Source: Chryseobacterium pennipullorum | GTDB lineage: Bacteria; Bacteroidota; Bacteroidia; Flavobacteriales; Weeksellaceae | Direction of reading: 5' to 3' | NCBI RefSeq assembly: GCF_003384725.1 | Contig: NZ_QNVV01000003.1 | Location: 186,001 to 250,000, forward strand | DNA: 64,000 nt | Part shown: positions 1-64,000 of the stretch, piece after piece | Layout: the number at the start of each line of letters is the position of its first letter | How positions within the stretch are numbered: position 1 is the first letter of the stretch | Position numbers and translations under genes: made by a program | The notes under the pieces: model-generated | Databases searched by the model: none | Seen by the model: only the letters and a program-made list of their open reading frames with translations | What the model was told of the DNA's origin: nothing

Positions 1-288
1 CTGGTAAAAGAAACGCTTGAGGTAAACGGAATGACAATGGATGATATTGATCATTTTGTTTTTCATCAGGCAAATTCCTTTATGCTGAATTATTTAAGAA
101 AGAAAACCAAAATACCGGCAGAAAAGTTCTATATTGATATGGAAACCACCGGGAATACGGTTTCGGCGACCATTCCTATTGCTCTGAAAAATATGATGGA
201 TAAAGGAATGCTGAAGACAGGGGATAAAGTTTTAATGGCCGGATTTGGAGTAGGGTACTCGTGGGGTGCCACCATTATGGAAATATAA
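1..288 (+). CDS. 3-oxoacyl-ACP synthase III-like protein (FabH/KAS III family), C-terminal part
   Basis: The reading frame is open from the first base, so the N-terminal part, including the expected catalytic Cys, lies outside the window. The visible 95 residues hold the KAS III HQAN motif (His codon at 64-66), then GNTVSA with the second catalytic Asn, and end in GFGVGYSWGA, the usual C-terminus of the family. KAS III enzymes condense an acyl-CoA with malonyl-ACP. The gene is followed at 31 bp by an acyl carrier protein and then by a reductase. This trio beside a sugar-polymer locus suggests synthesis of a short acyl group (for example 3-hydroxyacyl) for sugar decoration rather than bulk fatty acid synthesis. 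The family call is firm; the specialised role is inferred. Confidence 0.88.
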   Translation: MVKETLEVNGMTMDDIDHFVFHQANSFMLNYLRKKTKIPAEKFYIDMETTGNTVSATIPIALKNMMDKGMLKTGDKVLMAGFGVGYSWGATIMEI

Positions 289-319
289 GATTAACAACAT
301 TTAAAATAAAATTGTCAAT

Positions 320-553
320 ATGAAAACATCCGTTTTTTTAGAAAAACTACAAGAAGAGCTGGAGGAAGATGAAACGCTTACCGTTGAAACAAATTTAAAA
401 TCTTTAGAGAGCTATGATTCTATTAGTCTGCTTTCTGTCATTGCGTTCGTAGATGAGAATTTCAATGCAAAGATCGATACCAAGCATTTTAAAGATATCA
501 ATACTGTTTCGGATCTGATGAATGTGATTGGGAAAGAAAACTTTGAAGATTAA
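320..553 (+). CDS. acyl carrier protein
   Basis: A 77-residue acidic protein of normal ACP length. The phosphopantetheine attachment Ser is probably Ser34 in the YDSIS motif, a variant of the usual DSL. It would carry acyl intermediates for the neighbouring KAS III-like synthase and SDR reductase. Its stop codon overlaps the next start by one base (TAATG), so the two are translationally coupled. It is divergent from a typical housekeeping AcpP (atypical DSI motif, and not next to fabF), which fits a dedicated carrier for a polysaccharide acyl group. That dedicated role is an inference from context. Confidence 0.85.
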   Translation: MKTSVFLEKLQEELEEDETLTVETNLKSLESYDSISLLSVIAFVDENFNAKIDTKHFKDINTVSDLMNVIGKENFED

Positions 554-1311
554 TGGATGCTTTCTCGCTAAAAAATAAAACAATTCTTATTACAGGGGCT
601 TCTTCCGGGATCGGGAGAAGCTGTTCTGTAGAATGCAGCAGAAGTGGAGCCAGCCTGATCCTTGTGGGACGCAATGAGGAAGAACTCATTAAAACCGCTT
701 CGCAGTTAAGTCCAGATACAAAAGTAGCAATTATTGCTGAAGATATTACCCATTCTGAACAGATTGAGGCGCTTATTGCCGACCGGGTTGCCGTTTTAGG
801 GAAAATATCAGGTTTCATTCACTGTGCAGGAATAGAAAAAACACTGCCGTTGAAAAAGCACAGTCCGCAGCTGTATCATGATATCTTTGAAATCAATGTG
901 ATTGCCGGATTTGAAATTGCAAAGATTCTATCTTTAAAGAAATATAAGGATGATACATCCAGTTTTGTATTTATTTCATCCGTCGCAGGGATGGTAGGAG
1001 AGGCTGGAAAAGCGGCATATTCTGCCAGCAAGGGTGCTGTAATTGCCGGCGCTCGCTCACTTGCAATGGAACTCTCCAGAGGGAATATCCGGGTCAACAG
1101 TATTAGTCCTGCAATGATAAATACTCCGATTTTAGAAAGAATGTTTGAAGATATCGGAGATGAAGCTTCTTCCGAAATAATAAAAAAGCATCCGCTGGGA
1201 ATAGGTGAACCTATTGATGTAGCGAATGCATGTATATTTCTTCTTTCCGATGCCGCAAGGTGGGTCACAGGGACCAATCTTGTGATCGACGGAGGATATT
1301 CTGCACAGTAG
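553..1311 (+). CDS. SDR-family 3-oxoacyl-ACP reductase-like protein
   Basis: A 252-residue classical short-chain dehydrogenase. The cofactor motif TGASSGIG is at residues 14-21, the catalytic Ser lies in the FISSVAG segment near residue 143, and Tyr156 and Lys160 form the YSASK motif. The C-terminus VTGTNLVIDGGYSAQ is typical of FabG-like reductases. It probably reduces a 3-oxoacyl group on the adjacent ACP with NAD(P)H. Its start overlaps the ACP stop by one base. It is the last plus-strand gene of the trio and ends three bases from the convergent glycosyltransferase gene, with no room for a separate terminator. Confidence 0.86.
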   Translation: MDAFSLKNKTILITGASSGIGRSCSVECSRSGASLILVGRNEEELIKTASQLSPDTKVAIIAEDITHSEQIEALIADRVAVLGKISGFIHCAGIEKTLPLKKHSPQLYHDIFEINVIAGFEIAKILSLKKYKDDTSSFVFISSVAGMVGEAGKAAYSASKGAVIAGARSLAMELSRGNIRVNSISPAMINTPILERMFEDIGDEASSEIIKKHPLGIGEPIDVANACIFLLSDAARWVTGTNLVIDGGYSAQ

Positions 1312-1314
1312 TTT

Positions 1315-2472
1315 CTATTGCTTATGAAGAGTTTCGATAATCTCTTCCACACTGTCAAATATATTTTGATTGTCAAACTGACTCTCAATGTTTTTAAGAT
1401 TTTCCCTGATATGTAGAACAAGGTCCGGATCTGTAAGAAAGGCTTTCATTCCTTCATACATTTCGTCCACCTCATAGTTGATGAGGTATCCTGTCTCACG
1501 ATCTTTAATCATCAATCCCACATCCCCTACATTGGTCGCTACAATAGGCTTCTGAAGAACCAACGCTTCGGCAATGACCAGCGGCCACGCTTCAGATTCG
1601 GAAGGAAGAACAAAGTAATCTGCCTTTTTGATATATGGATAAGGATTCATCTGGTTGCCGGCTAAAATAAACGTTTTTTCTACGTTGCTACTGGCGGCCT
1701 GGGCTTTCAGATTCTTCATTTCTCCACCGTCTCCGATGATGACAATGCTGTGATGAAAACCTTCGTCGATAAGCCTTTTGTGGGCTTCAATAAGTTTATG
1801 ATAGCCTTTTCTTGAATGCAGTCTTCCAATCGAGACAAAAACAGGACCTTCCGGGAAATTGTCCAGCTTTTCTTCTGCCTTGCGTTTAATCTCCTCAATA
1901 GGGATCGGATTGATGATCACACTCTCTGCAGGATACTTCAGCTCCGGATAATACTGGTGCATCATGTCTTTTATTTTGTGAGAGCAGTACACCATATGAT
2001 CGAATTGGGGAAAGCTTTTCAGTACACCCGGTACCAGAGGCTGGAATTTCGGGACGTTGATCTCGGAATGAAACCATCCTATTTTTTTAGAATTCTTGTG
2101 GGTAGAATTGAGAATTACATTGTAATCTCTGTAATCCATGCCTATTTCTATATCAAAAGTATCATTGATGATGCGGTCAGCGAGAACAGGATTTCTTTTT
2201 AGTTTTCTAAGCTTCATTCTCCTGGCGATCAGCTGCAGCTTCTGCACTACTGAATTGCCTGAAAAATCCTCTTTTCCATCTGTAAGATAAACCTTTCGGA
2301 TGTGCTTTGGAAGTTCATCACGCAGTTTTCCCTGATTGAGGGTAAGGCATACTGTCATTTCGAACTTTTCTGTGTCGAGATTGTTCAGAAGTCCCAGCAG
2401 GACTTTTTCCACACCGCCCATTTCCATAGAGTGATGCCTGAACAAAATTTTTATTTTTTTATGTAAAGTCAT
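1315..2472 (-). CDS. glycosyltransferase family 4 protein
   Basis: A 385-residue GT-B type glycosyltransferase. The N-terminal half has the HSMEMGGVEKVLLGLL segment common in GT4 enzymes. The C-terminal half has SIGRLHSRKGYHKLIEA and the donor-binding E-x7-E region (SESEAWPLVIAEAL) followed by VATNVGDVG. It acts at the cytoplasmic face, adding one sugar of the repeat unit; donor and acceptor cannot be read from sequence. The start codon overlaps the preceding GT2 stop by four bases (ATGA), and it is the last gene of the minus-strand series. Confidence 0.9.
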   Translation of the reverse strand: MTLHKKIKILFRHHSMEMGGVEKVLLGLLNNLDTEKFEMTVCLTLNQGKLRDELPKHIRKVYLTDGKEDFSGNSVVQKLQLIARRMKLRKLKRNPVLADRIINDTFDIEIGMDYRDYNVILNSTHKNSKKIGWFHSEINVPKFQPLVPGVLKSFPQFDHMVYCSHKIKDMMHQYYPELKYPAESVIINPIPIEEIKRKAEEKLDNFPEGPVFVSIGRLHSRKGYHKLIEAHKRLIDEGFHHSIVIIGDGGEMKNLKAQAASSNVEKTFILAGNQMNPYPYIKKADYFVLPSESEAWPLVIAEALVLQKPIVATNVGDVGLMIKDRETGYLINYEVDEMYEGMKAFLTDPDLVLHIRENLKNIESQFDNQNIFDSVEEIIETLHKQ

Positions 2473-3275
2473 GAGAACTTTCTTATAATTCTTGAAAGCA
2501 ATGTGTTTTGCTTATTGAAGATATAGTTGGGCAGATCATCAATTTTATCAATTTCTGTACCATACAGGGAGTCTGTCTTTCTTCTTTTGAGGGTATTATA
2601 AAGGACAATATGCCAGTTCTTATATAATTTCTCCTTCTTTTTTTTATCCTGAGAAACTCCTTTAGCATGGGTTCTGTACAGGTAGATGGATTTTTTTATA
2701 AAATGAAAGTCTCCTTTTTCATATAATTTCAAATAGAGATCCTGATCTACTGATGAGGTAAGGCCGTCATCGATGCCTTCCGTCTGATCGTAAGCTTTTT
2801 TTCTGTACGTGAAAAAGTGAGCTACCTCAAAGCGGATATTAAAAAAGTTTGGATCACCATTTTTTATCTTTCTTGTGTACGAAAATAGCTTTTCCGGAAC
2901 CAGCTGCTCATTGCAGACATCAAAAAGAGAATAGGTGGCTACCGTGTTGTTGTTTGAAAAGGCTTTTATACTTTCTTCTAAAGCATTACTGGTCAAAGCA
3001 TCATCCGGATCAACGAAACCACATAGGTCACCGGTTGCCAGTTCGGCACATCTCTTTTTGGTATATCCCACGCCTTTATTCACGGTATTTTCATAAAAGA
3101 AAAACCGTGGATCATGGGCGATCATTTCTTTTACCGCCTGCTTTTCTGATTCATCAGAGCAATCGTCTACAATAATGACCTCCCAGTTGGTGTAGGTCTG
3201 GTTCAGGATACTTTCAAAGCAGTCTTTGAAAAAGAGCGCATTATTATAATGGGCAATAAGGATAGAGAACTTCAT
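2469..3275 (-). CDS. glycosyltransferase family 2 protein
   Basis: A 268-residue GT-A enzyme. It opens with FSILIAHYNNALFFKDCFES, contains VIIVDDCSD for nucleotide binding and has a DPDD metal-binding motif near residues 88-91 (GFVDPDDAL). It is short, with no membrane segment, as usual for the single-domain GT2 enzymes of O-antigen and capsule loci. It clearly resembles the GT2 gene at 8690-9535 (shared YNNxxFFxxC, the KKR block and the FxDPDDAL region), so the two may be paralogues. Its start overlaps the stop of the upstream acyltransferase by one base. Confidence 0.9.
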   Translation of the reverse strand: MKFSILIAHYNNALFFKDCFESILNQTYTNWEVIIVDDCSDESEKQAVKEMIAHDPRFFFYENTVNKGVGYTKKRCAELATGDLCGFVDPDDALTSNALEESIKAFSNNNTVATYSLFDVCNEQLVPEKLFSYTRKIKNGDPNFFNIRFEVAHFFTYRKKAYDQTEGIDDGLTSSVDQDLYLKLYEKGDFHFIKKSIYLYRTHAKGVSQDKKKKEKLYKNWHIVLYNTLKRRKTDSLYGTEIDKIDDLPNYIFNKQNTLLSRIIRKFS

Positions 3276-3820
3276 TATTGATGGGACTTGAATATTAATT
3301 CTTGATGATTGACTACGGTTGTGCCGGATGGAACATCTTTATGGATCGTGCAGCCTGCTCCTATAATGCAGTTGTCGCCGATGCTAACGCCTTTCAGTAC
3401 GGTAACATTGCTTCCAAGCCAGCAGTTTTTTCCTATGCTAATAGGTGCTGTGGTAAACTTAGAAGAATGTAGCTTATACTGAGGCTGGGTTTCGTATGCA
3501 TGGTTGTGATCATATAGCTTTACATTCTCCCCGAATAATGTATTATCGCCAATAGAAATGCTGTCCAGGCAATTGATAGAGCAGAAGTTATTCATGAAGA
3601 AGTTATTGCCAATTTCCAGACTGGCATTCTGCTCCACAAGCACATGAACATAATTCCTGAAGCTGACCCCCTCTCCTATACTAACCTTTTTTAAATTTCC
3701 ATGAAGAATAAAATGATCGTTTATTCCAAGCTTTATTCCCTTAAAGGAAACATTAGGGTGTTTTCTGAGAAGTGAAATCTGGCTTTTTCGTTGAAGTTTG
3801 GCTAGGATTTCATAGAGCAT
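3275..3820 (-). CDS. hexapeptide-repeat (left-handed beta-helix) acyltransferase
   Basis: A 181-residue protein. From about residue 45 it shows repeated [LIV]-G-x4 hexapeptides (IGEGVSF, IGNNFFM, IGDNTLFG, IGKNCWLGSNVTVLKGVSIGDNCIIGAG), the signature of trimeric acyltransferases of the WcaF/Maa/serine acetyltransferase group. The DHNHAYETQ segment holds a likely catalytic His. It probably O- or N-acetylates a sugar of the polymer using acetyl-CoA. It is the first gene of the three-gene group 3820-1315, which is separated from the rest of the locus by a plus-strand gene and has its own promoter-like element. Confidence 0.87.
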   Translation of the reverse strand: MLYEILAKLQRKSQISLLRKHPNVSFKGIKLGINDHFILHGNLKKVSIGEGVSFRNYVHVLVEQNASLEIGNNFFMNNFCSINCLDSISIGDNTLFGENVKLYDHNHAYETQPQYKLHSSKFTTAPISIGKNCWLGSNVTVLKGVSIGDNCIIGAGCTIHKDVPSGTTVVNHQELIFKSHQ

Positions 3821-3848
3821 ATTTAAATTTATTTCCCATTTGTATTTA

Positions 3849-3856
3849 CAAATATA
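3849..3856 (-). promoter_or_regulatory. promoter -7 element for the acyltransferase-GT2-GT4 group
   Basis: On the minus strand this reads TATATTTG, an exact match to the Bacteroidetes TAnnTTTG -7 element, about 28 bases before the acyltransferase start. No clear TTTG is seen at the -33 position, so confidence is moderate. Confidence 0.45.
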
Positions 3857-3887
3857 ATTTGTTTTACAGAATTATAAGAATAAATCT

Positions 3888-3895
3888 TATTTTTG
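3888..3895 (+). promoter_or_regulatory. promoter -7 element for the plus-strand acyltransferase
   Basis: TATTTTTG matches TAnnTTTG and lies about 80 bases before the start of the membrane acyltransferase. The upstream -33 region is only T-rich (TTTTAC around 3862), so the match is partial. It forms a divergent arrangement with the minus-strand element at 3849-3856. Confidence 0.4.
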
Positions 3896-3973
3896 TGCCT
3901 TAAAATTAACACTTTAAATGAAATACAACTGTCAGCAGCTTGGGGCAGATATGTTTTGATAAAGTAAAGCATT

Positions 3974-5017
3974 TTGTGTTCTGTGAAGATAGGTCAGATT
4001 ACATTTACCAGATTTATTGCTGCCATGGCAATTGTTATTTCCCATTTCAATAAAGATCTGTTTTTATATAAGATAGAGTATATATCCAATCTTTTTTTGA
4101 GAGCCAATGTGGGAGTCAGTTACTTTTTTATTCTCTCAGGTTTTATCATGATTGTGGCGTACGGCCAAAAGAACAAGATAGATTACTTCGAATTTTATAA
4201 GAACCGGTTTGCAAGAATTTATCCGTTGTATGTATTGGGGCTTCTGCTGTATTTTCTTACCAGATCTCATCTGTTTGACGGATATAAGGTGCTTTTGTAT
4301 GCACTTGGACTACAGAGCTGGATTCCAGGCGAAGCGATGATCTTAAACTTTCCCGGCTGGTCTATTTCCGTAGAATTCTTTTTTTATCTGCTTTTTCCCC
4401 TTCTGTATAATTACTTTTATTCCCGAAAAAATAAGATCATATGGATCTTCGCGATTGCTATCTGGCTGGCTACCCAGATTTTTTCAAACTGGTATCTTGC
4501 TTTGGACGCATATGAAGGCCCGCACACAAAAAGCCATGAATTCTTGTATTATTTTCCGGTGTGGCATCTTAACGAATTCCTGATCGGAAACCTTGCCGGT
4601 TTGTATTTTATAAAAAACTTCAGACCCAAAAAATATGATATCCAGATTATCCTTCTTTTTCTGTTGATTGTGTTGGTATTGATGTTCGTTCCGCTGTTTT
4701 ATCACAATGGTCTGATGGCTTTGCTTTTTGTTCCCGCCATTATTATGATTTCCTGTAATAATGGATGGATCACCAGGCTGTTTTCAAAAAAACCGCTTGA
4801 ATATCTTGGCGAGATCAGCTATGCCGTCTATATTACACATATTCCTGTTCTTTATTTGCTCAGGGAATTTTTAAGAATACAGGAATATAACTTAGATATT
4901 GATACCGTGTTTGTGATCTATGTGATGGTATTGCTGATCTCTTCAGCATTGTTTTATCAGGGGATTGAAAAACCAATGCGTGATCTTTTACGAAGGATCA
5001 GTTTTAAAAAGAATTAG
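3974..5017 (+). CDS. acyltransferase family 3 membrane protein (OafA/WecH-like)
   Basis: A roughly 345-residue polytopic membrane protein of the Acyl_transf_3 family. It opens with QITFTRFIAAMAIVISHF (the R/K-x10-H type motif of the family), has FFILSGFIM, FYKNRFARIYPLY and FPGWSISVEFFFYLLFPLL, and about ten hydrophobic segments. Such proteins move an acetyl group across the inner membrane onto a polysaccharide sugar. The start is uncertain: an in-frame TAA at 3965-3967 limits it, leaving TTG at 3974 or GTG at 3983. GTG would give MKIGQITF, which fits the family better. It is the only plus-strand gene inside the minus-strand glycan locus, which suggests insertion or separate regulation. Confidence 0.88.
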   Translation: MCSVKIGQITFTRFIAAMAIVISHFNKDLFLYKIEYISNLFLRANVGVSYFFILSGFIMIVAYGQKNKIDYFEFYKNRFARIYPLYVLGLLLYFLTRSHLFDGYKVLLYALGLQSWIPGEAMILNFPGWSISVEFFFYLLFPLLYNYFYSRKNKIIWIFAIAIWLATQIFSNWYLALDAYEGPHTKSHEFLYYFPVWHLNEFLIGNLAGLYFIKNFRPKKYDIQIILLFLLIVLVLMFVPLFYHNGLMALLFVPAIIMISCNNGWITRLFSKKPLEYLGEISYAVYITHIPVLYLLREFLRIQEYNLDIDTVFVIYVMVLLISSALFYQGIEKPMRDLLRRISFKKN

Positions 5018-5057
5018 CAGATTAAGATAAACTAGATACTTAGGTTATAAAAGGAGA

Positions 5058-5996
5058 TTACAATAGATGCTTTCTAAAGTTAATGTTATACAGTCCTGAA
5101 CGCATACTCGGATAATCTGTTACCAAATATTTTGTGATCATTCCCCATTTTTTCAGGAAGGGAGCATTGGCAATGACAAAACTTCTGTATACTCTTTTGA
5201 TGTGCAGCCTGATCTCCGGCGGCAAAGTCTTTTCATTTTCTGCCCATCTGTTGACTTCCGCCCAGAGTACCACCCGTGTTGAGGCTGGTTTTATCTGTTT
5301 GCTTTCTACTTTAGTGATCCTATTGTTCTCGTGTACACCTCTCACAGAGACGGCAGCGTCGATAATTCCCGGATATAGATTAAGATAATAGGAGAGCCTG
5401 AATAAAAATTCGGTATCCTGGTGAAGTCGTAAATGGGTTTTAAATAGGTGCTCCATGCTGTCCAGAGAGCTTTTCCGAACGGTCAGCGCATCGAGGCTGA
5501 ACAGTCCGAAAGTTCCTCTCATATTAAGCAATCCGGGGAAGAGATCCCTGGGCTGTTGTTTTTTGTAAACGGTAGTTAAACGGTCTCCAAAAACTTTATA
5601 ATACTGTTCTTTTGCCTTTTCGGAATAGTAATGTACCCCAATGGCTCCGTAAACTCCGTCTACCTTATTATTTTTGAAAAGTTCCTTTTCCGCATCAAAA
5701 CGGTTAGGAAGATAATAATCATCCGCGTCCAGGAATGAGATGAAGTCTCCTTCCGCTTTTTCCATTCCCAGGTTTCTGCTGGCTCCGGCACCATGGTTAC
5801 CCTTGTCAGGATGCTGGTAAAGCTTTACCCTGCTGTATTTTTCAGCAAGCTCCCGGCAGACCTGCAGTGCATTATCAGGAGATTGATCTTCTACCATGAC
5901 CACTTCATAGACTTCTTCAAACTGAAGAGCAGATTCTACAGCTCTGGAGACATAGTGTTCTGCATTATAAACGGGGATAATTACTGAAATTTTCAT
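5058..5996 (-). CDS. glycosyltransferase family 2 protein
   Basis: A 312-residue GT-A enzyme with the opening ISVIIPVYNAEHYVSRAVESAL, a VVMVEDQSPD nucleotide-binding loop and the metal-binding motif in SFLDADDYYLP near residue 93. A long C-terminal part without membrane segments follows. It should transfer one sugar in repeat-unit assembly on the cytoplasmic side; specificity is not readable. It ends 40 bp from the convergent acyltransferase gene and follows the next gene after a 30 bp gap. Confidence 0.9.
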   Translation of the reverse strand: MKISVIIPVYNAEHYVSRAVESALQFEEVYEVVMVEDQSPDNALQVCRELAEKYSRVKLYQHPDKGNHGAGASRNLGMEKAEGDFISFLDADDYYLPNRFDAEKELFKNNKVDGVYGAIGVHYYSEKAKEQYYKVFGDRLTTVYKKQQPRDLFPGLLNMRGTFGLFSLDALTVRKSSLDSMEHLFKTHLRLHQDTEFLFRLSYYLNLYPGIIDAAVSVRGVHENNRITKVESKQIKPASTRVVLWAEVNRWAENEKTLPPEIRLHIKRVYRSFVIANAPFLKKWGMITKYLVTDYPSMRSGLYNINFRKHLL

Positions 5997-6026
5997 TGTG
6001 CTGAGAGGGTAAATATAGTCTTAGGA

Positions 6027-6857
6027 TTATTTGATCTTAAATATTTTTTTCATGATAAGACCCATAACGAACGGTACACGGGAAATATTATGCTGGAGCG
6101 TTTTGAAACGGTCTATCGTAAACTTTGTATTTTCCGTCATTCCATACTCCGAGAAATCAACTTCCGGAACAGCCTTATGTTTGAAGGTGGAATTCATCAG
6201 GTTAAACTGGTGGACGATCTGAATGTACATTTCTTTGCTGTCTTCTACAGAAAAGTTTTCATAGTCACGGTAGCTGTTGTGGGCTCTTTCCTTCAGCATC
6301 GTCCTGAAGTTGTCTACACTTTCTGCCAGGCTTACAAATGGATTCGCTACTGCATTGTATACGGTAACGACAGCTTTGTGATTGGGCTGTACCGTAAGCT
6401 GATATCCTCTTCTCAGATCGATAACAAGATCATGTACGGGTTTGAAGTATTGCTGTACGGTTTTTACATAATCCTGGTGAAGCATGTCATCGTTATCCAG
6501 CTCACTGGTGATGACAAATTTTGTCTCGGGAGTAAAGAACTGCGGAATCACTTCCACCGCTTTTGTTTTCATCTCATCAAAATCCTCTACAAAAACAGGT
6601 TTGAAAGTAGGATATTCCTCTTCAATCTCTTTGATGATTTTTCTAAACTTATCTGAAGTGTTGACGTCAAAAAAAGGAAGCCAGACAAAATTCTGATTGG
6701 TTTGATTTTTATAGGAAGGAAGTACGTAGGTTCTGAATAGTCTGAACCTGTCATCCAGCCATTCTTCCGTAAGGGGTTTAAAGCCCGAACGGGTTTCGTT
6801 CCAGCCTCTTGTGGGAACATTGAATCTTGTCATGATCACGTGTACAAACTGACTCAT
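6027..6857 (-). CDS. putative rhamnosyltransferase-family glycosyltransferase
   Basis: A 276-residue protein opening VHVIMTRFNVPTRGW, followed by WLDDRFRLFRTYVLPSYKNQ and ITSELDNDDMLHQDYV. This layout is typical of the family annotated as putative rhamnosyl transferase (a GT-A-like fold), with the metal-binding motif in ELDNDD near residue 122. No rhamnose pathway (rfbC, rfbD) is present in this window, so the family name should not be read as substrate evidence. The start overlaps the upstream GT2 stop by four bases. Confidence 0.78.
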   Translation of the reverse strand: MSQFVHVIMTRFNVPTRGWNETRSGFKPLTEEWLDDRFRLFRTYVLPSYKNQTNQNFVWLPFFDVNTSDKFRKIIKEIEEEYPTFKPVFVEDFDEMKTKAVEVIPQFFTPETKFVITSELDNDDMLHQDYVKTVQQYFKPVHDLVIDLRRGYQLTVQPNHKAVVTVYNAVANPFVSLAESVDNFRTMLKERAHNSYRDYENFSVEDSKEMYIQIVHQFNLMNSTFKHKAVPEVDFSEYGMTENTKFTIDRFKTLQHNISRVPFVMGLIMKKIFKIK

Positions 6858-7675
6858 CTGAATAAATTTATTAAAAAGTTGTATATTCTGTAAGGTTTAC
6901 TGGAATAGATACTCTCCAGTTTTTTTTCATAAAAGGTTTTTCTGTTTAAGAGCGAAATATAGCTTGGAAAGAACTCGTGGAAGAGGGCTTTATGCTTCTC
7001 ATATACCGCATGGTATATAAACTCTTTTTTATCGGTATTTCCAGTGATTTCCTTGATCATAGAGGTTTCCGGATGTGATCTGTAATTGAAGACTGGATAA
7101 TCAATTTTAGTAATGGGCTGTTTTCTATGGGTGGAAATCAGCTGTATCCAGAACTCCCAGTCCTCGAAGCCATGTCTTAATTTTTCGTCATAGACAATCC
7201 CCTCATCAAAGTATTTTTTTGGAAACAGGGAAGTACAGTATAGCTTGTTTCCCAGCAGCAGTTCTTTCAGAGTAAATTTCTCCTGCAGATTGGATTTTTT
7301 GCTGGTATGCCCAAAGGTTACGGTATCTGAAAAAACAATTAGAGTGTCAGGATCCTGGTCAAGAACCGCAATCATTTTTTCTAAGGCAAGCGGGTTCAGT
7401 GTATCGTCGGCATCCAAAGGCAGGATATACTCTCCTGAAGCATTTTTGATGCCTGTATTTCTCGCTCCGGACAAACCTCTGTTTTCCTGATGAATATATC
7501 GTATTCTGTCGCTTTCAAGCGTACGGGAGACTGCCTCGGTATCATCTGTAGAACCATCGTCTACAATTATACATTCCCAGTTGGTATATGATTGGTTTCT
7601 GACAGATTCTACACACTCATTCAGATATTTTGCATGATTGAAGCAGGGTACAATGATGGAAACTTTAGGGGTCAT
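6854..7675 (-). CDS. glycosyltransferase family 2 protein
   Basis: A 273-residue GT-A enzyme with the family opening KVSIIVPCFNHAKYLNECVES, CIIVDDGSTDDTE, ARNTGIKNASGEYILPLDADDTLNP (metal-binding DADD near residue 94) and a charged C-terminal region. It is a soluble or membrane-peripheral enzyme of polymer assembly. It overlaps the following gene by four bases and is preceded by a 300 bp gap, so it may start a new transcript, although no strong promoter motif was found there. Confidence 0.9.
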   Translation of the reverse strand: MTPKVSIIVPCFNHAKYLNECVESVRNQSYTNWECIIVDDGSTDDTEAVSRTLESDRIRYIHQENRGLSGARNTGIKNASGEYILPLDADDTLNPLALEKMIAVLDQDPDTLIVFSDTVTFGHTSKKSNLQEKFTLKELLLGNKLYCTSLFPKKYFDEGIVYDEKLRHGFEDWEFWIQLISTHRKQPITKIDYPVFNYRSHPETSMIKEITGNTDKKEFIYHAVYEKHKALFHEFFPSYISLLNRKTFYEKKLESIYSSKPYRIYNFLINLFR

Positions 7676-7975
7676 TCAATATGTTTTTTAGTGTGAAAGA
7701 TCACTGAATTTGTTATGAAAAACTTATCACAGCTCAATATGGTGTATATTCTCTATCTAAAAACAGTTTCGGCTGTTCTTTCTGTTCAATTTCGGGAGCA
7801 GGAACTGCTGTTTTGGTTTTTATAATCATTTGTATTATGGTTTATCGTGAGGGAAATATAAATTATTTTTTCTTTGCCCTTTCCGCCACAATTATCGGGG
7901 ATAAAGGTATAGTTTTTCTAATATTCTGCAGGTCTTCTTTAGGATGTATCTATCCGGGTTAAGATTTTTTAATAT
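7676..7975. other. 300 bp gap inside the glycan locus
   Basis: No convincing gene is present. On the minus strand a 31-codon open frame (7734-7829; begins MIIKTKTAVPAPEIEQ, ends DREYTPY) has an ATG start but no recognisable family and no clear ribosome-binding site. It could be a small gene, a gene remnant or chance. No strong promoter or terminator was seen. Confidence 0.35.
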
Positions 7976-8644
7976 TTATAAATACGCTTTAAATAATTTG
8001 TTCAGGTATTCTTCTGAGGATATCCCCGCAAAAAAAGATTCTGTAAGAGGATTAAACTCGATATTATAATTTGAACCTTCATTTACATTTTCGTACACTG
8101 CCTTTTTTCCAAGATGGATTTCCAGTTGTGACAGGATATCCGATAGGGAATATTGGTGGGGGTACGTAAGGTTTATAATTTCATTGCTGAAGTCCTCCAG
8201 ATGGCGTTCTGCAAATAATGCAATATCATCAGTGCCAATCAGGATCCTTCTTGCGTGGCTGTGAATGGTGATCTGTTTTTCTGATAAAATCGAGTTTTTA
8301 AGGAAATTAATCAGCGTATTAGGATTCCCTCCATGGCCTACGGCATTTCCTATCCGAAAAATAATAAAATTTCTGCACTGCTCCATAATCATCTTTTCTG
8401 CATTCAGTTTATGGGCTACATAAGGACTTTCCGCCTTCGTAGGGTCGTAAATGCTGCATGTGGAGAAATAGATCAGTTTTTTTTCAGGGTAGTCGTTTAT
8501 GGTTGATTGTAAAAGACTTAATTCTCTTTCAAACTGAGCGTGGTCTGTTTCCAGAGAATTGGAAACTCCTGATGCAAAATACAGTACATCTTCTCTGTCA
8601 TAAGGTCTTACAGCATTTGCCAGAATTCCATTGCCAATAATCAT
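7976..8644 (-). CDS. NAD-dependent epimerase/dehydratase family protein (short extended-SDR)
   Basis: A 222-residue protein, shorter than the usual 300-350 for extended SDRs. It opens with a shortened Rossmann start (MIIGNGILANAV), then IYFSTCSIYDPTKAESPYVAHK, which supplies the catalytic Tyr and Lys (YxxxK), and later a FRIGNAVGHGGNPNTLI substrate segment. It probably acts on a nucleotide sugar as a reductase or epimerase. The first beta-alpha unit seems truncated relative to family members, though it still has a GxGxxA-like turn. Product and substrate are unknown. It lies between two GT2 genes in the minus-strand series. Confidence 0.75.
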   Translation of the reverse strand: MIIGNGILANAVRPYDREDVLYFASGVSNSLETDHAQFERELSLLQSTINDYPEKKLIYFSTCSIYDPTKAESPYVAHKLNAEKMIMEQCRNFIIFRIGNAVGHGGNPNTLINFLKNSILSEKQITIHSHARRILIGTDDIALFAERHLEDFSNEIINLTYPHQYSLSDILSQLEIHLGKKAVYENVNEGSNYNIEFNPLTESFFAGISSEEYLNKLFKAYL

Positions 8645-8689
8645 ATATTTTTCGTCTAATTAAGCGGGTTTATATTGTGGCAAAAGCCG

Positions 8690-9535
8690 TTACAGATATT
8701 TAAATATTTTAAACAATCCCAGTTTGTCTCCAAGTCTCGTCCATTTTGATTTTTTTACCAAATCCAGCTTATGAACAAGCTGTTGATATTTGTTTTTTGA
8801 AACATAGTTTTCAAAGAAGAGGTCCTCAATATCAATGTTTCTTCGCTCCGCCATCTTGATCATCGCTACCCAGTGCCAGAATACGGCCTTTTCCATATTT
8901 TGTGTTGTAGAAATCCCATTTTTGTGGATTCTGTACAGGTAGAGATCTTCATCTATGTATTTTACGGGTGCTGTTTCACACATTTTCATATACCAGTCCT
9001 TATCTTCAGCAATTTTTAGAAAAGGATCAATGCCGGAGGTCTGTTGGTAAATCTTTTTCTTTAGCGTCGCAAAACTTGAAATTTCACCTTTGAAATTATA
9101 GTATGACTGATCTAATGCCGTGATCTGTTTTGCTTTGTGCACAGATTTTGGGTTGAGGTGCTCATCACAAAATACAAGGTTGGAATATACCAGACCAGCC
9201 TCTTCATTCTCGGCATGGGTTTTTAAAATAATTTCCAGGGCATGAGGAACCAAAGCGTCATCAGGATCAAGGAAACCACATATTTCAGATTCAGCAAGGT
9301 CTATTAACCTCTTTTTGGTATATCCGATCCCTCTGTTTTTTTCATTTTGATAGACCTTCACCCGGGGATCCTTTTCTGCAATTGAATGAAGGATTTCCAT
9401 AGAATTATCAGTAGAGCCGTCATCCAGGATAACCGTTTCCCAGTCTGTTTCTGTCTGGGCAATTAAGCTTTGGTAGCATTCTTCAAAAAAATGACCATTG
9501 TTATAATTGGCGATAAGTACACTGAATTTACTCAT
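8690..9535 (-). CDS. glycosyltransferase family 2 protein
   Basis: A 281-residue GT-A enzyme: FSVLIANYNNGHFFEECYQSL at the N-terminus, VILDDGSTDNSMEIL and GFLDPDDALVPHALEIIL with the metal-binding motif near residue 91. It resembles the GT2 at 2469-3275 along the length (KKRLIDLAESEICGFLDPDDAL against KKRCAELATGDLCGFVDPDDAL), pointing to duplication inside the locus. It is separated from the following WbsX-family gene by a single base, so the two are co-transcribed. Confidence 0.9.
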   Translation of the reverse strand: MSKFSVLIANYNNGHFFEECYQSLIAQTETDWETVILDDGSTDNSMEILHSIAEKDPRVKVYQNEKNRGIGYTKKRLIDLAESEICGFLDPDDALVPHALEIILKTHAENEEAGLVYSNLVFCDEHLNPKSVHKAKQITALDQSYYNFKGEISSFATLKKKIYQQTSGIDPFLKIAEDKDWYMKMCETAPVKYIDEDLYLYRIHKNGISTTQNMEKAVFWHWVAMIKMAERRNIDIEDLFFENYVSKNKYQQLVHKLDLVKKSKWTRLGDKLGLFKIFKYL

Positions 9536-9536
9536 T

Positions 9537-10652
9537 CTAAGGGTGTTTGTTCAATATTTTCTTTAGAGCGTTCAGATAAGCGAAACCATATTTTCTGTCT
9601 GGTTCCAGGATGTTCCCTTCTGCCCATTCGTTCCAGGATTTCACGATTAAAAACCGTTCAGGGTAATCCTTTTTATCTTCAAGATAGCTCATTGCTTTTT
9701 CTACTTGCTTTTCAAATAATTCCGGTGAATTGTTACCCAAAATAATGCCATTGTAGCCACTTCTTGGGGTATTGTCCCAATTAGGCAGTACGCATGGGAA
9801 ATTCGGAATGGTATGTTCCTCAAATTTGATATCTCTTACCACCATATTGGCATCCTGTATCCGTACTTTTTTTTGTTCTTTCTTTTTGATCCCCACAAGT
9901 CCCTTCACTCTGTTCTTATAATAGGTATAAGCAGAAATATAGTCTTTATGTTGAACGTAAGGCGCCCATGCTTTTTGAAAGGCATTCGAAATCTTAGCGT
10001 CATATCCCATCGATTGAAAATCGATATCATCACGTAGCTTATTGGAAGCCATTACATACAGATCATCAAATCCGTTTTTCTTCGCCAACTCTCTGAATTT
10101 TGAGATATAAAACGGGTCGCCGTCGTTCAGGTGGTTTGAATCGTAAATAATCAGAACAGGTTTATGATCCACTTTGATGTACCGCTCGTCTCTGAAAAAG
10201 GGTAAAAGGTATTCAAAATGGGCAATCAGGTCTTCTTCATTAGGGTATTCCTGCTTTACCAGAATTTTTTCAGAAAGGCCATGCCATATGCCGGACCAGG
10301 TTTCATTGGCCCAGCAGAAGCAAAAAGGAAAGTCCGGCTTTCCGGATTTCAATACATCGTTGGCTACACGCTCCAATAATTGTTTATTGTGGCCAAACCA
10401 ATAGTGATAGTAGATAAATCCGTGCACCCCATAGTCTCTGGCCATCTGGGCCTGCTGTTCCCTTACTTCCGGTACCCGCAGGTCATAATATCCAAGGTCT
10501 GCAGGGTATATAGGCTGATCATGTCCTTCAAATAAAGGTTTGGCTTTCCCCACATTGGTCCATTCAGTAAACCCTTTTCCCCACCATTCGTCATTTTCGG
10601 GAACAGGGTGGTATTGAGGGAGGTAAAATGCAAGTGGCTTTATTTTTTTCAT
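9537..10652 (-). CDS. WbsX-family glycosyltransferase-associated protein (GH99-like fold)
   Basis: A 371-residue protein opening KPLAFYLPQYHPVPENDEWWG, then GFTEWTNVGKAKPLF, GYYDLR and FIYYHYWFGHNKQLLERV. These are the defining motifs of the WbsX family found in O-antigen and capsule loci. The C-terminal WNEWAEGNILEPDRKYG segment is also characteristic. The family is related by fold to endo-mannosidase GH99; whether it transfers or hydrolyses is not settled by sequence. Its start overlaps the upstream acyltransferase stop by four bases. Confidence 0.88.
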   Translation of the reverse strand: MKKIKPLAFYLPQYHPVPENDEWWGKGFTEWTNVGKAKPLFEGHDQPIYPADLGYYDLRVPEVREQQAQMARDYGVHGFIYYHYWFGHNKQLLERVANDVLKSGKPDFPFCFCWANETWSGIWHGLSEKILVKQEYPNEEDLIAHFEYLLPFFRDERYIKVDHKPVLIIYDSNHLNDGDPFYISKFRELAKKNGFDDLYVMASNKLRDDIDFQSMGYDAKISNAFQKAWAPYVQHKDYISAYTYYKNRVKGLVGIKKKEQKKVRIQDANMVVRDIKFEEHTIPNFPCVLPNWDNTPRSGYNGIILGNNSPELFEKQVEKAMSYLEDKKDYPERFLIVKSWNEWAEGNILEPDRKYGFAYLNALKKILNKHP

Positions 10653-11272
10653 AACCGGTTTTCTTCTAATGTTTTTATTAATCTGGCAGGAATCCCTGCA
10701 ATGACTGAATTTTTAGGAAAGCTTTTATTCACAACTGCATTGGCGCCTATAATGGAATTCTCACCAATGGTAACTCCCGGAAGGATGCATACGCCTTCCC
10801 CTATCCATACATTATCTTCAATAATGACCGGGCCTTTGGAATACAATGGCCTCATGCCCGGAATTTGTTGCAAAGCTTCAGCTGTAATATCTCCGTGGGA
10901 ATGATCTGAAATGTAGATTCTGCTGGCCATCAAGACATTGTTGCCAATAATGATTTTATTGATTGCCCCGATGTGGACATCAGAATTGAAGCTTACCCCA
11001 TCACCGATCACTATTTCGGGGTTAAAGGTCTCACCCTGAAAACGGTCCCATGCCTCCAGCCTGAGATGATATAAAGCGCTGAAGTTAGCTCCTATCGAAA
11101 TGTACTTGGGATTTTTGATCCAATGTTCTTCAGGGATTGCTGAATTTGCCCCGAATTTTTTAAAGCTTTTCTTAGCCCATTCATTCAGTTTGTTTTGCTG
11201 ATGAACCTTGTAAGCATTGGAATTCAGTACATCAAACAGGAAGTTTACAATATGTTTTTTTAAAAAATTCAT
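10649..11272 (-). CDS. hexapeptide-repeat acyltransferase
   Basis: A 207-residue trimeric left-handed beta-helix enzyme. The C-terminal two thirds carries IGDGVSFNSDVHIGAINKIIIGNNVLMASRIYI, DHSHGD with a likely catalytic His, and IGEGVCILPGVTIGENSIIGANAVV. The ending VIAGIPARLIK is typical of the WcaF/maltose-acetyltransferase group. It probably acetylates a sugar hydroxyl or amino group. It follows the aminotransferase gene by 33 bp, so it could acylate the amino sugar that enzyme makes, but the PglD-like enzyme at 13591-14223 is an equally good candidate. Confidence 0.87.
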   Translation of the reverse strand: MNFLKKHIVNFLFDVLNSNAYKVHQQNKLNEWAKKSFKKFGANSAIPEEHWIKNPKYISIGANFSALYHLRLEAWDRFQGETFNPEIVIGDGVSFNSDVHIGAINKIIIGNNVLMASRIYISDHSHGDITAEALQQIPGMRPLYSKGPVIIEDNVWIGEGVCILPGVTIGENSIIGANAVVNKSFPKNSVIAGIPARLIKTLEENRL

Positions 11273-11305
11273 ATTTTTTAGATTGAAGGTGAGATGATCC
11301 CTATC

Positions 11306-12448
11306 TTATTTTGTGAAAAAACTGTTGATTTGTTCAATGATTGTATTTTGTTCATTGTCAGATAATTCATAATAGAATGGCAGTCTTAACAGGCAGTCTG
11401 TAAAGTGGTCAGAATTGGGAATGTCTATTTCCGGGTTGTTGGCTAAGAAAAAATCACTTTTATTCAGACTCAAATAATGGAAAACAGGATGGATATCCTG
11501 AGCTTTCAGGTACTGGATCAGTTGGGTTCTTTCGTCATAGCTTCTGCACACAATATAATACATATGGGCATTATTGGTTGCATAGGAAGGAATATCCGGT
11601 AGGGAGACAAATCCCTGCTCCTGTAATGTGGATAAACCTTTCTGATACTTGTACCATATTTCCAGTCTTTTCTTCTGAATGGTTTCAATGTTCTCCAGCT
11701 GCGCATATAAAAAGGCAGATATAATTTCGGAAGGGAGGAATGACGAGCCAAGGTCCACCCAGCCGTATTTATTCACTTCACCTCTGAAAAAGGCACTTCT
11801 GTTGGTTCCTTTTTCGCGGATCACCTCCGCACGGTCAAAGTATTGAGGATCATTGATGGCCAGCATTCCGCCTTCCCCGGCAATTATATTTTTGGTTTCA
11901 TGGAAAGAGAAAGCTGCAAAATGTCCTATAGATCCCAGTGCTTTCTTGGTGCCGTCTGAGAACGTGTAATAGCTGTCAATAGCCTGGGCTGCATCTTCAA
12001 CCACAAAAAGATTGTGTTTCTGTGCCAGCTCCATAATCTTTTCCATATCGCATGCTATTCCTGCATAATGCACCGGAACAATTACTTTGGTTTTCTCCGT
12101 AATGTGCTTTTCTATTTCTACAGGATCTATATTTGGATTGTCGTGGCAGGAATCTACAAAAACTATTTTGGCTCCGCGAAGAGCAAAAGCATTGGCTGAG
12201 GATACAAAGGTGTAGCTGGGAACGATAACTTCATCACCAGGCTCCACATTGCATAGTATGGCTGCCATTTCCAGAGCATCTGTACATGAAGTGGTCATCA
12301 GCACTTTGGGAAAATGATATTTCTGCTCAAAAAAATGCTGACATTTCTTCGTAAATATTCCATCTCCTGAAATTTTCCCGCTTTTTACGGCTTCTTCAAT
12401 ATAGGCAAGCTCTTTACCAATGATGAACGGTTTATTGAATGGAATCAT
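11306..12448 (-). CDS. DegT/DnrJ/EryC1 sugar aminotransferase, WecE-like
   Basis: A 380-residue PLP-dependent sugar aminotransferase, close in length to WecE (about 376). It opens MIPFNKPFIIGKELAYIEEA, has SGDGIFTKKC, TTSCTDALEMAAIL, VIVPSYTFVSSANAFAL, VVEDAAQAID and the PLP Schiff-base Lys186 in FHETKN. WecE converts dTDP-4-keto-6-deoxyglucose to dTDP-4-amino-4,6-dideoxygalactose with glutamate as donor. RfbA and RfbB, which make the keto substrate, are encoded upstream in the same locus, and rmlC and rmlD are absent here, so an amino-sugar branch is the likely use. Gluco against galacto configuration of the product cannot be decided. Confidence 0.88.
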   Translation of the reverse strand: MIPFNKPFIIGKELAYIEEAVKSGKISGDGIFTKKCQHFFEQKYHFPKVLMTTSCTDALEMAAILCNVEPGDEVIVPSYTFVSSANAFALRGAKIVFVDSCHDNPNIDPVEIEKHITEKTKVIVPVHYAGIACDMEKIMELAQKHNLFVVEDAAQAIDSYYTFSDGTKKALGSIGHFAAFSFHETKNIIAGEGGMLAINDPQYFDRAEVIREKGTNRSAFFRGEVNKYGWVDLGSSFLPSEIISAFLYAQLENIETIQKKRLEIWYKYQKGLSTLQEQGFVSLPDIPSYATNNAHMYYIVCRSYDERTQLIQYLKAQDIHPVFHYLSLNKSDFFLANNPEIDIPNSDHFTDCLLRLPFYYELSDNEQNTIIEQINSFFTK

Positions 12449-13584
12449 AGTGTTTTGAATTTTGAATCTTTGATGTTTATAAATTTTTTCTCAATGTATC
12501 TGTAAGAACCATAACTCACTAAAATAGTAAGGCCTGGAATAAAGATAAATACACCAATATTAAATACAAATATATTATTATAAAATTTTAATAGCTTATA
12601 AAAGACTGGGAATATTAAAAACATAATAAACGGATGGTACATATAAATCCCGTAGGATATACCTCCTGAAAATGAAAAATACCGGTTCCTAAAAACGCTT
12701 TTATTTAAGGGGTTTATACTTATAATAATGAGTAGAAGGAATACAAAGCCTAAAGTAATATTTTGAATATACAGGGTAAAAACAGGAATAGAAATAAGAA
12801 CCAATATTAATAGTAATGAGGTCAAATAAATGGCTTTACCTTTTGTATATTCTGTGATTTTATTGGCCTGTACTGAATAAAAATACCCTCCCAACGAACC
12901 AATAGCCATAAATTCAAAAGGAATTATACTTACAACAGTACCAATCAATGAACGTGGATATCTAAGATTAATAGCAATGAATATAATTAAAATACATACA
13001 AAAGCGGAAATCATTATTCTCCTGTTAAAAAATGAAACAATAATTGGCCATATAATATAAAACTGCTCCTCAACGCCTACGGACCATGATTGTGAAGCTC
13101 CTACAATAACTTTTCCTGCCTGTAAAGCAATATTAGGAAGAAAGAGTATGTGGAGAAATACAGACATTATATCATAATTAGAGGTGTCCTTTATTATTTG
13201 ATAATAAGACGGTGTGATAGAAAAAATGGGAAAGGTAAATGCTAAAAGCGGTATAACAATAAAAGATATAAAAATAATAATATAATACAATGGCCAAATT
13301 CTGAAAATCCTTCTTAAATAAAACTTTTTAAGATTAATAGAATTATTTTTTTCTTTTTCGGCTAGTAAGAGATAAGTAATCAGAAACCCGCTAAGCACAA
13401 AGAAAAGATATACACCGTTTTTTCCTAAATGCCCTATAAAGTACGCCGTGTATTTTGAATCAAATAAACTACCCATGTGATCACGGTGTTTGAATAGTTC
13501 AATATGATGTAGAATTACAGAAAGAGCAGCAATTGCCCTTAATTCGTTTAATCCACCAAAAAAAATGCTTTTCTTTGATCCCAT
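12445..13584 (-). CDS. acyltransferase family 3 membrane protein
   Basis: A 379-residue polytopic protein: GLNELRAIAALSVILHHIELF at the N-terminus (the family R-x10-H motif), NGVYLFFVLSGFLITYLLL, FYLRRIFRIWPLYYIIIF and QSWSVGVEEQFYIIWPIIV, with about ten hydrophobic segments. It probably O-acetylates the polymer or its precursor across the inner membrane. It is visibly more AT-rich (long A/T runs at 12,500-13,400) than the flanking genes, a possible sign of separate acquisition. It overlaps the aminotransferase start by four bases. Confidence 0.9.
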   Translation of the reverse strand: MGSKKSIFFGGLNELRAIAALSVILHHIELFKHRDHMGSLFDSKYTAYFIGHLGKNGVYLFFVLSGFLITYLLLAEKEKNNSINLKKFYLRRIFRIWPLYYIIIFISFIVIPLLAFTFPIFSITPSYYQIIKDTSNYDIMSVFLHILFLPNIALQAGKVIVGASQSWSVGVEEQFYIIWPIIVSFFNRRIMISAFVCILIIFIAINLRYPRSLIGTVVSIIPFEFMAIGSLGGYFYSVQANKITEYTKGKAIYLTSLLLILVLISIPVFTLYIQNITLGFVFLLLIIISINPLNKSVFRNRYFSFSGGISYGIYMYHPFIMFLIFPVFYKLLKFYNNIFVFNIGVFIFIPGLTILVSYGSYRYIEKKFINIKDSKFKTL

Positions 13585-13590
13585 ATGAAA

Positions 13591-14223
13591 CTACCGTATA
13601 AATCTTACAGGATTCCCAACGTATAGTCCTGGAATATAAATGTCCTTGATGACTACAGCACCTCCTCCCAGCTGTACTTTTTCAGAAATACTGATATTGT
13701 CAATGATGGTAGAGTTTATTCCAAGAATACAAGATTCGGAAATCTTTACAAAACCTGCTATCGCTACAGATGGAGAAAGGAAACAATGGTTTCCTATCAC
13801 AGAATCGTGGGCAATGGAGCAGGAAATATTCATCAGCACATTCTCTCCGATTTCCACATCCTGATCGATCATGCAATTGGGATAGATAACGGTTCCCTGA
13901 CCAATTTTTGCCGAGGGATCAATAATACTCGTGGAATGAGTAAAGGTATAAAAAGGGATTTTGCTTTTAAAGTCTTCAAATACCTGTTTTTTGAAATCCA
14001 GATGCTTGTATCCTATGGCAATGACCAATTCATCAAAATGATCCTGCTGAAAAGAGTCCAGGACGTCCTTTCTGCCACCTAATACCGCAATGTCTTTTAC
14101 ATGATTTCCTCTTTCCTGAAAATCATCAAAAAACCCCACTACTTTATCTTCTGTATCAGAGTGGATGTGATACAAAATCTGTTGCCCAAGATGGCCTGAC
14201 CCTATGATGGCGATACGTTTCAT
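13591..14223 (-). CDS. PglD/NeuD-family sugar O/N-acetyltransferase
   Basis: A 210-residue two-domain protein. Residues 1-80 form a small Rossmann-like nucleotide-sugar binding domain (KRIAIIGSGHLGQQIL, VVGFFDD). Residues 90-210 form a left-handed beta-helix with IGQGTVIYPNCMID, IGENVLMNISCSIAHDSVIG and the ending IPGLYVGNPVRFI. PglD and NeuD enzymes acetylate UDP-4-amino sugars or sialic acids. Here the likely acceptor is the 4-amino sugar made by the WecE-like enzyme. The start overlaps the stop of the ATP-grasp gene by four bases, so these two may act in one step sequence. Confidence 0.85.
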   Translation of the reverse strand: MKRIAIIGSGHLGQQILYHIHSDTEDKVVGFFDDFQERGNHVKDIAVLGGRKDVLDSFQQDHFDELVIAIGYKHLDFKKQVFEDFKSKIPFYTFTHSTSIIDPSAKIGQGTVIYPNCMIDQDVEIGENVLMNISCSIAHDSVIGNHCFLSPSVAIAGFVKISESCILGINSTIIDNISISEKVQLGGGAVVIKDIYIPGLYVGNPVRFIR

Positions 14224-15344
14224 GTAAAATCAATTTTTTTGTCAGACTGATAAATCAGATATCCTGATCGATCATTACTTGAATGTATATTTTGCAATGA
14301 TGGATTTGTAATCACTTTCTTTACGATATATTGGTCAAAGCTGTTGTCTTCAAAAAAAGGCAATAGATACTTGGTATTCTCAGATAAGAAATATACTCCT
14401 GCATATTTCTTTTGTGTTAATTCAACAGGGAGTTTAAATTGTCCTAATGCGATATCTAAAACCGCCTGCACGTAATCAAATCCTGTAGAAAGCTGGACCA
14501 GATCTGACCCTATAAAATCTCCTCCCATCCGACTTCCTATTTCAATGGAGAAGACATCTCCACCAGCAGTAATCATAAGTTCCACATGAGACGCTCCGTT
14601 TTCTACTTTTGTAGCTTTAAGTATTGAATAAGTGATATCCACTATTTTATTTTGAATATGTTCAGGAAACGAACTGGGCTGATGATGTGCCAATTCTACA
14701 AAATAGGGCTCTGAAGTAATCACTTTGTCCGTAATTGTTAGAATTTTATGTTCACCATTACAACTGATTGTTTCTACACTTACTTCTTTCCCTTTAATAT
14801 ATTCTTCAACTACACATGTTTTAGAAAAAGAATAGTTTACTGCATTTTCAATTGCTGTTTTACACTCTTCAAGAGAATCAGCCTTTATAACACCTAAACT
14901 CCCCGATCTGTCAGAAGGTTTTATAATTACAGGGTACGTAAAGTCTTGCACAGCAGCGGGATCAAACTCAACGACAGTAATTGAACGAGGCGATGCAATA
15001 TTGTTTTCTGTAAAGCATTTTCTCATCAACGATTTATTGGTAGTGAGTAATGAACATTCAATGCTATTTCCGGGTAAATTGAGCTTATTGGCTACATAGG
15101 CTATTGTGGGAACGCAGATGTCGGTAGCAATGGTAACAATGCCGTCAATCCCTACTTCTGTACATTTTTCAAGAATAATATCTTTTTCCAGAACAGAAAC
15201 ATCATAAAAATAGTCTGAATATTCTTTACATACTGCTTTACCATCATCCCAGGCAAAACAATGAACTTCTAACCCATTATCTTTTGCTTTTTGCACAAGA
15301 GGTATTTGTAAGTAGCTGGCTCCTAATATTGCAATTTTTTTCAC
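14220..15344 (-). CDS. ATP-grasp domain ligase
   Basis: A 374-residue protein with an N-terminal nucleotide-binding-like domain (KKIAILGASYLQIPLV), a central ATP-grasp fold with TYPVIIKPSDRSGSLGVI and VVEEYIKGKEVSVET, and metal-binding segments VENGASHVELMI and IEIGSRMGGDFIG. ATP-grasp enzymes couple ATP to formation of an acyl-phosphate and then usually an amide bond. In glycan loci such genes have been proposed to add amino acids to sugars, but I cannot name the substrate. It is translationally coupled to the PglD-like gene and preceded by the HTTM-DCC gene after 36 bp. Confidence 0.85.
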   Translation of the reverse strand: MKKIAILGASYLQIPLVQKAKDNGLEVHCFAWDDGKAVCKEYSDYFYDVSVLEKDIILEKCTEVGIDGIVTIATDICVPTIAYVANKLNLPGNSIECSLLTTNKSLMRKCFTENNIASPRSITVVEFDPAAVQDFTYPVIIKPSDRSGSLGVIKADSLEECKTAIENAVNYSFSKTCVVEEYIKGKEVSVETISCNGEHKILTITDKVITSEPYFVELAHHQPSSFPEHIQNKIVDITYSILKATKVENGASHVELMITAGGDVFSIEIGSRMGGDFIGSDLVQLSTGFDYVQAVLDIALGQFKLPVELTQKKYAGVYFLSENTKYLLPFFEDNSFDQYIVKKVITNPSLQNIHSSNDRSGYLIYQSDKKIDFT

Positions 15345-15380
15345 TATTTAACTGATATTTAAATTTGAAGAGGTACTTTG

Positions 15381-17237
15381 TTATAACGTTTCAATTTCCG
15401 GAACCTGTATTGAAAATTCCTTATTGTTCCATTCAGCTGTTCCGATGTTATGCCAAGGTTTATTCATTTGCCTTAAAAGGAAGCCTTTTTCCCAATGATG
15501 AGGTGTCGTATCGATCTTCTTGACTTTGATAATGAATTTCGCATCCCGTAGATCGACATTATTTTTTGCTGCCCAGAAGGCTGTGAAATCCCGGATCCCG
15601 GTTTTCAGGTTTTTCTGATTGATCACATTATCTGTGGTACGGAAAGACCATTTGATCCAGGTTGGTCCATAGAGATACTTTCCTGAAGTACCGTCTTCTT
15701 CAATGATTGGCAGCCAGATTTCCTGTTCATTTTTATCGAGATAGGCAAGGGAGATAATATGGTTGTATTCATTGAAGTGATAATCCATAAAAACAGCATG
15801 ATGGGTAATTCCAAGGTAGGTTTTTGATGGTTTTTCCACCCTGTCAGAGAACCTGCTTATTTTTTTTCCTAAAGCAGTTCTCTCAAAACCACCTTTATTT
15901 CCGATGGAGTTGTAAGACACAATAATCTGTAGAAGGATTACTATTCCCAGCCCCAGGCTGATCAGTGAAATTTTAAGGTCACTTAAGGTATAGTTCTGGA
16001 GAATTTTAAATTGATCATCATTTACAGGAAGTGCGGGCGGTGTATATCCGCAATTGTCTTCCGTACATCTTTCGGTATTTCTGTTTTTGGCAACAAAAGT
16101 ATATACTGCTTTTCCAATATGGTAGATCCCGGGAATACGCAATATCCAGCTAAGTGGCTTTAAGTAGGTGATGGCATTAAATACCCTGATGTAGGTATCC
16201 AGTCCTTTGTATACTTTGCCATCCTGTACAGAATGAATGTCATCTAAAAGCTCATCCATTGGGATATCTTTCAATAGCGGATTCTGTTCTGCATAATATT
16301 GTACTGTTTTAAAGTCTATTCTTTTTGCAATATCAAAATGCTGAATTGTAATCTTTGTACGGTTGCACAAAGGACATTCTCCATCGTAATAGAAAGTAAG
16401 CTTTGCAGGTTTTTTACGGACACTGAATAGCTTTTCCCACCAGGAAACAGGAACCATTAAAAGGTAAATGGCACACATTCCCAATCCAAACCATGGAATA
16501 GGATAGCAGATCAGGATCCCCAGATGCAGGCCCATTCCAATAATCAATAGAGGAACTCTCCATTTTTTGCGAAAGAACGTGAAAATAAAAACAAGTTCAA
16601 AAACAAGCGTAAGATAGCCGAAGAACAACATCAGATATTTCTGATCCAGTATAGTAGGAATCGAAATAAAGTTGGTAAAAGGTATGCTTGTCGGATACCA
16701 CATCCCTAAGCCCTGAGTCCAGTACGCGGAAGTAAATTTATAAAATATAGAATCGAAATAGACAAATGCTACTCCTATAAACATGGGAATATAATAGCAT
16801 AAAATACTTACCTTTTTTGGAGGGTCATATTGGAACCGCGTATTGGAGTACTTATACTTCTGGATAAGCCGGTCCAGCGATAGGTTTCTGGAAACGGGTA
16901 AAAACAGCATCAAAAAGTTAATTCCCAAGTAAGCATAGAACATATGGTACTCATAGGTATTGATACTTCCTACGAGAATAATGGTCATCAGATAATTAAT
17001 AATCGTTGCCAGCCTCGTAAAAAGCCCGAATATAATAAAAACCAGGGCCACCATCCATATCTTTATAGGAATGCCAAAATCTATTTCCGCCGGATCAAGA
17101 AAAGGTATTTTATCAAAGATCAGATGCCTGAAGTAATTGAACTGGATCACTTCACAAAGCAATACCACCGTGTAGACTATCCTGAATATGGAAAGTCCGA
17201 GGCCTGAGATTTTTTTATTATAAAGTTTTTTGATCAT
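15381..17237 (-). CDS. HTTM-domain membrane protein fused to DCC-family (DUF393) thiol domain
   Basis: A 618-residue protein. Residues 1 to about 270 have roughly seven hydrophobic segments and resemble the HTTM (horizontally transferred transmembrane, gamma-carboxylase-like) domain, with GLSIFRIVYTVVLLCEV and SAYWTQGLGMWYP. Residues from about 279 are a DCC/DUF393 domain with the DGECPLC motif at 285-291, a CxxC-like thiol centre. A further hydrophobic segment at about 425 and a C-terminal globular part rich in Trp follow. The combination suggests a redox or modification enzyme at the membrane. The reaction is unknown and there is no firm link to glycan chemistry beyond position. Confidence 0.8.
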   Translation of the reverse strand: MIKKLYNKKISGLGLSIFRIVYTVVLLCEVIQFNYFRHLIFDKIPFLDPAEIDFGIPIKIWMVALVFIIFGLFTRLATIINYLMTIILVGSINTYEYHMFYAYLGINFLMLFLPVSRNLSLDRLIQKYKYSNTRFQYDPPKKVSILCYYIPMFIGVAFVYFDSIFYKFTSAYWTQGLGMWYPTSIPFTNFISIPTILDQKYLMLFFGYLTLVFELVFIFTFFRKKWRVPLLIIGMGLHLGILICYPIPWFGLGMCAIYLLMVPVSWWEKLFSVRKKPAKLTFYYDGECPLCNRTKITIQHFDIAKRIDFKTVQYYAEQNPLLKDIPMDELLDDIHSVQDGKVYKGLDTYIRVFNAITYLKPLSWILRIPGIYHIGKAVYTFVAKNRNTERCTEDNCGYTPPALPVNDDQFKILQNYTLSDLKISLISLGLGIVILLQIIVSYNSIGNKGGFERTALGKKISRFSDRVEKPSKTYLGITHHAVFMDYHFNEYNHIISLAYLDKNEQEIWLPIIEEDGTSGKYLYGPTWIKWSFRTTDNVINQKNLKTGIRDFTAFWAAKNNVDLRDAKFIIKVKKIDTTPHHWEKGFLLRQMNKPWHNIGTAEWNNKEFSIQVPEIETL

Positions 17238-17240
17238 TGC

Positions 17241-18554
17241 TTATTTTAAAATGTTGGCAAAAATTTCCTCAGCATATTCATAAGAAGAGAATTCTTCTAC
17301 CTGCTGTACAGCATTTTTAGAAAAGGTCTGGTAAGCATCTTTATTGAGCTCAAAGATCTTTTTGATTCCTTCTGCTAATTTTTTACTGTCTTTTAATGGT
17401 GCTTTATACCCGTTATAATCATCGATGACCATATTGATTAAAACTCCGGTATCAAAACCTACCACAGGTGTTCCGCAGGCTAAGGCCTCCGAGACCATCA
17501 TCGGTCCGGAATCTTCAATAGAGGAGTTGACAAAAAGGTCGGCAGCCTGATACAGTAAAGCCAGCAGCCTGTAATCTTTAATATAATCGATTTTCTGCTT
17601 GGTAAAGGTAACGCGGTCAAACTCTTCGTTGACGCTATTGGAAACCACCAGCAGAACGATCTTATTTTTTAGTTCCTGAGGTAGTTCCCGGTCCAGTATT
17701 TCCAGCGCCTCCATCAGGTACACAAAACCTTTTCTGGGATCTTCCATATTCTGAGCTCCTGTGAGAATATAAAAGCGGTCATCAGACAGCGAAAAGATCC
17801 TTTTGGCTATGGATTTATTCCTGTCATTGAGCAATTGGGTATCAATTAAACTGTTGATATTATAAATGGTTTCCTGTTCCCTGTAGATTTTTGATTTCTG
17901 AGCCTGTTCCAATGTCAGCCCTGAACCTGCGATAATCTGAAAGTTTGCTTTTTGGGCATTGCTGTATTTTCTGTCGAAATTAATTTTAGCAATTATCTTT
18001 TCATCCTCTTTTATAATGGCTGGACATGTTTCATCACAGCCTCTTATATACCCCTCACAACCCCATGAAAAATGACATCCCCCGGTGAAGTGGTTCATAT
18101 CTACAGTAATATTATATATTTTTGCCTTTGTAGCATTATAGATATTGAGAAGATCTGTGGTGTTGAGAAAATCGATAGTCATCCCTACAAAAATAAAATC
18201 AGGAATAAAGCCCACAGCTTTCAATAAGCTTTCTACATGGATATTCTCGCTAAGCTCATCTTTACTGAAAAAAGAATATTTTTTGTCTGTACTGAGTGTC
18301 TTTTTTACCTCCTGGGGTTTTGTAAGGCTGAGTTTTGTTTTAGCTTTATTGACGACCTTAGCCAGAAGGCCTGGCTGTATTGCAACAGGAGAAGGGTGGC
18401 TGTAGGCCTTAATAAATTCCTCGTTTTTGGTTTTATGTTTTACGCACATGGCTACTTCGTGTCCCATATTTTTCATGATATGAGCCACTTTATACATCGC
18501 TTCGTATGCGCCGTTTACATCCCCTGTAGATAAAATTAATACTTTTTTACTCAT
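17241..18554 (-). CDS. glycosyltransferase family 4 protein
   Basis: About 437 residues from the ATG at 18554 (MSKKVLILSTGDVNGAYEAMYKVA), two bases after the Wzt stop; an in-frame ATG at 18566 would overlap wzt by ten bases. The central FTGGCHFSWGCEGYIRGCDETCP cysteine segment matches a pattern seen in many Bacteroidetes GT4 enzymes. The C-terminal SIEDSGPMMVSEALACGTPVVGFDTG supplies the donor-site E-x7-E motif. It lies directly after the ABC exporter genes and could add an early or terminal sugar. Specificity is not readable. Confidence 0.88.
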   Translation of the reverse strand: MSKKVLILSTGDVNGAYEAMYKVAHIMKNMGHEVAMCVKHKTKNEEFIKAYSHPSPVAIQPGLLAKVVNKAKTKLSLTKPQEVKKTLSTDKKYSFFSKDELSENIHVESLLKAVGFIPDFIFVGMTIDFLNTTDLLNIYNATKAKIYNITVDMNHFTGGCHFSWGCEGYIRGCDETCPAIIKEDEKIIAKINFDRKYSNAQKANFQIIAGSGLTLEQAQKSKIYREQETIYNINSLIDTQLLNDRNKSIAKRIFSLSDDRFYILTGAQNMEDPRKGFVYLMEALEILDRELPQELKNKIVLLVVSNSVNEEFDRVTFTKQKIDYIKDYRLLALLYQAADLFVNSSIEDSGPMMVSEALACGTPVVGFDTGVLINMVIDDYNGYKAPLKDSKKLAEGIKKIFELNKDAYQTFSKNAVQQVEEFSSYEYAEEIFANILK

Positions 18555-18556
18555 TT

Positions 18557-19792
18557 TTATATCCATAAAACCGGAGGCGTGATAATTCCGTTCTCTGTAT
18601 CTCCGGTAAGGAAATTTTCATGTCCTGTTTCAATGATATTCAGCTGTATTCCGCCTTTTATGATGTCATACAATTCTACCGCAGGGGTGTCGATTGCTAC
18701 AGAAAGCATATAGGTGTTGGGAATTAATTTTCCACCTTCAATTTTTATGGTAAAATTATTTTCATTTTTCTCTTCAAACACTTTCCTGGTGACGAAGATT
18801 ACATTTTCAAACTTATCTAAAACGGCAATGTTGACTCTGATACCGCCTTTTACCTCCCGGTTGATAAAGCTGATGTCAAGATTGATATCATCGCTATGGC
18901 CGAACTCTGTAGTTTCTACACCATTGTTGTTATACACCTTTACTTTGCGGATCTGGGCTTTTTTGTTGAGGTCTTCAATATATCTGAACTCGCTATTCGG
19001 AGAAAGCTCATTGATAATATAATTTTCAAGAACACTGTTGATGTCTCCCCGATGGGCCACCTGTCCGTTTTTCAGCAATATACCAGAGGTACAAAGCTGC
19101 TTTACCGCTGCCATATTATGACTCACAAAAAGAATTGTACGGCCTTCTCCTTTGGTGACATCGTTCATCTTACCCAGACATTTTTTCTGAAACTCAGCAT
19201 CTCCAACCGCCAATACTTCATCTACGATAAGGATTTCAGATTCAAGATGGGCAGCTACAGCAAAGGCGAGACGCACATACATTCCTGACGAATATCTCTT
19301 AACAGGTGTATCTATATATCTTTCAACCCCGGAAAAAGCAACAATTTCATCAAATTTGCGTTTAATCTCCTTACGGGTCATTCCTAAAATGGCCCCATTC
19401 AGAAAGACATTCTCCCTGCCTGTCATCTCCGGGTGAAAACCGGTTCCTACTTCCAATAGAGAAGCAATCCTTCCGTTGGTATATATTTTCCCGGTAGTAG
19501 GTTTGGTTACCTTACTCAGTAATTTTAGCAAAGTAGACTTTCCTGCCCCGTTTCTGCCGATAATTCCTACCGCATCTCCCTGTTCTATTTCAAAATTAAT
19601 GTCACGCAGAGACCATACATATTCAGAATCCCCTTTTGTTGATCTGTCATTAGCTTCTCCGATCTTCAGATAAGGATCTTCTTTTCCTCTCACTTTATAC
19701 CAGAACCGGTTCAGGTCATGAGAAAGCGTTCCCGTTCCCACTTGTCCTAGGCGATATTGTTTAGATATATTTTCTGCTTTTAAAGCCAGCAT
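18557..19792 (-). CDS. wzt: polysaccharide ABC exporter ATP-binding protein (Wzt type)
   Basis: 411 residues. The ATPase part has Walker A GRNGAGKST at residues 79-87, the LLEVGTGFHPEMTGRENVFLNG block, the ABC signature YSSGMYVRL and Walker B ILIVDEVLAVGDAEFQKKC, all typical of O-antigen and teichoic-acid exporters. Residues from about 265 form an extra C-terminal domain, as in Wzt proteins that recognise the modified end of the exported chain. It pairs with the Wzm-type permease encoded just upstream (35 bp gap). The C-terminal domain implies length or terminal-modification control in this strain. Confidence 0.92.
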   Translation of the reverse strand: MLALKAENISKQYRLGQVGTGTLSHDLNRFWYKVRGKEDPYLKIGEANDRSTKGDSEYVWSLRDINFEIEQGDAVGIIGRNGAGKSTLLKLLSKVTKPTTGKIYTNGRIASLLEVGTGFHPEMTGRENVFLNGAILGMTRKEIKRKFDEIVAFSGVERYIDTPVKRYSSGMYVRLAFAVAAHLESEILIVDEVLAVGDAEFQKKCLGKMNDVTKGEGRTILFVSHNMAAVKQLCTSGILLKNGQVAHRGDINSVLENYIINELSPNSEFRYIEDLNKKAQIRKVKVYNNNGVETTEFGHSDDINLDISFINREVKGGIRVNIAVLDKFENVIFVTRKVFEEKNENNFTIKIEGGKLIPNTYMLSVAIDTPAVELYDIIKGGIQLNIIETGHENFLTGDTENGIITPPVLWI

Positions 19793-19827
19793 ATTTTTTC
19801 AATTTATATTTTTAAATAAGGGAATTA

Positions 19828-20676
19828 CTAAACCGTGTCCATAAAGGTTTTCTCAACCTTATTGAAGATCACAATTCCTACAGCCATGATGATGAGGATG
19901 CTGATTGTACTTGCACCAAGCATCACAGGAGAGAAATTACCCACACCCAACCATGCATATTTAAAGCATTCGAAAATACCCGTTAAAGGATTATATAACG
20001 CAATATCTTTGAAAACACCCCTCAATGAAGAAGTAGGATAAATAACCGGAGTAGTATACATATATAAGCTTACCCCAAATCCTAAAAGCATATTGAGATC
20101 CTTATACTTTGTCGTAAGTGCAGAAAATATCATGCCTAGTCCGAGAGAGAAAAAGGCCATCAGCAGAATCAGAAAAGGAGTGGCAAGAATCCATAAATTG
20201 GGTTGAACTTTCCCCTGGCTCAGGTAATATCCCCATACGAGAAGAAACAGCAGAAACTGAACTCCCAATCGCATAAGATTGGATATAACGATCGAAATAG
20301 GGGTAACCAGTCGTGGAAAATATACCTTCCCAAATATTCCCGCATTTCCGGAAAATGTAGAGGAGGTGGCCAGCAGTGAAGTGGAAAAATAATTCCACAG
20401 CGTAACGCCGGCGAGGTAGAAAAGTAGTGGTGGGGCTCCGTCTGTAGGCAATTTAGCAATCCTTCCGAAAATAATCAGATAAACGATCGTTGTCAGAATA
20501 GGATTGATAAAGAACCAGACCGGTCCCAAAATCGTCTGCTTAAAACTGGATACGAAATCTCTCTTGACAAACATATAGACAAGATCTTTGTATTTCCAGA
20601 CTTCTTTTAGCTTCAAGTCAAATAGCGAATGATCAGCATCAATCGTCTCTGTCCACTTTTGCTGTGGTTCATTCAT
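19828..20676 (-). CDS. wzm: polysaccharide ABC exporter permease (Wzm type)
   Basis: About 282 residues from the ATG at 20676 (MNEPQQKWTETIDADHSLF); an in-frame TTG at 20694 exists but lies within the promoter-like element. It has six predicted membrane segments, the FVKRDFVSSFKQTILGPVWFFINP segment typical of ABC-2 permeases of O-antigen and capsule export, and NPLTGIFECFKYAWLG near the C-terminus. With Wzt it moves the lipid-linked polymer across the inner membrane. As an ABC system, no Wzx/Wzy is needed, and none is seen in the window. Confidence 0.92.
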   Translation of the reverse strand: MNEPQQKWTETIDADHSLFDLKLKEVWKYKDLVYMFVKRDFVSSFKQTILGPVWFFINPILTTIVYLIIFGRIAKLPTDGAPPLLFYLAGVTLWNYFSTSLLATSSTFSGNAGIFGKVYFPRLVTPISIVISNLMRLGVQFLLFLLVWGYYLSQGKVQPNLWILATPFLILLMAFFSLGLGMIFSALTTKYKDLNMLLGFGVSLYMYTTPVIYPTSSLRGVFKDIALYNPLTGIFECFKYAWLGVGNFSPVMLGASTISILIIMAVGIVIFNKVEKTFMDTV

Positions 20677-20691
20677 TTGTGTAAGTTTTTG

Positions 20692-20699
20692 CAAATTTA
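20692..20699 (-). promoter_or_regulatory. promoter -7 element for the wzm-wzt-glycan series
   Basis: The minus strand reads TAAATTTG, a match to TAnnTTTG, 15 bases before the wzm ATG and downstream of the rfbA terminator. The -33 region is A/T-rich without a clear TTTG. The position after a terminator makes a promoter likely, with an unusually short leader. Confidence 0.45.
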
Positions 20700-20796
20700 T
20701 AATAATTAATTCTTACCATTTTTTTATGTCTGTGAATTATTATTCACGTAAAAACAAAAAGCAACAACTAATATATTGATATTTGCTGTTATAAGC

Positions 20797-20824
20797 AAAA
20801 ACTATTGGCCATAAAGCCAATAGT
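20797..20824 (-). terminator. intrinsic terminator after rfbA
   Basis: A nine-base-pair inverted repeat (ACTATTGGC/GCCAATAGT, six-base loop) is followed on the minus strand by TTTTT. It lies 25 bases after the rfbA stop and separates the nucleotide-sugar genes from the exporter and glycosyltransferase genes. Confidence 0.75.
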
Positions 20825-20848
20825 GTATGAATTTTATAAAATGTGTTG

Positions 20849-21712
20849 TTATTTGCTGACGAGTTGTTTCAGGTATTCCCCATAACCACTTTTCCCGTAC
20901 TTTACAGCAGTTTCCAGCAGTTTTTCTTCGTTGATGAATTTATTTCTGAAAGCAATTTCTTCAATACATCCGATTTTAAAACCTTGTCTTTTTTCGATGA
21001 CACTCACGAATTCTGAAGCATCATGAAGAGAGTCAAAAGTACCGGTATCCAGCCAGGCTGTACCTCTGTCTAATACTCCCACTTCAAGTTTTCCGTTTTG
21101 CAGGTAGACGTTATTAATGTCTGTGATCTCAAGTTCTCCTCTTGCAGAAGGCTGGATGTTTTTGGCGATCTCCACTACATCATTGTCATAAAAGTACAGT
21201 CCGGGAACGGCATAATTTGACTTGGGTTTCAAAGGTTTTTCTTCAATAGAAACAGCTTTCAAGTTGTTGTCAAACTCTACAACGCCGTATCTCTCAGGAT
21301 CTGCAACATGATAAGCAAAAACAACCCCGCCATCAGGATTGGTCTTGTTTTTCAGAAGCGTTCCCATTTCCGATCCGTAAAAAATATTGTCTCCCAAAAC
21401 AAGAGCTGCTGAATCATCTCCGATGAACTGGTCGCCAAGGATAAAAGCCTGGGCTAATCCGTCAGGGCTTGGCTGTACAATATATTCGATGTTGCAGCCA
21501 ATCTGCGAGCCATCTCCCAAAAGTTTGATGAATCCTGCCTGGTCATGGGGTGTTGTAATAATCAAAATATCCTTGATTCCCGCCAAAAGTAGCGTAGAAA
21601 GCGGATAGTAGATCATGGGTTTGTCATAAACAGGCATCAGCTGTTTACTCACTGCAATGGTAAGAGGGTAAAGTCTTGTTCCGGATCCTCCGGCTAATAT
21701 TATTCCTTTCAT
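20849..21712 (-). CDS. rfbA: glucose-1-phosphate thymidylyltransferase
   Basis: A 287-residue protein, normal for RmlA. It opens [18 protein letters not shown] with the nucleotidyltransferase signature, then [29 protein letters not shown] and [26 protein letters not shown]. It makes dTDP-glucose from dTTP and glucose-1-phosphate, the first step towards dTDP-6-deoxysugars. It is the last gene of the ugd-rfbB-(secreted protein)-rfbA group and is followed by an intrinsic terminator. Confidence 0.96.
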
Positions 21713-21718
21713 CTTTTT

Positions 21719-22174
21719 TTATTTTTTTATGTTTTCGATGGCATAATCGATCTGGTTTTTAATATTCAGATCAATAGAAGGTGTGATCAGAAATACAGAA
21801 TTGTCACGGGATAATGTACTTCCTATACCTTTATGAAACTGGATCAGTTCTTTTAAGTTTTTTTCTGAAATAAAAGAAAGCGAGCTGTGTAATGATGGTT
21901 TAAAATCATCAAAATCAAAACGATTGATGATGGTACGTGCCTGTTCTTTGGTGAGTAATTCCTTAGGAGGATCTACGTTGTAATCAAACATTTTCAGCTC
22001 AAGATACTCTTTGGCATAATTAATCAATGCTTCTTTATATCGGGAAACTTCTAAAAACTCATCAATCAATTGTTTTTGAGAGGAATTAGCCACTGCAGGA
22101 GGCGGAGGGAATGCCTGTGCCTGGGTAAAAGAAGCTGCCGCTATAAAAAGCATTAGAAAAATTGGCTTTATCAT
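21719..22174 (-). CDS. small secreted protein, DUF2059-like
   Basis: A 151-residue protein with a clear signal peptide (IFLMLFIAAASFTQAQAF). The mature part is helical, with FLEVSRYKEALINYAKEYLE near the start and NLKELIQFHKGIGSTLSRDNS near the end; the latter resembles the ELxxFYxSPxG-type segment of the DUF2059 family. The resemblance is weak and the function is unknown. It sits tightly between rfbB (1 bp gap) and rfbA (6 bp gap), which is odd for a periplasmic protein among cytoplasmic nucleotide-sugar enzymes. Confidence 0.7.
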   Translation of the reverse strand: MIKPIFLMLFIAAASFTQAQAFPPPPAVANSSQKQLIDEFLEVSRYKEALINYAKEYLELKMFDYNVDPPKELLTKEQARTIINRFDFDDFKPSLHSSLSFISEKNLKELIQFHKGIGSTLSRDNSVFLITPSIDLNIKNQIDYAIENIKK

Positions 22175-22175
22175 T

Positions 22176-23255
22176 CTAATGGTACTGTTTGTTGTAGTAT
22201 TTCTGATAATCTCCGCTGGTTACGTTTTCAAGCCATTCTTTGTTTTCAAGATACCAATCTATGGTCTTTCCTAATCCTTCTTCAAAAGTTACTGAAGGTT
22301 TCCAGCCTAACTCCTTATTAAGCTTGGTGGCATCTATGGCGTAACGTTTGTCGTGCCCCGGTCTGTCTTTCACAAAAGTAATAAGCTTGTCAGAGTAACC
22401 TTCCGGTTTCCCCAGCTTAGCATCCATTTGTTTGATAAGCTCTTTTACCAGATCAATATTCTGCCACTCGTTGAAACCTCCGATATTGTATGTTTCTCCG
22501 GTTTTAGCTTCGTTAAAAATCTGGTGGATTCCTTTAGCATGGTCAATGACAAATAACCAGTCTCTGGTATATTTTCCATCTCCATAAATGGGTAAGGGTC
22601 TTTCGTTGATAATATTTGAAATACACAACGGGATCAGCTTTTCAGGAAAGTGGTTGGGTCCGTAGTTATTGGAACAGTTGGATACGATAAATGGCATTCC
22701 ATAGGTATTTCCATATGCTCTTACCAAGTGGTCAGAAGCAGCTTTTGACGCAGAATATGGCGATTGCGGATCATATGATGTTGTTTCCAGGAAAAACCCT
22801 GTTTCACCGAGACTTCCATAAACCTCGTCCGTGGAAACATGATAGAACAGATTGGTTCTTTTTTCATCCGGAAATCTTCCGTGGGTATGATCTGGATTTA
22901 ATGTCCAGAACTCCTTGCAGAGGTTAAGAAGGTTGGCCGTTCCGTTTACATTGGTGTTGATGAATGCCATTGGATCTGTAATGCTTCGATCTACATGACT
23001 TTCGGCAGCTAAATGCACAACGGCGTCCGGATTGTATTTTTCAAAAACCTTTCTCAGTTCTTCAGGTTTCGTAATGTCTGCCTTTTCGAAAACATAATTG
23101 GGCTCATTTTCAATATCCTTTAAGTTCTCAAGGTTTCCGGCATAGGTGAGCGCATCAAGATTGATGATCATTGCTTCCGGATTGTTTTTCACAAATTCTC
23201 TTACAACATGGGATCCAATAAATCCCGCTCCTCCTGTAATAATTATATTTTTCAT
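22176..23255 (-). CDS. rfbB: dTDP-glucose 4,6-dehydratase
   Basis: A 359-residue extended SDR. It opens KNIIITGGAGFIGSHVVREF (NAD-binding GxxGxxG), has HLAAESHVDRSI, HVSTDEVYGSLGE with the catalytic Asp-Glu pair, and YSASKAASDH with the YxxxK motif. SNCSNNYGPNHFPEKLIPL and RDWLFVIDH complete the RmlB pattern. It forms dTDP-4-keto-6-deoxyglucose, the substrate of the WecE-like aminotransferase further along the locus. Its start overlaps the ugd stop by one base. Confidence 0.96.
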   Translation of the reverse strand: MKNIIITGGAGFIGSHVVREFVKNNPEAMIINLDALTYAGNLENLKDIENEPNYVFEKADITKPEELRKVFEKYNPDAVVHLAAESHVDRSITDPMAFINTNVNGTANLLNLCKEFWTLNPDHTHGRFPDEKRTNLFYHVSTDEVYGSLGETGFFLETTSYDPQSPYSASKAASDHLVRAYGNTYGMPFIVSNCSNNYGPNHFPEKLIPLCISNIINERPLPIYGDGKYTRDWLFVIDHAKGIHQIFNEAKTGETYNIGGFNEWQNIDLVKELIKQMDAKLGKPEGYSDKLITFVKDRPGHDKRYAIDATKLNKELGWKPSVTFEEGLGKTIDWYLENKEWLENVTSGDYQKYYNKQYH

Positions 23256-24568
23256 TATTTTGAAATGGTTTTTCTGCCTATACTTTTATAATAGAATCCG
23301 TTTTGTTCAGGAACTTCCAGCGGATACATGTTTCTTCCGTCAAAAATAACTTTATTTTTCATTTTTTTAGCCATCAGCTCAAAATTAGGGTTTTTGAATT
23401 CCGGCCATTCAGTAGCGATAAATAAAGCGTCCACATCTTCTAAAGCATCATACATGCCTTTGGCATATTGTATCTGGTCACCAAGAAGCTTTTGGACATT
23501 GCTTTCTGCAATTGAATCATAGGCTATAATTTCTGCACCTTTCTGTAATAATAATGCAATATTGTCCAGTGATGAAGCTTCTCTGATGTCATCTGTATTG
23601 GCTTTAAAAGCAAGTCCCCACATTGCAATCTTTTTGCCTGTGATATTTCCGCCAAAATATTTTTCTATTTCTGAAACAAGAATCACTTTCTGGTTGGTGT
23701 TTACGTTTTCAGTAGCTTCCAGGATCTGGAAATTGAAGTTCTCCTGTTTTCCTGATTTTATCAGGGCTTTTACGTCTTTCGGAAAGCAGCTTCCGCCGTA
23801 TCCTATCCCGGGAAAAAGGAACCGGTGTCCGATTCTGTCGTCGCTTCCCATTCCCAGTCTTACCTTGTCTACATCTGCTCCTACTTTTTCGCAGTAGTTG
23901 GCAATCTCATTCATAAAAGTAATTTTTACCGCCAGGAATGAGTTGGAGGCATATTTTGTAAGCTCAGATGATTTTTCATCCATGAAAATAATCGGAATTC
24001 CGGTATTGGTAAATGGCTGGTAGATTTTAGACATTATATCTTTTGCCCGTTCAGAACTTGCTCCGACCACAACCCGTGAAGGATTCATTGAATCTTCTAC
24101 GGCAAATCCTTCTCTTAAAAATTCAGGATTGGAAACTACATCAAAGGGGATATCTGTTTTAGAAGAAATAGCTTCCCTTACTCTGTCGGCAGTGCCTACA
24201 GGGACAGTGCTTTTGTTCACAATGACTTTATATTCTGTCATCATTTCACCGATATCGTTAGCTACCTTCAATACATAAGACAGGTCTGCAGACCCGTCTT
24301 CGCCCGGAGGGGTAGGGAGTGCAAGATAAATAACCTCGCTTTTGTCTAGGGCTTCTTTTAAATGAGTTGTGAAAAATAATCTTTCAGACTGAATGTTTCT
24401 AAGAAACATTTCTTCAAGATTCGGCTCATAGATGGGAACTACGCCGTTTTTCATACCTTCTACTTTCTTTTCATCAATATCAACACAGTATACTGAATTG
24501 CCAAGCTCTGCAAGGGTAGTTCCTGTCACCAGTCCCACATAACCTGTTCCTACAATTGTTATATTCAA
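23255..24568 (-). CDS. ugd: UDP-glucose 6-dehydrogenase family protein
   Basis: 437 residues: NAD-binding start ITIVGTGYVGLVTGTTLAELG, the YEPNLEE and LPTPPGEDGSADLS segments, NKSTVPVGT, NPEFLREGFAVED, and the catalytic Cys261 in GYGGSCFPKD. The C-terminal half has WGLAFKANTDDIREA. It oxidises UDP-glucose to UDP-glucuronate with two NAD+ per turn, giving an acidic sugar donor; related enzymes use other UDP-sugars, so the exact substrate is an inference. It is the first gene of the minus-strand locus and lies divergent to rimP. Confidence 0.93.
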   Translation of the reverse strand: MNITIVGTGYVGLVTGTTLAELGNSVYCVDIDEKKVEGMKNGVVPIYEPNLEEMFLRNIQSERLFFTTHLKEALDKSEVIYLALPTPPGEDGSADLSYVLKVANDIGEMMTEYKVIVNKSTVPVGTADRVREAISSKTDIPFDVVSNPEFLREGFAVEDSMNPSRVVVGASSERAKDIMSKIYQPFTNTGIPIIFMDEKSSELTKYASNSFLAVKITFMNEIANYCEKVGADVDKVRLGMGSDDRIGHRFLFPGIGYGGSCFPKDVKALIKSGKQENFNFQILEATENVNTNQKVILVSEIEKYFGGNITGKKIAMWGLAFKANTDDIREASSLDNIALLLQKGAEIIAYDSIAESNVQKLLGDQIQYAKGMYDALEDVDALFIATEWPEFKNPNFELMAKKMKNKVIFDGRNMYPLEVPEQNGFYYKSIGRKTISK

Positions 24569-24593
24569 AATGTTTGGTTTTTAAATTCAGAGA

Positions 24594-24601
24594 CAAAAAT
24601 A
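24594..24601 (-). promoter_or_regulatory. promoter -7 element for the ugd-rfbB-rfbA group
   Basis: The minus strand reads TATTTTTG, an exact TAnnTTTG match 25 bases before the ugd start. No clear -33 TTTG was found. It lies about 90 bases from the divergent rimP promoter. Confidence 0.45.
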
Positions 24602-24675
24602 ATAAAAATCCCTTCATATGCCTGTTTAATTTATTGTAAATGAAATCTTCGCTATTTGCTTGATACTAAGATAAT

Positions 24676-24706
24676 TTTGCAACTTTAGAAAAAATGCGTA
24701 TATTTG
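24676..24706 (+). promoter_or_regulatory. promoter of the rimP-nusA-infB operon
   Basis: TTTG at 24676-24679 and TATATTTG at 24699-24706, separated by 19 bases, match the Bacteroidetes -33/-7 consensus almost perfectly. It predicts a leader of about 70 bases before rimP. Confidence 0.75.
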
Positions 24707-24730
24707 CATTGGATTTACGGAAAAAATGGG

Positions 24731-24755
24731 AAGGCTTCGGAAGAAAGCCTTTTTT
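24731..24755 (+). terminator. terminator-like attenuator hairpin in the rimP leader
   Basis: The stem AAGGCTT/AAGCCTT with a seven-base loop is followed by six T residues. It lies between the promoter and the rimP start, about 26 bases before the ATG. Read-through would be needed to express rimP-nusA-infB. NusA autoregulation through leader terminators is known in other bacteria, so a feedback attenuator is plausible but inferred. Confidence 0.6.
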
Positions 24756-24780
24756 CGTACTGTAAATCAAGATACAACAT

Positions 24781-25248
24781 ATGGAGTTTAGAAAAAGAAT
24801 TGAAGAATTATTAAATGAATTCCTTGAGACCAGAAAAGATCTGTTTCTTATTGATCTGAAAATTTCTGCAGGGGATGATGTTACAGTGATTTTAGATGGT
24901 GATAATGGAGTTACACTGCAGGACTGCCTTGATGCAAGCCGTGCAATAGAATTCAATATGGATCGTGAAGAGCATGACTTCAGCCTTCAGGTAATGTCTG
25001 CAGGACTGAGCGAGCCATTGGTTACACCAAGACAGTTCGGTAAAAACATAGGAAGAGAGATTGAGGTAATGCTGCAGGATTCTTCTGAAATTGAAGGCGA
25101 ATTGTCAAAAGTAGACGATGAAAAGATCACACTTGTTCTGCGTTACCGTAAGCCAAAAGATATTGGGAAAGGTAAAGTGGATGTGGAAGAGGAGAAAGAA
25201 ATTGCGTACTCTGAGATCAAAAAAGCATTAGTAGTAATTAAATTTTAA
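24781..25248 (+). CDS. rimP: ribosome maturation factor RimP
   Basis: 155 residues, normal for RimP. The N-terminal domain has DLKISAGDDVTVILDGDNGVTLQDCLDASRAIE and the connecting SLQVMSAGLSEPLVTPRQF segment (the equivalent of VSSPGLDRPL), followed by a C-terminal Sm-like fold (GREIEVMLQDSSEIEGELSKV). It acts in 30S subunit assembly. The gene starts the classic rimP-nusA-infB operon (16 bp to nusA). Confidence 0.94.
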   Translation: MEFRKRIEELLNEFLETRKDLFLIDLKISAGDDVTVILDGDNGVTLQDCLDASRAIEFNMDREEHDFSLQVMSAGLSEPLVTPRQFGKNIGREIEVMLQDSSEIEGELSKVDDEKITLVLRYRKPKDIGKGKVDVEEEKEIAYSEIKKALVVIKF

Positions 25249-25264
25249 AAAGAAAAAAGAATAG

Positions 25265-26500
25265 ATGGATAATATAGCGTTGATTGAATCCTTTGGTGAT
25301 TTTAAAGACGAAAAAGGGATCAGTAAGATTGATCTTATGGCAATTATTGAAGATTCACTGAAGACCCTTTTGAGAAAAAGATTTGATTCAGATGATCATT
25401 TTGATGTGATTGTAAACCCGGATAAAGGAGATTTTCAGATATTTTTAAATAAAACAATTGTAGAGGACGAAATGTCTGAGGATGATGATTTGGAAATTGA
25501 AATTTCTGAAGCAAAGAAGATTGATCCTACCTTCGAAGTAGGTGAGGACTTTACAATGGAAATTCCTGTTGCACAGTTGGGAAGAAGAAATATTCTTACC
25601 CTTAAGCAGATTCTGGCTACCAAACTTCAGGAGCACAATAATGCAATGCTGTACGAGCAGTTCAGAGATAAAATTGGGGAAATCGTTGTTGGGGAAATCC
25701 ACCATATCCGTCACAAGCACGTGATTTTGCTGGATGATGAAGAGAATGAATTTATTTTGCCAAAAGAAAATCAGATCCCATCCGATTTCTTTAAAAAGGG
25801 TGAGAATATCAGAGCTATTGTTGAGACAGTAGATTTTAAAGGTTCAAAACCGCAGATTATTATTTCCAGAACTGCACCAAAATTCCTTGAGAAATTATTG
25901 GAGCTGGAAATTCCTGAGATCCAAGATGGAACGATCATGCTGAAAAAAGTAGTGAGAATTCCTGGTGAAAAGGCGAAGATTGCAGTAGATGCTTATGATG
26001 ACAGAATCGATCCGGTAGGAGCGTGTGTTGGGGTAAAGGGATCCAGAATTCATGGCGTTGTAAGAGAATTGAGAAATGAGAACATCGATGTTATTCAGTG
26101 GTCTAAAAACCCTGAAATTTTGGTGAAGAGAGCTTTAGGAAATGTTACCATCAATAAAATTGACATCAATGAGGAACAAAACTATGCATTAGTATATACT
26201 CCTGTTGAAGAGATTTCTAAAGTTATTGGAAAGCAAGGACAGAATATCAGACTGGCTTCGTGGTTGTCTGGATATGAAATTGATGTATACAGAGAGTCCA
26301 GCGAGGATGACGATGTTGAATTGAGAGAATTTAATGACGATATCGAGCAGTGGATTTTGGATGAGTTTAAAAAAGTAGGACTTACGACTGCAAAATCAGT
26401 ATTGGATAAAGAAACTGAGAGTCTTTTAAATATGGTAGACCTTGAAGAAGAAACAATCGAAGAGGTGAAGCGTATTCTGAGAGAAGAATTTGAAGATTAA
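25265..26500 (+). CDS. nusA: transcription termination/antitermination factor NusA
   Basis: 411 residues. The N-terminal RNA polymerase-binding domain (to about residue 125) is followed by an S1 domain (GEIVVGEIHHIRHKHVIL), then KH1 and KH2 domains with PVGACVGVKGSRIHGVVRELRNENIDVIQW and EEISKVIGKQGQNIRLASWLSGYEIDV. It is shorter than E. coli NusA (495) because the acidic repeats are absent apart from an acidic tail with one helical segment, as usual in Bacteroidetes. It binds RNA polymerase and nascent RNA to control pausing and termination. Confidence 0.95.
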   Translation: MDNIALIESFGDFKDEKGISKIDLMAIIEDSLKTLLRKRFDSDDHFDVIVNPDKGDFQIFLNKTIVEDEMSEDDDLEIEISEAKKIDPTFEVGEDFTMEIPVAQLGRRNILTLKQILATKLQEHNNAMLYEQFRDKIGEIVVGEIHHIRHKHVILLDDEENEFILPKENQIPSDFFKKGENIRAIVETVDFKGSKPQIIISRTAPKFLEKLLELEIPEIQDGTIMLKKVVRIPGEKAKIAVDAYDDRIDPVGACVGVKGSRIHGVVRELRNENIDVIQWSKNPEILVKRALGNVTINKIDINEEQNYALVYTPVEEISKVIGKQGQNIRLASWLSGYEIDVYRESSEDDDVELREFNDDIEQWILDEFKKVGLTTAKSVLDKETESLLNMVDLEEETIEEVKRILREEFED

Positions 26501-26576
26501 GATTTAAATAAATTTTAATAAACAGTAAAAAGGAAATACTTTAATTTTAAAAATTAAAAAACAGTAAATAATATAG

Positions 26577-29534
26577 ATGCCAAAAATTAGATTAAATAAA
26601 GCGGTTAAGGAATTCAACATTTCGATGTCCAGATTAGTAGAGTTTTTACAGTCAAGGGGATTCGAGGTTGAAAGCAATCCTAACGCTCAATTGGAAGAAG
26701 CGGCATATTCTGCATTGGAGGCTGAGTTTGCTAAAGACGGCGAACAAAGAAAGGCTTCCCATGAGGTGGTGATTACTAAAGTTCCGGAAGAAAAACTGGA
26801 AATTGAAGAAAAGAAAACCCCTGAAGTGATAAGAGCTAAAGCAAATAAACCAGAAACTAAAATTTTAGGTAAAATAGATCTAGAACCTAAGAAGCCTGAA
26901 GCAGAAGAAGCTCCTGAAGCTCCTGTGGCTCCTGTTGCGACCCCGGTTGAAGAAAAGAAAGAAGAAATCGTGAAAGAAGAACAACCGGAAGTAAAAGCAG
27001 CTCCTGAAAAGCAGGAATTTAAAGTTTTGGATAAAATTGATTTGTCTCAAATAGAATCTAGAAACAGACCTGTTAAAAAAGACAAGCCAAAAATGGAGGA
27101 GAAAAAAGAAGAAGAAAAACCTGTAGAACCCGTAAAAGAAACTCCAAAGCCTGCTGTTGTAGAGGAGAAGAAAGTGGAAGCTCCAAAAGCAGATGCTGAA
27201 CCGGAATCTCAGGAACCTCAGAAAATAGAGACTGTATATCAAAAACTCGATGGTCCTAAGATTGTCGGCGAGAAGATAGACCTTACTCAGTTTGCACCGA
27301 AACCAGGTGCCGGGGCAAAAAAGAAAAGAAAGAGAATTGAAAAACCTGGTGGGCAGAATAATCAGCAAGGCCAGGGGAATAATCAAAACTCAGGAAATAA
27401 TAACCAGGGTGGCCAGGGCCAAGGAAACCGTCAGAACAATAACGGTGGACAAGGAGGAAACCGCCAGGGACAAGGAGGTCAGGGGAACCGTCCTCAAGGT
27501 CAGGGTGGCCAGGGTGGAAACCGTTTCGGAAACAACCAAGGTGGAAACCGTCCGGGAGGCCAAGGTGGTGGATTCAAGAAAGGTGGTCAGAACAACAGAC
27601 CTGGTCAGAGAGTGATGCCGGTTGAATTAACTGACGAGCAAGTTAAAAACCAGATTAAAGAAACTTTAGAAAAGCTTACCAACAAAGGAGGTAAATCTAA
27701 ATCTGCAAAACACAGAAAAGACAAGAGAACTTTCCGTAGAGAGCAGGATGAGCGTCAGCAGGAGCTTGAAGCACAGGATAGAACCCTGAAAGTAACTGAG
27801 TTTATTACAGTAGGTGAATTAGCAAGCTTAATGAATGTTTCACCAACTGAAGTAATCTCTGCTTGTTTCTCACTGGGTGTAATGGTGACCATGAACCAGA
27901 GACTTGAAGCGGATACCCTATTACTGGTAGCTGATGAATTCGGTTATAAAATTGAATTCTCCGATGCTGATCTGGAAGAAAACGATACTGAAGATGAAAT
28001 CGACAACGAAGAAGATCTTGTATCAAGAGCTCCGATTGTAACTGTAATGGGACACGTAGACCACGGTAAGACTTCATTACTTGACTACATAAGAAAAACA
28101 AATGTTATTGCCGGTGAATCAGGAGGAATCACACAGCACATTGGTGCTTATAATGTGAAACTTGAAAACGGGCAAAGAATTACATTCCTGGATACACCGG
28201 GTCACGAAGCGTTTACCGCGATGAGAGCCAGAGGTGCTCAGATCACAGATATTGCCATTATCGTGATTGCTGCCGATGATGATGTAATGCCACAAACGAG
28301 AGAAGCAATTTCTCACGCGCAGGCTGCAGGAGTTCCAATGATCATTGCATTAAACAAAGTGGACAGACCAAGCGCTAATCCTGATAATATCCGTCAGCAA
28401 CTTTCCGGGATGAATATTCTGGTAGAAGAGTGGGGTGGAAATGTACAGGCGCAGGAAATTTCTGCTAAGTTTGGTAACAATATGGATGTTCTATTGGAGA
28501 AAGTATTGCTTCAGGCAGAAATGCTTGACCTTAAAGCTAATCCGGACAGGACTGCTCACGGTGTTGTTATCGAAGCTTCACTTGACAAAGGAAGAGGATA
28601 TGTTGCCACAATGCTGGTACAGACCGGTACTTTAAGAGTGGGAGACTATGTAGTTGCCGGTAAAAACCACGGTAAGGTAAAAGCGATGCTGGATGAAAGA
28701 GGTAGAAACCTTAAAGAAGCCGGTCCGTCAATTCCTGTTACAATTTTAGGATTGGATGGAGCTCCTACTGCCGGAGATAAATTTAAAGTATACGCTGACG
28801 AGAGTGAAGCTAAAACGATTGCTAATAAGAGAGAGCAGCTTCAGAGAGAACTATCGATCAGAACGAAGAAGCACACTACGCTTGAAGAACTTGGAAGAAG
28901 AATTGCTTTAGGTGAGTTCAAGGAATTGAATATTATCTTAAAAGGTGACGTGGATGGTTCCGTTGAAGCATTATCAGATCAGTTGCAAAGATTATCAACT
29001 GAGGAAATCAGCGTCAATATCTTACACAAAGGGGTGGGTCAGATTACAGAATCTGATGTTAACCTTGCTACTGCATCTGATGCTATTATCATCGGGTTTA
29101 ATGTGAGAGCTGGTGGCAATGCCAAAGAGCTGGCAGATAAAGAGGAAATTGAGATCAGAACATATTCTGTGATCTATGCTGCTATCGATGAAGTAAAAGA
29201 AGCAATGGAGGGTATGCTTTCTCCAGAAATCAAAGAACAGGTAATTGGTAATGTTGAAATCAGAGAGGTATTCAAAATCTCTAAGGTGGGTACTATTGCT
29301 GGATGTATGGTTCTTACCGGGAAAGTAACAAGAAACTCCAAAGTAAGGGTGTTGAGAGACGGCATCGTTAAATTTGACGGAGAGCTTGAGAGCTTGAAGC
29401 GTTTCAAAGATGACGTAAAAGAGGTTACAAAGGGCTATGAATGTGGTCTGAACCTTAAAGGATACAACGATATTGAAGTCGGAGATATTCTTGAAGTCTA
29501 CGAAGAAGTGGCGGTGAAGAAAAAGCTGAAATAA
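26577..29534 (+). CDS. infB: translation initiation factor IF-2
   Basis: 985 residues. An IF2 N-terminal domain (residues 1-50; [21 protein letters not shown]) is followed by a long Lys/Glu/Pro-rich linker, a Gly/Asn/Gln-rich stretch at roughly residues 255-345 and a second IF2_N-like domain ([21 protein letters not shown]). The G domain has GHVDHGKTS near residues 491-499, [15 protein letters not shown] and NKVD. Domains II, III and C2 complete the normal end. It places initiator tRNA on the 30S subunit using GTP. A strong terminator follows. Confidence 0.97.
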
Positions 29535-29554
29535 TAATCAGATAAATAGTAAAT

Positions 29555-29586
29555 AAAAAGCATCCTCGTAAGAGGGTGCTTTTTTT
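29555..29586 (+). terminator. intrinsic terminator of the rimP-nusA-infB operon
   Basis: Nine-base-pair stem AGCATCCTC/GAGGGTGCT with a GTAA tetraloop, A-rich 5' side and a run of T on the 3' side, 20 bases after the infB stop. Confidence 0.9.
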
Positions 29587-30135
29587 GTGCTGGCCGTCGC
29601 GATCTGGATTGATGACGACATTTTAACTGCTTATTTTTAATATGTTAATTTTTTTCACAATATAAGGAAATGTAAAAGGCAGACTTATTGAGATGCTCTA
29701 TTCTGTAGTTTTTTCTAAAATGCTTTAAATGAACGGGTTTGTGATAAGGTCGCAAATGAGTTTACGGCTCTGGTGTAAATCTTCTTTTTATGTTGTTTTG
29801 TAGGTTTATTGTGTTAAAATTATGAATCATACAGTCGGATTTGACTTTATTGTATCATTAATATGGGTTTAAAAGCTAATTTTATTCGATATTTTAGTTT
29901 AGAATCATTATAAATAAAAAAATATCAATTTATAAATTTGTTATCAAAAGTGTACAATATTGATTTGGATTTAAATTTTAAGTATTTTTTTGAGGTTTAA
30001 ATTGTGAAATATTTATAATTTGCATTGTTTTGTACGGTTGTTGTTAAAAATATACAGTCTAAACTGAGTTAAAAATTTGCTAGTGTTAATATTTATTAAC
30101 ATATTTGTCGCTAAAATATATTAAAATTTGTTAAT
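29587..30135. other. non-coding region upstream of the first susC
   Basis: About 550 bases, very AT-rich, without a credible gene. It must hold the promoter of the SusC/SusD pair. One TAAATTTG (29933-29940) matches the -7 consensus but has no good -33 partner. A perfect inverted repeat GTTAATA-TT-TATTAAC lies at 30085-30100, 35 bases before the susC start, and could be an operator or part of a core promoter. No riboswitch-like structure was recognised. Confidence 0.5.
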
Positions 30136-33100
30136 ATGAATGTTAAACTACGTGTACTAAGTGCTGGAGCATTGTTCTTTCTAGGGCAGGCTGCTTACGC
30201 ACAGCAAAAGCCTAAAGATACAACAGCTGGAGAAACAGCGATTGAGGAAGTTGTTGTGATAGGTTATAGCCAGGTTCCAAAAGAAAGCTATGTTGGAACA
30301 GCATCTAAAGTTGATGCTAAGTCAATTGATTCGAAAAACGTATCTACTGTGAGCCAGGCGCTTGCAGGAGAGGCTGCAGGGGTAAGAGTAATCAATACTT
30401 CTGGACAGCCGGGAACAGATGCAACGATCCGTATCAGAGGTTTTGGTTCAATGAGTGGAAACAGAAGCCCATTGTACGTACTAGATGGTATGCCTTTTAC
30501 AGGGAACGTAAGTTCAATCAACCCTGAGGATATCGAGAATATGGTAATCCTTAAAGATGCTACCGCTACATCTATTTATGGTGCAAGAGGTGCGAATGGG
30601 GTTGTTGTTATCAATACTAAAAAAGGTAGATCTAATAAATCTGTAATCCAGTTGGAATCAAAAGTTGGTTTCAACATGTCATTACTTCCAAGATATTCAA
30701 GAATTAGTTCTCCTGAAGAATATCTGGGGTTAAGCTGGCAGGCTTTGAGAAATCAGGGTAGACTTGCTGGAAATGCTAATCCAGATGCATATGCTAATAC
30801 AAGACTTTTCAGTACTGCAGGGATCAGCCCGGATTATAACATCTGGGGTACACCGGCAGCCAACCTGATCGATCCTGCTACAGGTCAGATTAGACCTGGA
30901 ATAGGTAGAATATACGATCCGGAAAACTGGGAAGATTATGCATTCCAGACTTCTGCGAGGACAGAAAACAACTTATCCATCAGTGGAGGTAGCGGTAAAA
31001 CAACATATTATACAAACATTGGTTACCTAAGTGATAAAGGATATTCTATCAATTCAAACTTCGAAAGATATAACGGTAGATTAAACTTAACACACCAGGC
31101 AAGACCTTGGTTAAAAGGAGAATTTAATTTAGGATATGCTTACTCAAAAGCAAAAAGAAACGGTCAGACAAGTGATTCAGGAAGTATCTTCTGGTTCGTA
31201 GATAATATCCCTTCTATTTATCCTTTATTTTCACGTGATGCTGCAGGAAACAGAATTGCAGATCCATATTTTGGCGGTTACCAGTTTGATTATGGTTTAG
31301 GAGATTATGGTAGAGGATTTGGAGGTCTTACCAATGCAATTGGTGATGCAACCAACAATATCAATAACTTCTACAAGCACGAGATCAATGCCAACATGTT
31401 CTTGAAAGCGGATATTACAAAAGATTTAAGCTTTGAAACAAGAGTTGGTGGTCAGTACTATAACAACAGTAATGACCAGGTAGACAACCCGTACTATGGG
31501 AATGCTGCCAGTCAGAACGGATATATCTACAAAACTAAAACTGAATTGATGGCTTATAACTGGCTACAGTTATTAAGATATCAGAAAAGATTTGGTGACC
31601 ATAATATTATGGCTTTTGCTGCCCATGAAAGTAACAGCTGGGAACAAAAGTTTCTTTCTGCAGGAAGACCAACTATTATTGACATGATTCCTGAATTGAA
31701 TCAGGGGGTAGGAGAGTCATTAGCAAACTCTTATATATACAACTATACGCTTGAGTCTTATTTCGGTCAGTTAACGTATGATTTCAAAGGGAAATACTTC
31801 TTCAATGGAACAATCAGAAGAGACGGTACTTCTAGATTCCTGAACAGCAAGTGGGATACCTTCATGTCTGCAGGTATTGGCTGGTTAGTTACGAAAGAAG
31901 ACTTCCTTAATGATAACAAGATCGTCAAGCATTTAAAATTAAAAGCAAGTTATGGTACGGTAGGAGACCAGGCAATTGTAGGAAGTGCTGCTGCTTCAGC
32001 TCAGAATGGAGGATACTATCCAGGGTATAATGTTTATAATCCAGGAAACTTCATGGGACTTCCAGGTGCCACTTATGACAGAGACGGTTATCCTAACTTA
32101 ACTTGGGAAAAATCAAACATCTTCCAGGGAGGAGTAGAAATAGGATTATTCAAAAACAGAGCATTAGAGCTTGAAGTAGATTACTACCACAGAACAACGA
32201 ATGACCTGATCTTTGATAACAGACTTGCTCCATCTACAGGTAATGGAATTCTTAAAGTAAACGATGGTAAACTTGTAAATCAAGGGGTTGAATTTACATT
32301 AAAAGCACATATCATCAATAAGGATAATATGTTCCTTGATTTCGGATTAAATGGAGAAATCTTGCGTAACAAACTTACTCAGATGCCATTAGACCAATCT
32401 ACAGGAGCTGCTAAAATCATTGACTTATCTGAAGCTGGCTTTGGTAGAGCTGAAGGAAGATCATTATATGATTATTATATGAGAGAGTACGCAGGAGTAA
32501 ATGCTGCTACCGGTGCTGCTCAATGGACTGTTCACTATGTAGATACCAACGGAAACGGAAGCTTCGATGCAGGTGAGCAAATCACATCATTGTATGAATT
32601 CCAGAAGCTGAATCCTAACGCAGATATCAGAACAGGGGTAACTACTGTATATTCTCAGGCTACTCAGAAATTCTTAGATAAGTCTGCTATTCCTTCTATC
32701 AGAGGTGCATTCAACTTGGATTTCGGATATAAGCAATTTACGTTAGGCGTACAATTCCTATACAGTCTTGGTGGATATGCGTATGACGGGCTTTACGCTG
32801 GATTAATGGGGAATGGTGTAGTAGGTAACAATAACTGGCATACTGATATCAGACAAAGATGGCAGAACCCAGGTGACGTTACGGATGTTCCAAGAATGTC
32901 ATCCAACGCAGCCATTGATGTTAACCAGAATGCTAGATCAAGCAGATTCTTAGTAAAGTCTGACTATTTGGCACTTAACAATATCCGTTTAGGATATAAC
33001 CTCCCACAAGACTTTGTAAAAGCAATCGGTCTTACAGGATTTAACTTATTCGTAAGTGGAGATAACTTATGGATTGCAACAAAAAGAAAAGGATTTAATC

Positions 33101-33186
33101 CAAGTGTTTCTGAAACAGGATCGAGTAGTACTTACTCGTATGCACCGCTTTCAACTATAACTTTTGGAGCAAAAATTAACTTCTAA
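30136..33186 (+). CDS. SusC/RagA-family TonB-dependent outer membrane receptor
   Basis: 1016 residues. A signal peptide ends near AYAQQ (about residue 23). A TonB-box-like EEVVVIGY lies near residue 40 and the plug domain follows (ALAGEAAGVRVINTSGQPG, IRIRGFGSMSGNRSPLYVLDG, SIYGARGANGVVVINTK). A large beta-barrel ends in ITFGAKINF. Unlike many SusC proteins it lacks the N-terminal carboxypeptidase-regulatory-like domain; the plug begins directly after the signal and TonB box. With the SusD-like lipoprotein 13 bases downstream it forms an energised uptake complex. The substrate is unknown. Position beside core genes and the absence of glycan-degrading enzymes argue against a polysaccharide utilisation locus. 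Confidence 0.93.
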   Translation: MNVKLRVLSAGALFFLGQAAYAQQKPKDTTAGETAIEEVVVIGYSQVPKESYVGTASKVDAKSIDSKNVSTVSQALAGEAAGVRVINTSGQPGTDATIRIRGFGSMSGNRSPLYVLDGMPFTGNVSSINPEDIENMVILKDATATSIYGARGANGVVVINTKKGRSNKSVIQLESKVGFNMSLLPRYSRISSPEEYLGLSWQALRNQGRLAGNANPDAYANTRLFSTAGISPDYNIWGTPAANLIDPATGQIRPGIGRIYDPENWEDYAFQTSARTENNLSISGGSGKTTYYTNIGYLSDKGYSINSNFERYNGRLNLTHQARPWLKGEFNLGYAYSKAKRNGQTSDSGSIFWFVDNIPSIYPLFSRDAAGNRIADPYFGGYQFDYGLGDYGRGFGGLTNAIGDATNNINNFYKHEINANMFLKADITKDLSFETRVGGQYYNNSNDQVDNPYYGNAASQNGYIYKTKTELMAYNWLQLLRYQKRFGDHNIMAFAAHESNSWEQKFLSAGRPTIIDMIPELNQGVGESLANSYIYNYTLESYFGQLTYDFKGKYFFNGTIRRDGTSRFLNSKWDTFMSAGIGWLVTKEDFLNDNKIVKHLKLKASYGTVGDQAIVGSAAASAQNGGYYPGYNVYNPGNFMGLPGATYDRDGYPNLTWEKSNIFQGGVEIGLFKNRALELEVDYYHRTTNDLIFDNRLAPSTGNGILKVNDGKLVNQGVEFTLKAHIINKDNMFLDFGLNGEILRNKLTQMPLDQSTGAAKIIDLSEAGFGRAEGRSLYDYYMREYAGVNAATGAAQWTVHYVDTNGNGSFDAGEQITSLYEFQKLNPNADIRTGVTTVYSQATQKFLDKSAIPSIRGAFNLDFGYKQFTLGVQFLYSLGGYAYDGLYAGLMGNGVVGNNNWHTDIRQRWQNPGDVTDVPRMSSNAAIDVNQNARSSRFLVKSDYLALNNIRLGYNLPQDFVKAIGLTGFNLFVSGDNLWIATKRKGFNPSVSETGSSSTYSYAPLSTITFGAKINF

Positions 33187-33199
33187 CAATTAATTTACA

Positions 33200-34735
33200 A
33201 TGAAAAAGATATTATTATTAAGTATAGCGTTATCAGCATTGACTGTTTCATGTCGTGAAGAATTTCTTGAATCTGCACCTACGGAAACGATTGCTGATGC
33301 TCCTGCACAAACAAAACTGAATGGTTTGTATGTGATGATGATTAATACAGGAACGGGAGGAACGGATCTGGATCATGACGACTTCGGTCAGAAAGGATAC
33401 GATATTTACAGTGACATGCTTTCTCAGGATATGGCGCTTGAGGCGACATCTTACGGATGGTATGTTGCCATGGCCAATATGAGTGCTCAGACAGACTTTA
33501 CCAATACCATGAACTACAAGCCATGGAGATATTATTACAGAATGATTGCTGGGGCCAACCAAATTATCGATGCTCTTGGTGGTACAAATTCAGTTCCTGC
33601 TAGTGATGCTGATAAATATGCGATGGGACAGGCTAAAGCGCTTCGTGCTTATGCATATTTCTATCTGATGCAATTCTATACCAAAGGCTATACTCCAGGA
33701 GAGGCTGCCATTCCAGTATATACTAAAGCAGGGATGCCGGCACAGCCAAAATCGACTCAGGCTCAGGTTTATGCTCTTATCGTGGATGACCTTACCAAGT
33801 CGGTTGACTATTTGGAAGGTTTCGCAAGAACAAACAAGGGGATGATTGATCAGTCTGTTGCCAAAGGACTTTTAGCATATACATATGCTGCTATAGATCA
33901 GCCAGCACAAGCTGCTGCTTTATCTAAAGAGATCATCAATGATTACGGATATACATCAACATCGAAAACTGAGACAGTAAGAATGGCTCATTCTGCTGGA
34001 TCTAGCGTAGTAAGTGGAGGTGGATTTAACGATCTTAAAACACCAAGCTGGATGTGGGGGTTTGATATCGCAGTTGTTAACGGTTTAGATCTTGTAAGCT
34101 GGTGGGGTCAGGTGGATATGTTCACCTATAGCTATGCTTCTGTAGGAACTAGAAAAGGAATAGATCTAGGTCTTTACAATAGCATGAGACCTGAAGATAT
34201 TAGAAGAAATCAGTTTGTAATGAGTACTATAGCTGATAGTGAGGGAACTCCTATTGCAACTACTCCTGCAAGAAACTTCCCTGGAAATAAATTCTTTGAT
34301 CTGAACAGAATTGCTCAGGGACAAAGACAGGTAACTGCGGATTATGTTTTCATGAGAGTGGACGAATTCTATTTCCTTGCTGCTGAATCTCTAGCTAAGA
34401 TTGGTCAGGATGCTGAAGCAAAAACCATCTTGAAGCAAGTATTAAATAATAGATATACTGATCCAACTCCAGTTCCTGTTCCAGGAGTTAACCCTGTTGT
34501 TAATGCCTTCCTTGATACTATGACAGGTACTGCACTTCAGGCGGAAATCTACAACCAAACAAGACTTGAGTTCTGGGGTGAAGGTAAAGCTTATTTAGCA
34601 TTTAAGAGAAACAAAGCTACCGTTACAAGAGGTTCCAACCACTTGTTCTTCGTAGGTACTGCTTTCCCTTACAATGACCCAAGAGTTTCTTTAACAATTC
34701 CACAGGAAGAAATTGTAAATAACCCTCATTTCTAA
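33200..34735 (+). CDS. SusD/RagB-family outer membrane lipoprotein
   Basis: 511 residues with a lipoprotein signal (LLLSIALSALTVSC, lipidated Cys18). TPR-like helical segments include YYYRMIAGANQIIDAL and QAKALRAYAYFYLMQFYTKGY (the SusD KALRAxxYF block), and RVDEFYFLAAESLAKIG, with RLEFWGEGKAYLAFKRNK near the C-terminus. It caps the SusC channel and binds the substrate at the cell surface. The 13 bp spacing shows co-transcription with susC, and a strong terminator follows. Confidence 0.93.
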   Translation: MKKILLLSIALSALTVSCREEFLESAPTETIADAPAQTKLNGLYVMMINTGTGGTDLDHDDFGQKGYDIYSDMLSQDMALEATSYGWYVAMANMSAQTDFTNTMNYKPWRYYYRMIAGANQIIDALGGTNSVPASDADKYAMGQAKALRAYAYFYLMQFYTKGYTPGEAAIPVYTKAGMPAQPKSTQAQVYALIVDDLTKSVDYLEGFARTNKGMIDQSVAKGLLAYTYAAIDQPAQAAALSKEIINDYGYTSTSKTETVRMAHSAGSSVVSGGGFNDLKTPSWMWGFDIAVVNGLDLVSWWGQVDMFTYSYASVGTRKGIDLGLYNSMRPEDIRRNQFVMSTIADSEGTPIATTPARNFPGNKFFDLNRIAQGQRQVTADYVFMRVDEFYFLAAESLAKIGQDAEAKTILKQVLNNRYTDPTPVPVPGVNPVVNAFLDTMTGTALQAEIYNQTRLEFWGEGKAYLAFKRNKATVTRGSNHLFFVGTAFPYNDPRVSLTIPQEEIVNNPHF

Positions 34736-34780
34736 TCTATAGAAAAGGTCAAAAAAGGAAAAATTTCTTTTTATTTAACT

Positions 34781-34817
34781 AAAAAGGTTGTCTCAAAAAT
34801 GAGACAGCCTTTTTTTT
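34781..34817 (+). terminator. intrinsic terminator after the first susD
   Basis: An eleven-base-pair stem (AAGGTTGTCTC/GAGACAGCCTT, six-base loop) flanked by A and T runs, 46 bases after the susD stop. Confidence 0.9.
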
Positions 34818-34819
34818 AT

Positions 34820-34827
34820 TAAATTTG
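34820..34827 (+). promoter_or_regulatory. promoter -7 element for the putative porin gene
   Basis: TAAATTTG matches TAnnTTTG and lies 17 bases before the porin ATG, directly after the terminator. The -33 position falls inside the terminator and has no TTTG. Confidence 0.4.
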
Positions 34828-34844
34828 CGGTACAATAATGAATA

Positions 34845-36785
34845 ATGAAATATATCCTTTTCATAATCACCTTCTTCAGTTGTGCAGCTAAGGCACAGGT
34901 TGTTGATACCATAAAGACTCAAAAGCTTCAGCAAAAACAAGAAGATACACTGGTCATAGACTCAGGAAAGAAAGATTCTTTAAAAATTTTCAAACCAACC
35001 ATTAACGATTATCAGTTTCAGACCCAGTTTGCAGAAAAGAAAGTTTTTGATACGGTCATGACTTTTGATAAAACCTATATATTTTCTCAGTATAACAATA
35101 ATGACAACTTCGGAAGAATACAACCTGCCAATATAGGAGCAGGATTTAATCCGCTTGTTTTTGAAGTGAATGCAGAGCAGAATTTATCTTTGCTGCCCTC
35201 CAATAAATCCTATATGATTCTTGGGGCCAATGATATCAAATACTATGATGTAAAAACCCCTACTGCTACGTTCATTTATCATAATGCCTTGAGAAATGGG
35301 GCAGCATTAAGATCTACCTATACTCAGAACATTGGCAAAAGATTCAATTTTGCTCTTGAGTACATGGGACTTCGTTCTCAGGGACTGTATAGAAATTCAC
35401 TGGCGTCCAATAATAACACCGTATTTTCAGGACACTATATTTCAAAAAGCGGTAAGTATGAGCTTTTTGCGCACTATCTTCACCAGAATGTAAACAATCA
35501 GGAAAGTGGTGGGATCACAGAAGATAACCTGTTTCAGAATGGTGACAGTAATTACAGTAACAGGCAGAATGCCCAGGTTTACCTGGCATCTACGAGTTCA
35601 CAGTTTTCTTACAGGAGATATTATCTGAGTCATCAGTTTACCCCATTCAATTCGGAAAAATTCCCGTTCAGCGTCAGACACACGATTTTTCATCAGGGAA
35701 ATAAATATTTTTATAATCAGGGAGCGCTGGAAACTAAGTGGTACAGTGCACCTGCTGACCTTGTCAATGGTTTTCCGCTCACTACCAAAAAGTATTCTGA
35801 TAATCTCAGCAATACGCTAAGTCTGGTTTTCAATAATGAAAAGTTCAAACTGGATGCCGGAGTTCGTTACCAGATGATTAAATTCGGGATAAGAGATATG
35901 GTTGTAGTGAACGGTGTGCCATTTCCAGGTGAACTTAAAGAAAACAGAATAGGAGCAGTGGGAAATCTAGAGGTAAAGCTTTGGGATAAAATTCAGCTGA
36001 ATTCATTTTTAGAGTTTTCCAACGGAAGCCAGTTCAAAAGTTATCTTAGAACCACAAATAATCTGAAGTTTGAACCCATCAAAGATTATTTTGTCAATGC
36101 TAAAGTGAATTTCCAAAGTGCTTACCCGTCTTTCAATTACCTGCTGAATACTTCTGTGTACAGAAATTTCAACTATTACCTTGAAAATGCAAAGAATCAA
36201 TCAGTAATGGAAGTGGGAGGGAGCATCAACCTGAAGTGGTTTAAAACAGAAATTTTTGCCAATTATTTCAGAATTGATAATTATGCTTATTTTGACAGCA
36301 ACGGAACTCCGAAGCAGAGTGCAAACTCCTTGAATATTTCTCAGATCGGAGGTGACGCAACATTCAGCTATGGTAAATTTCATTTGAATACGAGGCTCCA
36401 TTTTCAAAATACCCTGACTAATAAAAACCTGCTTCCACTGCCTGGCTTTATCGGTAGAGCCAATATTTTCTATCAGACTCAGGCTTTTAAAAAAGCAGCG
36501 GAAATTCAGGCTGGTCTTAAAATTTATTATTTCTCTAAGTTTGCTTCCAGAGATTATTTTCCGGTTCTTAATGAATATATTCTTCCCAATGCAGACGCAT
36601 TTTCAATCGGTGGACAGCCTATCCTGGATCTTTATATCAATATGAAAGTTAAGAAAATGTTCTTTTTCATAGAAGGACAGCAAATAGGAACTGTTATTTC
36701 CAACAATAAAGCATACGCATTTCCACATTATCCGGTGTACGACTTCAGATTAAACATTGGGATTGTGTGGTATTTGTTCAACTAA
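34845..36785 (+). CDS. putative porin (Bacteroidetes outer membrane beta-barrel)
   Basis: 646 residues with a signal peptide (ILFIITFFSCAAKAQ), a short Lys/Asp-rich linker, and then alternating aromatic and polar strands to the C-terminus (YDFRLNIGIVWYLFN), the usual ending of an outer-membrane barrel. The layout, including KTYIFSQYNNNDNFGRIQPANIGAGFNPLVF, matches the family annotated as putative porin in Flavobacteriia. No plug or TonB box is present. Substrate is unknown. The 3' end lies 13 bases before the preferred bshC start. Confidence 0.82.
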   Translation: MKYILFIITFFSCAAKAQVVDTIKTQKLQQKQEDTLVIDSGKKDSLKIFKPTINDYQFQTQFAEKKVFDTVMTFDKTYIFSQYNNNDNFGRIQPANIGAGFNPLVFEVNAEQNLSLLPSNKSYMILGANDIKYYDVKTPTATFIYHNALRNGAALRSTYTQNIGKRFNFALEYMGLRSQGLYRNSLASNNNTVFSGHYISKSGKYELFAHYLHQNVNNQESGGITEDNLFQNGDSNYSNRQNAQVYLASTSSQFSYRRYYLSHQFTPFNSEKFPFSVRHTIFHQGNKYFYNQGALETKWYSAPADLVNGFPLTTKKYSDNLSNTLSLVFNNEKFKLDAGVRYQMIKFGIRDMVVVNGVPFPGELKENRIGAVGNLEVKLWDKIQLNSFLEFSNGSQFKSYLRTTNNLKFEPIKDYFVNAKVNFQSAYPSFNYLLNTSVYRNFNYYLENAKNQSVMEVGGSINLKWFKTEIFANYFRIDNYAYFDSNGTPKQSANSLNISQIGGDATFSYGKFHLNTRLHFQNTLTNKNLLPLPGFIGRANIFYQTQAFKKAAEIQAGLKIYYFSKFASRDYFPVLNEYILPNADAFSIGGQPILDLYINMKVKKMFFFIEGQQIGTVISNNKAYAFPHYPVYDFRLNIGIVWYLFN

Positions 36786-36798
36786 AAAACAGTACAGG

Positions 36799-38385
36799 TT
36801 GAAAACAATTAATAAAATACCATTTAACGATATAGGAAGCATCCCTCAATTGGTAAAAGATTTTTTAAATCAAAAAATTGAAGGTTTTGAACAGAAGATA
36901 TTCTCTTTGGATCATTTCAAAGAGCAGCTTCATCTTAAAACGGACTCTTTTGCCTCAGCACAAAGAAATATACTTTCTGAGGTGCTTGAAGAACAGCTTT
37001 CCGATTTAAACCTTTCTTCTAAACAAAAGACGCATCTGGAGCATCTTAAGCTTCCCAACACCGTTACCATTACAACCGGCCACCAGCTGAATCTTTTTTC
37101 AGGACCTGTCTTCTTTGTCTATAAAATATTACAGACCATAAAGACCTGTTCTTATCTTAAAGAAAATTTTCCGGATTTTAACTTTGTTCCGGTGTACTGG
37201 ATGGCATCCGAGGACCATGATTTTGCAGAAATCAATCATTTTAAAACAGAAAATAATTATTACGAGACCCATGAAAAGTCAGGTGGCCCCGTGGGAAGAA
37301 TTGAGATCAGCGGTACCTATTTTATTTCTGAGTTTGAAAAAGAATTCAAAGATTCCATTTTTGGAACAGAATTGATTCTAATGCTCAAAGAAGCATATCA
37401 GCCGGGAAACACGCTTACACAGGCTATTAAAATTCTAGTCAACCGTCTGTTTTCAGAATTTGGGCTTTTGATTGTAGATGGTGATTCCAGCGCGCTTAAA
37501 AGTCAGATGAAAGAAATATTCAGAAATGAACTTCTTCAATTTGGTTTACAAAAAGCCTCACAAGATAAAGTAGATTTTCTGACAGAGAAATATGGTAAAG
37601 TACAGGTGAATCCCCGCGAAATCAATTTGTTCTATCTTTCTGAGACCAGAGACAGGATTGAATTCGACGGGCAGAAATATATCGTTGTAGATACCGATAT
37701 CCGGTTTACAGAGGAGGAAATCCTGGCAGAACTGGAGAATCATCCTGAGAGATTCAGTCCCAATGCATTAATGCGTCCTGTATACCAGGAAAAAGTACTT
37801 CCCAATCTTGCTTATATCGGAGGTAATGCCGAGATCATGTACTGGCTGGAATTGAAAGACTATTTCTCAGCAGTCAATATTCCTTTTCCAATCCTGATCC
37901 CGAGAAATTCTATGCTCTTTCTAAAGGAAAAAACAGTGAAGAAGATTGAAAAGCTGAATCTTAAAATAGAAGATTTCTTCCAAAATTTTACCGTGATTAC
38001 CAATCATAAAATTTTGAAGGATAATGTGACCCTGCAATTACTGGAAGAGCAGGAAGGGGTATTGATCAACAATTTTTCAACATTAAAAACTTCAGCAGAA
38101 GCTACTGATAGATCTTTTGGAAATCTGGTAAAAGCGGAGGAAGTAAGACAACTCAACTCTTTTAAGAGAATGAAGAAACGTCTGCTGCATGCTGAAAAAA
38201 TAAAACAGAATGAGTTGCTGGAAAGGCTAGAGAATCTATTTTTAGATGTTCATCCGGCTAAAACCTGGCAGGAAAGGGTATACAATTTTAGTGTGTTCTT
38301 TTCAGATTACGGGTATTCATGGCTTGAAAATTGTTTGGAAGAAATGGTGGTTCAAGAATCCAAATTAATAATTGTTGCCATTTAA
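36799..38385 (+). CDS. bshC: bacillithiol biosynthesis cysteine-adding enzyme BshC
   Basis: About 528 residues from the TTG at 36799 (MKTINKIPFNDIGSIPQLVKDFL). An in-frame ATG at 36757 would overlap the porin gene by 29 bases and add residues (GLCGICSTKKQYR) that do not look like the family. The body carries the BshC hallmarks: TITTGHQLNLFSGPVFFVYKI, PVYWMASEDHDFAEINHF, NALMRPVYQEKVLPNLAYIGGNAEIMYWLELK and FPILIPRNSMLF. BshC adds cysteine to glucosaminyl-malate in the last step of bacillithiol synthesis; the other bsh genes are not in the window. Confidence 0.93.
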   Translation: MKTINKIPFNDIGSIPQLVKDFLNQKIEGFEQKIFSLDHFKEQLHLKTDSFASAQRNILSEVLEEQLSDLNLSSKQKTHLEHLKLPNTVTITTGHQLNLFSGPVFFVYKILQTIKTCSYLKENFPDFNFVPVYWMASEDHDFAEINHFKTENNYYETHEKSGGPVGRIEISGTYFISEFEKEFKDSIFGTELILMLKEAYQPGNTLTQAIKILVNRLFSEFGLLIVDGDSSALKSQMKEIFRNELLQFGLQKASQDKVDFLTEKYGKVQVNPREINLFYLSETRDRIEFDGQKYIVVDTDIRFTEEEILAELENHPERFSPNALMRPVYQEKVLPNLAYIGGNAEIMYWLELKDYFSAVNIPFPILIPRNSMLFLKEKTVKKIEKLNLKIEDFFQNFTVITNHKILKDNVTLQLLEEQEGVLINNFSTLKTSAEATDRSFGNLVKAEEVRQLNSFKRMKKRLLHAEKIKQNELLERLENLFLDVHPAKTWQERVYNFSVFFSDYGYSWLENCLEEMVVQESKLIIVAI

Positions 38386-38404
38386 TTTTAAAGAAGTATT
38401 TTTG
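38375..38404 (+). promoter_or_regulatory. promoter of the LysM/periplasmic-binding protein gene
   Basis: TTG at 38375-38377 and TATTTTTG at 38397-38404, 19 bases apart, match the Bacteroidetes consensus. The -33 element lies just inside the bshC 3' end. The gene starts 20 bases downstream. Confidence 0.6.
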
Positions 38405-38423
38405 TAAATTATAATTATCGAAT

Positions 38424-40352
38424 ATGATAAAGAGGTTTTTTATTCTATCCAGTTTATGTATGGTTTTGGGAGTTTCAGCCCAGAAATCACATACCGTTGT
38501 ACAAGGTGATAATCCTTACAATATTGCTAAAAAGTATGGAATAACTGTAGATGAATTGCTGAAGCTAAACCCTAAACATAAAGATGGTAAGCTTGCTATT
38601 GGTGATGTTTTAATGATTAAGTCAGAAAAAACAGCAACTCCGGTGGTTACAAAAACAGCGACTGCTGAAAAAGTAAATACGGGAGCAGGTGCTGTGGGGA
38701 CCATCGTTTTACAGCCCAAGCAAACCATTTACGGAATTACAAAACAATATAGAATTTCTGAAACTGATCTGAGAAAACTAAATCCTGAACTGGATTCTCA
38801 CATGAAGATCGGAGATGAGATTACATTACCTCTCGCCAGCATAAAAAAATATGGAGGCGCACAACAGGTGGCAGTGGCAGAAAAACCTGCTGAAGTTCCT
38901 GTGGAAAAGACAGTAACTGCTCCTGTGGCCGCTGTAGAAGGGGAAAACTATGTGATACAAGCTAAAGATAATTATTATAGAATTACAAAACAGTTTGGAA
39001 TCAGCCAGCAGGACCTTTTTGCTTTGAATCCGGGATTGGAAGAAAAAGGATTGAAACCTGGTGATACCATTACAATAAAAAAATCCGCCACAGCTGTTGT
39101 TACTGAACCTGTGCACTCCAAAGTAAAAGTAGAGTCAGGGAATGAAAAGTCCTCTTCTGTTTCCCATGTGGCAACGGGAGATGATTATGTAACATATACT
39201 GTTCAGCAGGGAGATACTGTATTCTCTATTGTTAATAAATTTGGAGTTTCCATTGATGAACTTATTGCGCTTAACCCTGATCTGTCACAAGGATTGAAAA
39301 CAGGAATGGTGCTAAAAATCAAAAAGCAGGATGCTGCCTATGTAAAGAAAAGTGGTGATGCCCTGAGCGTTATACTGATGCTTCCGTTTGGGTACAGTAC
39401 CAATGAAACGCAATACAGAGCAATGGCCCTTGACTTTTTGACAGGAGCTAAGCTTGCCATTGAAAGAAATGCCAGAGGCGGACAGAAACTGGATATCAAA
39501 GTAGTGGATTCCGGAAATGAATCTTCATTTAAAAATTCGCTTACCCAGATCAATCCTGATAATACAGACCTGATCATTGGACCTTTCTTTAAATCCAATG
39601 TTATTGACGTTCTCGATTTTACAAAAAATCAGAAAATTCCGGTGGTGGCTCCTTTTGCCAATACACCCGAGCTGTACAATTACAGCAACCTGATTATAGT
39701 AGAAACCAATAATCAGACGTATGCTGATAAAATTGTTGAAGAAGTAAAAGGGGTATATTCTGATCAGAAAATATATATCGTTGCAGACTCTAAAAAAGAA
39801 AATGCAAATTACATCAAAGCAGGCCTTGAAAAGGCGGTGAAAAATCCTAATATTGTGATTGTCAATTCTCCGGCGGATATTCAGCTGGATCAGAACATGA
39901 TGACGGGGCAGGCTGCTCCTGTTATTGCGGTTCTGGCCAATGATGATATGGGGGAGGCTTTTGCCAACAAAGTAATTGCTCTTTCCAAAGAAGCTCAGGG
40001 AGTAAAAGCATTCAGTATGTTCTATTCTCCGGTTTTTGAAAAGAAAGTAGATGAGCTGAGCCAGGCCAATCTGGTTTATCTGATGGACAGAAAAATCAAT
40101 ACTGACGGAAGCTTTGAGAAAGAAATTTTAGCAGCGTATAAAAGCAAATACTGTAAAACGCCTCCGAAGTATGCGATAGTAGGTTTTGATGTGGTGAATG
40201 ATATGTTGACCAGAGAAAACAAAAAAGGAGAAATCTTTAAACAGATGAATAAAGTTCAGACTCAACTTGCCACAAAATTTGAGTTTGTAAAATCTAAAGC
40301 GAACGGAGCCTATGTAAATACAGGGTATCGAGTAATCAGGTTGGTACCATAA
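38424..40352 (+). CDS. LysM-repeat protein with periplasmic-binding (ABC substrate-binding-like) domain
   Basis: 642 residues. A signal peptide (FILSSLCMVLGVSAQ) is followed by four LysM modules at roughly residues 22-66, 92-138, 172-217 and 252-297 (HTVVQGDNPYNIAKKYGI, QTIYGITKQYRISETDL, YRITKQFGISQQDLFALNPGL, YTVQQGDTVFSIVNKFGV). A type-1 periplasmic-binding fold comes next (SVILMLPFGY, LDFLTGAKLAIERN, DLIIGPFFKSNVIDVLDF). LysM anchors it to peptidoglycan. The binding-protein fold resembles LpoA-like and amino-acid-binding proteins, so a role in cell-wall control or sensing is possible but not shown. The combination occurs in Bacteroidetes genomes. Confidence 0.88.
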   Translation: MIKRFFILSSLCMVLGVSAQKSHTVVQGDNPYNIAKKYGITVDELLKLNPKHKDGKLAIGDVLMIKSEKTATPVVTKTATAEKVNTGAGAVGTIVLQPKQTIYGITKQYRISETDLRKLNPELDSHMKIGDEITLPLASIKKYGGAQQVAVAEKPAEVPVEKTVTAPVAAVEGENYVIQAKDNYYRITKQFGISQQDLFALNPGLEEKGLKPGDTITIKKSATAVVTEPVHSKVKVESGNEKSSSVSHVATGDDYVTYTVQQGDTVFSIVNKFGVSIDELIALNPDLSQGLKTGMVLKIKKQDAAYVKKSGDALSVILMLPFGYSTNETQYRAMALDFLTGAKLAIERNARGGQKLDIKVVDSGNESSFKNSLTQINPDNTDLIIGPFFKSNVIDVLDFTKNQKIPVVAPFANTPELYNYSNLIIVETNNQTYADKIVEEVKGVYSDQKIYIVADSKKENANYIKAGLEKAVKNPNIVIVNSPADIQLDQNMMTGQAAPVIAVLANDDMGEAFANKVIALSKEAQGVKAFSMFYSPVFEKKVDELSQANLVYLMDRKINTDGSFEKEILAAYKSKYCKTPPKYAIVGFDVVNDMLTRENKKGEIFKQMNKVQTQLATKFEFVKSKANGAYVNTGYRVIRLVP

Positions 40353-40393
40353 TGATTTATTCCCGTTTCAAAGGATATTGTTAACATTATAGT

Positions 40394-40401
40394 TATATTT
40401 G
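40394..40401 (+). promoter_or_regulatory. promoter -7 element for fabD
   Basis: TATATTTG matches TAnnTTTG exactly, 20 bases before the fabD ATG. The expected -33 TTTG is not clear. Confidence 0.45.
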
Positions 40402-40421
40402 CATAATATTTAATTCAATAC

Positions 40422-41300
40422 ATGAAAGCACTTGTATTTCCCGGGCAGGGTTCTCAGTTTGTAGGAATGGGAAAAGAGTTGTATGATTCCAGAAAAGATA
40501 TTAAAGATCTGATGGAATCTGCCAATGAGATTTTAGGTTTCGACATTCTTTCCATTATGTTTAACGGTACCGATGCGGATCTTAAGAAAACAGAGGTTAC
40601 CCAGCCTTCAATATTTATACATTCAGTAGCAGCATTAAAAGCAGTAAACGGTCTTGGCGCTGAAATGGTAGCAGGACACTCTTTAGGAGAATTCTCTGCA
40701 TTGGTTGCCAATGGCGTTTTATCTTTTGATGACGGTTTGAAGCTGGTATCAGAAAGAGCTAAGGCGATGCAGGATGCTTGCGATGCCAATCCAAGTTCGA
40801 TGGCAGCGATCTTAGGCTTAGACGATGCTAAGGTAGAAGAAATCTGTGCTCAAATCAGTGGCATAGTAGTTCCTGCCAATTATAACTGTCCCGGACAGTT
40901 GGTGATCTCAGGAGAAACTCCTGCTGTAGAAGAGGCTTGTGCAAAACTGAAAGAGGCAGGGGCGAAAAGAGCACTGTTGCTTCCGGTAAACGGGGCTTTT
41001 CATTCACCATTGATGCAACCGGCACAGGAAAGACTGGCGGCAGCTATTGAAAAAACAAAATTCAGAAAAGCAACCATTCCTGTCTATCAGAATATAACGA
41101 CTACTGCAGTAACCAATCCGGATGAGATCAAACAAAACCTGATCGCTCAGCTTACGGGGCCTGTAAAGTGGACGCAGTCCGTTCAGAATATGATTAAAGA
41201 CGGTGCTTCCAACTTTGTGGAAGTAGGACCGGGAAAAACCCTTCAGGGATTGATCAAAAAAATTGACGGATCGGTAGAAGCTGCCTCCGCCATTTTATAA
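40422..41300 (+). CDS. fabD: malonyl-CoA:ACP transacylase
   Basis: 292 residues, normal for FabD. It opens ALVFPGQGSQFVGMGKELY and has the nucleophile Ser87 in AGHSLGEFSALVANGVLSF, the catalytic His in PVNGAFHSPLMQPA, and the ending FVEVGPGKTLQGLIKKI. It transfers malonyl from CoA to ACP for fatty acid elongation in the cytoplasm. The neighbouring GHMP kinase follows after six bases. Confidence 0.96.
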   Translation: MKALVFPGQGSQFVGMGKELYDSRKDIKDLMESANEILGFDILSIMFNGTDADLKKTEVTQPSIFIHSVAALKAVNGLGAEMVAGHSLGEFSALVANGVLSFDDGLKLVSERAKAMQDACDANPSSMAAILGLDDAKVEEICAQISGIVVPANYNCPGQLVISGETPAVEEACAKLKEAGAKRALLLPVNGAFHSPLMQPAQERLAAAIEKTKFRKATIPVYQNITTTAVTNPDEIKQNLIAQLTGPVKWTQSVQNMIKDGASNFVEVGPGKTLQGLIKKIDGSVEAASAIL

Positions 41301-41306
41301 AAAAAT

Positions 41307-42212
41307 ATGAGCGCGATTTTTTCACCGGGTAAGCTTATGCTTACATCAGAATATTTCGCAATCGATGGAGCTCTTGTCTTAGCGGTACCTACCAGGCTAG
41401 GACAAGAGTTTTTCTTTGAAGAAAACGACGATGAAAGATCTTTGATTCTTTGGAAAGCTTACCATCAGAATACATTATGGTTAACAGCTGTTATTGATTA
41501 TGAAAAATGGCAGGTTCTGGAAACCAATATTCCTTCGGCCGCTGCATTTATTCTTAAAACATTACAAAATGTTCAGCAGCTTTCGACACTTAAATTCAAA
41601 GATAACCTTACTTACCACTTAAAAACCAATCTTCAGTTTCCTGCGGATTATGGACTCGGAAGCAGTTCTACTTTAATGAACAATCTGGCGGAATGGGCCC
41701 AGATCGATCCTTTTCATCTGAATGCTGTCAGTTTGGGAGGCAGCGGTTATGATATTGCTGTTGCAAAAGAAAAATCTGCCGTGCTTTTTCAAAGCAAGCC
41801 GGAAATTGCATATGAAAAGGTAAATTTTGATCCTTCCTTTAAAGATGAACTGATCTTTATCCATTTGAATCAGAAACAGGACAGCCGTGAAGGAATCAAT
41901 TTATATAAGTCCAAAACCAAGTATCCTGAATTGGTTAATGAATTTTCGAATATCACAAAGAAAATTTTGTTATGCAGTGAATTGGATAATTTTTCGGAAT
42001 TAATGATGATTCATGAGAGGAAAATTGCCGATTTTCTTGAAATTCCTACAGTTAAAGAAAAAATATTCCCTGACTGCCCTTCTTTTGTCAAAAGTTTGGG
42101 GGCATGGGGCGGAGATTTTGTAATGAGTGCCAAATTTGGGGGCTTTAAAGACTATTTTTCGGAGAAAGGTTTTACAACTATTTTTGAGTGGGAAAATATA
42201 ATTAATTTATAA
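41307..42212 (+). CDS. GYDIA-family GHMP kinase
   Basis: 301 residues. The N-terminal SPGKLMLTSEYFAIDGALVLAVPT and the ATP-binding motif YGLGSSSTL near residue 117 define a GHMP kinase. The segment GGSGYDIAVAKEKSAVLF contains the GYDIA motif that names this Bacteroidetes subfamily. Members of the superfamily phosphorylate small molecules such as mevalonate or homoserine; the substrate of this subfamily is not clear to me. It is co-transcribed with fabD. Confidence 0.88.
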   Translation: MSAIFSPGKLMLTSEYFAIDGALVLAVPTRLGQEFFFEENDDERSLILWKAYHQNTLWLTAVIDYEKWQVLETNIPSAAAFILKTLQNVQQLSTLKFKDNLTYHLKTNLQFPADYGLGSSSTLMNNLAEWAQIDPFHLNAVSLGGSGYDIAVAKEKSAVLFQSKPEIAYEKVNFDPSFKDELIFIHLNQKQDSREGINLYKSKTKYPELVNEFSNITKKILLCSELDNFSELMMIHERKIADFLEIPTVKEKIFPDCPSFVKSLGAWGGDFVMSAKFGGFKDYFSEKGFTTIFEWENIINL

Positions 42213-42296
42213 TCAATATTTTACGATCCTGTTTTTTTATTTGTCATTCTGACTTATATCAGTATATTTAAACCACCTTTAACAAATAATTAATAT

Positions 42297-42304
42297 TATT
42301 TTTG
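42297..42304 (+). promoter_or_regulatory. promoter -7 element for pckA
   Basis: TATTTTTG matches TAnnTTTG, 35 bases before the pckA ATG. The -33 region only shows CTTTAA, so the match is partial. Confidence 0.45.
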
Positions 42305-42339
42305 TTGAAGTCAATAAAGAAATAGAAAATATAAGTAAA

Positions 42340-43956
42340 ATGAAAAACACTAAAATCATCCAGGATTTAGAGAAATTAGGGATTAAAGGAAACTTTGAAG
42401 TAGTGTACAATCCTTCTTATGAGGAATTATACCAGGCTGAAGTTTCTTCTGAAAATCAGGGATTTGAGAAAGCTGAACTTACAGAATCTGGCGCGGTATC
42501 AGTAAAAACAGGAATTTTCACAGGTCGTTCACCTAAAGACAGATATATTGTTCAGGATGATGTTACAAGAGATACTATTTTCTGGGATGGTAAAGTAAAT
42601 TTACCGACTACAGCAGAAATTTTCGGGTCTTGTAAAGAACTAGTGCTGAACCAGCTTGCTGAATCTAAAAAGATTTACGTAGTAGATACATTCTGCGGAA
42701 CGAATGCGGATACAAGACTTAAAGTAAGATTTATCGTTGAAGTAGCATGGCAGGCACATTTTGTGACTAATATGTTCATTCGTCCTTCTCACTATGAGCT
42801 TGAAAACTTTGGAGAGCCAGATTTCACAGTAATCAACGGTTCTAAAACAACAAACCCGAACTGGGAAGCTCAAGGATTGAATTCTGAAAACTTCATCATG
42901 TTCAACCTTACTGAAAAATTACAGATCATTGGTGGTACTTGGTACGGAGGTGAAATGAAAAAAGGGATGTTTGCTATGATGAACTATTACCTTCCGTTAA
43001 AAGGTATGGCTTCCATGCACTGTTCTGCTAACGTAGGAGAAAAAGGTGATGTAGCTTTATTCTTTGGTCTTTCAGGAACAGGAAAAACCACTTTGTCTGC
43101 GGATCCGAAAAGATACCTTATCGGTGATGATGAGCATGGTTGGGATAACAATGGAGTATTCAACTATGAAGGTGGATGTTATGCTAAAGTGATAGATTTA
43201 TCAGAAGAAAAAGAACCGGATATCTTCGCTGCAATCAAAAGAGATGCGCTTCTTGAAAACGTTGTTGTAAACAATGGAGTAGCAGATTATACAGACGGAT
43301 CTATCACGGAAAATACAAGGGTTTCTTATCCTATTTATCATATCAACAAAATTGTATTGCCTTCTAAAGCAGGACATGCCAAGAAGATTGTTTATCTGTC
43401 TGCAGATGCATTCGGGGTACTTCCTCCGGTTTCTATCCTCAATGAAGATCAGGCACAATACCACTTCCTTTGTGGATATACTTCAAAATTAGCAGGTACT
43501 GAAAGAGGAATCACTGAACCTCAGCCTTCTTTTTCACCTGCATTCGGGGAAGCATTCCTTACCCTTCACCCAACCATGTATTCTAAAACATTGATTGGTA
43601 AAATGCAGGAGCATGGAGCTAAAGCGTATTTAGTGAACACAGGTTGGAATGGTACCGGAAAGAGAATTTCTCTTAAAGATACAAGAGCGATCATTGATGC
43701 TATCATCGATGGTTCTATTGATAATGCTCCTAAAACTCAGGTTCCAATCATGAACCTTGAGATCCCAACTGAATTACCAAACGTTTCTACAGGTATTTTA
43801 GATCCTAGAGATACGTATGAGAACGCTTCAGAGTGGGAAGAGAAAGCAAAAGATCTTGCTTCAAGATATATCAAAAACTTTGAGCAGTACTGTGATACTG
43901 AGGAAGGTAAAAAATTAGTTGCTTCAGGGCCTCAATTACAGGAACAGACTATCTAA
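42340..43956 (+). CDS. pckA: phosphoenolpyruvate carboxykinase (ATP)
   Basis: 538 residues, normal for the ATP-dependent enzyme. It shows [12 protein letters not shown], the P-loop-like kinase motif [15 protein letters not shown] near residues 240-253, and the PEPCK signature [25 protein letters not shown]-terminal [16 protein letters not shown] is also typical. It converts oxaloacetate and ATP to PEP, CO2 and ADP in gluconeogenesis. It is a single-gene unit with its own terminator. Confidence 0.97.
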
Positions 43957-43970
43957 TAGTTGCTCATAGC

Positions 43971-44009
43971 ATACAAAAGCCTCATCAATGATGAGGCTTT
44001 TGTATTTTT
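43971..44009. terminator. intrinsic terminator between convergent pckA and aroQ
   Basis: A 15-base-pair perfect stem (ATACAAAAGCCTCAT/ATGAGGCTTTTGTAT, loop CAATG) followed on the plus strand by ATTTTTG. The A-rich 5' side can also serve the minus-strand aroQ transcript. Confidence 0.88.
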
Positions 44010-44136
44010 GTTCGAACAGATGTAGCCAATGTATTTATATTAAATCTTATCCTTTATTTTCATGAATCATTTTCTAATGGTCAATATGCATCTGTGAAAA
44101 TCTGTGCGATCTGTGGGAAAGATATAAATTCTAAAA

Positions 44137-44544
44137 CTATTTCAAACTTAAGATAGCCAATCTATAGCCGTCCATTCCAAAACCTGATACAACGGCATCC
44201 GTGCTGGCTGCTGTTACAGATTTCTGCCTGAATTCCTCTCTCTTGTAGATGTTACTGATATGGACTTCCACTTTCGGTTTTTGAATGTTTTTCAAACAAT
44301 CAGCAATCGCATAAGAATAATGGGTGAAAGCTCCCGGATTCATCACTACAGCATCAAAATCATCTTCCTGAAGTCTGTTAATAAGCTCTCCTTCAATATT
44401 GGATTGATAGTATTTTAATTCATAGGTATGAAACTCGGATTTTAAATTTTCCAAATAGCTTTCCATGGAAATCGTTCCATAGATTTCAGGTTCTCTGGTG
44501 CCTAAAAGGTTCAGGTTAGGCCCGTTTATAATCAAAACTTTCAT
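44137..44544 (-). CDS. aroQ: 3-dehydroquinate dehydratase, type II
   Basis: 135 residues, slightly short for AroQ (about 145) but with all key parts: VLIINGPNLNLLGTREPEIYG with the catalytic Tyr in EPEIYG, the GELINRLQ segment, MNPGAFTHYSYAIADCL, and VEVHISNIYKREEFRQKSV with the catalytic His. It removes water from 3-dehydroquinate in the shikimate pathway. It lies 30 bases after the AraC-type regulator gene and has its own -7 element. Confidence 0.95.
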   Translation of the reverse strand: MKVLIINGPNLNLLGTREPEIYGTISMESYLENLKSEFHTYELKYYQSNIEGELINRLQEDDFDAVVMNPGAFTHYSYAIADCLKNIQKPKVEVHISNIYKREEFRQKSVTAASTDAVVSGFGMDGYRLAILSLK

Positions 44545-44558
44545 ATAAAAAATTTACC

Positions 44559-44566
44559 CAAAGATA
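44559..44566 (-). promoter_or_regulatory. promoter -7 element for aroQ
   Basis: The minus strand reads TATCTTTG, matching TAnnTTTG, 14 bases before the aroQ start. The -33 region falls in the regulator gene and shows no TTTG. Confidence 0.35.
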
Positions 44567-44574
44567 AATATTTT

Positions 44575-45609
44575 CTACGCACTATCGTTGGTATCCGTTT
44601 TTAAGTTTTGCTGTATGTATTCTGAAGGAGTAATTCCCTCTATTTGCTTAAAGACCCTGTTGAATGTGGATTGGTTGGAGAATCCGGCTTCTGTATAGAC
44701 GTACATTAAGGTTGTTTTCTGAAAATCGGTTTCCTGAAGAAGCTTCTTCACATAGTCTATTCTATAGATATTGAGATAGGTATTAAAGTTGGGATACTCT
44801 TTATAGCGAATGGCCTTGGATATATAGGAACTGTTGATATCCAGAACAACACTTAGCCTTGAAAGATTAAGCTTGGTATCTTTAAAAAGCATATTCTGAT
44901 TCATGATTGCCTCTATTTTTTCAAATAGGGTTTCCATAGCTTCTATATCTACAGAGTCTGATACAGCCCTTATTATACTTCTAGAATCTGGTACTGTTGT
45001 GATGGCGTCTTCCGTAGCATTTTCTACATTTAAAAGGGCAGAAGTTGCCGATGATACAGCAAGTTGATCTTGCGCTTCCAGTCTTTTGATCTTGTCTTTA
45101 TAATGGATCAGTAAAAAGACGATTGATATATTGGAAATAAAGAGCAGGGTATCACTGAATTTAATCTCTTCACGGGTATGCTTGGGGAAATTAAAATTGA
45201 AATTGTTGGCCACAATGCTGACGGTAATGATGGTCACTATCACATATAGTGTATATAATAGTACAGCTTTTTTAGAAAAGTAAATATAAGCACCCAGTGG
45301 AATCGGCAGTAAAATTGAAAAGCTGGCTACAGAGTTTTCCCAAAACGAGAGTATAATATAAAAGCTATAGATCGGAACGCAGATCAGAAAAGTAGTGACC
45401 AGTAAATCCGGAGAATATCGTTTCCGTATAAATACATAAGGACCTCCTAAAAAAAGAACACCAACAGCAAGGTACCATGACATTATTTTGTCTGGAATAA
45501 AGAACGTAAATATGCCGACGTAAATGGCCAATATGAAAGTCATACTCACCACATATCGATCCATCAGTTCTAATTTCAATTTCTTTATTTCTTCTTTTTT
45601 TGAATTCAA
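44575..45609 (-). CDS. membrane-anchored AraC-family transcriptional regulator
   Basis: 344 residues. Residues 20-175 hold about six hydrophobic segments (YVVSMTFILAIYVGIFTFFI, WYLAVGVLFLGGPYVFI, DTLLFISNISIVFLLIHY). A linker leads to a C-terminal AraC/XylS DNA-binding domain (about residues 240-335) with LSRLSVVLDINSSYISKAIRY and TTLMYVYTEAGFSNQSTFNRVFKQIEGITPSEYI. A polytopic sensor domain plus AraC output suggests signal detection in the membrane. The target genes are unknown; the divergent secreted-protein genes at 46249 and after are candidates. Confidence 0.88.
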   Translation of the reverse strand: MNSKKEEIKKLKLELMDRYVVSMTFILAIYVGIFTFFIPDKIMSWYLAVGVLFLGGPYVFIRKRYSPDLLVTTFLICVPIYSFYIILSFWENSVASFSILLPIPLGAYIYFSKKAVLLYTLYVIVTIITVSIVANNFNFNFPKHTREEIKFSDTLLFISNISIVFLLIHYKDKIKRLEAQDQLAVSSATSALLNVENATEDAITTVPDSRSIIRAVSDSVDIEAMETLFEKIEAIMNQNMLFKDTKLNLSRLSVVLDINSSYISKAIRYKEYPNFNTYLNIYRIDYVKKLLQETDFQKTTLMYVYTEAGFSNQSTFNRVFKQIEGITPSEYIQQNLKTDTNDSA

Positions 45610-46248
45610 ATGAAGCAGGTTTAATGGGTTTAAACAGGTTGATTAATTAGTTTTATCAAAAATCATTTATCTAATATTTTGTTTTTAAGCTAGTTAATGA
45701 ATTTCAGTCATTTTCTGGATTCTCATTTATCATTTAGTTTTTTGGTACACCTGTAAGGAATAACTTTGCAATAGAACTTTGAAAAATACAAAATGATGAA
45801 TATAATCGTCATTGATCTTTATTCAAAATTCTTAAAACACACTTCTTTTTTGCATAGCCGGTTATATCATGTTGCAATTCAAACTCGAATTGTAGGAGTA
45901 TGAATTTTGGCTAAATTATAGAAAAAAAATATAAGGTTAACTAACAATTTTTATTTTTTCAATTGTGGAGTTATTGTTGCGTGTTTGATCAACTTCATCC
46001 GTTTTGGGAAGTGAAAAATTGAAGCACATTTTATAATATAATATAGCAGGTTGGGATAAGAACAATGTGGCAGTCAACAGGAGAATAAGCTTAGTATAGC
46101 TTTATATAAATTCCAGATGATTCTGAATGAAATCGCTCTGTAAGAAGAAATGAAACAGTGGTGTTTGACAATGATTTTAGATTTTGATAATGACCTCTTT
46201 GAATGTAACGGTCATCTATCAATTGAATGATAGTATAAAAACATAAGG
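45610..46248. other. non-coding region between the AraC-type regulator and the GIGT protein cluster
   Basis: About 640 bases, AT-rich. A TAACTTTG at 45761-45768 matches the -7 consensus, with a TTTG at 45741-45744 but a short 16-base spacer. A 36-codon open frame follows at 45793-45903 (begins MMNIIVIDLYSKF) with no recognised family. A six-base-pair inverted repeat CTATCA/TGATAG lies at 46216-46233, shortly before the next gene. No RNA family was recognised. Confidence 0.4.
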
Positions 46249-47208
46249 ATGAGAAAAAAAATGATTTTGAGTACTGCAGTTTTATGCAGTGCAGTGATTC
46301 TTGTATGCGGACAAGTGGGTATCGGTACAGCAACTCCAAGAGGTGCTTTAGATATCAATAAGCCCACTACCAATACCTTCGGATTGGTGCTTCCTACCAA
46401 TTCAGATACCGATAATATTGTAAATCCTCAGGGAGGAAATGTTGCCCTTGCGACTGTGATGTATGATTCCAGTCAGGATTGTATCAGAGTTTACAGGTCA
46501 AGCGGGTGGTCACGATGCTTATCTGACAAAATCACCAGACCGGAAACTGTCCGGGTAGCGTATTGGTCTACCTATGCAATTGGCAGCTCAGGCTTGAGTG
46601 CTTTTAATTCTCAGTTAAACAATACCAATAATTATGGTGCTTCCGGTACATACAATAATGTTTCAGGATTTCAGTTTACCAACATTACCTCTACTTTGGC
46701 CAATACGACTGCTGATGACCTGCTGGCCAACTATGATGTGATTAGTACAGGGTTTTCTAATATGAGTGCTGCTGATGCTGCCAAGATCAAAAGTTATGTG
46801 GATCGTGGAGGCGTTGCGATCATATCACTTGATAATAATTTGGGAACTTCATTATTTCAGGCCTTCGGAGGTACAGGAAATGTAGCTACCGGGGCACTTG
46901 CCGGTAATAGTACGGCGAGCAATACCAATAATGGTGTTTTCGGTGATGCAAGAAATGTATCGTTATCAGGGGCTGCCAGTTCAGGAAGGGTTCAGATGTC
47001 TCAACTGCCTGCGGGTAGTAAGCTTCTTGCGAATGAAGCATCGGCTAATGCCGGAGTCTGGATTACCGGAGCGGGTGGAAGAGCTATTTTCTTTTGGGAT
47101 GAAGGAGTTTTTCGTGCTTCCAGCGTATCAGGTACTGTAATAGATACACCTCAGGAAAGATTTCTGCATAATATCATGGCTTATGCTCTAGATAGAGTTG
47201 GATCATAA
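46249..47208 (+). CDS. secreted protein with GIGT-type N-terminal module
   Basis: 319 residues with a signal peptide (ILSTAVLCSAVILVCGQ) followed at once by VGIGTATPRGALDINKPT, a module common at the start of Bacteroidetes secreted fibre or adhesin-like proteins. A two-Cys block follows (MYDSSQDCIRVYRSSGWSRC). Residues from about 105 form a separate domain, with LLANYDVISTGFSNMSAADA and IKSYVDRGGVAIISLD, that resembles glutamine-amidotransferase-like (ThuA/DUF4350-type) folds, a weak impression. It lacks a type IX C-terminal signal. It is a tandem duplicate of the next gene. Function unknown. Confidence 0.8.
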   Translation: MRKKMILSTAVLCSAVILVCGQVGIGTATPRGALDINKPTTNTFGLVLPTNSDTDNIVNPQGGNVALATVMYDSSQDCIRVYRSSGWSRCLSDKITRPETVRVAYWSTYAIGSSGLSAFNSQLNNTNNYGASGTYNNVSGFQFTNITSTLANTTADDLLANYDVISTGFSNMSAADAAKIKSYVDRGGVAIISLDNNLGTSLFQAFGGTGNVATGALAGNSTASNTNNGVFGDARNVSLSGAASSGRVQMSQLPAGSKLLANEASANAGVWITGAGGRAIFFWDEGVFRASSVSGTVIDTPQERFLHNIMAYALDRVGS

Positions 47209-47248
47209 TATCATCTACAATCTAATCATTAATTAAAAACAAGAGGTA

Positions 47249-48190
47249 ATGAAAAAGAAAATTATTTTTAGTATTGTTGTTTTATGCAGTGCGCTGTTCC
47301 CGGTATATGGACAAATGGGTATTGATACAACAACACCGAGGGGTGCTTTAGATATTAATAAACCCACCACCAATACATCAGGATTAGTAATTCCTACCAA
47401 TTCGGATACTGATCATTTTGTGAATCCTCAGGGTGGGGATGTCGCCGTGGGTACCATTATTTACGACTCTTCTCGGGACTGTATCAGATTTTACAAATCC
47501 AGTGGATGGTCACGGTGCCTATCTGATAAAAGAAGGAAACCGCCAGTTGTGCGTATGGGCCAGTGGGCTGTTCCTGCCTGGGTTCCTTTTAATGCCCAGC
47601 TTACCGATACAAATAATTATGGGGTTGCGGGGACGTATCGAAAAATTTCCGGAATAGAGCTTATTAATATTACCTCTACTTTGTCGGGATCGACGGTTGA
47701 CGAATTGCTTGCGAACTTCGATATCATATGTACAGGATGGAATGGAACGAACATGAATGCTTCCGATGCAGGTAAAATCAAAGAGTATGTAGATAGAGGC
47801 GGGGTAGCTCTGCTCATGTTTGACCTTGGGGTAGGATCTAATTTACTGCAAGCCTTTGGTGGCAATGGAAACGTGGGTACCGGTGGGGTTGTTGCAAGAA
47901 GTACGAATGATCCCGTCAATAATGGCATTTTTGGCGATGTTAGAAATATACCCATATCGGGATCTGATACTGCAGGTAGGGTACTGATGTCTCAATTGCC
48001 ACCAGGAAGCAGGCTTCTCGCTACTGAAGCCACTACAAATGCAGGCGGATGGATTGCCGGAAAAGACGGAAGAGCGGTATTCTTTTGGGATGAGGGCGTT
48101 TTCAGGGCTTCTGTAACAGGCCCAATAGATACGCCACAAGAGAGGTTTGTTCATAATGTAATGGCGTATGCCTTAGATCAGATCAGATAA
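47249..48190 (+). CDS. secreted protein with GIGT-type N-terminal module, paralogue of the preceding gene
   Basis: 313 residues, colinear with its neighbour: signal peptide ending VYGQ, MGIDTTTPRGALDINKPTTNT, the two-Cys block (IYDSSRDCIRFYKSSGWSRC), then DELLANFDIICTGWNGTNMNASDA, IKEYVDRGGVALLMFDLG, and the shared end GRAVFFWDEGVFRASVTG-PIDTPQERFVHNVMAYAL. The two genes are separated by 40 bases and plainly arose by tandem duplication, with divergence mainly between residues 100 and 125. They are probably co-transcribed. Function is unknown. Confidence 0.8.
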   Translation: MKKKIIFSIVVLCSALFPVYGQMGIDTTTPRGALDINKPTTNTSGLVIPTNSDTDHFVNPQGGDVAVGTIIYDSSRDCIRFYKSSGWSRCLSDKRRKPPVVRMGQWAVPAWVPFNAQLTDTNNYGVAGTYRKISGIELINITSTLSGSTVDELLANFDIICTGWNGTNMNASDAGKIKEYVDRGGVALLMFDLGVGSNLLQAFGGNGNVGTGGVVARSTNDPVNNGIFGDVRNIPISGSDTAGRVLMSQLPPGSRLLATEATTNAGGWIAGKDGRAVFFWDEGVFRASVTGPIDTPQERFVHNVMAYALDQIR

Positions 48191-48479
48191 TTTACTTTCA
48201 GAGTGGGATTCAAATCTCTTAACCCCGGATGAAGTAAAATTGTAATATAACCAACGCATTATTTAATAATTCATTTTAAGAGTTATCGATTCTATTTCTG
48301 TCTTTTTTACAGAGAGAATGATAATGCATGTTGTATGGCATTCAATACAATAAACACAATTGCTATTATATTAAAAACACAAATGATGATTAATAAATTT
48401 TTCGCTAAGAAAATGCCTGTTGATAAAAGGGATCGAGTGAAAGCCATTACGTGGCATTGCTGTTTTGAAAAGGGGGAAA

Positions 48480-48950
48480 ATGTCTAATAACCAGTTTTTT
48501 AAAAAAAATACAGTGAATTTTGATTTTAAAAACATTCATATAGGAAGATGCATCAGGGAAAGGATGGAAGAGCTCAATGTCTCTATTGCACGCACCTGTA
48601 AATTTCTTAATGCTACAGAACCTGAAGTACATAAAATGTTTGGAAAAAAAAGCATGGACTCGGAACTGCTTCTTAAATGGAGTAAACTTTTAGAATACGA
48701 TTTTTTCAGAATATATACGCAGCATCTGATCATTTTTGCTCCTCAGGCAGGTGTTCAATATAATGTTGCAGATAACAGCCTGAAGACTATTCTTCCTCAG
48801 TTTCGAAAAAATGTATATACCAAAGAACTGATAGATTTTATTCTGGAATTGATCAATACCGGTCAGAAAACAAAACTTCAGGTGATAGAAGAATACAGAA
48901 TTCCCAAGACGACATTGTATAAATGGATCAGCAAGTATAATAAAGTTTAA
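48480..48950 (+). CDS. small regulator with XRE-like and C-terminal helix-turn-helix segments
   Basis: 156 residues from the ATG at 48480, preceded by the purine-rich AAAGGGGGAAA; an in-frame TTG at 48465 is less likely. Residues 15-75 (IGRCIRERMEELNVSIARTCKFLNATEPEVHKMFGKKSMDSELLLKWSKLLEYDFF) resemble a lambda-repressor-type helix-turn-helix. Residues 125-156 (TKLQVIEEYRIPKTTLYKWISKY) form a second, transposase-like helix-turn-helix. No catalytic DDE residues are present, so it is not a transposase. It lies between secreted-protein genes and could regulate them. Confidence 0.75.
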   Translation: MSNNQFFKKNTVNFDFKNIHIGRCIRERMEELNVSIARTCKFLNATEPEVHKMFGKKSMDSELLLKWSKLLEYDFFRIYTQHLIIFAPQAGVQYNVADNSLKTILPQFRKNVYTKELIDFILELINTGQKTKLQVIEEYRIPKTTLYKWISKYNKV

Positions 48951-48983
48951 ATAACCCTCAGCAAACACGGATTTTAGGGAACA

Positions 48984-49328
48984 ATGGAAACAAGAGAGTG
49001 TATAAAAGTGGATGGTCCTGATTATAAAAAGATTTATACGGACATAATCCTGATGAAATTTCCTGATAAATTTGAGATTTGTCATTCGATCTTAAACAAG
49101 GAAAATTTAACGGTATTGGATGTGATTGAACTGAATCAAATTGTTTTTCAATTAAAAAATATAGAAACAGAACAGTTTAACCAAAGACATAAATCGTACG
49201 ATACACAGACGATCATAAAGATTCTGGAGTTCCAGAAAAAAAATGGCTATAACAATACGCAGACGGCCAACCGGTTTAAAACCAGTAGAAATACGCTCGC
49301 GAAGTGGAAGAAAATATTTCAGCACTGA
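48984..49328 (+). CDS. small helix-turn-helix protein
   Basis: 114 residues. The N-terminal half (YKKIYTDIILMKFPDKFEICHSILNKENLTVLDVIELNQIVF) is helical and of unknown role. The C-terminal half (SYDTQTIIKILEFQKKNGYNNTQTANRFKTSRNTLAKWKKIF) is a helix-turn-helix of the transposase_8/Psq type. It shares that C-terminal design with the upstream protein but not the N-terminal domain. It lies 33 bases after that gene, so the two are probably co-transcribed. A regulatory role is likely; target unknown. Confidence 0.72.
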   Translation: METRECIKVDGPDYKKIYTDIILMKFPDKFEICHSILNKENLTVLDVIELNQIVFQLKNIETEQFNQRHKSYDTQTIIKILEFQKKNGYNNTQTANRFKTSRNTLAKWKKIFQH

Positions 49329-49563
49329 TGCATACTCCTACGGTAGGAATGACATTGAAATGATCAAAGGAAATTGTCTGATATGACGTGGGTCATGATC
49401 AGTTCATCCTAAAAACCTAAGAAGTCGTACTAGGATTTAAAAGAATCTGAAACGGATTAGGACCATCGAATGGTATAGTAACGGAGGTTATTATGTAACC
49501 GATGGTCCACCAGGCTTGCTGCCTGTCTTCAAAAGCAGATAAAACACAATTAAATATAAAAAG
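49329..49563 (+). other. hairpin-rich intergenic region
   Basis: 235 bases before the third secreted-protein gene hold several inverted repeats. A bulged hairpin is at 49378-49402 (CTGAT-ATGAC/GTCAT-G-ATCAG). A long two-part stem is at 49460-49508 (outer GGACCATCG/CGATGGTCC; inner ATAGTAAC/GTTATTAT with a GGAG loop). A short stem is at 49511-49525 (CAGGC/GCCTG). No long T run follows, so a simple terminator is not obvious. It may be a structured leader of the downstream gene or a small RNA. Confidence 0.5.
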
Positions 49564-50880
49564 ATGATTAAGCAAAAATTATTACGATTGGTAGCTTTTA
49601 TGGCTCCTTTTTTACTCTTGAATGGTCAGGTAGGGATAAATATAGCCGAACCAAACCCAAAATCGGCACTGGAAATTTTTTCTAAGGATAAAGGTTTTCT
49701 TCCTCCCCGTCTGACAACCGTTGAAAGAGATGCTCTTCTTCCTCCGGATTCACCAAATGTAGACGCTGAAGGTATGATAATCTACAATACTACCGTTCAC
49801 TGCATGGAGTATTGGAACAGTCTGGAATGGATTAATACCTGCCAGGGTGGGTCTGCTGTTTATACAATCAACTGCGATCCTGTAGTCAATGGAAACTTTC
49901 ATAAAGGTTCTCCTGCGGCGGGCTCTGTAAGGATTAAAGTGACGGTAACCAGACCGGGTGGTTACAAAATCAATACGGATACCGTTAATGGAATGCGCTT
50001 CAGTGGCGAAGGAACCTTTGAAAGCACGGGAGAACAGTTTGTGATTCTTTCTGCTGAAGGAACTCCTGTACAGACAGGAACTTTTCTCTACTCCATTATC
50101 AACCCGGGGGGTAACGAGAACTGTACTTTTAGTATCACCGTAACTCCTCAACCATCAGGCAGGCTGGTTAAAGTGCTCTCTATAACCCCTGACGCATGGA
50201 ATGCAGCCTTAACTACAAATTCCTATGGAATTTATTCGTCAGCTGCCCGTTCCAAATTAACGAATCCAAGCAACTTTGGACCCAATGGTAGTGTGGTAAT
50301 GGCAAATTTTACGTTTTCCGCCATTAATATCCAAAGTGCCACCCCTGCTGAATTAAGCCAGGCTATAGACAATGCAGATATCATATGGATCGGATATGTG
50401 TATACCAGTTATTTTTCCAACCAAAGCATTGCCGTTATTAAGCAGAAAATTCAGGAAAAGAGAAAGTTCTTTATTATTGGAGGAGAACACCAGGGTCTTA
50501 CCCCTGTTAATAAGCTAAATTTGGGGTATACAGTAAAGTATGTCAACTCACAGATGCCTGGATCTTTCTATACGACAACTTCCCAAAAGCCAAATAGTGG
50601 CGTATTTGGAACACTTGCAGAAAATACAAGAATACAGACCAACCGCTATATGGGTAAAATAACACAATATCCGTCTGCAGCCAAGTTGTTTATGAAAGAC
50701 AGCAAAGGAAATGCTGCAGGGACCATACAGGATAATTTACTGATCTATACCGATTCCAATATTTTCGACAATTACGAATCAACAGATAAGTTTTATAATG
50801 AGGGCAGCAGCTGTACCGAAAGTGCTAATGCAAGGATGTTCTGTAATATGTTCAGTATGGCAGTCGAATATGTAAGGTAG
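49564..50880 (+). CDS. secreted protein with GINIAEP-type N-terminal module
   Basis: 438 residues with a signal peptide (LVAFMAPFLLLNGQ), then VGINIAEPNPKSALEI and KGFLPPRLTTVERDALLPP, the usual fibre-type N-terminal module, with the two-Cys block (IYNTTVHCMEYWNSLEWINTC). A beta-rich middle (about residues 105-200) is followed by a C-terminal domain (AIDNADIIWIGYVYTSYFSNQSIAVIKQKIQEKRKFFIIGGEHQG) comparable in plan to the ends of the two GIGT proteins upstream. It lacks a type IX sorting domain. It is a more distant member of the same local family. Function unknown. Confidence 0.78.
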   Translation: MIKQKLLRLVAFMAPFLLLNGQVGINIAEPNPKSALEIFSKDKGFLPPRLTTVERDALLPPDSPNVDAEGMIIYNTTVHCMEYWNSLEWINTCQGGSAVYTINCDPVVNGNFHKGSPAAGSVRIKVTVTRPGGYKINTDTVNGMRFSGEGTFESTGEQFVILSAEGTPVQTGTFLYSIINPGGNENCTFSITVTPQPSGRLVKVLSITPDAWNAALTTNSYGIYSSAARSKLTNPSNFGPNGSVVMANFTFSAINIQSATPAELSQAIDNADIIWIGYVYTSYFSNQSIAVIKQKIQEKRKFFIIGGEHQGLTPVNKLNLGYTVKYVNSQMPGSFYTTTSQKPNSGVFGTLAENTRIQTNRYMGKITQYPSAAKLFMKDSKGNAAGTIQDNLLIYTDSNIFDNYESTDKFYNEGSSCTESANARMFCNMFSMAVEYVR

Positions 50881-51205
50881 TTCGGAATGACGCTGTTGTG
50901 ATTGTGTATAAGCAGTACAATAACTAAATGTCAATTGTTACTTTACGCAATGCGAGTAAGTTCGTCACATGAGTGGCTTTAATTCTTTAGGAATTATACA
51001 GCTTTTGTTGGTTTTATGAACTATTGCTATGGCACCTGAGGGTGTCATTTTTTTTGCGTTTAATCTGAATTCGGCATTGAATAATTCTTAATGATATTTA
51101 TCATATTTATAAAAATGGTAATTTTTGTAACTCCTTATTTTAGTGTATTTTATTGTAATATTATGTTAATTTTTGAAAATTTATCATGAAAATAAATAAG
51201 TCTAC
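50881..51205. other. non-coding region between the third secreted-protein gene and the SAM-riboswitch promoter
   Basis: Apart from the terminator at 51029-51055 this 325-base AT-rich stretch shows no gene or recognised RNA. Confidence 0.5.
51029..51055 (+). terminator. intrinsic terminator after the third secreted-protein gene
   Basis: Stem ATGGCACC/GGTGTCAT (one G-T pair) with a TGAG loop, followed by eight T. It lies about 150 bases after the gene and separates it from the riboswitch-controlled SusC/SusD unit. Confidence 0.82.
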
Positions 51206-51236
51206 TTGTTTTGTAGACTAAATGTTTGTAGCTTTG
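51206..51236 (+). promoter_or_regulatory. promoter of the SAM-riboswitch SusC/SusD unit
   Basis: TTG at 51206-51208 and TAGCTTTG at 51229-51236, with a 20-base spacer, match the Bacteroidetes consensus. Transcription should start a few bases before the riboswitch P1 stem at 51254. Confidence 0.65.
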
Positions 51237-51253
51237 CCAACATATTTCGATCG

Positions 51254-51348
51254 GCTTATAAAGAAAGATGGAGGGAACTGACCCTGCGAAATCTTAACAA
51301 CCTGCATTACGTAAGGTGTTACATTCAGCCTGTAAAGGAAAAATAAGC
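51254..51348 (+). promoter_or_regulatory. SAM-I (S-box) riboswitch
   Basis: The core matches the S-box pattern in order: P1 5' strand GCTTAT, AAAGAAAGATGGAGGGAA, TGACCCTGCGAAATCTTAA, CAACC, AAGGTGTTACATTC and the P1 3' strand ATAAGC. P1 pairs GCTTAT (51254-51259) with ATAAGC (51343-51348). The P2 base shows compensatory change (AAGAT/ATCTT instead of the common GG/CC), which supports a real structure. It binds S-adenosylmethionine and normally turns genes off when SAM is plentiful. It sits about 85 bases before the SusC gene. Confidence 0.9.
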
Positions 51349-51372
51349 ATTTGGTTTATCGTATTTATCGAT

Positions 51373-51400
51373 GCCCTTTGCTGACATTTCTGCAAAGGGC
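51373..51400 (+). promoter_or_regulatory. expression-platform hairpin after the SAM riboswitch
   Basis: A nine-base-pair perfect stem GCCCTTTGC/GCAAAGGGC with a ten-base loop lies between the aptamer and susC. It is followed by AAAATTTTAAT rather than a continuous T run, so it may be a weak terminator or a structure that affects translation. Confidence 0.6.
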
Positions 51401-51432
51401 AAAATTTTAATATATGATAAATAAAATTGATT

Positions 51433-54372
51433 ATGATTAATATAAATTTATTTCGTTCCAGGATCTGGATTCCACCAGTCGCTGCTGTTTTTCTGGGAAT
51501 TACCAGTGTAAGCGGACAAAGCTCCAGGCCTCAAAAAGATACGCTGAACGAAAAAGAAATTGATGAAGTAGTGGTCGTGGCCTATGGAAAAGCTAAAAGA
51601 ACCAGCTATACCGGTTCCGTGGCAACGATTTCCAGCGATAAAATCAACAACAGACCTGTCACCAATATTACAAAAGCCTTGGAAGGCCAGGTGCCGGGAA
51701 TCCAAACAACGACTTCTTCAGGACAGCCGGGAGCGGTCTCTACCATTAGAATCCGGGGAATAGGATCTGTAAGTGCTTCCAGCGACCCGCTGTTTGTGGT
51801 AGACGGAATTCCTTTTGACGGAAACATCAACTCCATAAGCCCGAATGATATTGAATCTATCAGTGTCTTGAAAGATGCTACAGCAAGTGCTTTATATGGT
51901 TCAAGAGGAGCAAATGGGATCATCATCATTACCACCAAATCCGGAAAGAAAGGAGAAGCACGGGTTAATTTAAATATCAGCCAGGGATTTTCCAGCAGAG
52001 CGGTTAAAGATTACGAACAAGTCAGTACGGACCAATATTTCCAATTATACTGGGAGGCGATGAGAAACGGATATCAGTCCGGACAGATCTCCGCTCAGCA
52101 AGCGGCACAGATGGCGACCGATAATCTTACTTCAGGTACGGGTCTTTCTATCAATCCTTATGGAGCAGCATATCCTAAACCCATAGGCACCGACGGAAAG
52201 TTACTGCCTGGTGCAAAAGCTTTATGGAATGATGACTGGAGAGATATTTTGCAGAGAGTGGCTTCCAGGAATCAGGTTGATCTGGACATCAGCGGAGGCA
52301 GTGAAAAAAGCAATTATTTCTTTTCATTAGGATATCTGGATGATAAGGGAATGGCAATTGAGTCAGGATTTAAAAGATACAATACCCGTTTAAAACTCAA
52401 TTCCGAAGTGAAAAGCTGGTTGAACGTCGGAGTTAACCTGAGCTATACCAACAGTATTCAGCAAGCTCCTACTTCTTCAGATTCCAAAGCAAGCAATATT
52501 ATCCAGGCTGCAAGAGTGATCCCTTCTTTTTACCCATATTACGAAAGAAATGATGATGGATCTTATATCCTGAATGCAGACGGAGACAGAATCTATGATT
52601 TTGGAAAATACAGGCCGACCAGTGCTCTTCAAAATCAAAATGCAGCAGCCACACTTCCATTGGATAAAAACGAAAATAAGGAAGATAACTTTTCAGGAAA
52701 AGGATTTCTGGATTTCACATTCTTACCGGAGTTGAAATTCAGATCGAGCTTCTCCGTTGACCTTGTGAATTATAACGGACATTACTATTCTAATCCGCTT
52801 ATCGGACAAGGAAGTGAAACCGGCGGTTCGGTGACGAAATCCAACAGCAGGACATTGTCATATACCACCAGTAATATTCTGACTTTTGATAAGAAATTCG
52901 GAAAACACCATTTCAATGTCTTAGGCGGACAGGAATTCTATAAATATGAATATCAGACCATCTCAGGAACAAGGACGCAGTTTTCGCTCCCTTACTATTA
53001 TGAGCCTGATGCAGCAGCCCTGTTAGGAAGTTTCAGTGGAAACAGTGATCAGGTAAGCTTATTGAGTTTCTTAGGTAAGGTAGAATATGATTTTAATAAT
53101 ACCTATTTCTTGTCTGCGTCAGGTCGGGCAGATGGTTCTTCGAGATTCTCGCCAGGCAACAGATGGGGGAAATTCTGGTCTGTGGGAGGTTCATGGAAAA
53201 TTTCAAATGAGGAGTTTATTAAAAACCTGAATGTCTTCAACCAGCTGACCCTCCGGGCAAGTTATGGTGGACAAGGAAACGATAAATTACTGCAGCCTAA
53301 CAGGTCACCATTGTATTATGCTTACCAGGAACTGTATAAGTTTTATAATAACCTGGGTGAGCCGGGAACCGTTCTTGAAAAAGCCGCTACAGAGAATGTA
53401 AAGTGGGAAACGAATCTTAATCTGAATGTAGGGCTGGAGTTTGCCATCCTAAATAACAGGATTAAAGGTAATATAGAATATTTCCAACGAAAAAGCCAGG
53501 ATCTTCTGTTCAATATGCCGGTAGCACCATCATTAGGAATCAGTGATTTTCCGGCTAATATCGGAACGATAAAAAATACAGGTTTTGAATTTTCACTTTT
53601 TACCACTCCGATCAGGAACGACGATTTTCAGTGGAATGTGGATATCAACCTAAGTACTTTGAACAATACCATTACAAAACTTCCTAAAGGTTCTATTGTC
53701 TCTGGTACCAAGTTGCTGCAGGTAGGAGGTTCTGTGTATGATTTTTATATTCCGGAATGGGTAGGAGTGGATCCGAATACCGGAAATCCGCTTTGGAAAA
53801 CTTTTTATAATGATGCCAGCGGAAATACCGTAGAAGGAACAACTTCTGAAGTGTCTAAGGCGACAAGAACATTGCAGGGTTCTGCATTGCCAAAGGTAAC
53901 GGGAGGAATCAGTACGAGTATTGCTTACAAGAACTTTGATTTTTCAGGATTACTGACATTCAAGATTGGCGGTAAGGTACTGGATACAGACTATACTTCG
54001 TTGCTGCATAACGGAAGTGCCGGCGGAAGAGCATGGAGTGTTGAAATGCTGAACCGATGGACTCCTGAGAACCGCAATACGGATGTACCGGGATTGAGTA
54101 CTACAACGAACAACTGGACGACAACCTCTTCAAGATTTTTATATTCGGGAACGTATGCAAGACTTAAAAATGTGAGCTTAGGATACACACTTCCATCCGA
54201 TTATTTTGAAAAAATAGGCCTTAAAAAGTTCAGAATCTATATTCAGGCTGAAAACCTTCTGACTTTTTATAAGCATAAAGGAATGGATCCTGAACAAGCT
54301 TTGGATGGGACCACGTATTACAGGTATCCTGCCATGAGAACCATTACTTTCGGACTGCAGGCAACTCTTTAA
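51433..54372 (+). CDS. SusC/RagA-family TonB-dependent receptor under SAM riboswitch control
   Basis: About 979 residues from the ATG at 51433 (an in-frame TTG at 51427 is also possible). A signal peptide ends in SVSGQ, a TonB-box-like IDEVVVVAYG follows, and then the plug (ALEGQVPGIQTTTSSGQPGAV, IRIRGIGSVSASSDPLFVVDG, ALYGSRGANGIIIITTK) and a barrel ending ITFGLQATL. As with the first SusC, the carboxypeptidase-regulatory-like N-terminal domain is missing. SAM control suggests uptake of methionine, a peptide or another sulfur compound needed for SAM synthesis; this substrate is inferred from the riboswitch alone. Confidence 0.92.
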   Translation: MININLFRSRIWIPPVAAVFLGITSVSGQSSRPQKDTLNEKEIDEVVVVAYGKAKRTSYTGSVATISSDKINNRPVTNITKALEGQVPGIQTTTSSGQPGAVSTIRIRGIGSVSASSDPLFVVDGIPFDGNINSISPNDIESISVLKDATASALYGSRGANGIIIITTKSGKKGEARVNLNISQGFSSRAVKDYEQVSTDQYFQLYWEAMRNGYQSGQISAQQAAQMATDNLTSGTGLSINPYGAAYPKPIGTDGKLLPGAKALWNDDWRDILQRVASRNQVDLDISGGSEKSNYFFSLGYLDDKGMAIESGFKRYNTRLKLNSEVKSWLNVGVNLSYTNSIQQAPTSSDSKASNIIQAARVIPSFYPYYERNDDGSYILNADGDRIYDFGKYRPTSALQNQNAAATLPLDKNENKEDNFSGKGFLDFTFLPELKFRSSFSVDLVNYNGHYYSNPLIGQGSETGGSVTKSNSRTLSYTTSNILTFDKKFGKHHFNVLGGQEFYKYEYQTISGTRTQFSLPYYYEPDAAALLGSFSGNSDQVSLLSFLGKVEYDFNNTYFLSASGRADGSSRFSPGNRWGKFWSVGGSWKISNEEFIKNLNVFNQLTLRASYGGQGNDKLLQPNRSPLYYAYQELYKFYNNLGEPGTVLEKAATENVKWETNLNLNVGLEFAILNNRIKGNIEYFQRKSQDLLFNMPVAPSLGISDFPANIGTIKNTGFEFSLFTTPIRNDDFQWNVDINLSTLNNTITKLPKGSIVSGTKLLQVGGSVYDFYIPEWVGVDPNTGNPLWKTFYNDASGNTVEGTTSEVSKATRTLQGSALPKVTGGISTSIAYKNFDFSGLLTFKIGGKVLDTDYTSLLHNGSAGGRAWSVEMLNRWTPENRNTDVPGLSTTTNNWTTTSSRFLYSGTYARLKNVSLGYTLPSDYFEKIGLKKFRIYIQAENLLTFYKHKGMDPEQALDGTTYYRYPAMRTITFGLQATL

Positions 54373-54380
54373 CTCTTACA

Positions 54381-55883
54381 ATGACAACAATGAAAAAAAT
54401 AAAATATTTATCTTTTGCTTTCATCGGATTCTGGTCAGTGACCAGCTGCGAAAGTGAACTGGATACGGCTCCAACTGATCAGGCCAACCAGGCTGAGGTT
54501 TTCAAAACAGCTGAAAGCGCAGAAACGGTGATCAACGGAGCATGGGCCAAATTTAACGATGACGGAACTACATACGCCAACATAGGTTTTTCCACAGTCC
54601 TCAGGGCAAGTGATGCCATGGGAAGTGATGTGGCAGTACTAACCAACAAATATGGTTTTGCCTCAACCTATGCATTTACGGAAATGGTGAATAATACTGC
54701 CAGCCGCCCGTTGTTTATCTGGTCTATGTTTTATTCCACGATCAATAATATGAACAATGTCATCACAAGGATCGATGGAACCGAGGGAAGCCAGGAGAAA
54801 AAGAATCAGGTGAAAGGACAGGCCAAGGCGCTGCGTGCATTCTGTTATCTGAATATAGCAAGCTTTTACCAGTTCAGCTATCTTAAAGATAAAACAGCTC
54901 TTACTGCTCCGCTTTATACGGAACCTTCAACCATTAATACACCAGGGAAAAAAAGAGCGAGCCTTGAAGAAATCTATACCCTGATAAAAAGTGACCTTAC
55001 CGATGCTGATCAGCTATTAAAAGATTATACGAGAAACAATAAGGACAAGATCAACCGGGCTGTAGTCAACGGGCTTTTGGCAAGAACGTACCTGAATACG
55101 GGAGAGTGGAGTAAGGCTGCCACCTCTGCAAAGTTGGCAAGAGAAGGCTATCCGCTAATGGCTCCTGAAAAATACAAAGACGGCTTCAATGACATCAACA
55201 ATGTGGAGTGGATCTGGGGACATGGGCAGACACAGGAACAATCTGATGCAAGCTATGCATTCCATTATCTGGATGTGTCTTCATCAGGAAGTTTTTACTA
55301 CAGCTTTATGGCGGATCCTTACTTTAAGAATTTGTTCGACAGCAATGATATCAGAGCTCAATTGTTCTCATGGGATGGCCTTAAAGGAAGAGAAGGATTG
55401 CTGAGATATGCTAAATTTAAGTTTAAATCCACACTGATTGCCGATCTTGTTTATATGAGAGCTGCTGAAATGTACCTGATTGAAGCTGAAGGTGAAGCAA
55501 GAAACGGAAATGTATCCCAGGCTGTAGCGGTGCTGAATCAGCTTAAATCCGCCAGAAATGCCAATGTGTATAGTGGTTCTCTGGCAGAGAATGAAGTAAT
55601 TGATGCCATTTTGATCGAAAGAAGAAAAGAATTGTTTGGAGAAGGATTTGCTCTTTCAGATATTATCAGAACACAGGGAACCGTAGTAAGAAAACCATTT
55701 GTAGATGGGGAAGGAAAACCTGTGAAAGTTCAGATCACCACCCCGGACGGAACGGTAAAAACAGTAGACGGCAGAGGACATTCTATTTTTGGTTTCCCTG
55801 ATAAGTCTTCTTTCACCCCGAACAGCAATTACTATCTGTTCAGCATTCCACAGAGAGAAGGGGAGAACAACCCGAATTTATAA
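54381..55883 (+). CDS. SusD/RagB-family outer membrane lipoprotein
   Basis: 500 residues as read, or 497 from the second ATG at 54390 (MKKIKYLSFAFIGFWSVTSC, lipidated Cys20 in that numbering). The SusD helical blocks are present: NNMNNVITRIDG, GQAKALRAFCYLNIASFYQ, YMRAAEMYLIEAEGEARNG and ERRKELFGEGFALSDIIRT. It caps the SusC transporter encoded eight bases upstream, so it shares the SAM riboswitch. No degradative enzyme gene follows; the unit ends with a terminator. Confidence 0.92.
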   Translation: MTTMKKIKYLSFAFIGFWSVTSCESELDTAPTDQANQAEVFKTAESAETVINGAWAKFNDDGTTYANIGFSTVLRASDAMGSDVAVLTNKYGFASTYAFTEMVNNTASRPLFIWSMFYSTINNMNNVITRIDGTEGSQEKKNQVKGQAKALRAFCYLNIASFYQFSYLKDKTALTAPLYTEPSTINTPGKKRASLEEIYTLIKSDLTDADQLLKDYTRNNKDKINRAVVNGLLARTYLNTGEWSKAATSAKLAREGYPLMAPEKYKDGFNDINNVEWIWGHGQTQEQSDASYAFHYLDVSSSGSFYYSFMADPYFKNLFDSNDIRAQLFSWDGLKGREGLLRYAKFKFKSTLIADLVYMRAAEMYLIEAEGEARNGNVSQAVAVLNQLKSARNANVYSGSLAENEVIDAILIERRKELFGEGFALSDIIRTQGTVVRKPFVDGEGKPVKVQITTPDGTVKTVDGRGHSIFGFPDKSSFTPNSNYYLFSIPQREGENNPNL

Positions 55884-55919
55884 GATAAAGTCCATAGTTT
55901 ATAATTAGATTGATTTTTT

Positions 55920-55945
55920 AGCCACTGCTTTGCGGTGGCTTTTTT
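55920..55945 (+). terminator. intrinsic terminator after the SAM-controlled susD
   Basis: Stem AGCCACTGC/GCGGTGGCT with a TTT loop, followed by a run of T, 37 bases after the susD stop. Confidence 0.88.
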
Positions 55946-55964
55946 GATATACTGCCTTCATAAA

Positions 55965-55993
55965 AAAGACTGCTTCAGTTAGAAGCAGTCTTT
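55965..55993. terminator. second inverted repeat in the susD-lipoprotein gap
   Basis: A 12-base-pair perfect stem AAAGACTGCTTC/GAAGCAGTCTTT (loop AGTTA). It has A and T on both arms and could stop transcripts from either side, though the T run is short. Confidence 0.6.
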
Positions 55994-56012
55994 AATCTGG
56001 ATAGTATGTCAT

Positions 56013-56043
56013 AAAACAGCCCGTCTGATGACGGGCTGTTTTT
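56013..56043. terminator. bidirectional terminator between susD and the minus-strand toxin operon
   Basis: A 13-base-pair stem AAAACAGCCCGTC/GACGGGCTGTTTT with a TGAT loop and T/A runs on both sides. It ends one base before the stop of the minus-strand lipoprotein gene and can serve both strands. Confidence 0.85.
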
Positions 56044-56397
56044 CTATTGTATGAACTTAAATTGTATGTCTTTATTTCCTTGCTTGATGAGTATCGGATC
56101 ACGTACTATATTTTTATAGAAATTGTAATCGCTAACATCCAGTCCAAAGATAAAAGACTTTCTATTCTCATCATATATCATTGGGTGAATTTCTTCTTTT
56201 CTTAGAATTATATAAGTTTCTCCTTGATTGTCATCCAGTCCGCTTAGTATAAACTCCTTATATTTTAAAGAAGAGATTACGCTTAAATTAATATTGTCTT
56301 TATTGCCGTTAACAACTTCAAAATAATTCATCTTTGTTGAACAGGAGTAAAGTATACATACAAAAATAAAGACTGTAAATAATTTGTAATCTTTCAT
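56044..56397 (-). CDS. small lipoprotein, candidate immunity protein
   Basis: 117 residues with a short lipoprotein signal (LFTVFIFVCILYSC, lipidated Cys19). The mature part is beta-rich (NLSVISSLKYKEFILSGLDD, TYIILRKEEIHPMIYD) and matches no family that I recognise. It starts 14 bases after the RHS gene stop, in the same direction, which is the usual place for an immunity gene of an RHS toxin. A periplasm-facing lipoprotein would suit a toxin acting there. The immunity role is inferred from position only. Confidence 0.7.
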   Translation of the reverse strand: MKDYKLFTVFIFVCILYSCSTKMNYFEVVNGNKDNINLSVISSLKYKEFILSGLDDNQGETYIILRKEEIHPMIYDENRKSFIFGLDVSDYNFYKNIVRDPILIKQGNKDIQFKFIQ

Positions 56398-56411
56398 ATC
56401 ACCTTTTTGAT

Positions 56412-59400
56412 TTAATCTCCATAATAGAGATGTTCAGAAAATATAGGATTTTTGATTGTTCTGCCACCGGTATTCTGAAGCATTATTTCTGCTCCGAATT
56501 CATTGGTTCCCGGTATGAGGTACGCGTTTCCTTTGATGAAAAGCTGTTCCCAGATACCACTAGCCTGCATATTGCTCCATCCCTGGTTATTAACCTGGAT
56601 GATGTGTCCGAATTCATGTCCAAAAGTACTTGGGTCTGTGCTGCCAAATGTAGCAACATTATTTCCCCAGGTAACTTCTCTTTTATATCCACTGCTCCAT
56701 AAAGGCTGTATTACCTGATAAATTCCTCCTTTTCTCCATTTTACATGGTCATAAGACACATTTCTTTCTTTGGATATTTTCTTTACGAAATGCAAATCAT
56801 CTTCATCAGGCTGGAATGTTGGTCCAAATGCAGCAACAATAAAAAGACCTTGTCCTGCTCCGTTGTAAGCTCCGTTTTCAAAACCGTTTTTAATTCCCTG
56901 CCATACATTGGTCCCTCTGAACATTGCCGAGAATCCACCAGAAATTGCACCAGTAATTCCATATTTTGTAGAATTGTAAAGTACTTCTGCTACTGCATTT
57001 TTGGTCCATCCCCAAACTCCTTTTCCGCCTAGCGTTTTCCAGCCTGGTAGTTTGTTTCCTACAAATGATCCAATCATCGATGAGGTAATTGTTACTGCGT
57101 CAATTTTTCCATCCAGCATAAATTGGGTCGTAATATTAGAAAGAAGTTCCCAGGTTCCACTATTAAGAATGGTGCTGCTGGTCGTAAATAGGGCAGAGCC
57201 CAACCCATTTAACCCACCGGATATAGCGCCAGCAACCGCTCCTCCTAATACTGCTTTACCAAAACCACTCCAGTCTTTGGTAATTAAACCTTTGATGGTG
57301 TACGTTAAAATACCGACACCCGCTCCTATTATAGCCCCATAAATAGCTCCTATTGCAATTTTGATAAGAACCGGAACTAAGAAGAATACTTCGCCGCTTG
57401 GGTCATTATACATCAAAGGATTGTTCAGGACATACCCATATTTGTTGTAGTTCTGTGTATTATAAGTCTCCTGGATATGTTCATCTGCATTTAAGAATCT
57501 TCTCAATAGCGGATCGTATAATCTTCCATTCATATGGATGATTCCTATTTCCATAAAATGCTCGTGGGAAGTGTAGCCCCTTTCCAGCAATATTCCTCCA
57601 TTGTTTACTGTTTCCTGGATTTTATTCACATCGGTAATAATTGCTGCATTACCTATCTGAAGATGGGTCAAGTTACCCCATGCATCAAAGTGTCTTTGTT
57701 CCAGTTTGTTTCCAGCCTCATCACTGATCGCCAGAATACTTCCCAAGTAATCTTTATGTAGGAATTTATAAGAACCGGAAGCTTCAGTATAATTCTTGAC
57801 AAAAATAATATTGCTTTCGTAAGGTGATCCACCAATGTAAATAATATGTTTTTCTTTACCTGTAGTGTTATCTTTTACTACCTCGAAACTCCCGTCTTCA
57901 CTATAGAATTTAGTAAATTTACCCTCTCCGTCAGCGCTAAAGTTTCCTCCATAGGTAACCCGCTGTCTCATGTTGGTAAGGCCGTATTGGAAGGCAACAT
58001 CACCTTTTATTCCATCGATAAATACAGGATCATTATTTTCATTATAGACAACATTCTGAATTAAGTCATTGTTGTAATTTTGAGTTCCCGCAGCATTTAA
58101 AGTCATTCCCGTCGGCTGATAAACCTTGGAGGAATTGTCAAACTTAATGGTGCCTACCTGGTCATTCTCCAGAATTCGTCCTTTGTTATCATAAACATTT
58201 CGGATTGCATTCTGTACCTTAACACCTGTAGCTGGATTTGTCCAGTTGATTAGCCTGTTGTTATTGTCATAATCAAACGATTCCGAAATAGAGAAATCTC
58301 CTTCTGTAGTTCGGGTTTCCAATTCATTTTTGATTGCATTAAAATTGTATGAAAGTCGTAAGATATGTGGCTTATTTGCTGAACCGTGATTTACTTGACT
58401 AAGAGTTCCGTCAGGCTCATAGGTTTGGTTAATTTCAGCAGCTCCCAACTTAGCTTTAAGAATTTTCCCTTTATCACTTACATTTTTAAGTTCCCAAAGG
58501 ATTTTTCCTGAGTTTTTATCCTTAACCTGATACAAAACTCCGTTCCACGCATTGTATACATTTTCGATCTGTACTTTAGTCAGTACTCCTGTAGAGAATA
58601 GTTGCCTTTCATAAGAGATAACCCTTGCTCTATCATCATACGTAATTCCTTTTTGTATAAAATACTTGTCATTGCTGCTTTCAGATGACGATAGAGTTCT
58701 TCCTTGGGGATCGTAAACTGTATTAGAGCTGTAGGCTTTTCCGTTAGATGTCCCTGATTTTGAGATCAGTCTTCCTTTGTCATCGTAGATAAATTTGAAG
58801 ATCTTATTGGTAGCTTGCCCGCCATCTGAAGTGGAAGTTTCCTTTTGAGAGATAAGCTGGCCCAGGGTATTATATGTATATTCTTTTGTTCCTTTTGGAC
58901 TGATAATTTTTTTAGGCTGTCCAAATCCATTGTATTCATATTTGTACGTTCCATTAGACGGGTCATTGAATTCTGATTTTCGTCCCCATGGATCATACTT
59001 GGTTGTTACAATGTTTTCGGCATACTGAGCCTTGGTTTGTTCTCCTGAAGCATTGTAAGAAAAAGTAATAGTTCCCCCTTTATCAGAGCTCGTTACCACA
59101 TTTTCCAGTACATCAGTCGTTTTGGAAGTTGTTCTTCCATAACCATTCATTTCTTTCTCCGTAACTGTGTTTCCGGAAACGGAAGTTTCAATTTGTTTTC
59201 CTGTAAATGCTGTAATGGTCATTTTAGGTGGGAAGACTGAATCATTATACGCTATCGTATTCCATTGCCATGGATTCCCTCCTTCGAAATATGGCTCGCT
59301 TTCACTGGTCTTTCTTCCTAAAACATCGTATTGAGTGTCTTTGGAAATAAACTTTCCTTGTTCAAAGGCTTTGGCAGATGTTTTATAGTCTTGCCCCAGC

Positions 59401-62400
59401 TTATTGGTATATTTTTTTGAAATATTTCCTTGAGGTTCATACTGAACTACGGTAGAGTTAAATTGGTCATCTCTTACATATTCATAGGTTGTAGTACCTC
59501 CCAAATTGGTTTTTGACTTCATCAGTTTTCCCCAACCATCATACTCATTATCTAAGGTATTTCCCAGATAATCCGTCTGCTTGGTAATCTGTCCCAAGTC
59601 ATTATAAATAATGCTGGTAACCAACCCGAGGTTGTCTGTCTTTTTAATGACATACTTTCCTTTATCATCATACTGCGTAGCAACAACCTGCGTTTGTGAA
59701 TCTATGCTGTTGCTTGTTGTTTTTGAAGTAATATTTCCAAAACCGTCATAATTAAAATCTTCCAATAACCAACCTGTATTGTTTCTGTTCCAGGTTTTTA
59801 TTTTTTTTATAAGGTTATTGTCATATGTGAATTCCTGTTTTGTAGATTGGGTATCATTATATGCTTGTTTTACCTCTGATTTTTCTTGAGGACGGCCGAT
59901 ATAATATTCAGATCCTGTCCCGGACGGGTTGTGGATATAGGTAAATGTTGAAGTGGTAACAGCATAACCATTATTGATACTGGAAATGTTTTGCGATGGA
60001 AGATAATAATTTCCATAGGTAACAGTATTCTCTGTAATCTTATTGGTTAAAAAGTCTTTCGTTTTAATCTTTTGTGGGAGAATCGCTGTTACTGCCTTGG
60101 ATTTATCAGCATCAGAGATTGAAGCTGTAATCTGGCCGTTCACCAATTTATCGATTTGATAAATAGTGGATTTAAAAGATAATAGTTGGCTGTTGTTTTC
60201 AGATATATCAGTCGGGAAAATTTTAGTCTCGTCTGTTGTCCGGATAGACCATTCTTTAACTGGCAGGCTTTCCTTCAACGGGTCTATTTCTATACCATTC
60301 CACACTTTTGTGTTTTCTAATCCATCTGCATACCATGAAGAACGGGCTGTTTGGCGGAATCCTACCATTCCACGGCCTTGAAGGTGCGCTAATAGTCCTC
60401 TATAACGGAAATCCTGCTTTTTGCCTGTTTGCTGGATTTGTGATACAGCATATGACTGCTGGGCACTTGCAAGCTCCATATAAGGGTATTTTTCCTTTTT
60501 TACAGCTTGGTAGAAGTTTGGAGAAACAATAGGATCAAGCTCTTTGTAGCTGATGTCTGTTTTTACTCCACCCTGAGTGATTGAATTGATACGAGCTTCT
60601 TTAGACACATCATAAAAATCAATCCTCTTTACCCTGTCTCCTGATACTCCTCTGATCGGGCTCGGGCTAACAAGAATGATCTGATGGATAGACTGATTGA
60701 TCCTAAAGTTACCTAAAAGCTCCTGCATATCGTACTTTGTTCTTTCATTAAGGTAGGTATGCGGATTATCTCTAAACCCACTACTATCTCCTAAAGGACC
60801 TTCACTGAATGCATATCGGATGTCATTATTGAATTTCTTCTCGCCACCTGAAATTTTGATATCGACAGTATTATGATAATAGATATTAAAAATAGTCTGA
60901 GAACCGCCAAGTTTCACTCTTTCTTTGCGGTAATTGAACGTAACAAAATCACTTTTTCCATCCCTGTCCAGATCATACGCCTGGTGACTGGTTCTTTCCA
61001 CCGTTGCCGTACCATCGTTATTGGTATTGACAAGAGCATTTTTTCTGAATAAAGCAAAGTTTGATTTAAATTCCTCTGAAAACGATTTTCCTGTTGATTG
61101 ATATAAATACCAGTCTGTCGTCGTATCCGATGCAGGAACTAATAAATCACTTTTTCCATCTCCGTTAAAATCACCTATAACCGCTCTTTGGTTTACCCCT
61201 TTTATTCTTTCATCATTTAAATAGAATCCACGTTCTATCACTGAATAAAGATTATTGGATCCTTTCTGAAACTGAACAATAAATGGACGGTTTCCACTAT
61301 CAAATCTTAAGAAATCCGTTTTTCCATCGCCGTCAAAGTCTCCTATTTTGTATGTTTCCAATATATCGGTATCATACGGATAAAAAGACATTTGAGAGAA
61401 AGACTGTGATGTGGTTGCTGCATTATCGATATTAATGACAACGTATCTTTTTCTGTCCTGGAAAGTTTCGTCAAATTCAGGAATGCTTATCGGAGCATGC
61501 GGATCCACAGGTCTTGGAACTTTAGTATGTACAGCGTCATTGAAACCCATTATTATTTCCGAAATTCCATCTCCGTCAAGATCTAATTCCATAAGCTTCA
61601 ATGGAGTCGTTTTGAAACTGCTACCCCCTTGCATAGGATCTATTGGAGGAGTCGTAAGATCATACACAGACTTGGGAAGAATCTTGGTGTATTGATGTTC
61701 CAGCTGATTAGCCTGGTTGATAGAATATACGAAAAGCTGAATATCTTTGGTATCATTGGCTACCTTATAAAAAGCAAATCCCTGCTGGTTCTCCATAATA
61801 CCCGCCGGGTTCTTAAAAGAAATAGGAAGTGCTTTTTTAAACTCCTCTTTTGTAATATCCAATGATCCTACAAAAGTAATTTCCCCCTGTCCTTGCGGTC
61901 GATCCAAAGCTTTCTTAGCCAAATAAAATCCAGCCGGTTTATTGGTAGGGTTCACACATACCGGGTTGAAGCCAGTACCACCAACACTTTCGCAAACCCT
62001 GAAAGGCTGATCCTTGTATTCTAAGGCATCTATTTTCCCATCGCCATCAAAATCACCTAATAATCCTGATTCCAGAGAGTGACTTGATGATTGTATCCAG
62101 TCTGTCCCTCGTACCGAGTTTTCGTATTCAAAACTGACAGGATTAGCTGCTGCCCCAGCAGAATTATATTCAGTGATGTTGCTTAGAAACTGATAGTTTG
62201 TTCCGTTATTGTCCTTCTTATAATTAATACGGTATGTTTTGAAAGGCTTTAAATGGGAAGTCACTATAATTTCAGACAAAATCTTACTTTGTGTATGTTC
62301 CCAGCCCTGTACGAAAGCCTGTTCCTTTAAATCCCTGTCAAGATAAATGAAGTCAATAAAATTGAAATGAGGTTTATTCAATGTTTCATTTCCTCCCCAT

Positions 62401-63275
62401 GCGATGGTGGATATTTTCATGACACGGTTTAAACTTCTGAAGCCACCACCATCCGATTCGGATGTATAGTTATAGGAAATGTAATTTCCCTGAGCATCCT
62501 TCCACTTCACAATATTGTATTCTAAAGGCGTGGTTACGGTAGGTTTACCTCTGATACCCGCGCCGTATACTCCATACCAGGCTTGTGATCCGTCTTCAAA
62601 GGTAACTTCAAAATGAGCAGGTCCTACATCTTGCCCATTGATAGGGTAAGTACCTATAGATTTGATTTTGATATTGGAGTATTTTTCTGTCACATATTCT
62701 GCTCCATCTTTTCCGTATTCACCGGATTTCAAGATTAATCTTTGCCCGTTAAAACTATAGGAGTCAGAATAATCTATTTGCACAGGCTTAATCTCGCCAT
62801 GTGTTTCGATGGTTTTACCAATTCGTGAAATAGAAGTAATTCCCGATAGATTCCAGCTATATCCTGCGATACCATTTCCGGTCCCGCTGGTGTATACAAG
62901 GTTTGCCTGGGGTGCTACATTTTTTACTCCGGGTGGTAAGGCAATAGGTAAAGTGAATTGTAGCTGTCCGGATCCTGTAACTTCTATATTTCCTTTGGTA
63001 TCATGAAAACTTTTACCCGTCGGTGCAGTAGTTCCACTAGGATTATTTGCTCCCGCATTAGAACTTGTTGGTCCTCCTCCCGGATTTTCGGTACCCGGAC
63101 CAATTTTCGCCAAAAACGGACTGGAAGTATCTGATGTAGCATAAAATCCCTGGGCCATGACGACCGCCTGCGGATCCTGAACTGTCCGCGAGGTGGATTC
63201 TGCCTGGTAGAGTATGGTCTGTGAAAAGGCCCATACCGAACACAAGGATAACATCAATGATGAAGATAATTTCAT
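56412..63275 (-). CDS. RHS/YD-repeat protein with SpvB and FG-GAP domains and C-terminal HExxH peptidase motif
   Basis: 2287 residues. A signal peptide (LMLSLCSVWAFSQ) is followed by an SpvB-like N-terminal domain (GSGQLQFTLPIALPPGVKNVAPQ, GIAGYSWNLSGI). About five FG-GAP/VCBS-type motifs come next (DFDGDGKIDAL, DLDGDGISEI, DFDGDGKTDF, DFNGDGKSDL, DLDRDGKSDF), then a long YD-repeat shell. The RHS core end is RLYDPLLRRFLNADEHIQET, NNPLMYNDPSGE near residue 1960. A hydrophobic Gly-rich stretch follows (AIGAIYGAIIGAGVGIL). The tip has GHEFGHIIQ (HEFGH at 2220-2224), a zinc-peptidase motif, with a possible third ligand in NEFGAE. This is the layout of a polymorphic toxin. Target and activity are not shown. 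Confidence 0.88.
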   Translation of the reverse strand: MKLSSSLMLSLCSVWAFSQTILYQAESTSRTVQDPQAVVMAQGFYATSDTSSPFLAKIGPGTENPGGGPTSSNAGANNPSGTTAPTGKSFHDTKGNIEVTGSGQLQFTLPIALPPGVKNVAPQANLVYTSGTGNGIAGYSWNLSGITSISRIGKTIETHGEIKPVQIDYSDSYSFNGQRLILKSGEYGKDGAEYVTEKYSNIKIKSIGTYPINGQDVGPAHFEVTFEDGSQAWYGVYGAGIRGKPTVTTPLEYNIVKWKDAQGNYISYNYTSESDGGGFRSLNRVMKISTIAWGGNETLNKPHFNFIDFIYLDRDLKEQAFVQGWEHTQSKILSEIIVTSHLKPFKTYRINYKKDNNGTNYQFLSNITEYNSAGAAANPVSFEYENSVRGTDWIQSSSHSLESGLLGDFDGDGKIDALEYKDQPFRVCESVGGTGFNPVCVNPTNKPAGFYLAKKALDRPQGQGEITFVGSLDITKEEFKKALPISFKNPAGIMENQQGFAFYKVANDTKDIQLFVYSINQANQLEHQYTKILPKSVYDLTTPPIDPMQGGSSFKTTPLKLMELDLDGDGISEIIMGFNDAVHTKVPRPVDPHAPISIPEFDETFQDRKRYVVINIDNAATTSQSFSQMSFYPYDTDILETYKIGDFDGDGKTDFLRFDSGNRPFIVQFQKGSNNLYSVIERGFYLNDERIKGVNQRAVIGDFNGDGKSDLLVPASDTTTDWYLYQSTGKSFSEEFKSNFALFRKNALVNTNNDGTATVERTSHQAYDLDRDGKSDFVTFNYRKERVKLGGSQTIFNIYYHNTVDIKISGGEKKFNNDIRYAFSEGPLGDSSGFRDNPHTYLNERTKYDMQELLGNFRINQSIHQIILVSPSPIRGVSGDRVKRIDFYDVSKEARINSITQGGVKTDISYKELDPIVSPNFYQAVKKEKYPYMELASAQQSYAVSQIQQTGKKQDFRYRGLLAHLQGRGMVGFRQTARSSWYADGLENTKVWNGIEIDPLKESLPVKEWSIRTTDETKIFPTDISENNSQLLSFKSTIYQIDKLVNGQITASISDADKSKAVTAILPQKIKTKDFLTNKITENTVTYGNYYLPSQNISSINNGYAVTTSTFTYIHNPSGTGSEYYIGRPQEKSEVKQAYNDTQSTKQEFTYDNNLIKKIKTWNRNNTGWLLEDFNYDGFGNITSKTTSNSIDSQTQVVATQYDDKGKYVIKKTDNLGLVTSIIYNDLGQITKQTDYLGNTLDNEYDGWGKLMKSKTNLGGTTTYEYVRDDQFNSTVVQYEPQGNISKKYTNKLGQDYKTSAKAFEQGKFISKDTQYDVLGRKTSESEPYFEGGNPWQWNTIAYNDSVFPPKMTITAFTGKQIETSVSGNTVTEKEMNGYGRTTSKTTDVLENVVTSSDKGGTITFSYNASGEQTKAQYAENIVTTKYDPWGRKSEFNDPSNGTYKYEYNGFGQPKKIISPKGTKEYTYNTLGQLISQKETSTSDGGQATNKIFKFIYDDKGRLISKSGTSNGKAYSSNTVYDPQGRTLSSSESSNDKYFIQKGITYDDRARVISYERQLFSTGVLTKVQIENVYNAWNGVLYQVKDKNSGKILWELKNVSDKGKILKAKLGAAEINQTYEPDGTLSQVNHGSANKPHILRLSYNFNAIKNELETRTTEGDFSISESFDYDNNNRLINWTNPATGVKVQNAIRNVYDNKGRILENDQVGTIKFDNSSKVYQPTGMTLNAAGTQNYNNDLIQNVVYNENNDPVFIDGIKGDVAFQYGLTNMRQRVTYGGNFSADGEGKFTKFYSEDGSFEVVKDNTTGKEKHIIYIGGSPYESNIIFVKNYTEASGSYKFLHKDYLGSILAISDEAGNKLEQRHFDAWGNLTHLQIGNAAIITDVNKIQETVNNGGILLERGYTSHEHFMEIGIIHMNGRLYDPLLRRFLNADEHIQETYNTQNYNKYGYVLNNPLMYNDPSGEVFFLVPVLIKIAIGAIYGAIIGAGVGILTYTIKGLITKDWSGFGKAVLGGAVAGAISGGLNGLGSALFTTSSTILNSGTWELLSNITTQFMLDGKIDAVTITSSMIGSFVGNKLPGWKTLGGKGVWGWTKNAVAEVLYNSTKYGITGAISGGFSAMFRGTNVWQGIKNGFENGAYNGAGQGLFIVAAFGPTFQPDEDDLHFVKKISKERNVSYDHVKWRKGGIYQVIQPLWSSGYKREVTWGNNVATFGSTDPSTFGHEFGHIIQVNNQGWSNMQASGIWEQLFIKGNAYLIPGTNEFGAEIMLQNTGGRTIKNPIFSEHLYYGD

Positions 63276-63349
63276 TGTTGTATTAATTATTTTTTAATGT
63301 TGATTAATGATGATTGATAGGTAGAGAAATCTTTCAATTATTTCCTGTT

Positions 63350-63838
63350 CTATCTTTTGGTCACGTTTCTGCTGAAGACTCTTCCGTCTTTTAGCGTAAA
63401 TCGAAGAATGTAAACACCCCAGTCATATCCGGTCATGTTTATTTTCACCTGACGGTTTAACCCTGGTGCATTCTGTTGCTGGAATTTCCAGTGAACCGTA
63501 CTGTGCTGGTAGAGCGAAACCGATTCGATCAGCCCGTCTACTTCTTCTGTCCAGTCGATAGTCAGATAATCGTTGACCGGGACAGGGTAGAGGCGGATCT
63601 GTTTCCAGAAGGCTTTTTCATCAATGGCTGTTTCCTGTTTGGTAACAGCAGCTGTTTTCACAGTTTCTTCTGCTTTAGCTTCTTTTTTTACAATTTCTTC
63701 AGGTGCTTTTTTGCCTGCGTTGTTGGTTCCTCTGTAGCGCTGGTTTCCGGCTTCATCATATTTGAAATATACTTCAGTTTGTGAATAACCTAAAAACCCG
63801 ATCAGCAGAGAAAATACGGAAAGTAGTTTTCTTTTCAT
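63350..63838 (-). CDS. small type IX secretion protein with one YD motif
   Basis: 162 residues: signal peptide (LLSVFSLLIGFLGYSQ), one RHS-like YD motif (VYFKYDEAGNQRYRG), a Lys/Glu/Thr-rich linker, and a C-terminal type A sorting domain (IRLYPVPVNDYLTIDW, VSLYQHSTVHWKFQQQ, GYDWGVYILRFTLKDGRVFSRNV). It should be exported and anchored by the type IX system. It precedes the RHS gene by 74 bases in the same direction. The RHS protein itself has no such sorting domain, so a partner or carrier role is possible. Confidence 0.82.
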   Translation of the reverse strand: MKRKLLSVFSLLIGFLGYSQTEVYFKYDEAGNQRYRGTNNAGKKAPEEIVKKEAKAEETVKTAAVTKQETAIDEKAFWKQIRLYPVPVNDYLTIDWTEEVDGLIESVSLYQHSTVHWKFQQQNAPGLNRQVKINMTGYDWGVYILRFTLKDGRVFSRNVTKR

Positions 63839-63844
63839 CTGTAT

Positions 63845-64000
63845 TTATTTTTGAGAGGATAAAAGCTTTTTAATTTGTTGTTCCAGTTGTTCAATCTTTT
63901 CTGATTGAGACTTAAGAACCTTGTTTTCTTCCTGAAGTTGTTTATTTTGCTGGATTGAATAAAGTGTCAGTTCTTCTATTTTCTCTAGAAGTCTGGCATT
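63845..64000 (-). CDS. coiled-coil C-terminus of a tail-fibre-type protein (partial)
   Basis: The last 51 codons of a gene that starts beyond the window. The visible sequence (LLEKIEELTLYSIQQNKQLQ, then VLKSQSEKIEQLEQQIKKLL) is a heptad-repeat coiled coil, as found after the intramolecular chaperone (S74) domain of Bacteroidetes tail-fibre-domain proteins. That domain is not visible here, so the identity is an inference. It ends six bases before the type IX protein gene starts and belongs to the same operon. Confidence 0.6.
   Translation of the reverse strand, partial: NARLLEKIEELTLYSIQQNKQLQEENKVLKSQSEKIEQLEQQIKKLLSSQK

Follow-up and report, generated by a model that had tools for sequence, protein, structure and literature searches.

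A SAM-I riboswitch ahead of a SusC/SusD outer-membrane pair in Chryseobacterium, with support for a methionine and sulfur theme

Pairs of SusC and SusD proteins are very numerous in Bacteroidota, and most are assigned to glycans by default. SAM-I riboswitches, a family known to bind SAM, usually control methionine synthesis or an inner-membrane permease. A locus of Chryseobacterium pennipullorum that places the one directly ahead of the other raises the question of what an outer-membrane importer under such control is there to take up. The window (the whole stretch of 64,000 nucleotides that was analysed) holds the following features, the regulatory unit starting at 51199, with the palindrome, and not at 51206.

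51199 to 51219, no strand: palindrome AGTCTAC-TTGTTTT-GTAGACT, predicted transcription-factor operator over the -33 region (sequence, conservation)
51206 to 51236, plus strand: presumed Bacteroidota-type promoter (TTG at 51206-51208, TAGCTTTG at 51229-51236; conservation)
51253 to 51349, plus strand: SAM-I (S-box) riboswitch aptamer (RF00162, 62.9 bits, E 3e-12)
51337 to 51391, plus strand: antiterminator (folds and pair counts in 45 leaders)
51373 to 51408, plus strand: intrinsic terminator (51373-51381 pairs with 51392-51400, then AAAATTTT)
51433 to 54372, plus strand: susC, SusC/RagA TonB-linked outer-membrane protein of 979 aa (TIGR04056, TIGR04057, Plug domain)
54381 to 55883, likely start 54390, plus strand: susD, surface lipoprotein (PF14322, PF07980, lipobox ...SVTSC)
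55920 to 55940, plus strand: terminator closing the two-gene operon (9-bp stem, then a T run)

The operon and its leader

The products are what an earlier note on this DNA had taken them to be. SusC scores 773.3 bits against TIGR04056 (cut-off 368) and 63.4 bits, over cut-off, against the signature model TIGR04057, while SusD has both SusD Pfam domains and a lipobox cysteine (C20) that is invariant across 17 aligned proteins, and its gene adjoins susC. The start of susC is most likely ATG 51433, rather than the TTG at which the ORF listing begins it (domain and structure-database searches with SusC used the frame from 51436), which leaves 83 nt between the aptamer and the gene. That of susD is probably 54390, since a stop within the alignment of several orthologs would fit three extra codons; measured from the start in the ORF listing, the two genes are 8 nt apart. 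The closest solved relatives of SusD, matched nearly full length, are 3snx (392 bits, E 4e-116) and 3lew (387 bits, E 1.5e-114); a structure prediction from the 17-row alignment reached a mean pLDDT of 60, too poor for comparison. Because the hairpin at 55920-55940 is strong and terminator-like, and the genes beyond it lie on the opposite strand, the riboswitch serves two genes. The adjoining gene on the minus strand (56412-63275) encodes a protein of 2287 aa that contains both RHS and FG-GAP repeats and weakly matches the SpvB type, and genes resembling it occur near the operon in 40 of 85 loci. Elsewhere in the window, 46249-48190 encodes a tandem paralogous pair (319 and 313 aa) that has an N-terminal GALDINKPTTNT stretch in common.

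The aptamer is the sole Rfam match in the whole window, and covers model positions 1-108 (full length) with a score well over the curated cut-off of 44.4 bits. This is the covariance-model check on which the riboswitch claim of the earlier note had been staked. Two finer claims hold as well: the closing P1 helix pairs GCTTAT at 51254-51259 with ATAAGC at 51343-51348, and P2, in the model alignment, has A-U-rich pairs against the G-C-rich pairs of the family consensus, with pairing maintained. Covariation of the aptamer helices within the genus is almost nil and does not rise above shuffles, the genus being very uniform; proof of the aptamer rests on the family model, since the aptamer itself hardly varies. 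That the RNA belongs to the SAM-I family is secure, and it is a predicted SAM binder.

Downstream of P1 lie GCCCTTTGC/GCAAAGGGC plus a T run, and the fold of 51335-51430 is better than 200 of 200 shuffles (z -4.7). Pairs were counted in an alignment of 45 leaders picked for diversity, in which the terminator stem is paired in 91.4% of 405 cells, with double changes at 5 of its 9 pairs. The antiterminator consists of helices 51337-51341/51387-51391 and 51346-51349/51379-51382 around an inner hairpin (51353-51361/51369-51375); it is paired in 95.0% of 719 cells, none of 500 shuffles attains its covariation score, and the helix joining the P1 3' strand to the terminator 5' arm is paired in 45 of 45 leaders. 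When the antiterminator is slid by one column, double changes are about as frequent (5 pairs and 16 cells, vs 4 and 15 in the true register) but only 40.1% of cells pair. When folding is halted before the terminator 3' arm, every one of the 82 leaders that could be parsed (of 84; L106 and L156 could not) forms three or more pairs between the P1 3' region and the terminator 5' arm. The antiterminator excludes P1, which needs 51346-51348 out of the 51346-51349 that the antiterminator occupies, and it excludes the terminator because it uses 51373-51375 and 51379-51381, which the terminator requires. One subclade has weak terminators, with energies up to 0 (e.g. L137, L147), in a survey where 12 of 84 leaders fell outside the pattern; the Elizabethkingia leaders printed carry a stem, two As and seven Ts. 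The arrangement is that of a SAM-off transcription switch, and the conserved terminator and antiterminator agree with the direction predicted earlier, that the pair would be off at high SAM.

Conservation of the order and its neighbourhood

Of 118 same-genus genomes, 83 have a SusD ortholog at E 1e-60 or better, and 80 of the 82 loci besides the window's own were compared, broken or split copies in G063 and G074 being excluded. The order riboswitch-susC-susD is kept in 80 of 80, with aptamers recognized by a motif pattern allowing up to 2 substitutions; susC is directly upstream of susD in each (the match in L148 ends at residue 817), and the aptamer motif starts 158-165 nt ahead of susC. The covariance model RF00162 matched 26 of 26 related loci, comprising 22 from Chryseobacterium, three from Elizabethkingia and one from Olivibacter, which belongs to another order, and the same arrangement with SusCD recurs in the last four. 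A search for this order in other Flavobacteriia, as the earlier note had proposed, thus returns it from all 80 same-genus loci and the three Elizabethkingia loci. Genomes with SusD have 2 or 3 SAM-I matches (83 of 83), and the 35 without it have one (27) or two (8). From these comparisons of sequence we regard the riboswitch, the switch layout and the SusCD target as secure.

At the 1e-60 threshold SusD is matched in 27 of 395 phylum genomes, and 24 have only distant copies (3 candidates were scored per genome, so that distant copies may be missed). The idea that these distant homologs are SAM-regulated relatives was rejected, as a SAM-I was seen nearby in 0 of the 24 genomes, coordinates being compared by eye.

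Genes for aroQ and pckA stand beside the operon in most Chryseobacterium loci, with counterparts in Elizabethkingia L236, and the genes downstream vary between loci. Near the operon of one relative is a Flavo-1 sRNA (RF01705; L165:15988-16081). The earlier remark that no glycan enzymes are present stands for Chryseobacterium, in that none is found among the neighbours recurring in at least 12 of the 85 loci (names by eye); regular glycan-enzyme neighbours, the mark of a polysaccharide utilisation locus, are absent at that level of recurrence. The remark does not extend to Elizabethkingia L236, where a sugar permease, a ROK protein and a GH38-like enzyme lie nearby on the other strand, or to Olivibacter L242, where a fucosidase gene lies some 3.5 kb ahead of the aptamer.

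Other SAM-I riboswitches give a view of the company this one keeps. The third in the same genome leads a methionine operon with a metX-like gene (152 bits, below cut-off), homoserine dehydrogenase, homoserine sulfhydrylase and parts of metH. Further targets were classified from 84 loci that are the best-scoring matches and not an even sample, 4 of which were not placed by motif pattern. A SAM-I stands directly ahead of a plain TonB receptor at L002 / L292 (G000:C5:42883-45275), a receptor family led by SAM-I in 14 of the 80 classified loci. In another family (G387, L275:1390-6453) a SAM-I precedes, by a leader of about 350 nt, a different SusC with a PF12771-type SusD. A thioredoxin-like (AhpC-TSA, DUF4369) protein gene is led by SAM-I in 5 loci among these best-scoring matches, as at L278:1043-3949 (G332), and in three genomes of other families (L248, L255, L262) the gene that follows encodes a small protein, CoA-binding-like by eye.

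Loss of sulfate assimilation was tried as a reason for having the operon, and rejected. The PAPS reductase family PF01507 occurs in 108 of 118 genomes (twice in the window's own), so that sulfate assimilation is likely present in them, and genomes that retain PF01507 have the operon more often (81 of 108) than genomes lacking it (2 of 10; Fisher p 9e-4). The importer is therefore likely an additional, scavenging route and not a substitute for a lost pathway.

A shared palindrome and sulfur-poor receptors

The region 51206-51236 is one that we take, by its motif, to be a promoter of the Bacteroidota form; a sigma-70 scan did not list it, as expected for this type. Its presence just upstream had been claimed earlier, and the conserved spacing bears this out: TAnnTTTG lies exactly 10 nt past the core of an overlapping palindrome in 82 of all 85 leaders. 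That palindrome, at 51199-51219, has 0 mismatches to AGTCTAC-N7-GTAGACT. Its core is found with at most one mismatch in 81 of 81 Chryseobacterium leaders (0 mismatches in 63), with 3 or more in the Elizabethkingia susCD leaders, and not at all at the Olivibacter susCD promoter. These data suggest an operator, a candidate second control on susCD, and the predicted factor that binds it would probably be a repressor, since the palindrome overlaps core promoter elements.

Seven sites with at most one mismatch occur in the window's own genome. Three are at receptors: the susCD operon itself, the second SAM-I TonB receptor (where the palindrome overlaps the 5' edge of that receptor's aptamer) and a paralogous receptor. 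A fourth precedes EamA-metN-metI-metQ, in which MetI and MetQ pass their models and MetN scores 442 bits, below the NCBIfam cut-off of 500, yet has ABC and NIL domains; others mark a NIL-domain gene standing alone (26.0 bits against a cut-off of 24), a 1-Cys peroxiredoxin gene that diverges from an MscS-like neighbour, and the side of a yggS gene. A second susCD pair (L345:6789-11828, G000:C12) has two palindromes of 2 mismatches each, 146 bp apart, and its ortholog in G002 likewise has two, with 2 and 1 mismatches. In six other genomes of the genus there are 19 sites with up to one mismatch, 18 of them assigned to genes (peroxiredoxin 6, susC 3, NIL 3, paralogous receptor 2, metN/EamA 2, second susC 1, yggS side 1), and the nineteenth abuts a SAM-I aptamer. 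Peroxiredoxin is the most constant target (6 of 6 other genomes having any site); the metN/EamA site is present in only 2 of 6 relatives.

Raw counts lie near the level of a reversed-pattern control. The window's own genome has 85 palindromes vs 246 controls for the core at up to 2 mismatches, and 14 vs 25 at up to 2 mismatches; the six relatives have 19 vs 14 at up to one mismatch, and Elizabethkingia has 0 vs 2 at that stringency. The case for a function therefore rests on the recurrence of sites in orthologous places, not on numbers. An Rrf2 gene near a site at C7:13734 was considered as the regulator and rejected, as that site has 2 mismatches and its class is no richer than the control. 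The peroxiredoxin in the set would fit a sulfur theme, given that the 1-Cys peroxiredoxin gene lsfA is up more than 45-fold in sulfur-starved P. aeruginosa (PMC12581299).

A receptor produced under sulfur shortage would be expected to contain little Met and Cys. The four palindrome receptors (one being the second SusC, which counts through its pair of weak sites) take ranks 1, 2, 3 and 6 for lowest Met+Cys among the 56 TonB-type receptors of the genome, with 0.14, 0.31, 0.33 and 0.73%; the remaining 52 have a mean of 1.68% (sd 0.57; p 1e-5 by a one-sided rank test). Among the 12 receptors with a SusC-like signature, as defined by a pattern, the two palindrome SusCs are the lowest; the second SusC has 3 Met and no Cys past its first 22 residues. 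Across 80 SusC sequences from the genus, among them the window's, the average is 0.81% and cysteine is absent; SusD is at 1.89%. No palindrome lies upstream of L366 (0.38%) or L365 (0.88%), or in the 354 nt upstream of L401 (0.69%). Low Met+Cys is partly a family habit, since the two plain palindrome receptors share a subfamily with the palindrome-free L366 and L365.

The link to methionine or sulfur began, in the earlier note, as a guess from the signal; it now has independent support in the palindrome shared with metNIQ and in the low Met+Cys of the receptors. The theme, at the level of predicted regulation and composition, is supported by several independent lines.

Competing readings and significance

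We consider it probable that the SAM-I leader stops transcription of susC and susD at high SAM, and that the pair, made at methionine shortage, likely imports a source of methionine or organic sulfur. In the mechanism we propose, the SAM-bound aptamer would hold the P1 3' strand and the terminator would form; without SAM, the P1 3' strand would pair with the terminator 5' arm and RNA polymerase would read on. A predicted transcription factor at the palindrome, probably a repressor, would provide a second, sulfur-related gate. Driven by TonB, SusC with its SusD lid would then carry the ligand across to the periplasm, from where methionine would reach the cytoplasm through the co-regulated MetNIQ. 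The favoured ligand, by resemblance to RagA, would be a methionine-bearing peptide, which is the weakest step; the exact ligand of this SusCD, as a methionine source, is a reasoned guess. More tentative, at a little less than even confidence, is the wider picture of a two-gate sulfur-hunger circuit, in which the palindrome factor and the SAM riboswitch would together release Met/Cys-poor importers and MetNIQ, and SusCD would be dedicated to uptake of a methionine source rather than of glycans. We hold equally tentatively that the importers of this circuit are two susCD pairs and two TonB receptors of the outer membrane.

A leader working chiefly through translation or RNA stability seems improbable to us: some leaders do have weak terminators, and in the fold of the window's leader a longer helix extends toward the start codon, but the double changes in the terminator stem, the invariably paired helix from P1 to the terminator arm and the stem with its T run in Elizabethkingia speak for termination of transcription. 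The pair might instead be a glycan or general peptide importer, with SAM serving as a growth or nitrogen signal. SusC resembles RagA, which is linked to peptides, and other SusC homologs about equally (4e-107, 8e-106), the PDB relatives of SusD are carbohydrate-binding in name, and the copies in Elizabethkingia L236 and Olivibacter L242 have sugar genes in their vicinity; set against these are the lack of a glycan enzyme recurring in at least 12 of 85 loci and the palindrome common to metNIQ, the NIL gene and the second SAM-I receptor, and we judge this reading quite unlikely.

A substrate of another kind, an oxidised organosulfur compound (sulfonate or sulfate ester) and not methionine, is doubtful but deserves some weight, as sulfur starvation regulons often import such compounds; no gene for them is seen, judging names by eye, among neighbours recurring in at least 12 of the 85 loci, and it is MetNIQ that the palindrome marks as inner-membrane partner. 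It is unlikely, finally, that the palindrome has nothing to do with sulfur and is, say, an operator for oxidative stress. The constancy of the peroxiredoxin site and the control-level totals would suit that reading, whereas the sites at metNIQ, the lone NIL domain and both SAM-I receptors, and the low Met+Cys of the palindrome receptors, argue for sulfur, and the 1-Cys peroxiredoxin itself is induced by sulfur starvation in P. aeruginosa (PMC12581299).

The SAM-controlled importer that we prefer has several likenesses among known systems. With SAM-I riboswitches at large it shares the full-length aptamer match and the terminator/antiterminator layout, and differs in its target, an outer-membrane SusC/SusD pair. 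In Bacteroides, btuB is reportedly under cobalamin riboswitch control, where likewise a riboswitch gates a TonB-dependent importer for its ligand's own pathway; here the ligand family is that of SAM, the importer is a SusC/SusD pair, and the ligand is not likely the cargo. RagAB of Porphyromonas gingivalis has the same SusD/RagB lid design, and SusC matches RagA strongly (E 4e-107), but the likeness of SusD to RagB is weak (E 3e-11). Among solved structures 3snx and 3lew are nearest to SusD, over almost its full length; in the 24 genomes that carry only distant SusD copies, no SAM-I adjoins those copies. The sulfur-starvation response of P. aeruginosa, in which scavenging and the 1-Cys peroxiredoxin LsfA rise together, concerns another organism and other regulators, and no riboswitch is described in the part of the source consulted (PMC12581299). 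Among the full-text matches listed, and in passages of PMC3766115, PMC11089507, PMC7160235 and PMC12581299 (supplements lay outside the scope), no description of a SAM-I ahead of SusCD appears; the riboswitch class and the importer class are both known, and their pairing was not found among the literature matches listed.

A riboswitch with a known ligand family is a rare and direct clue to a non-glycan SusCD substrate, and it makes the assignment of a SusCD pair to a methionine source testable in one strain. Since SAM-I precedes at least two kinds of SusCD, the window's and that of L275 with its PF12771 SusD, it may serve as a search key for orphan SusCD pairs. The palindrome found at several promoters points to a sulfur regulator, in a genus that matters both environmentally and clinically.
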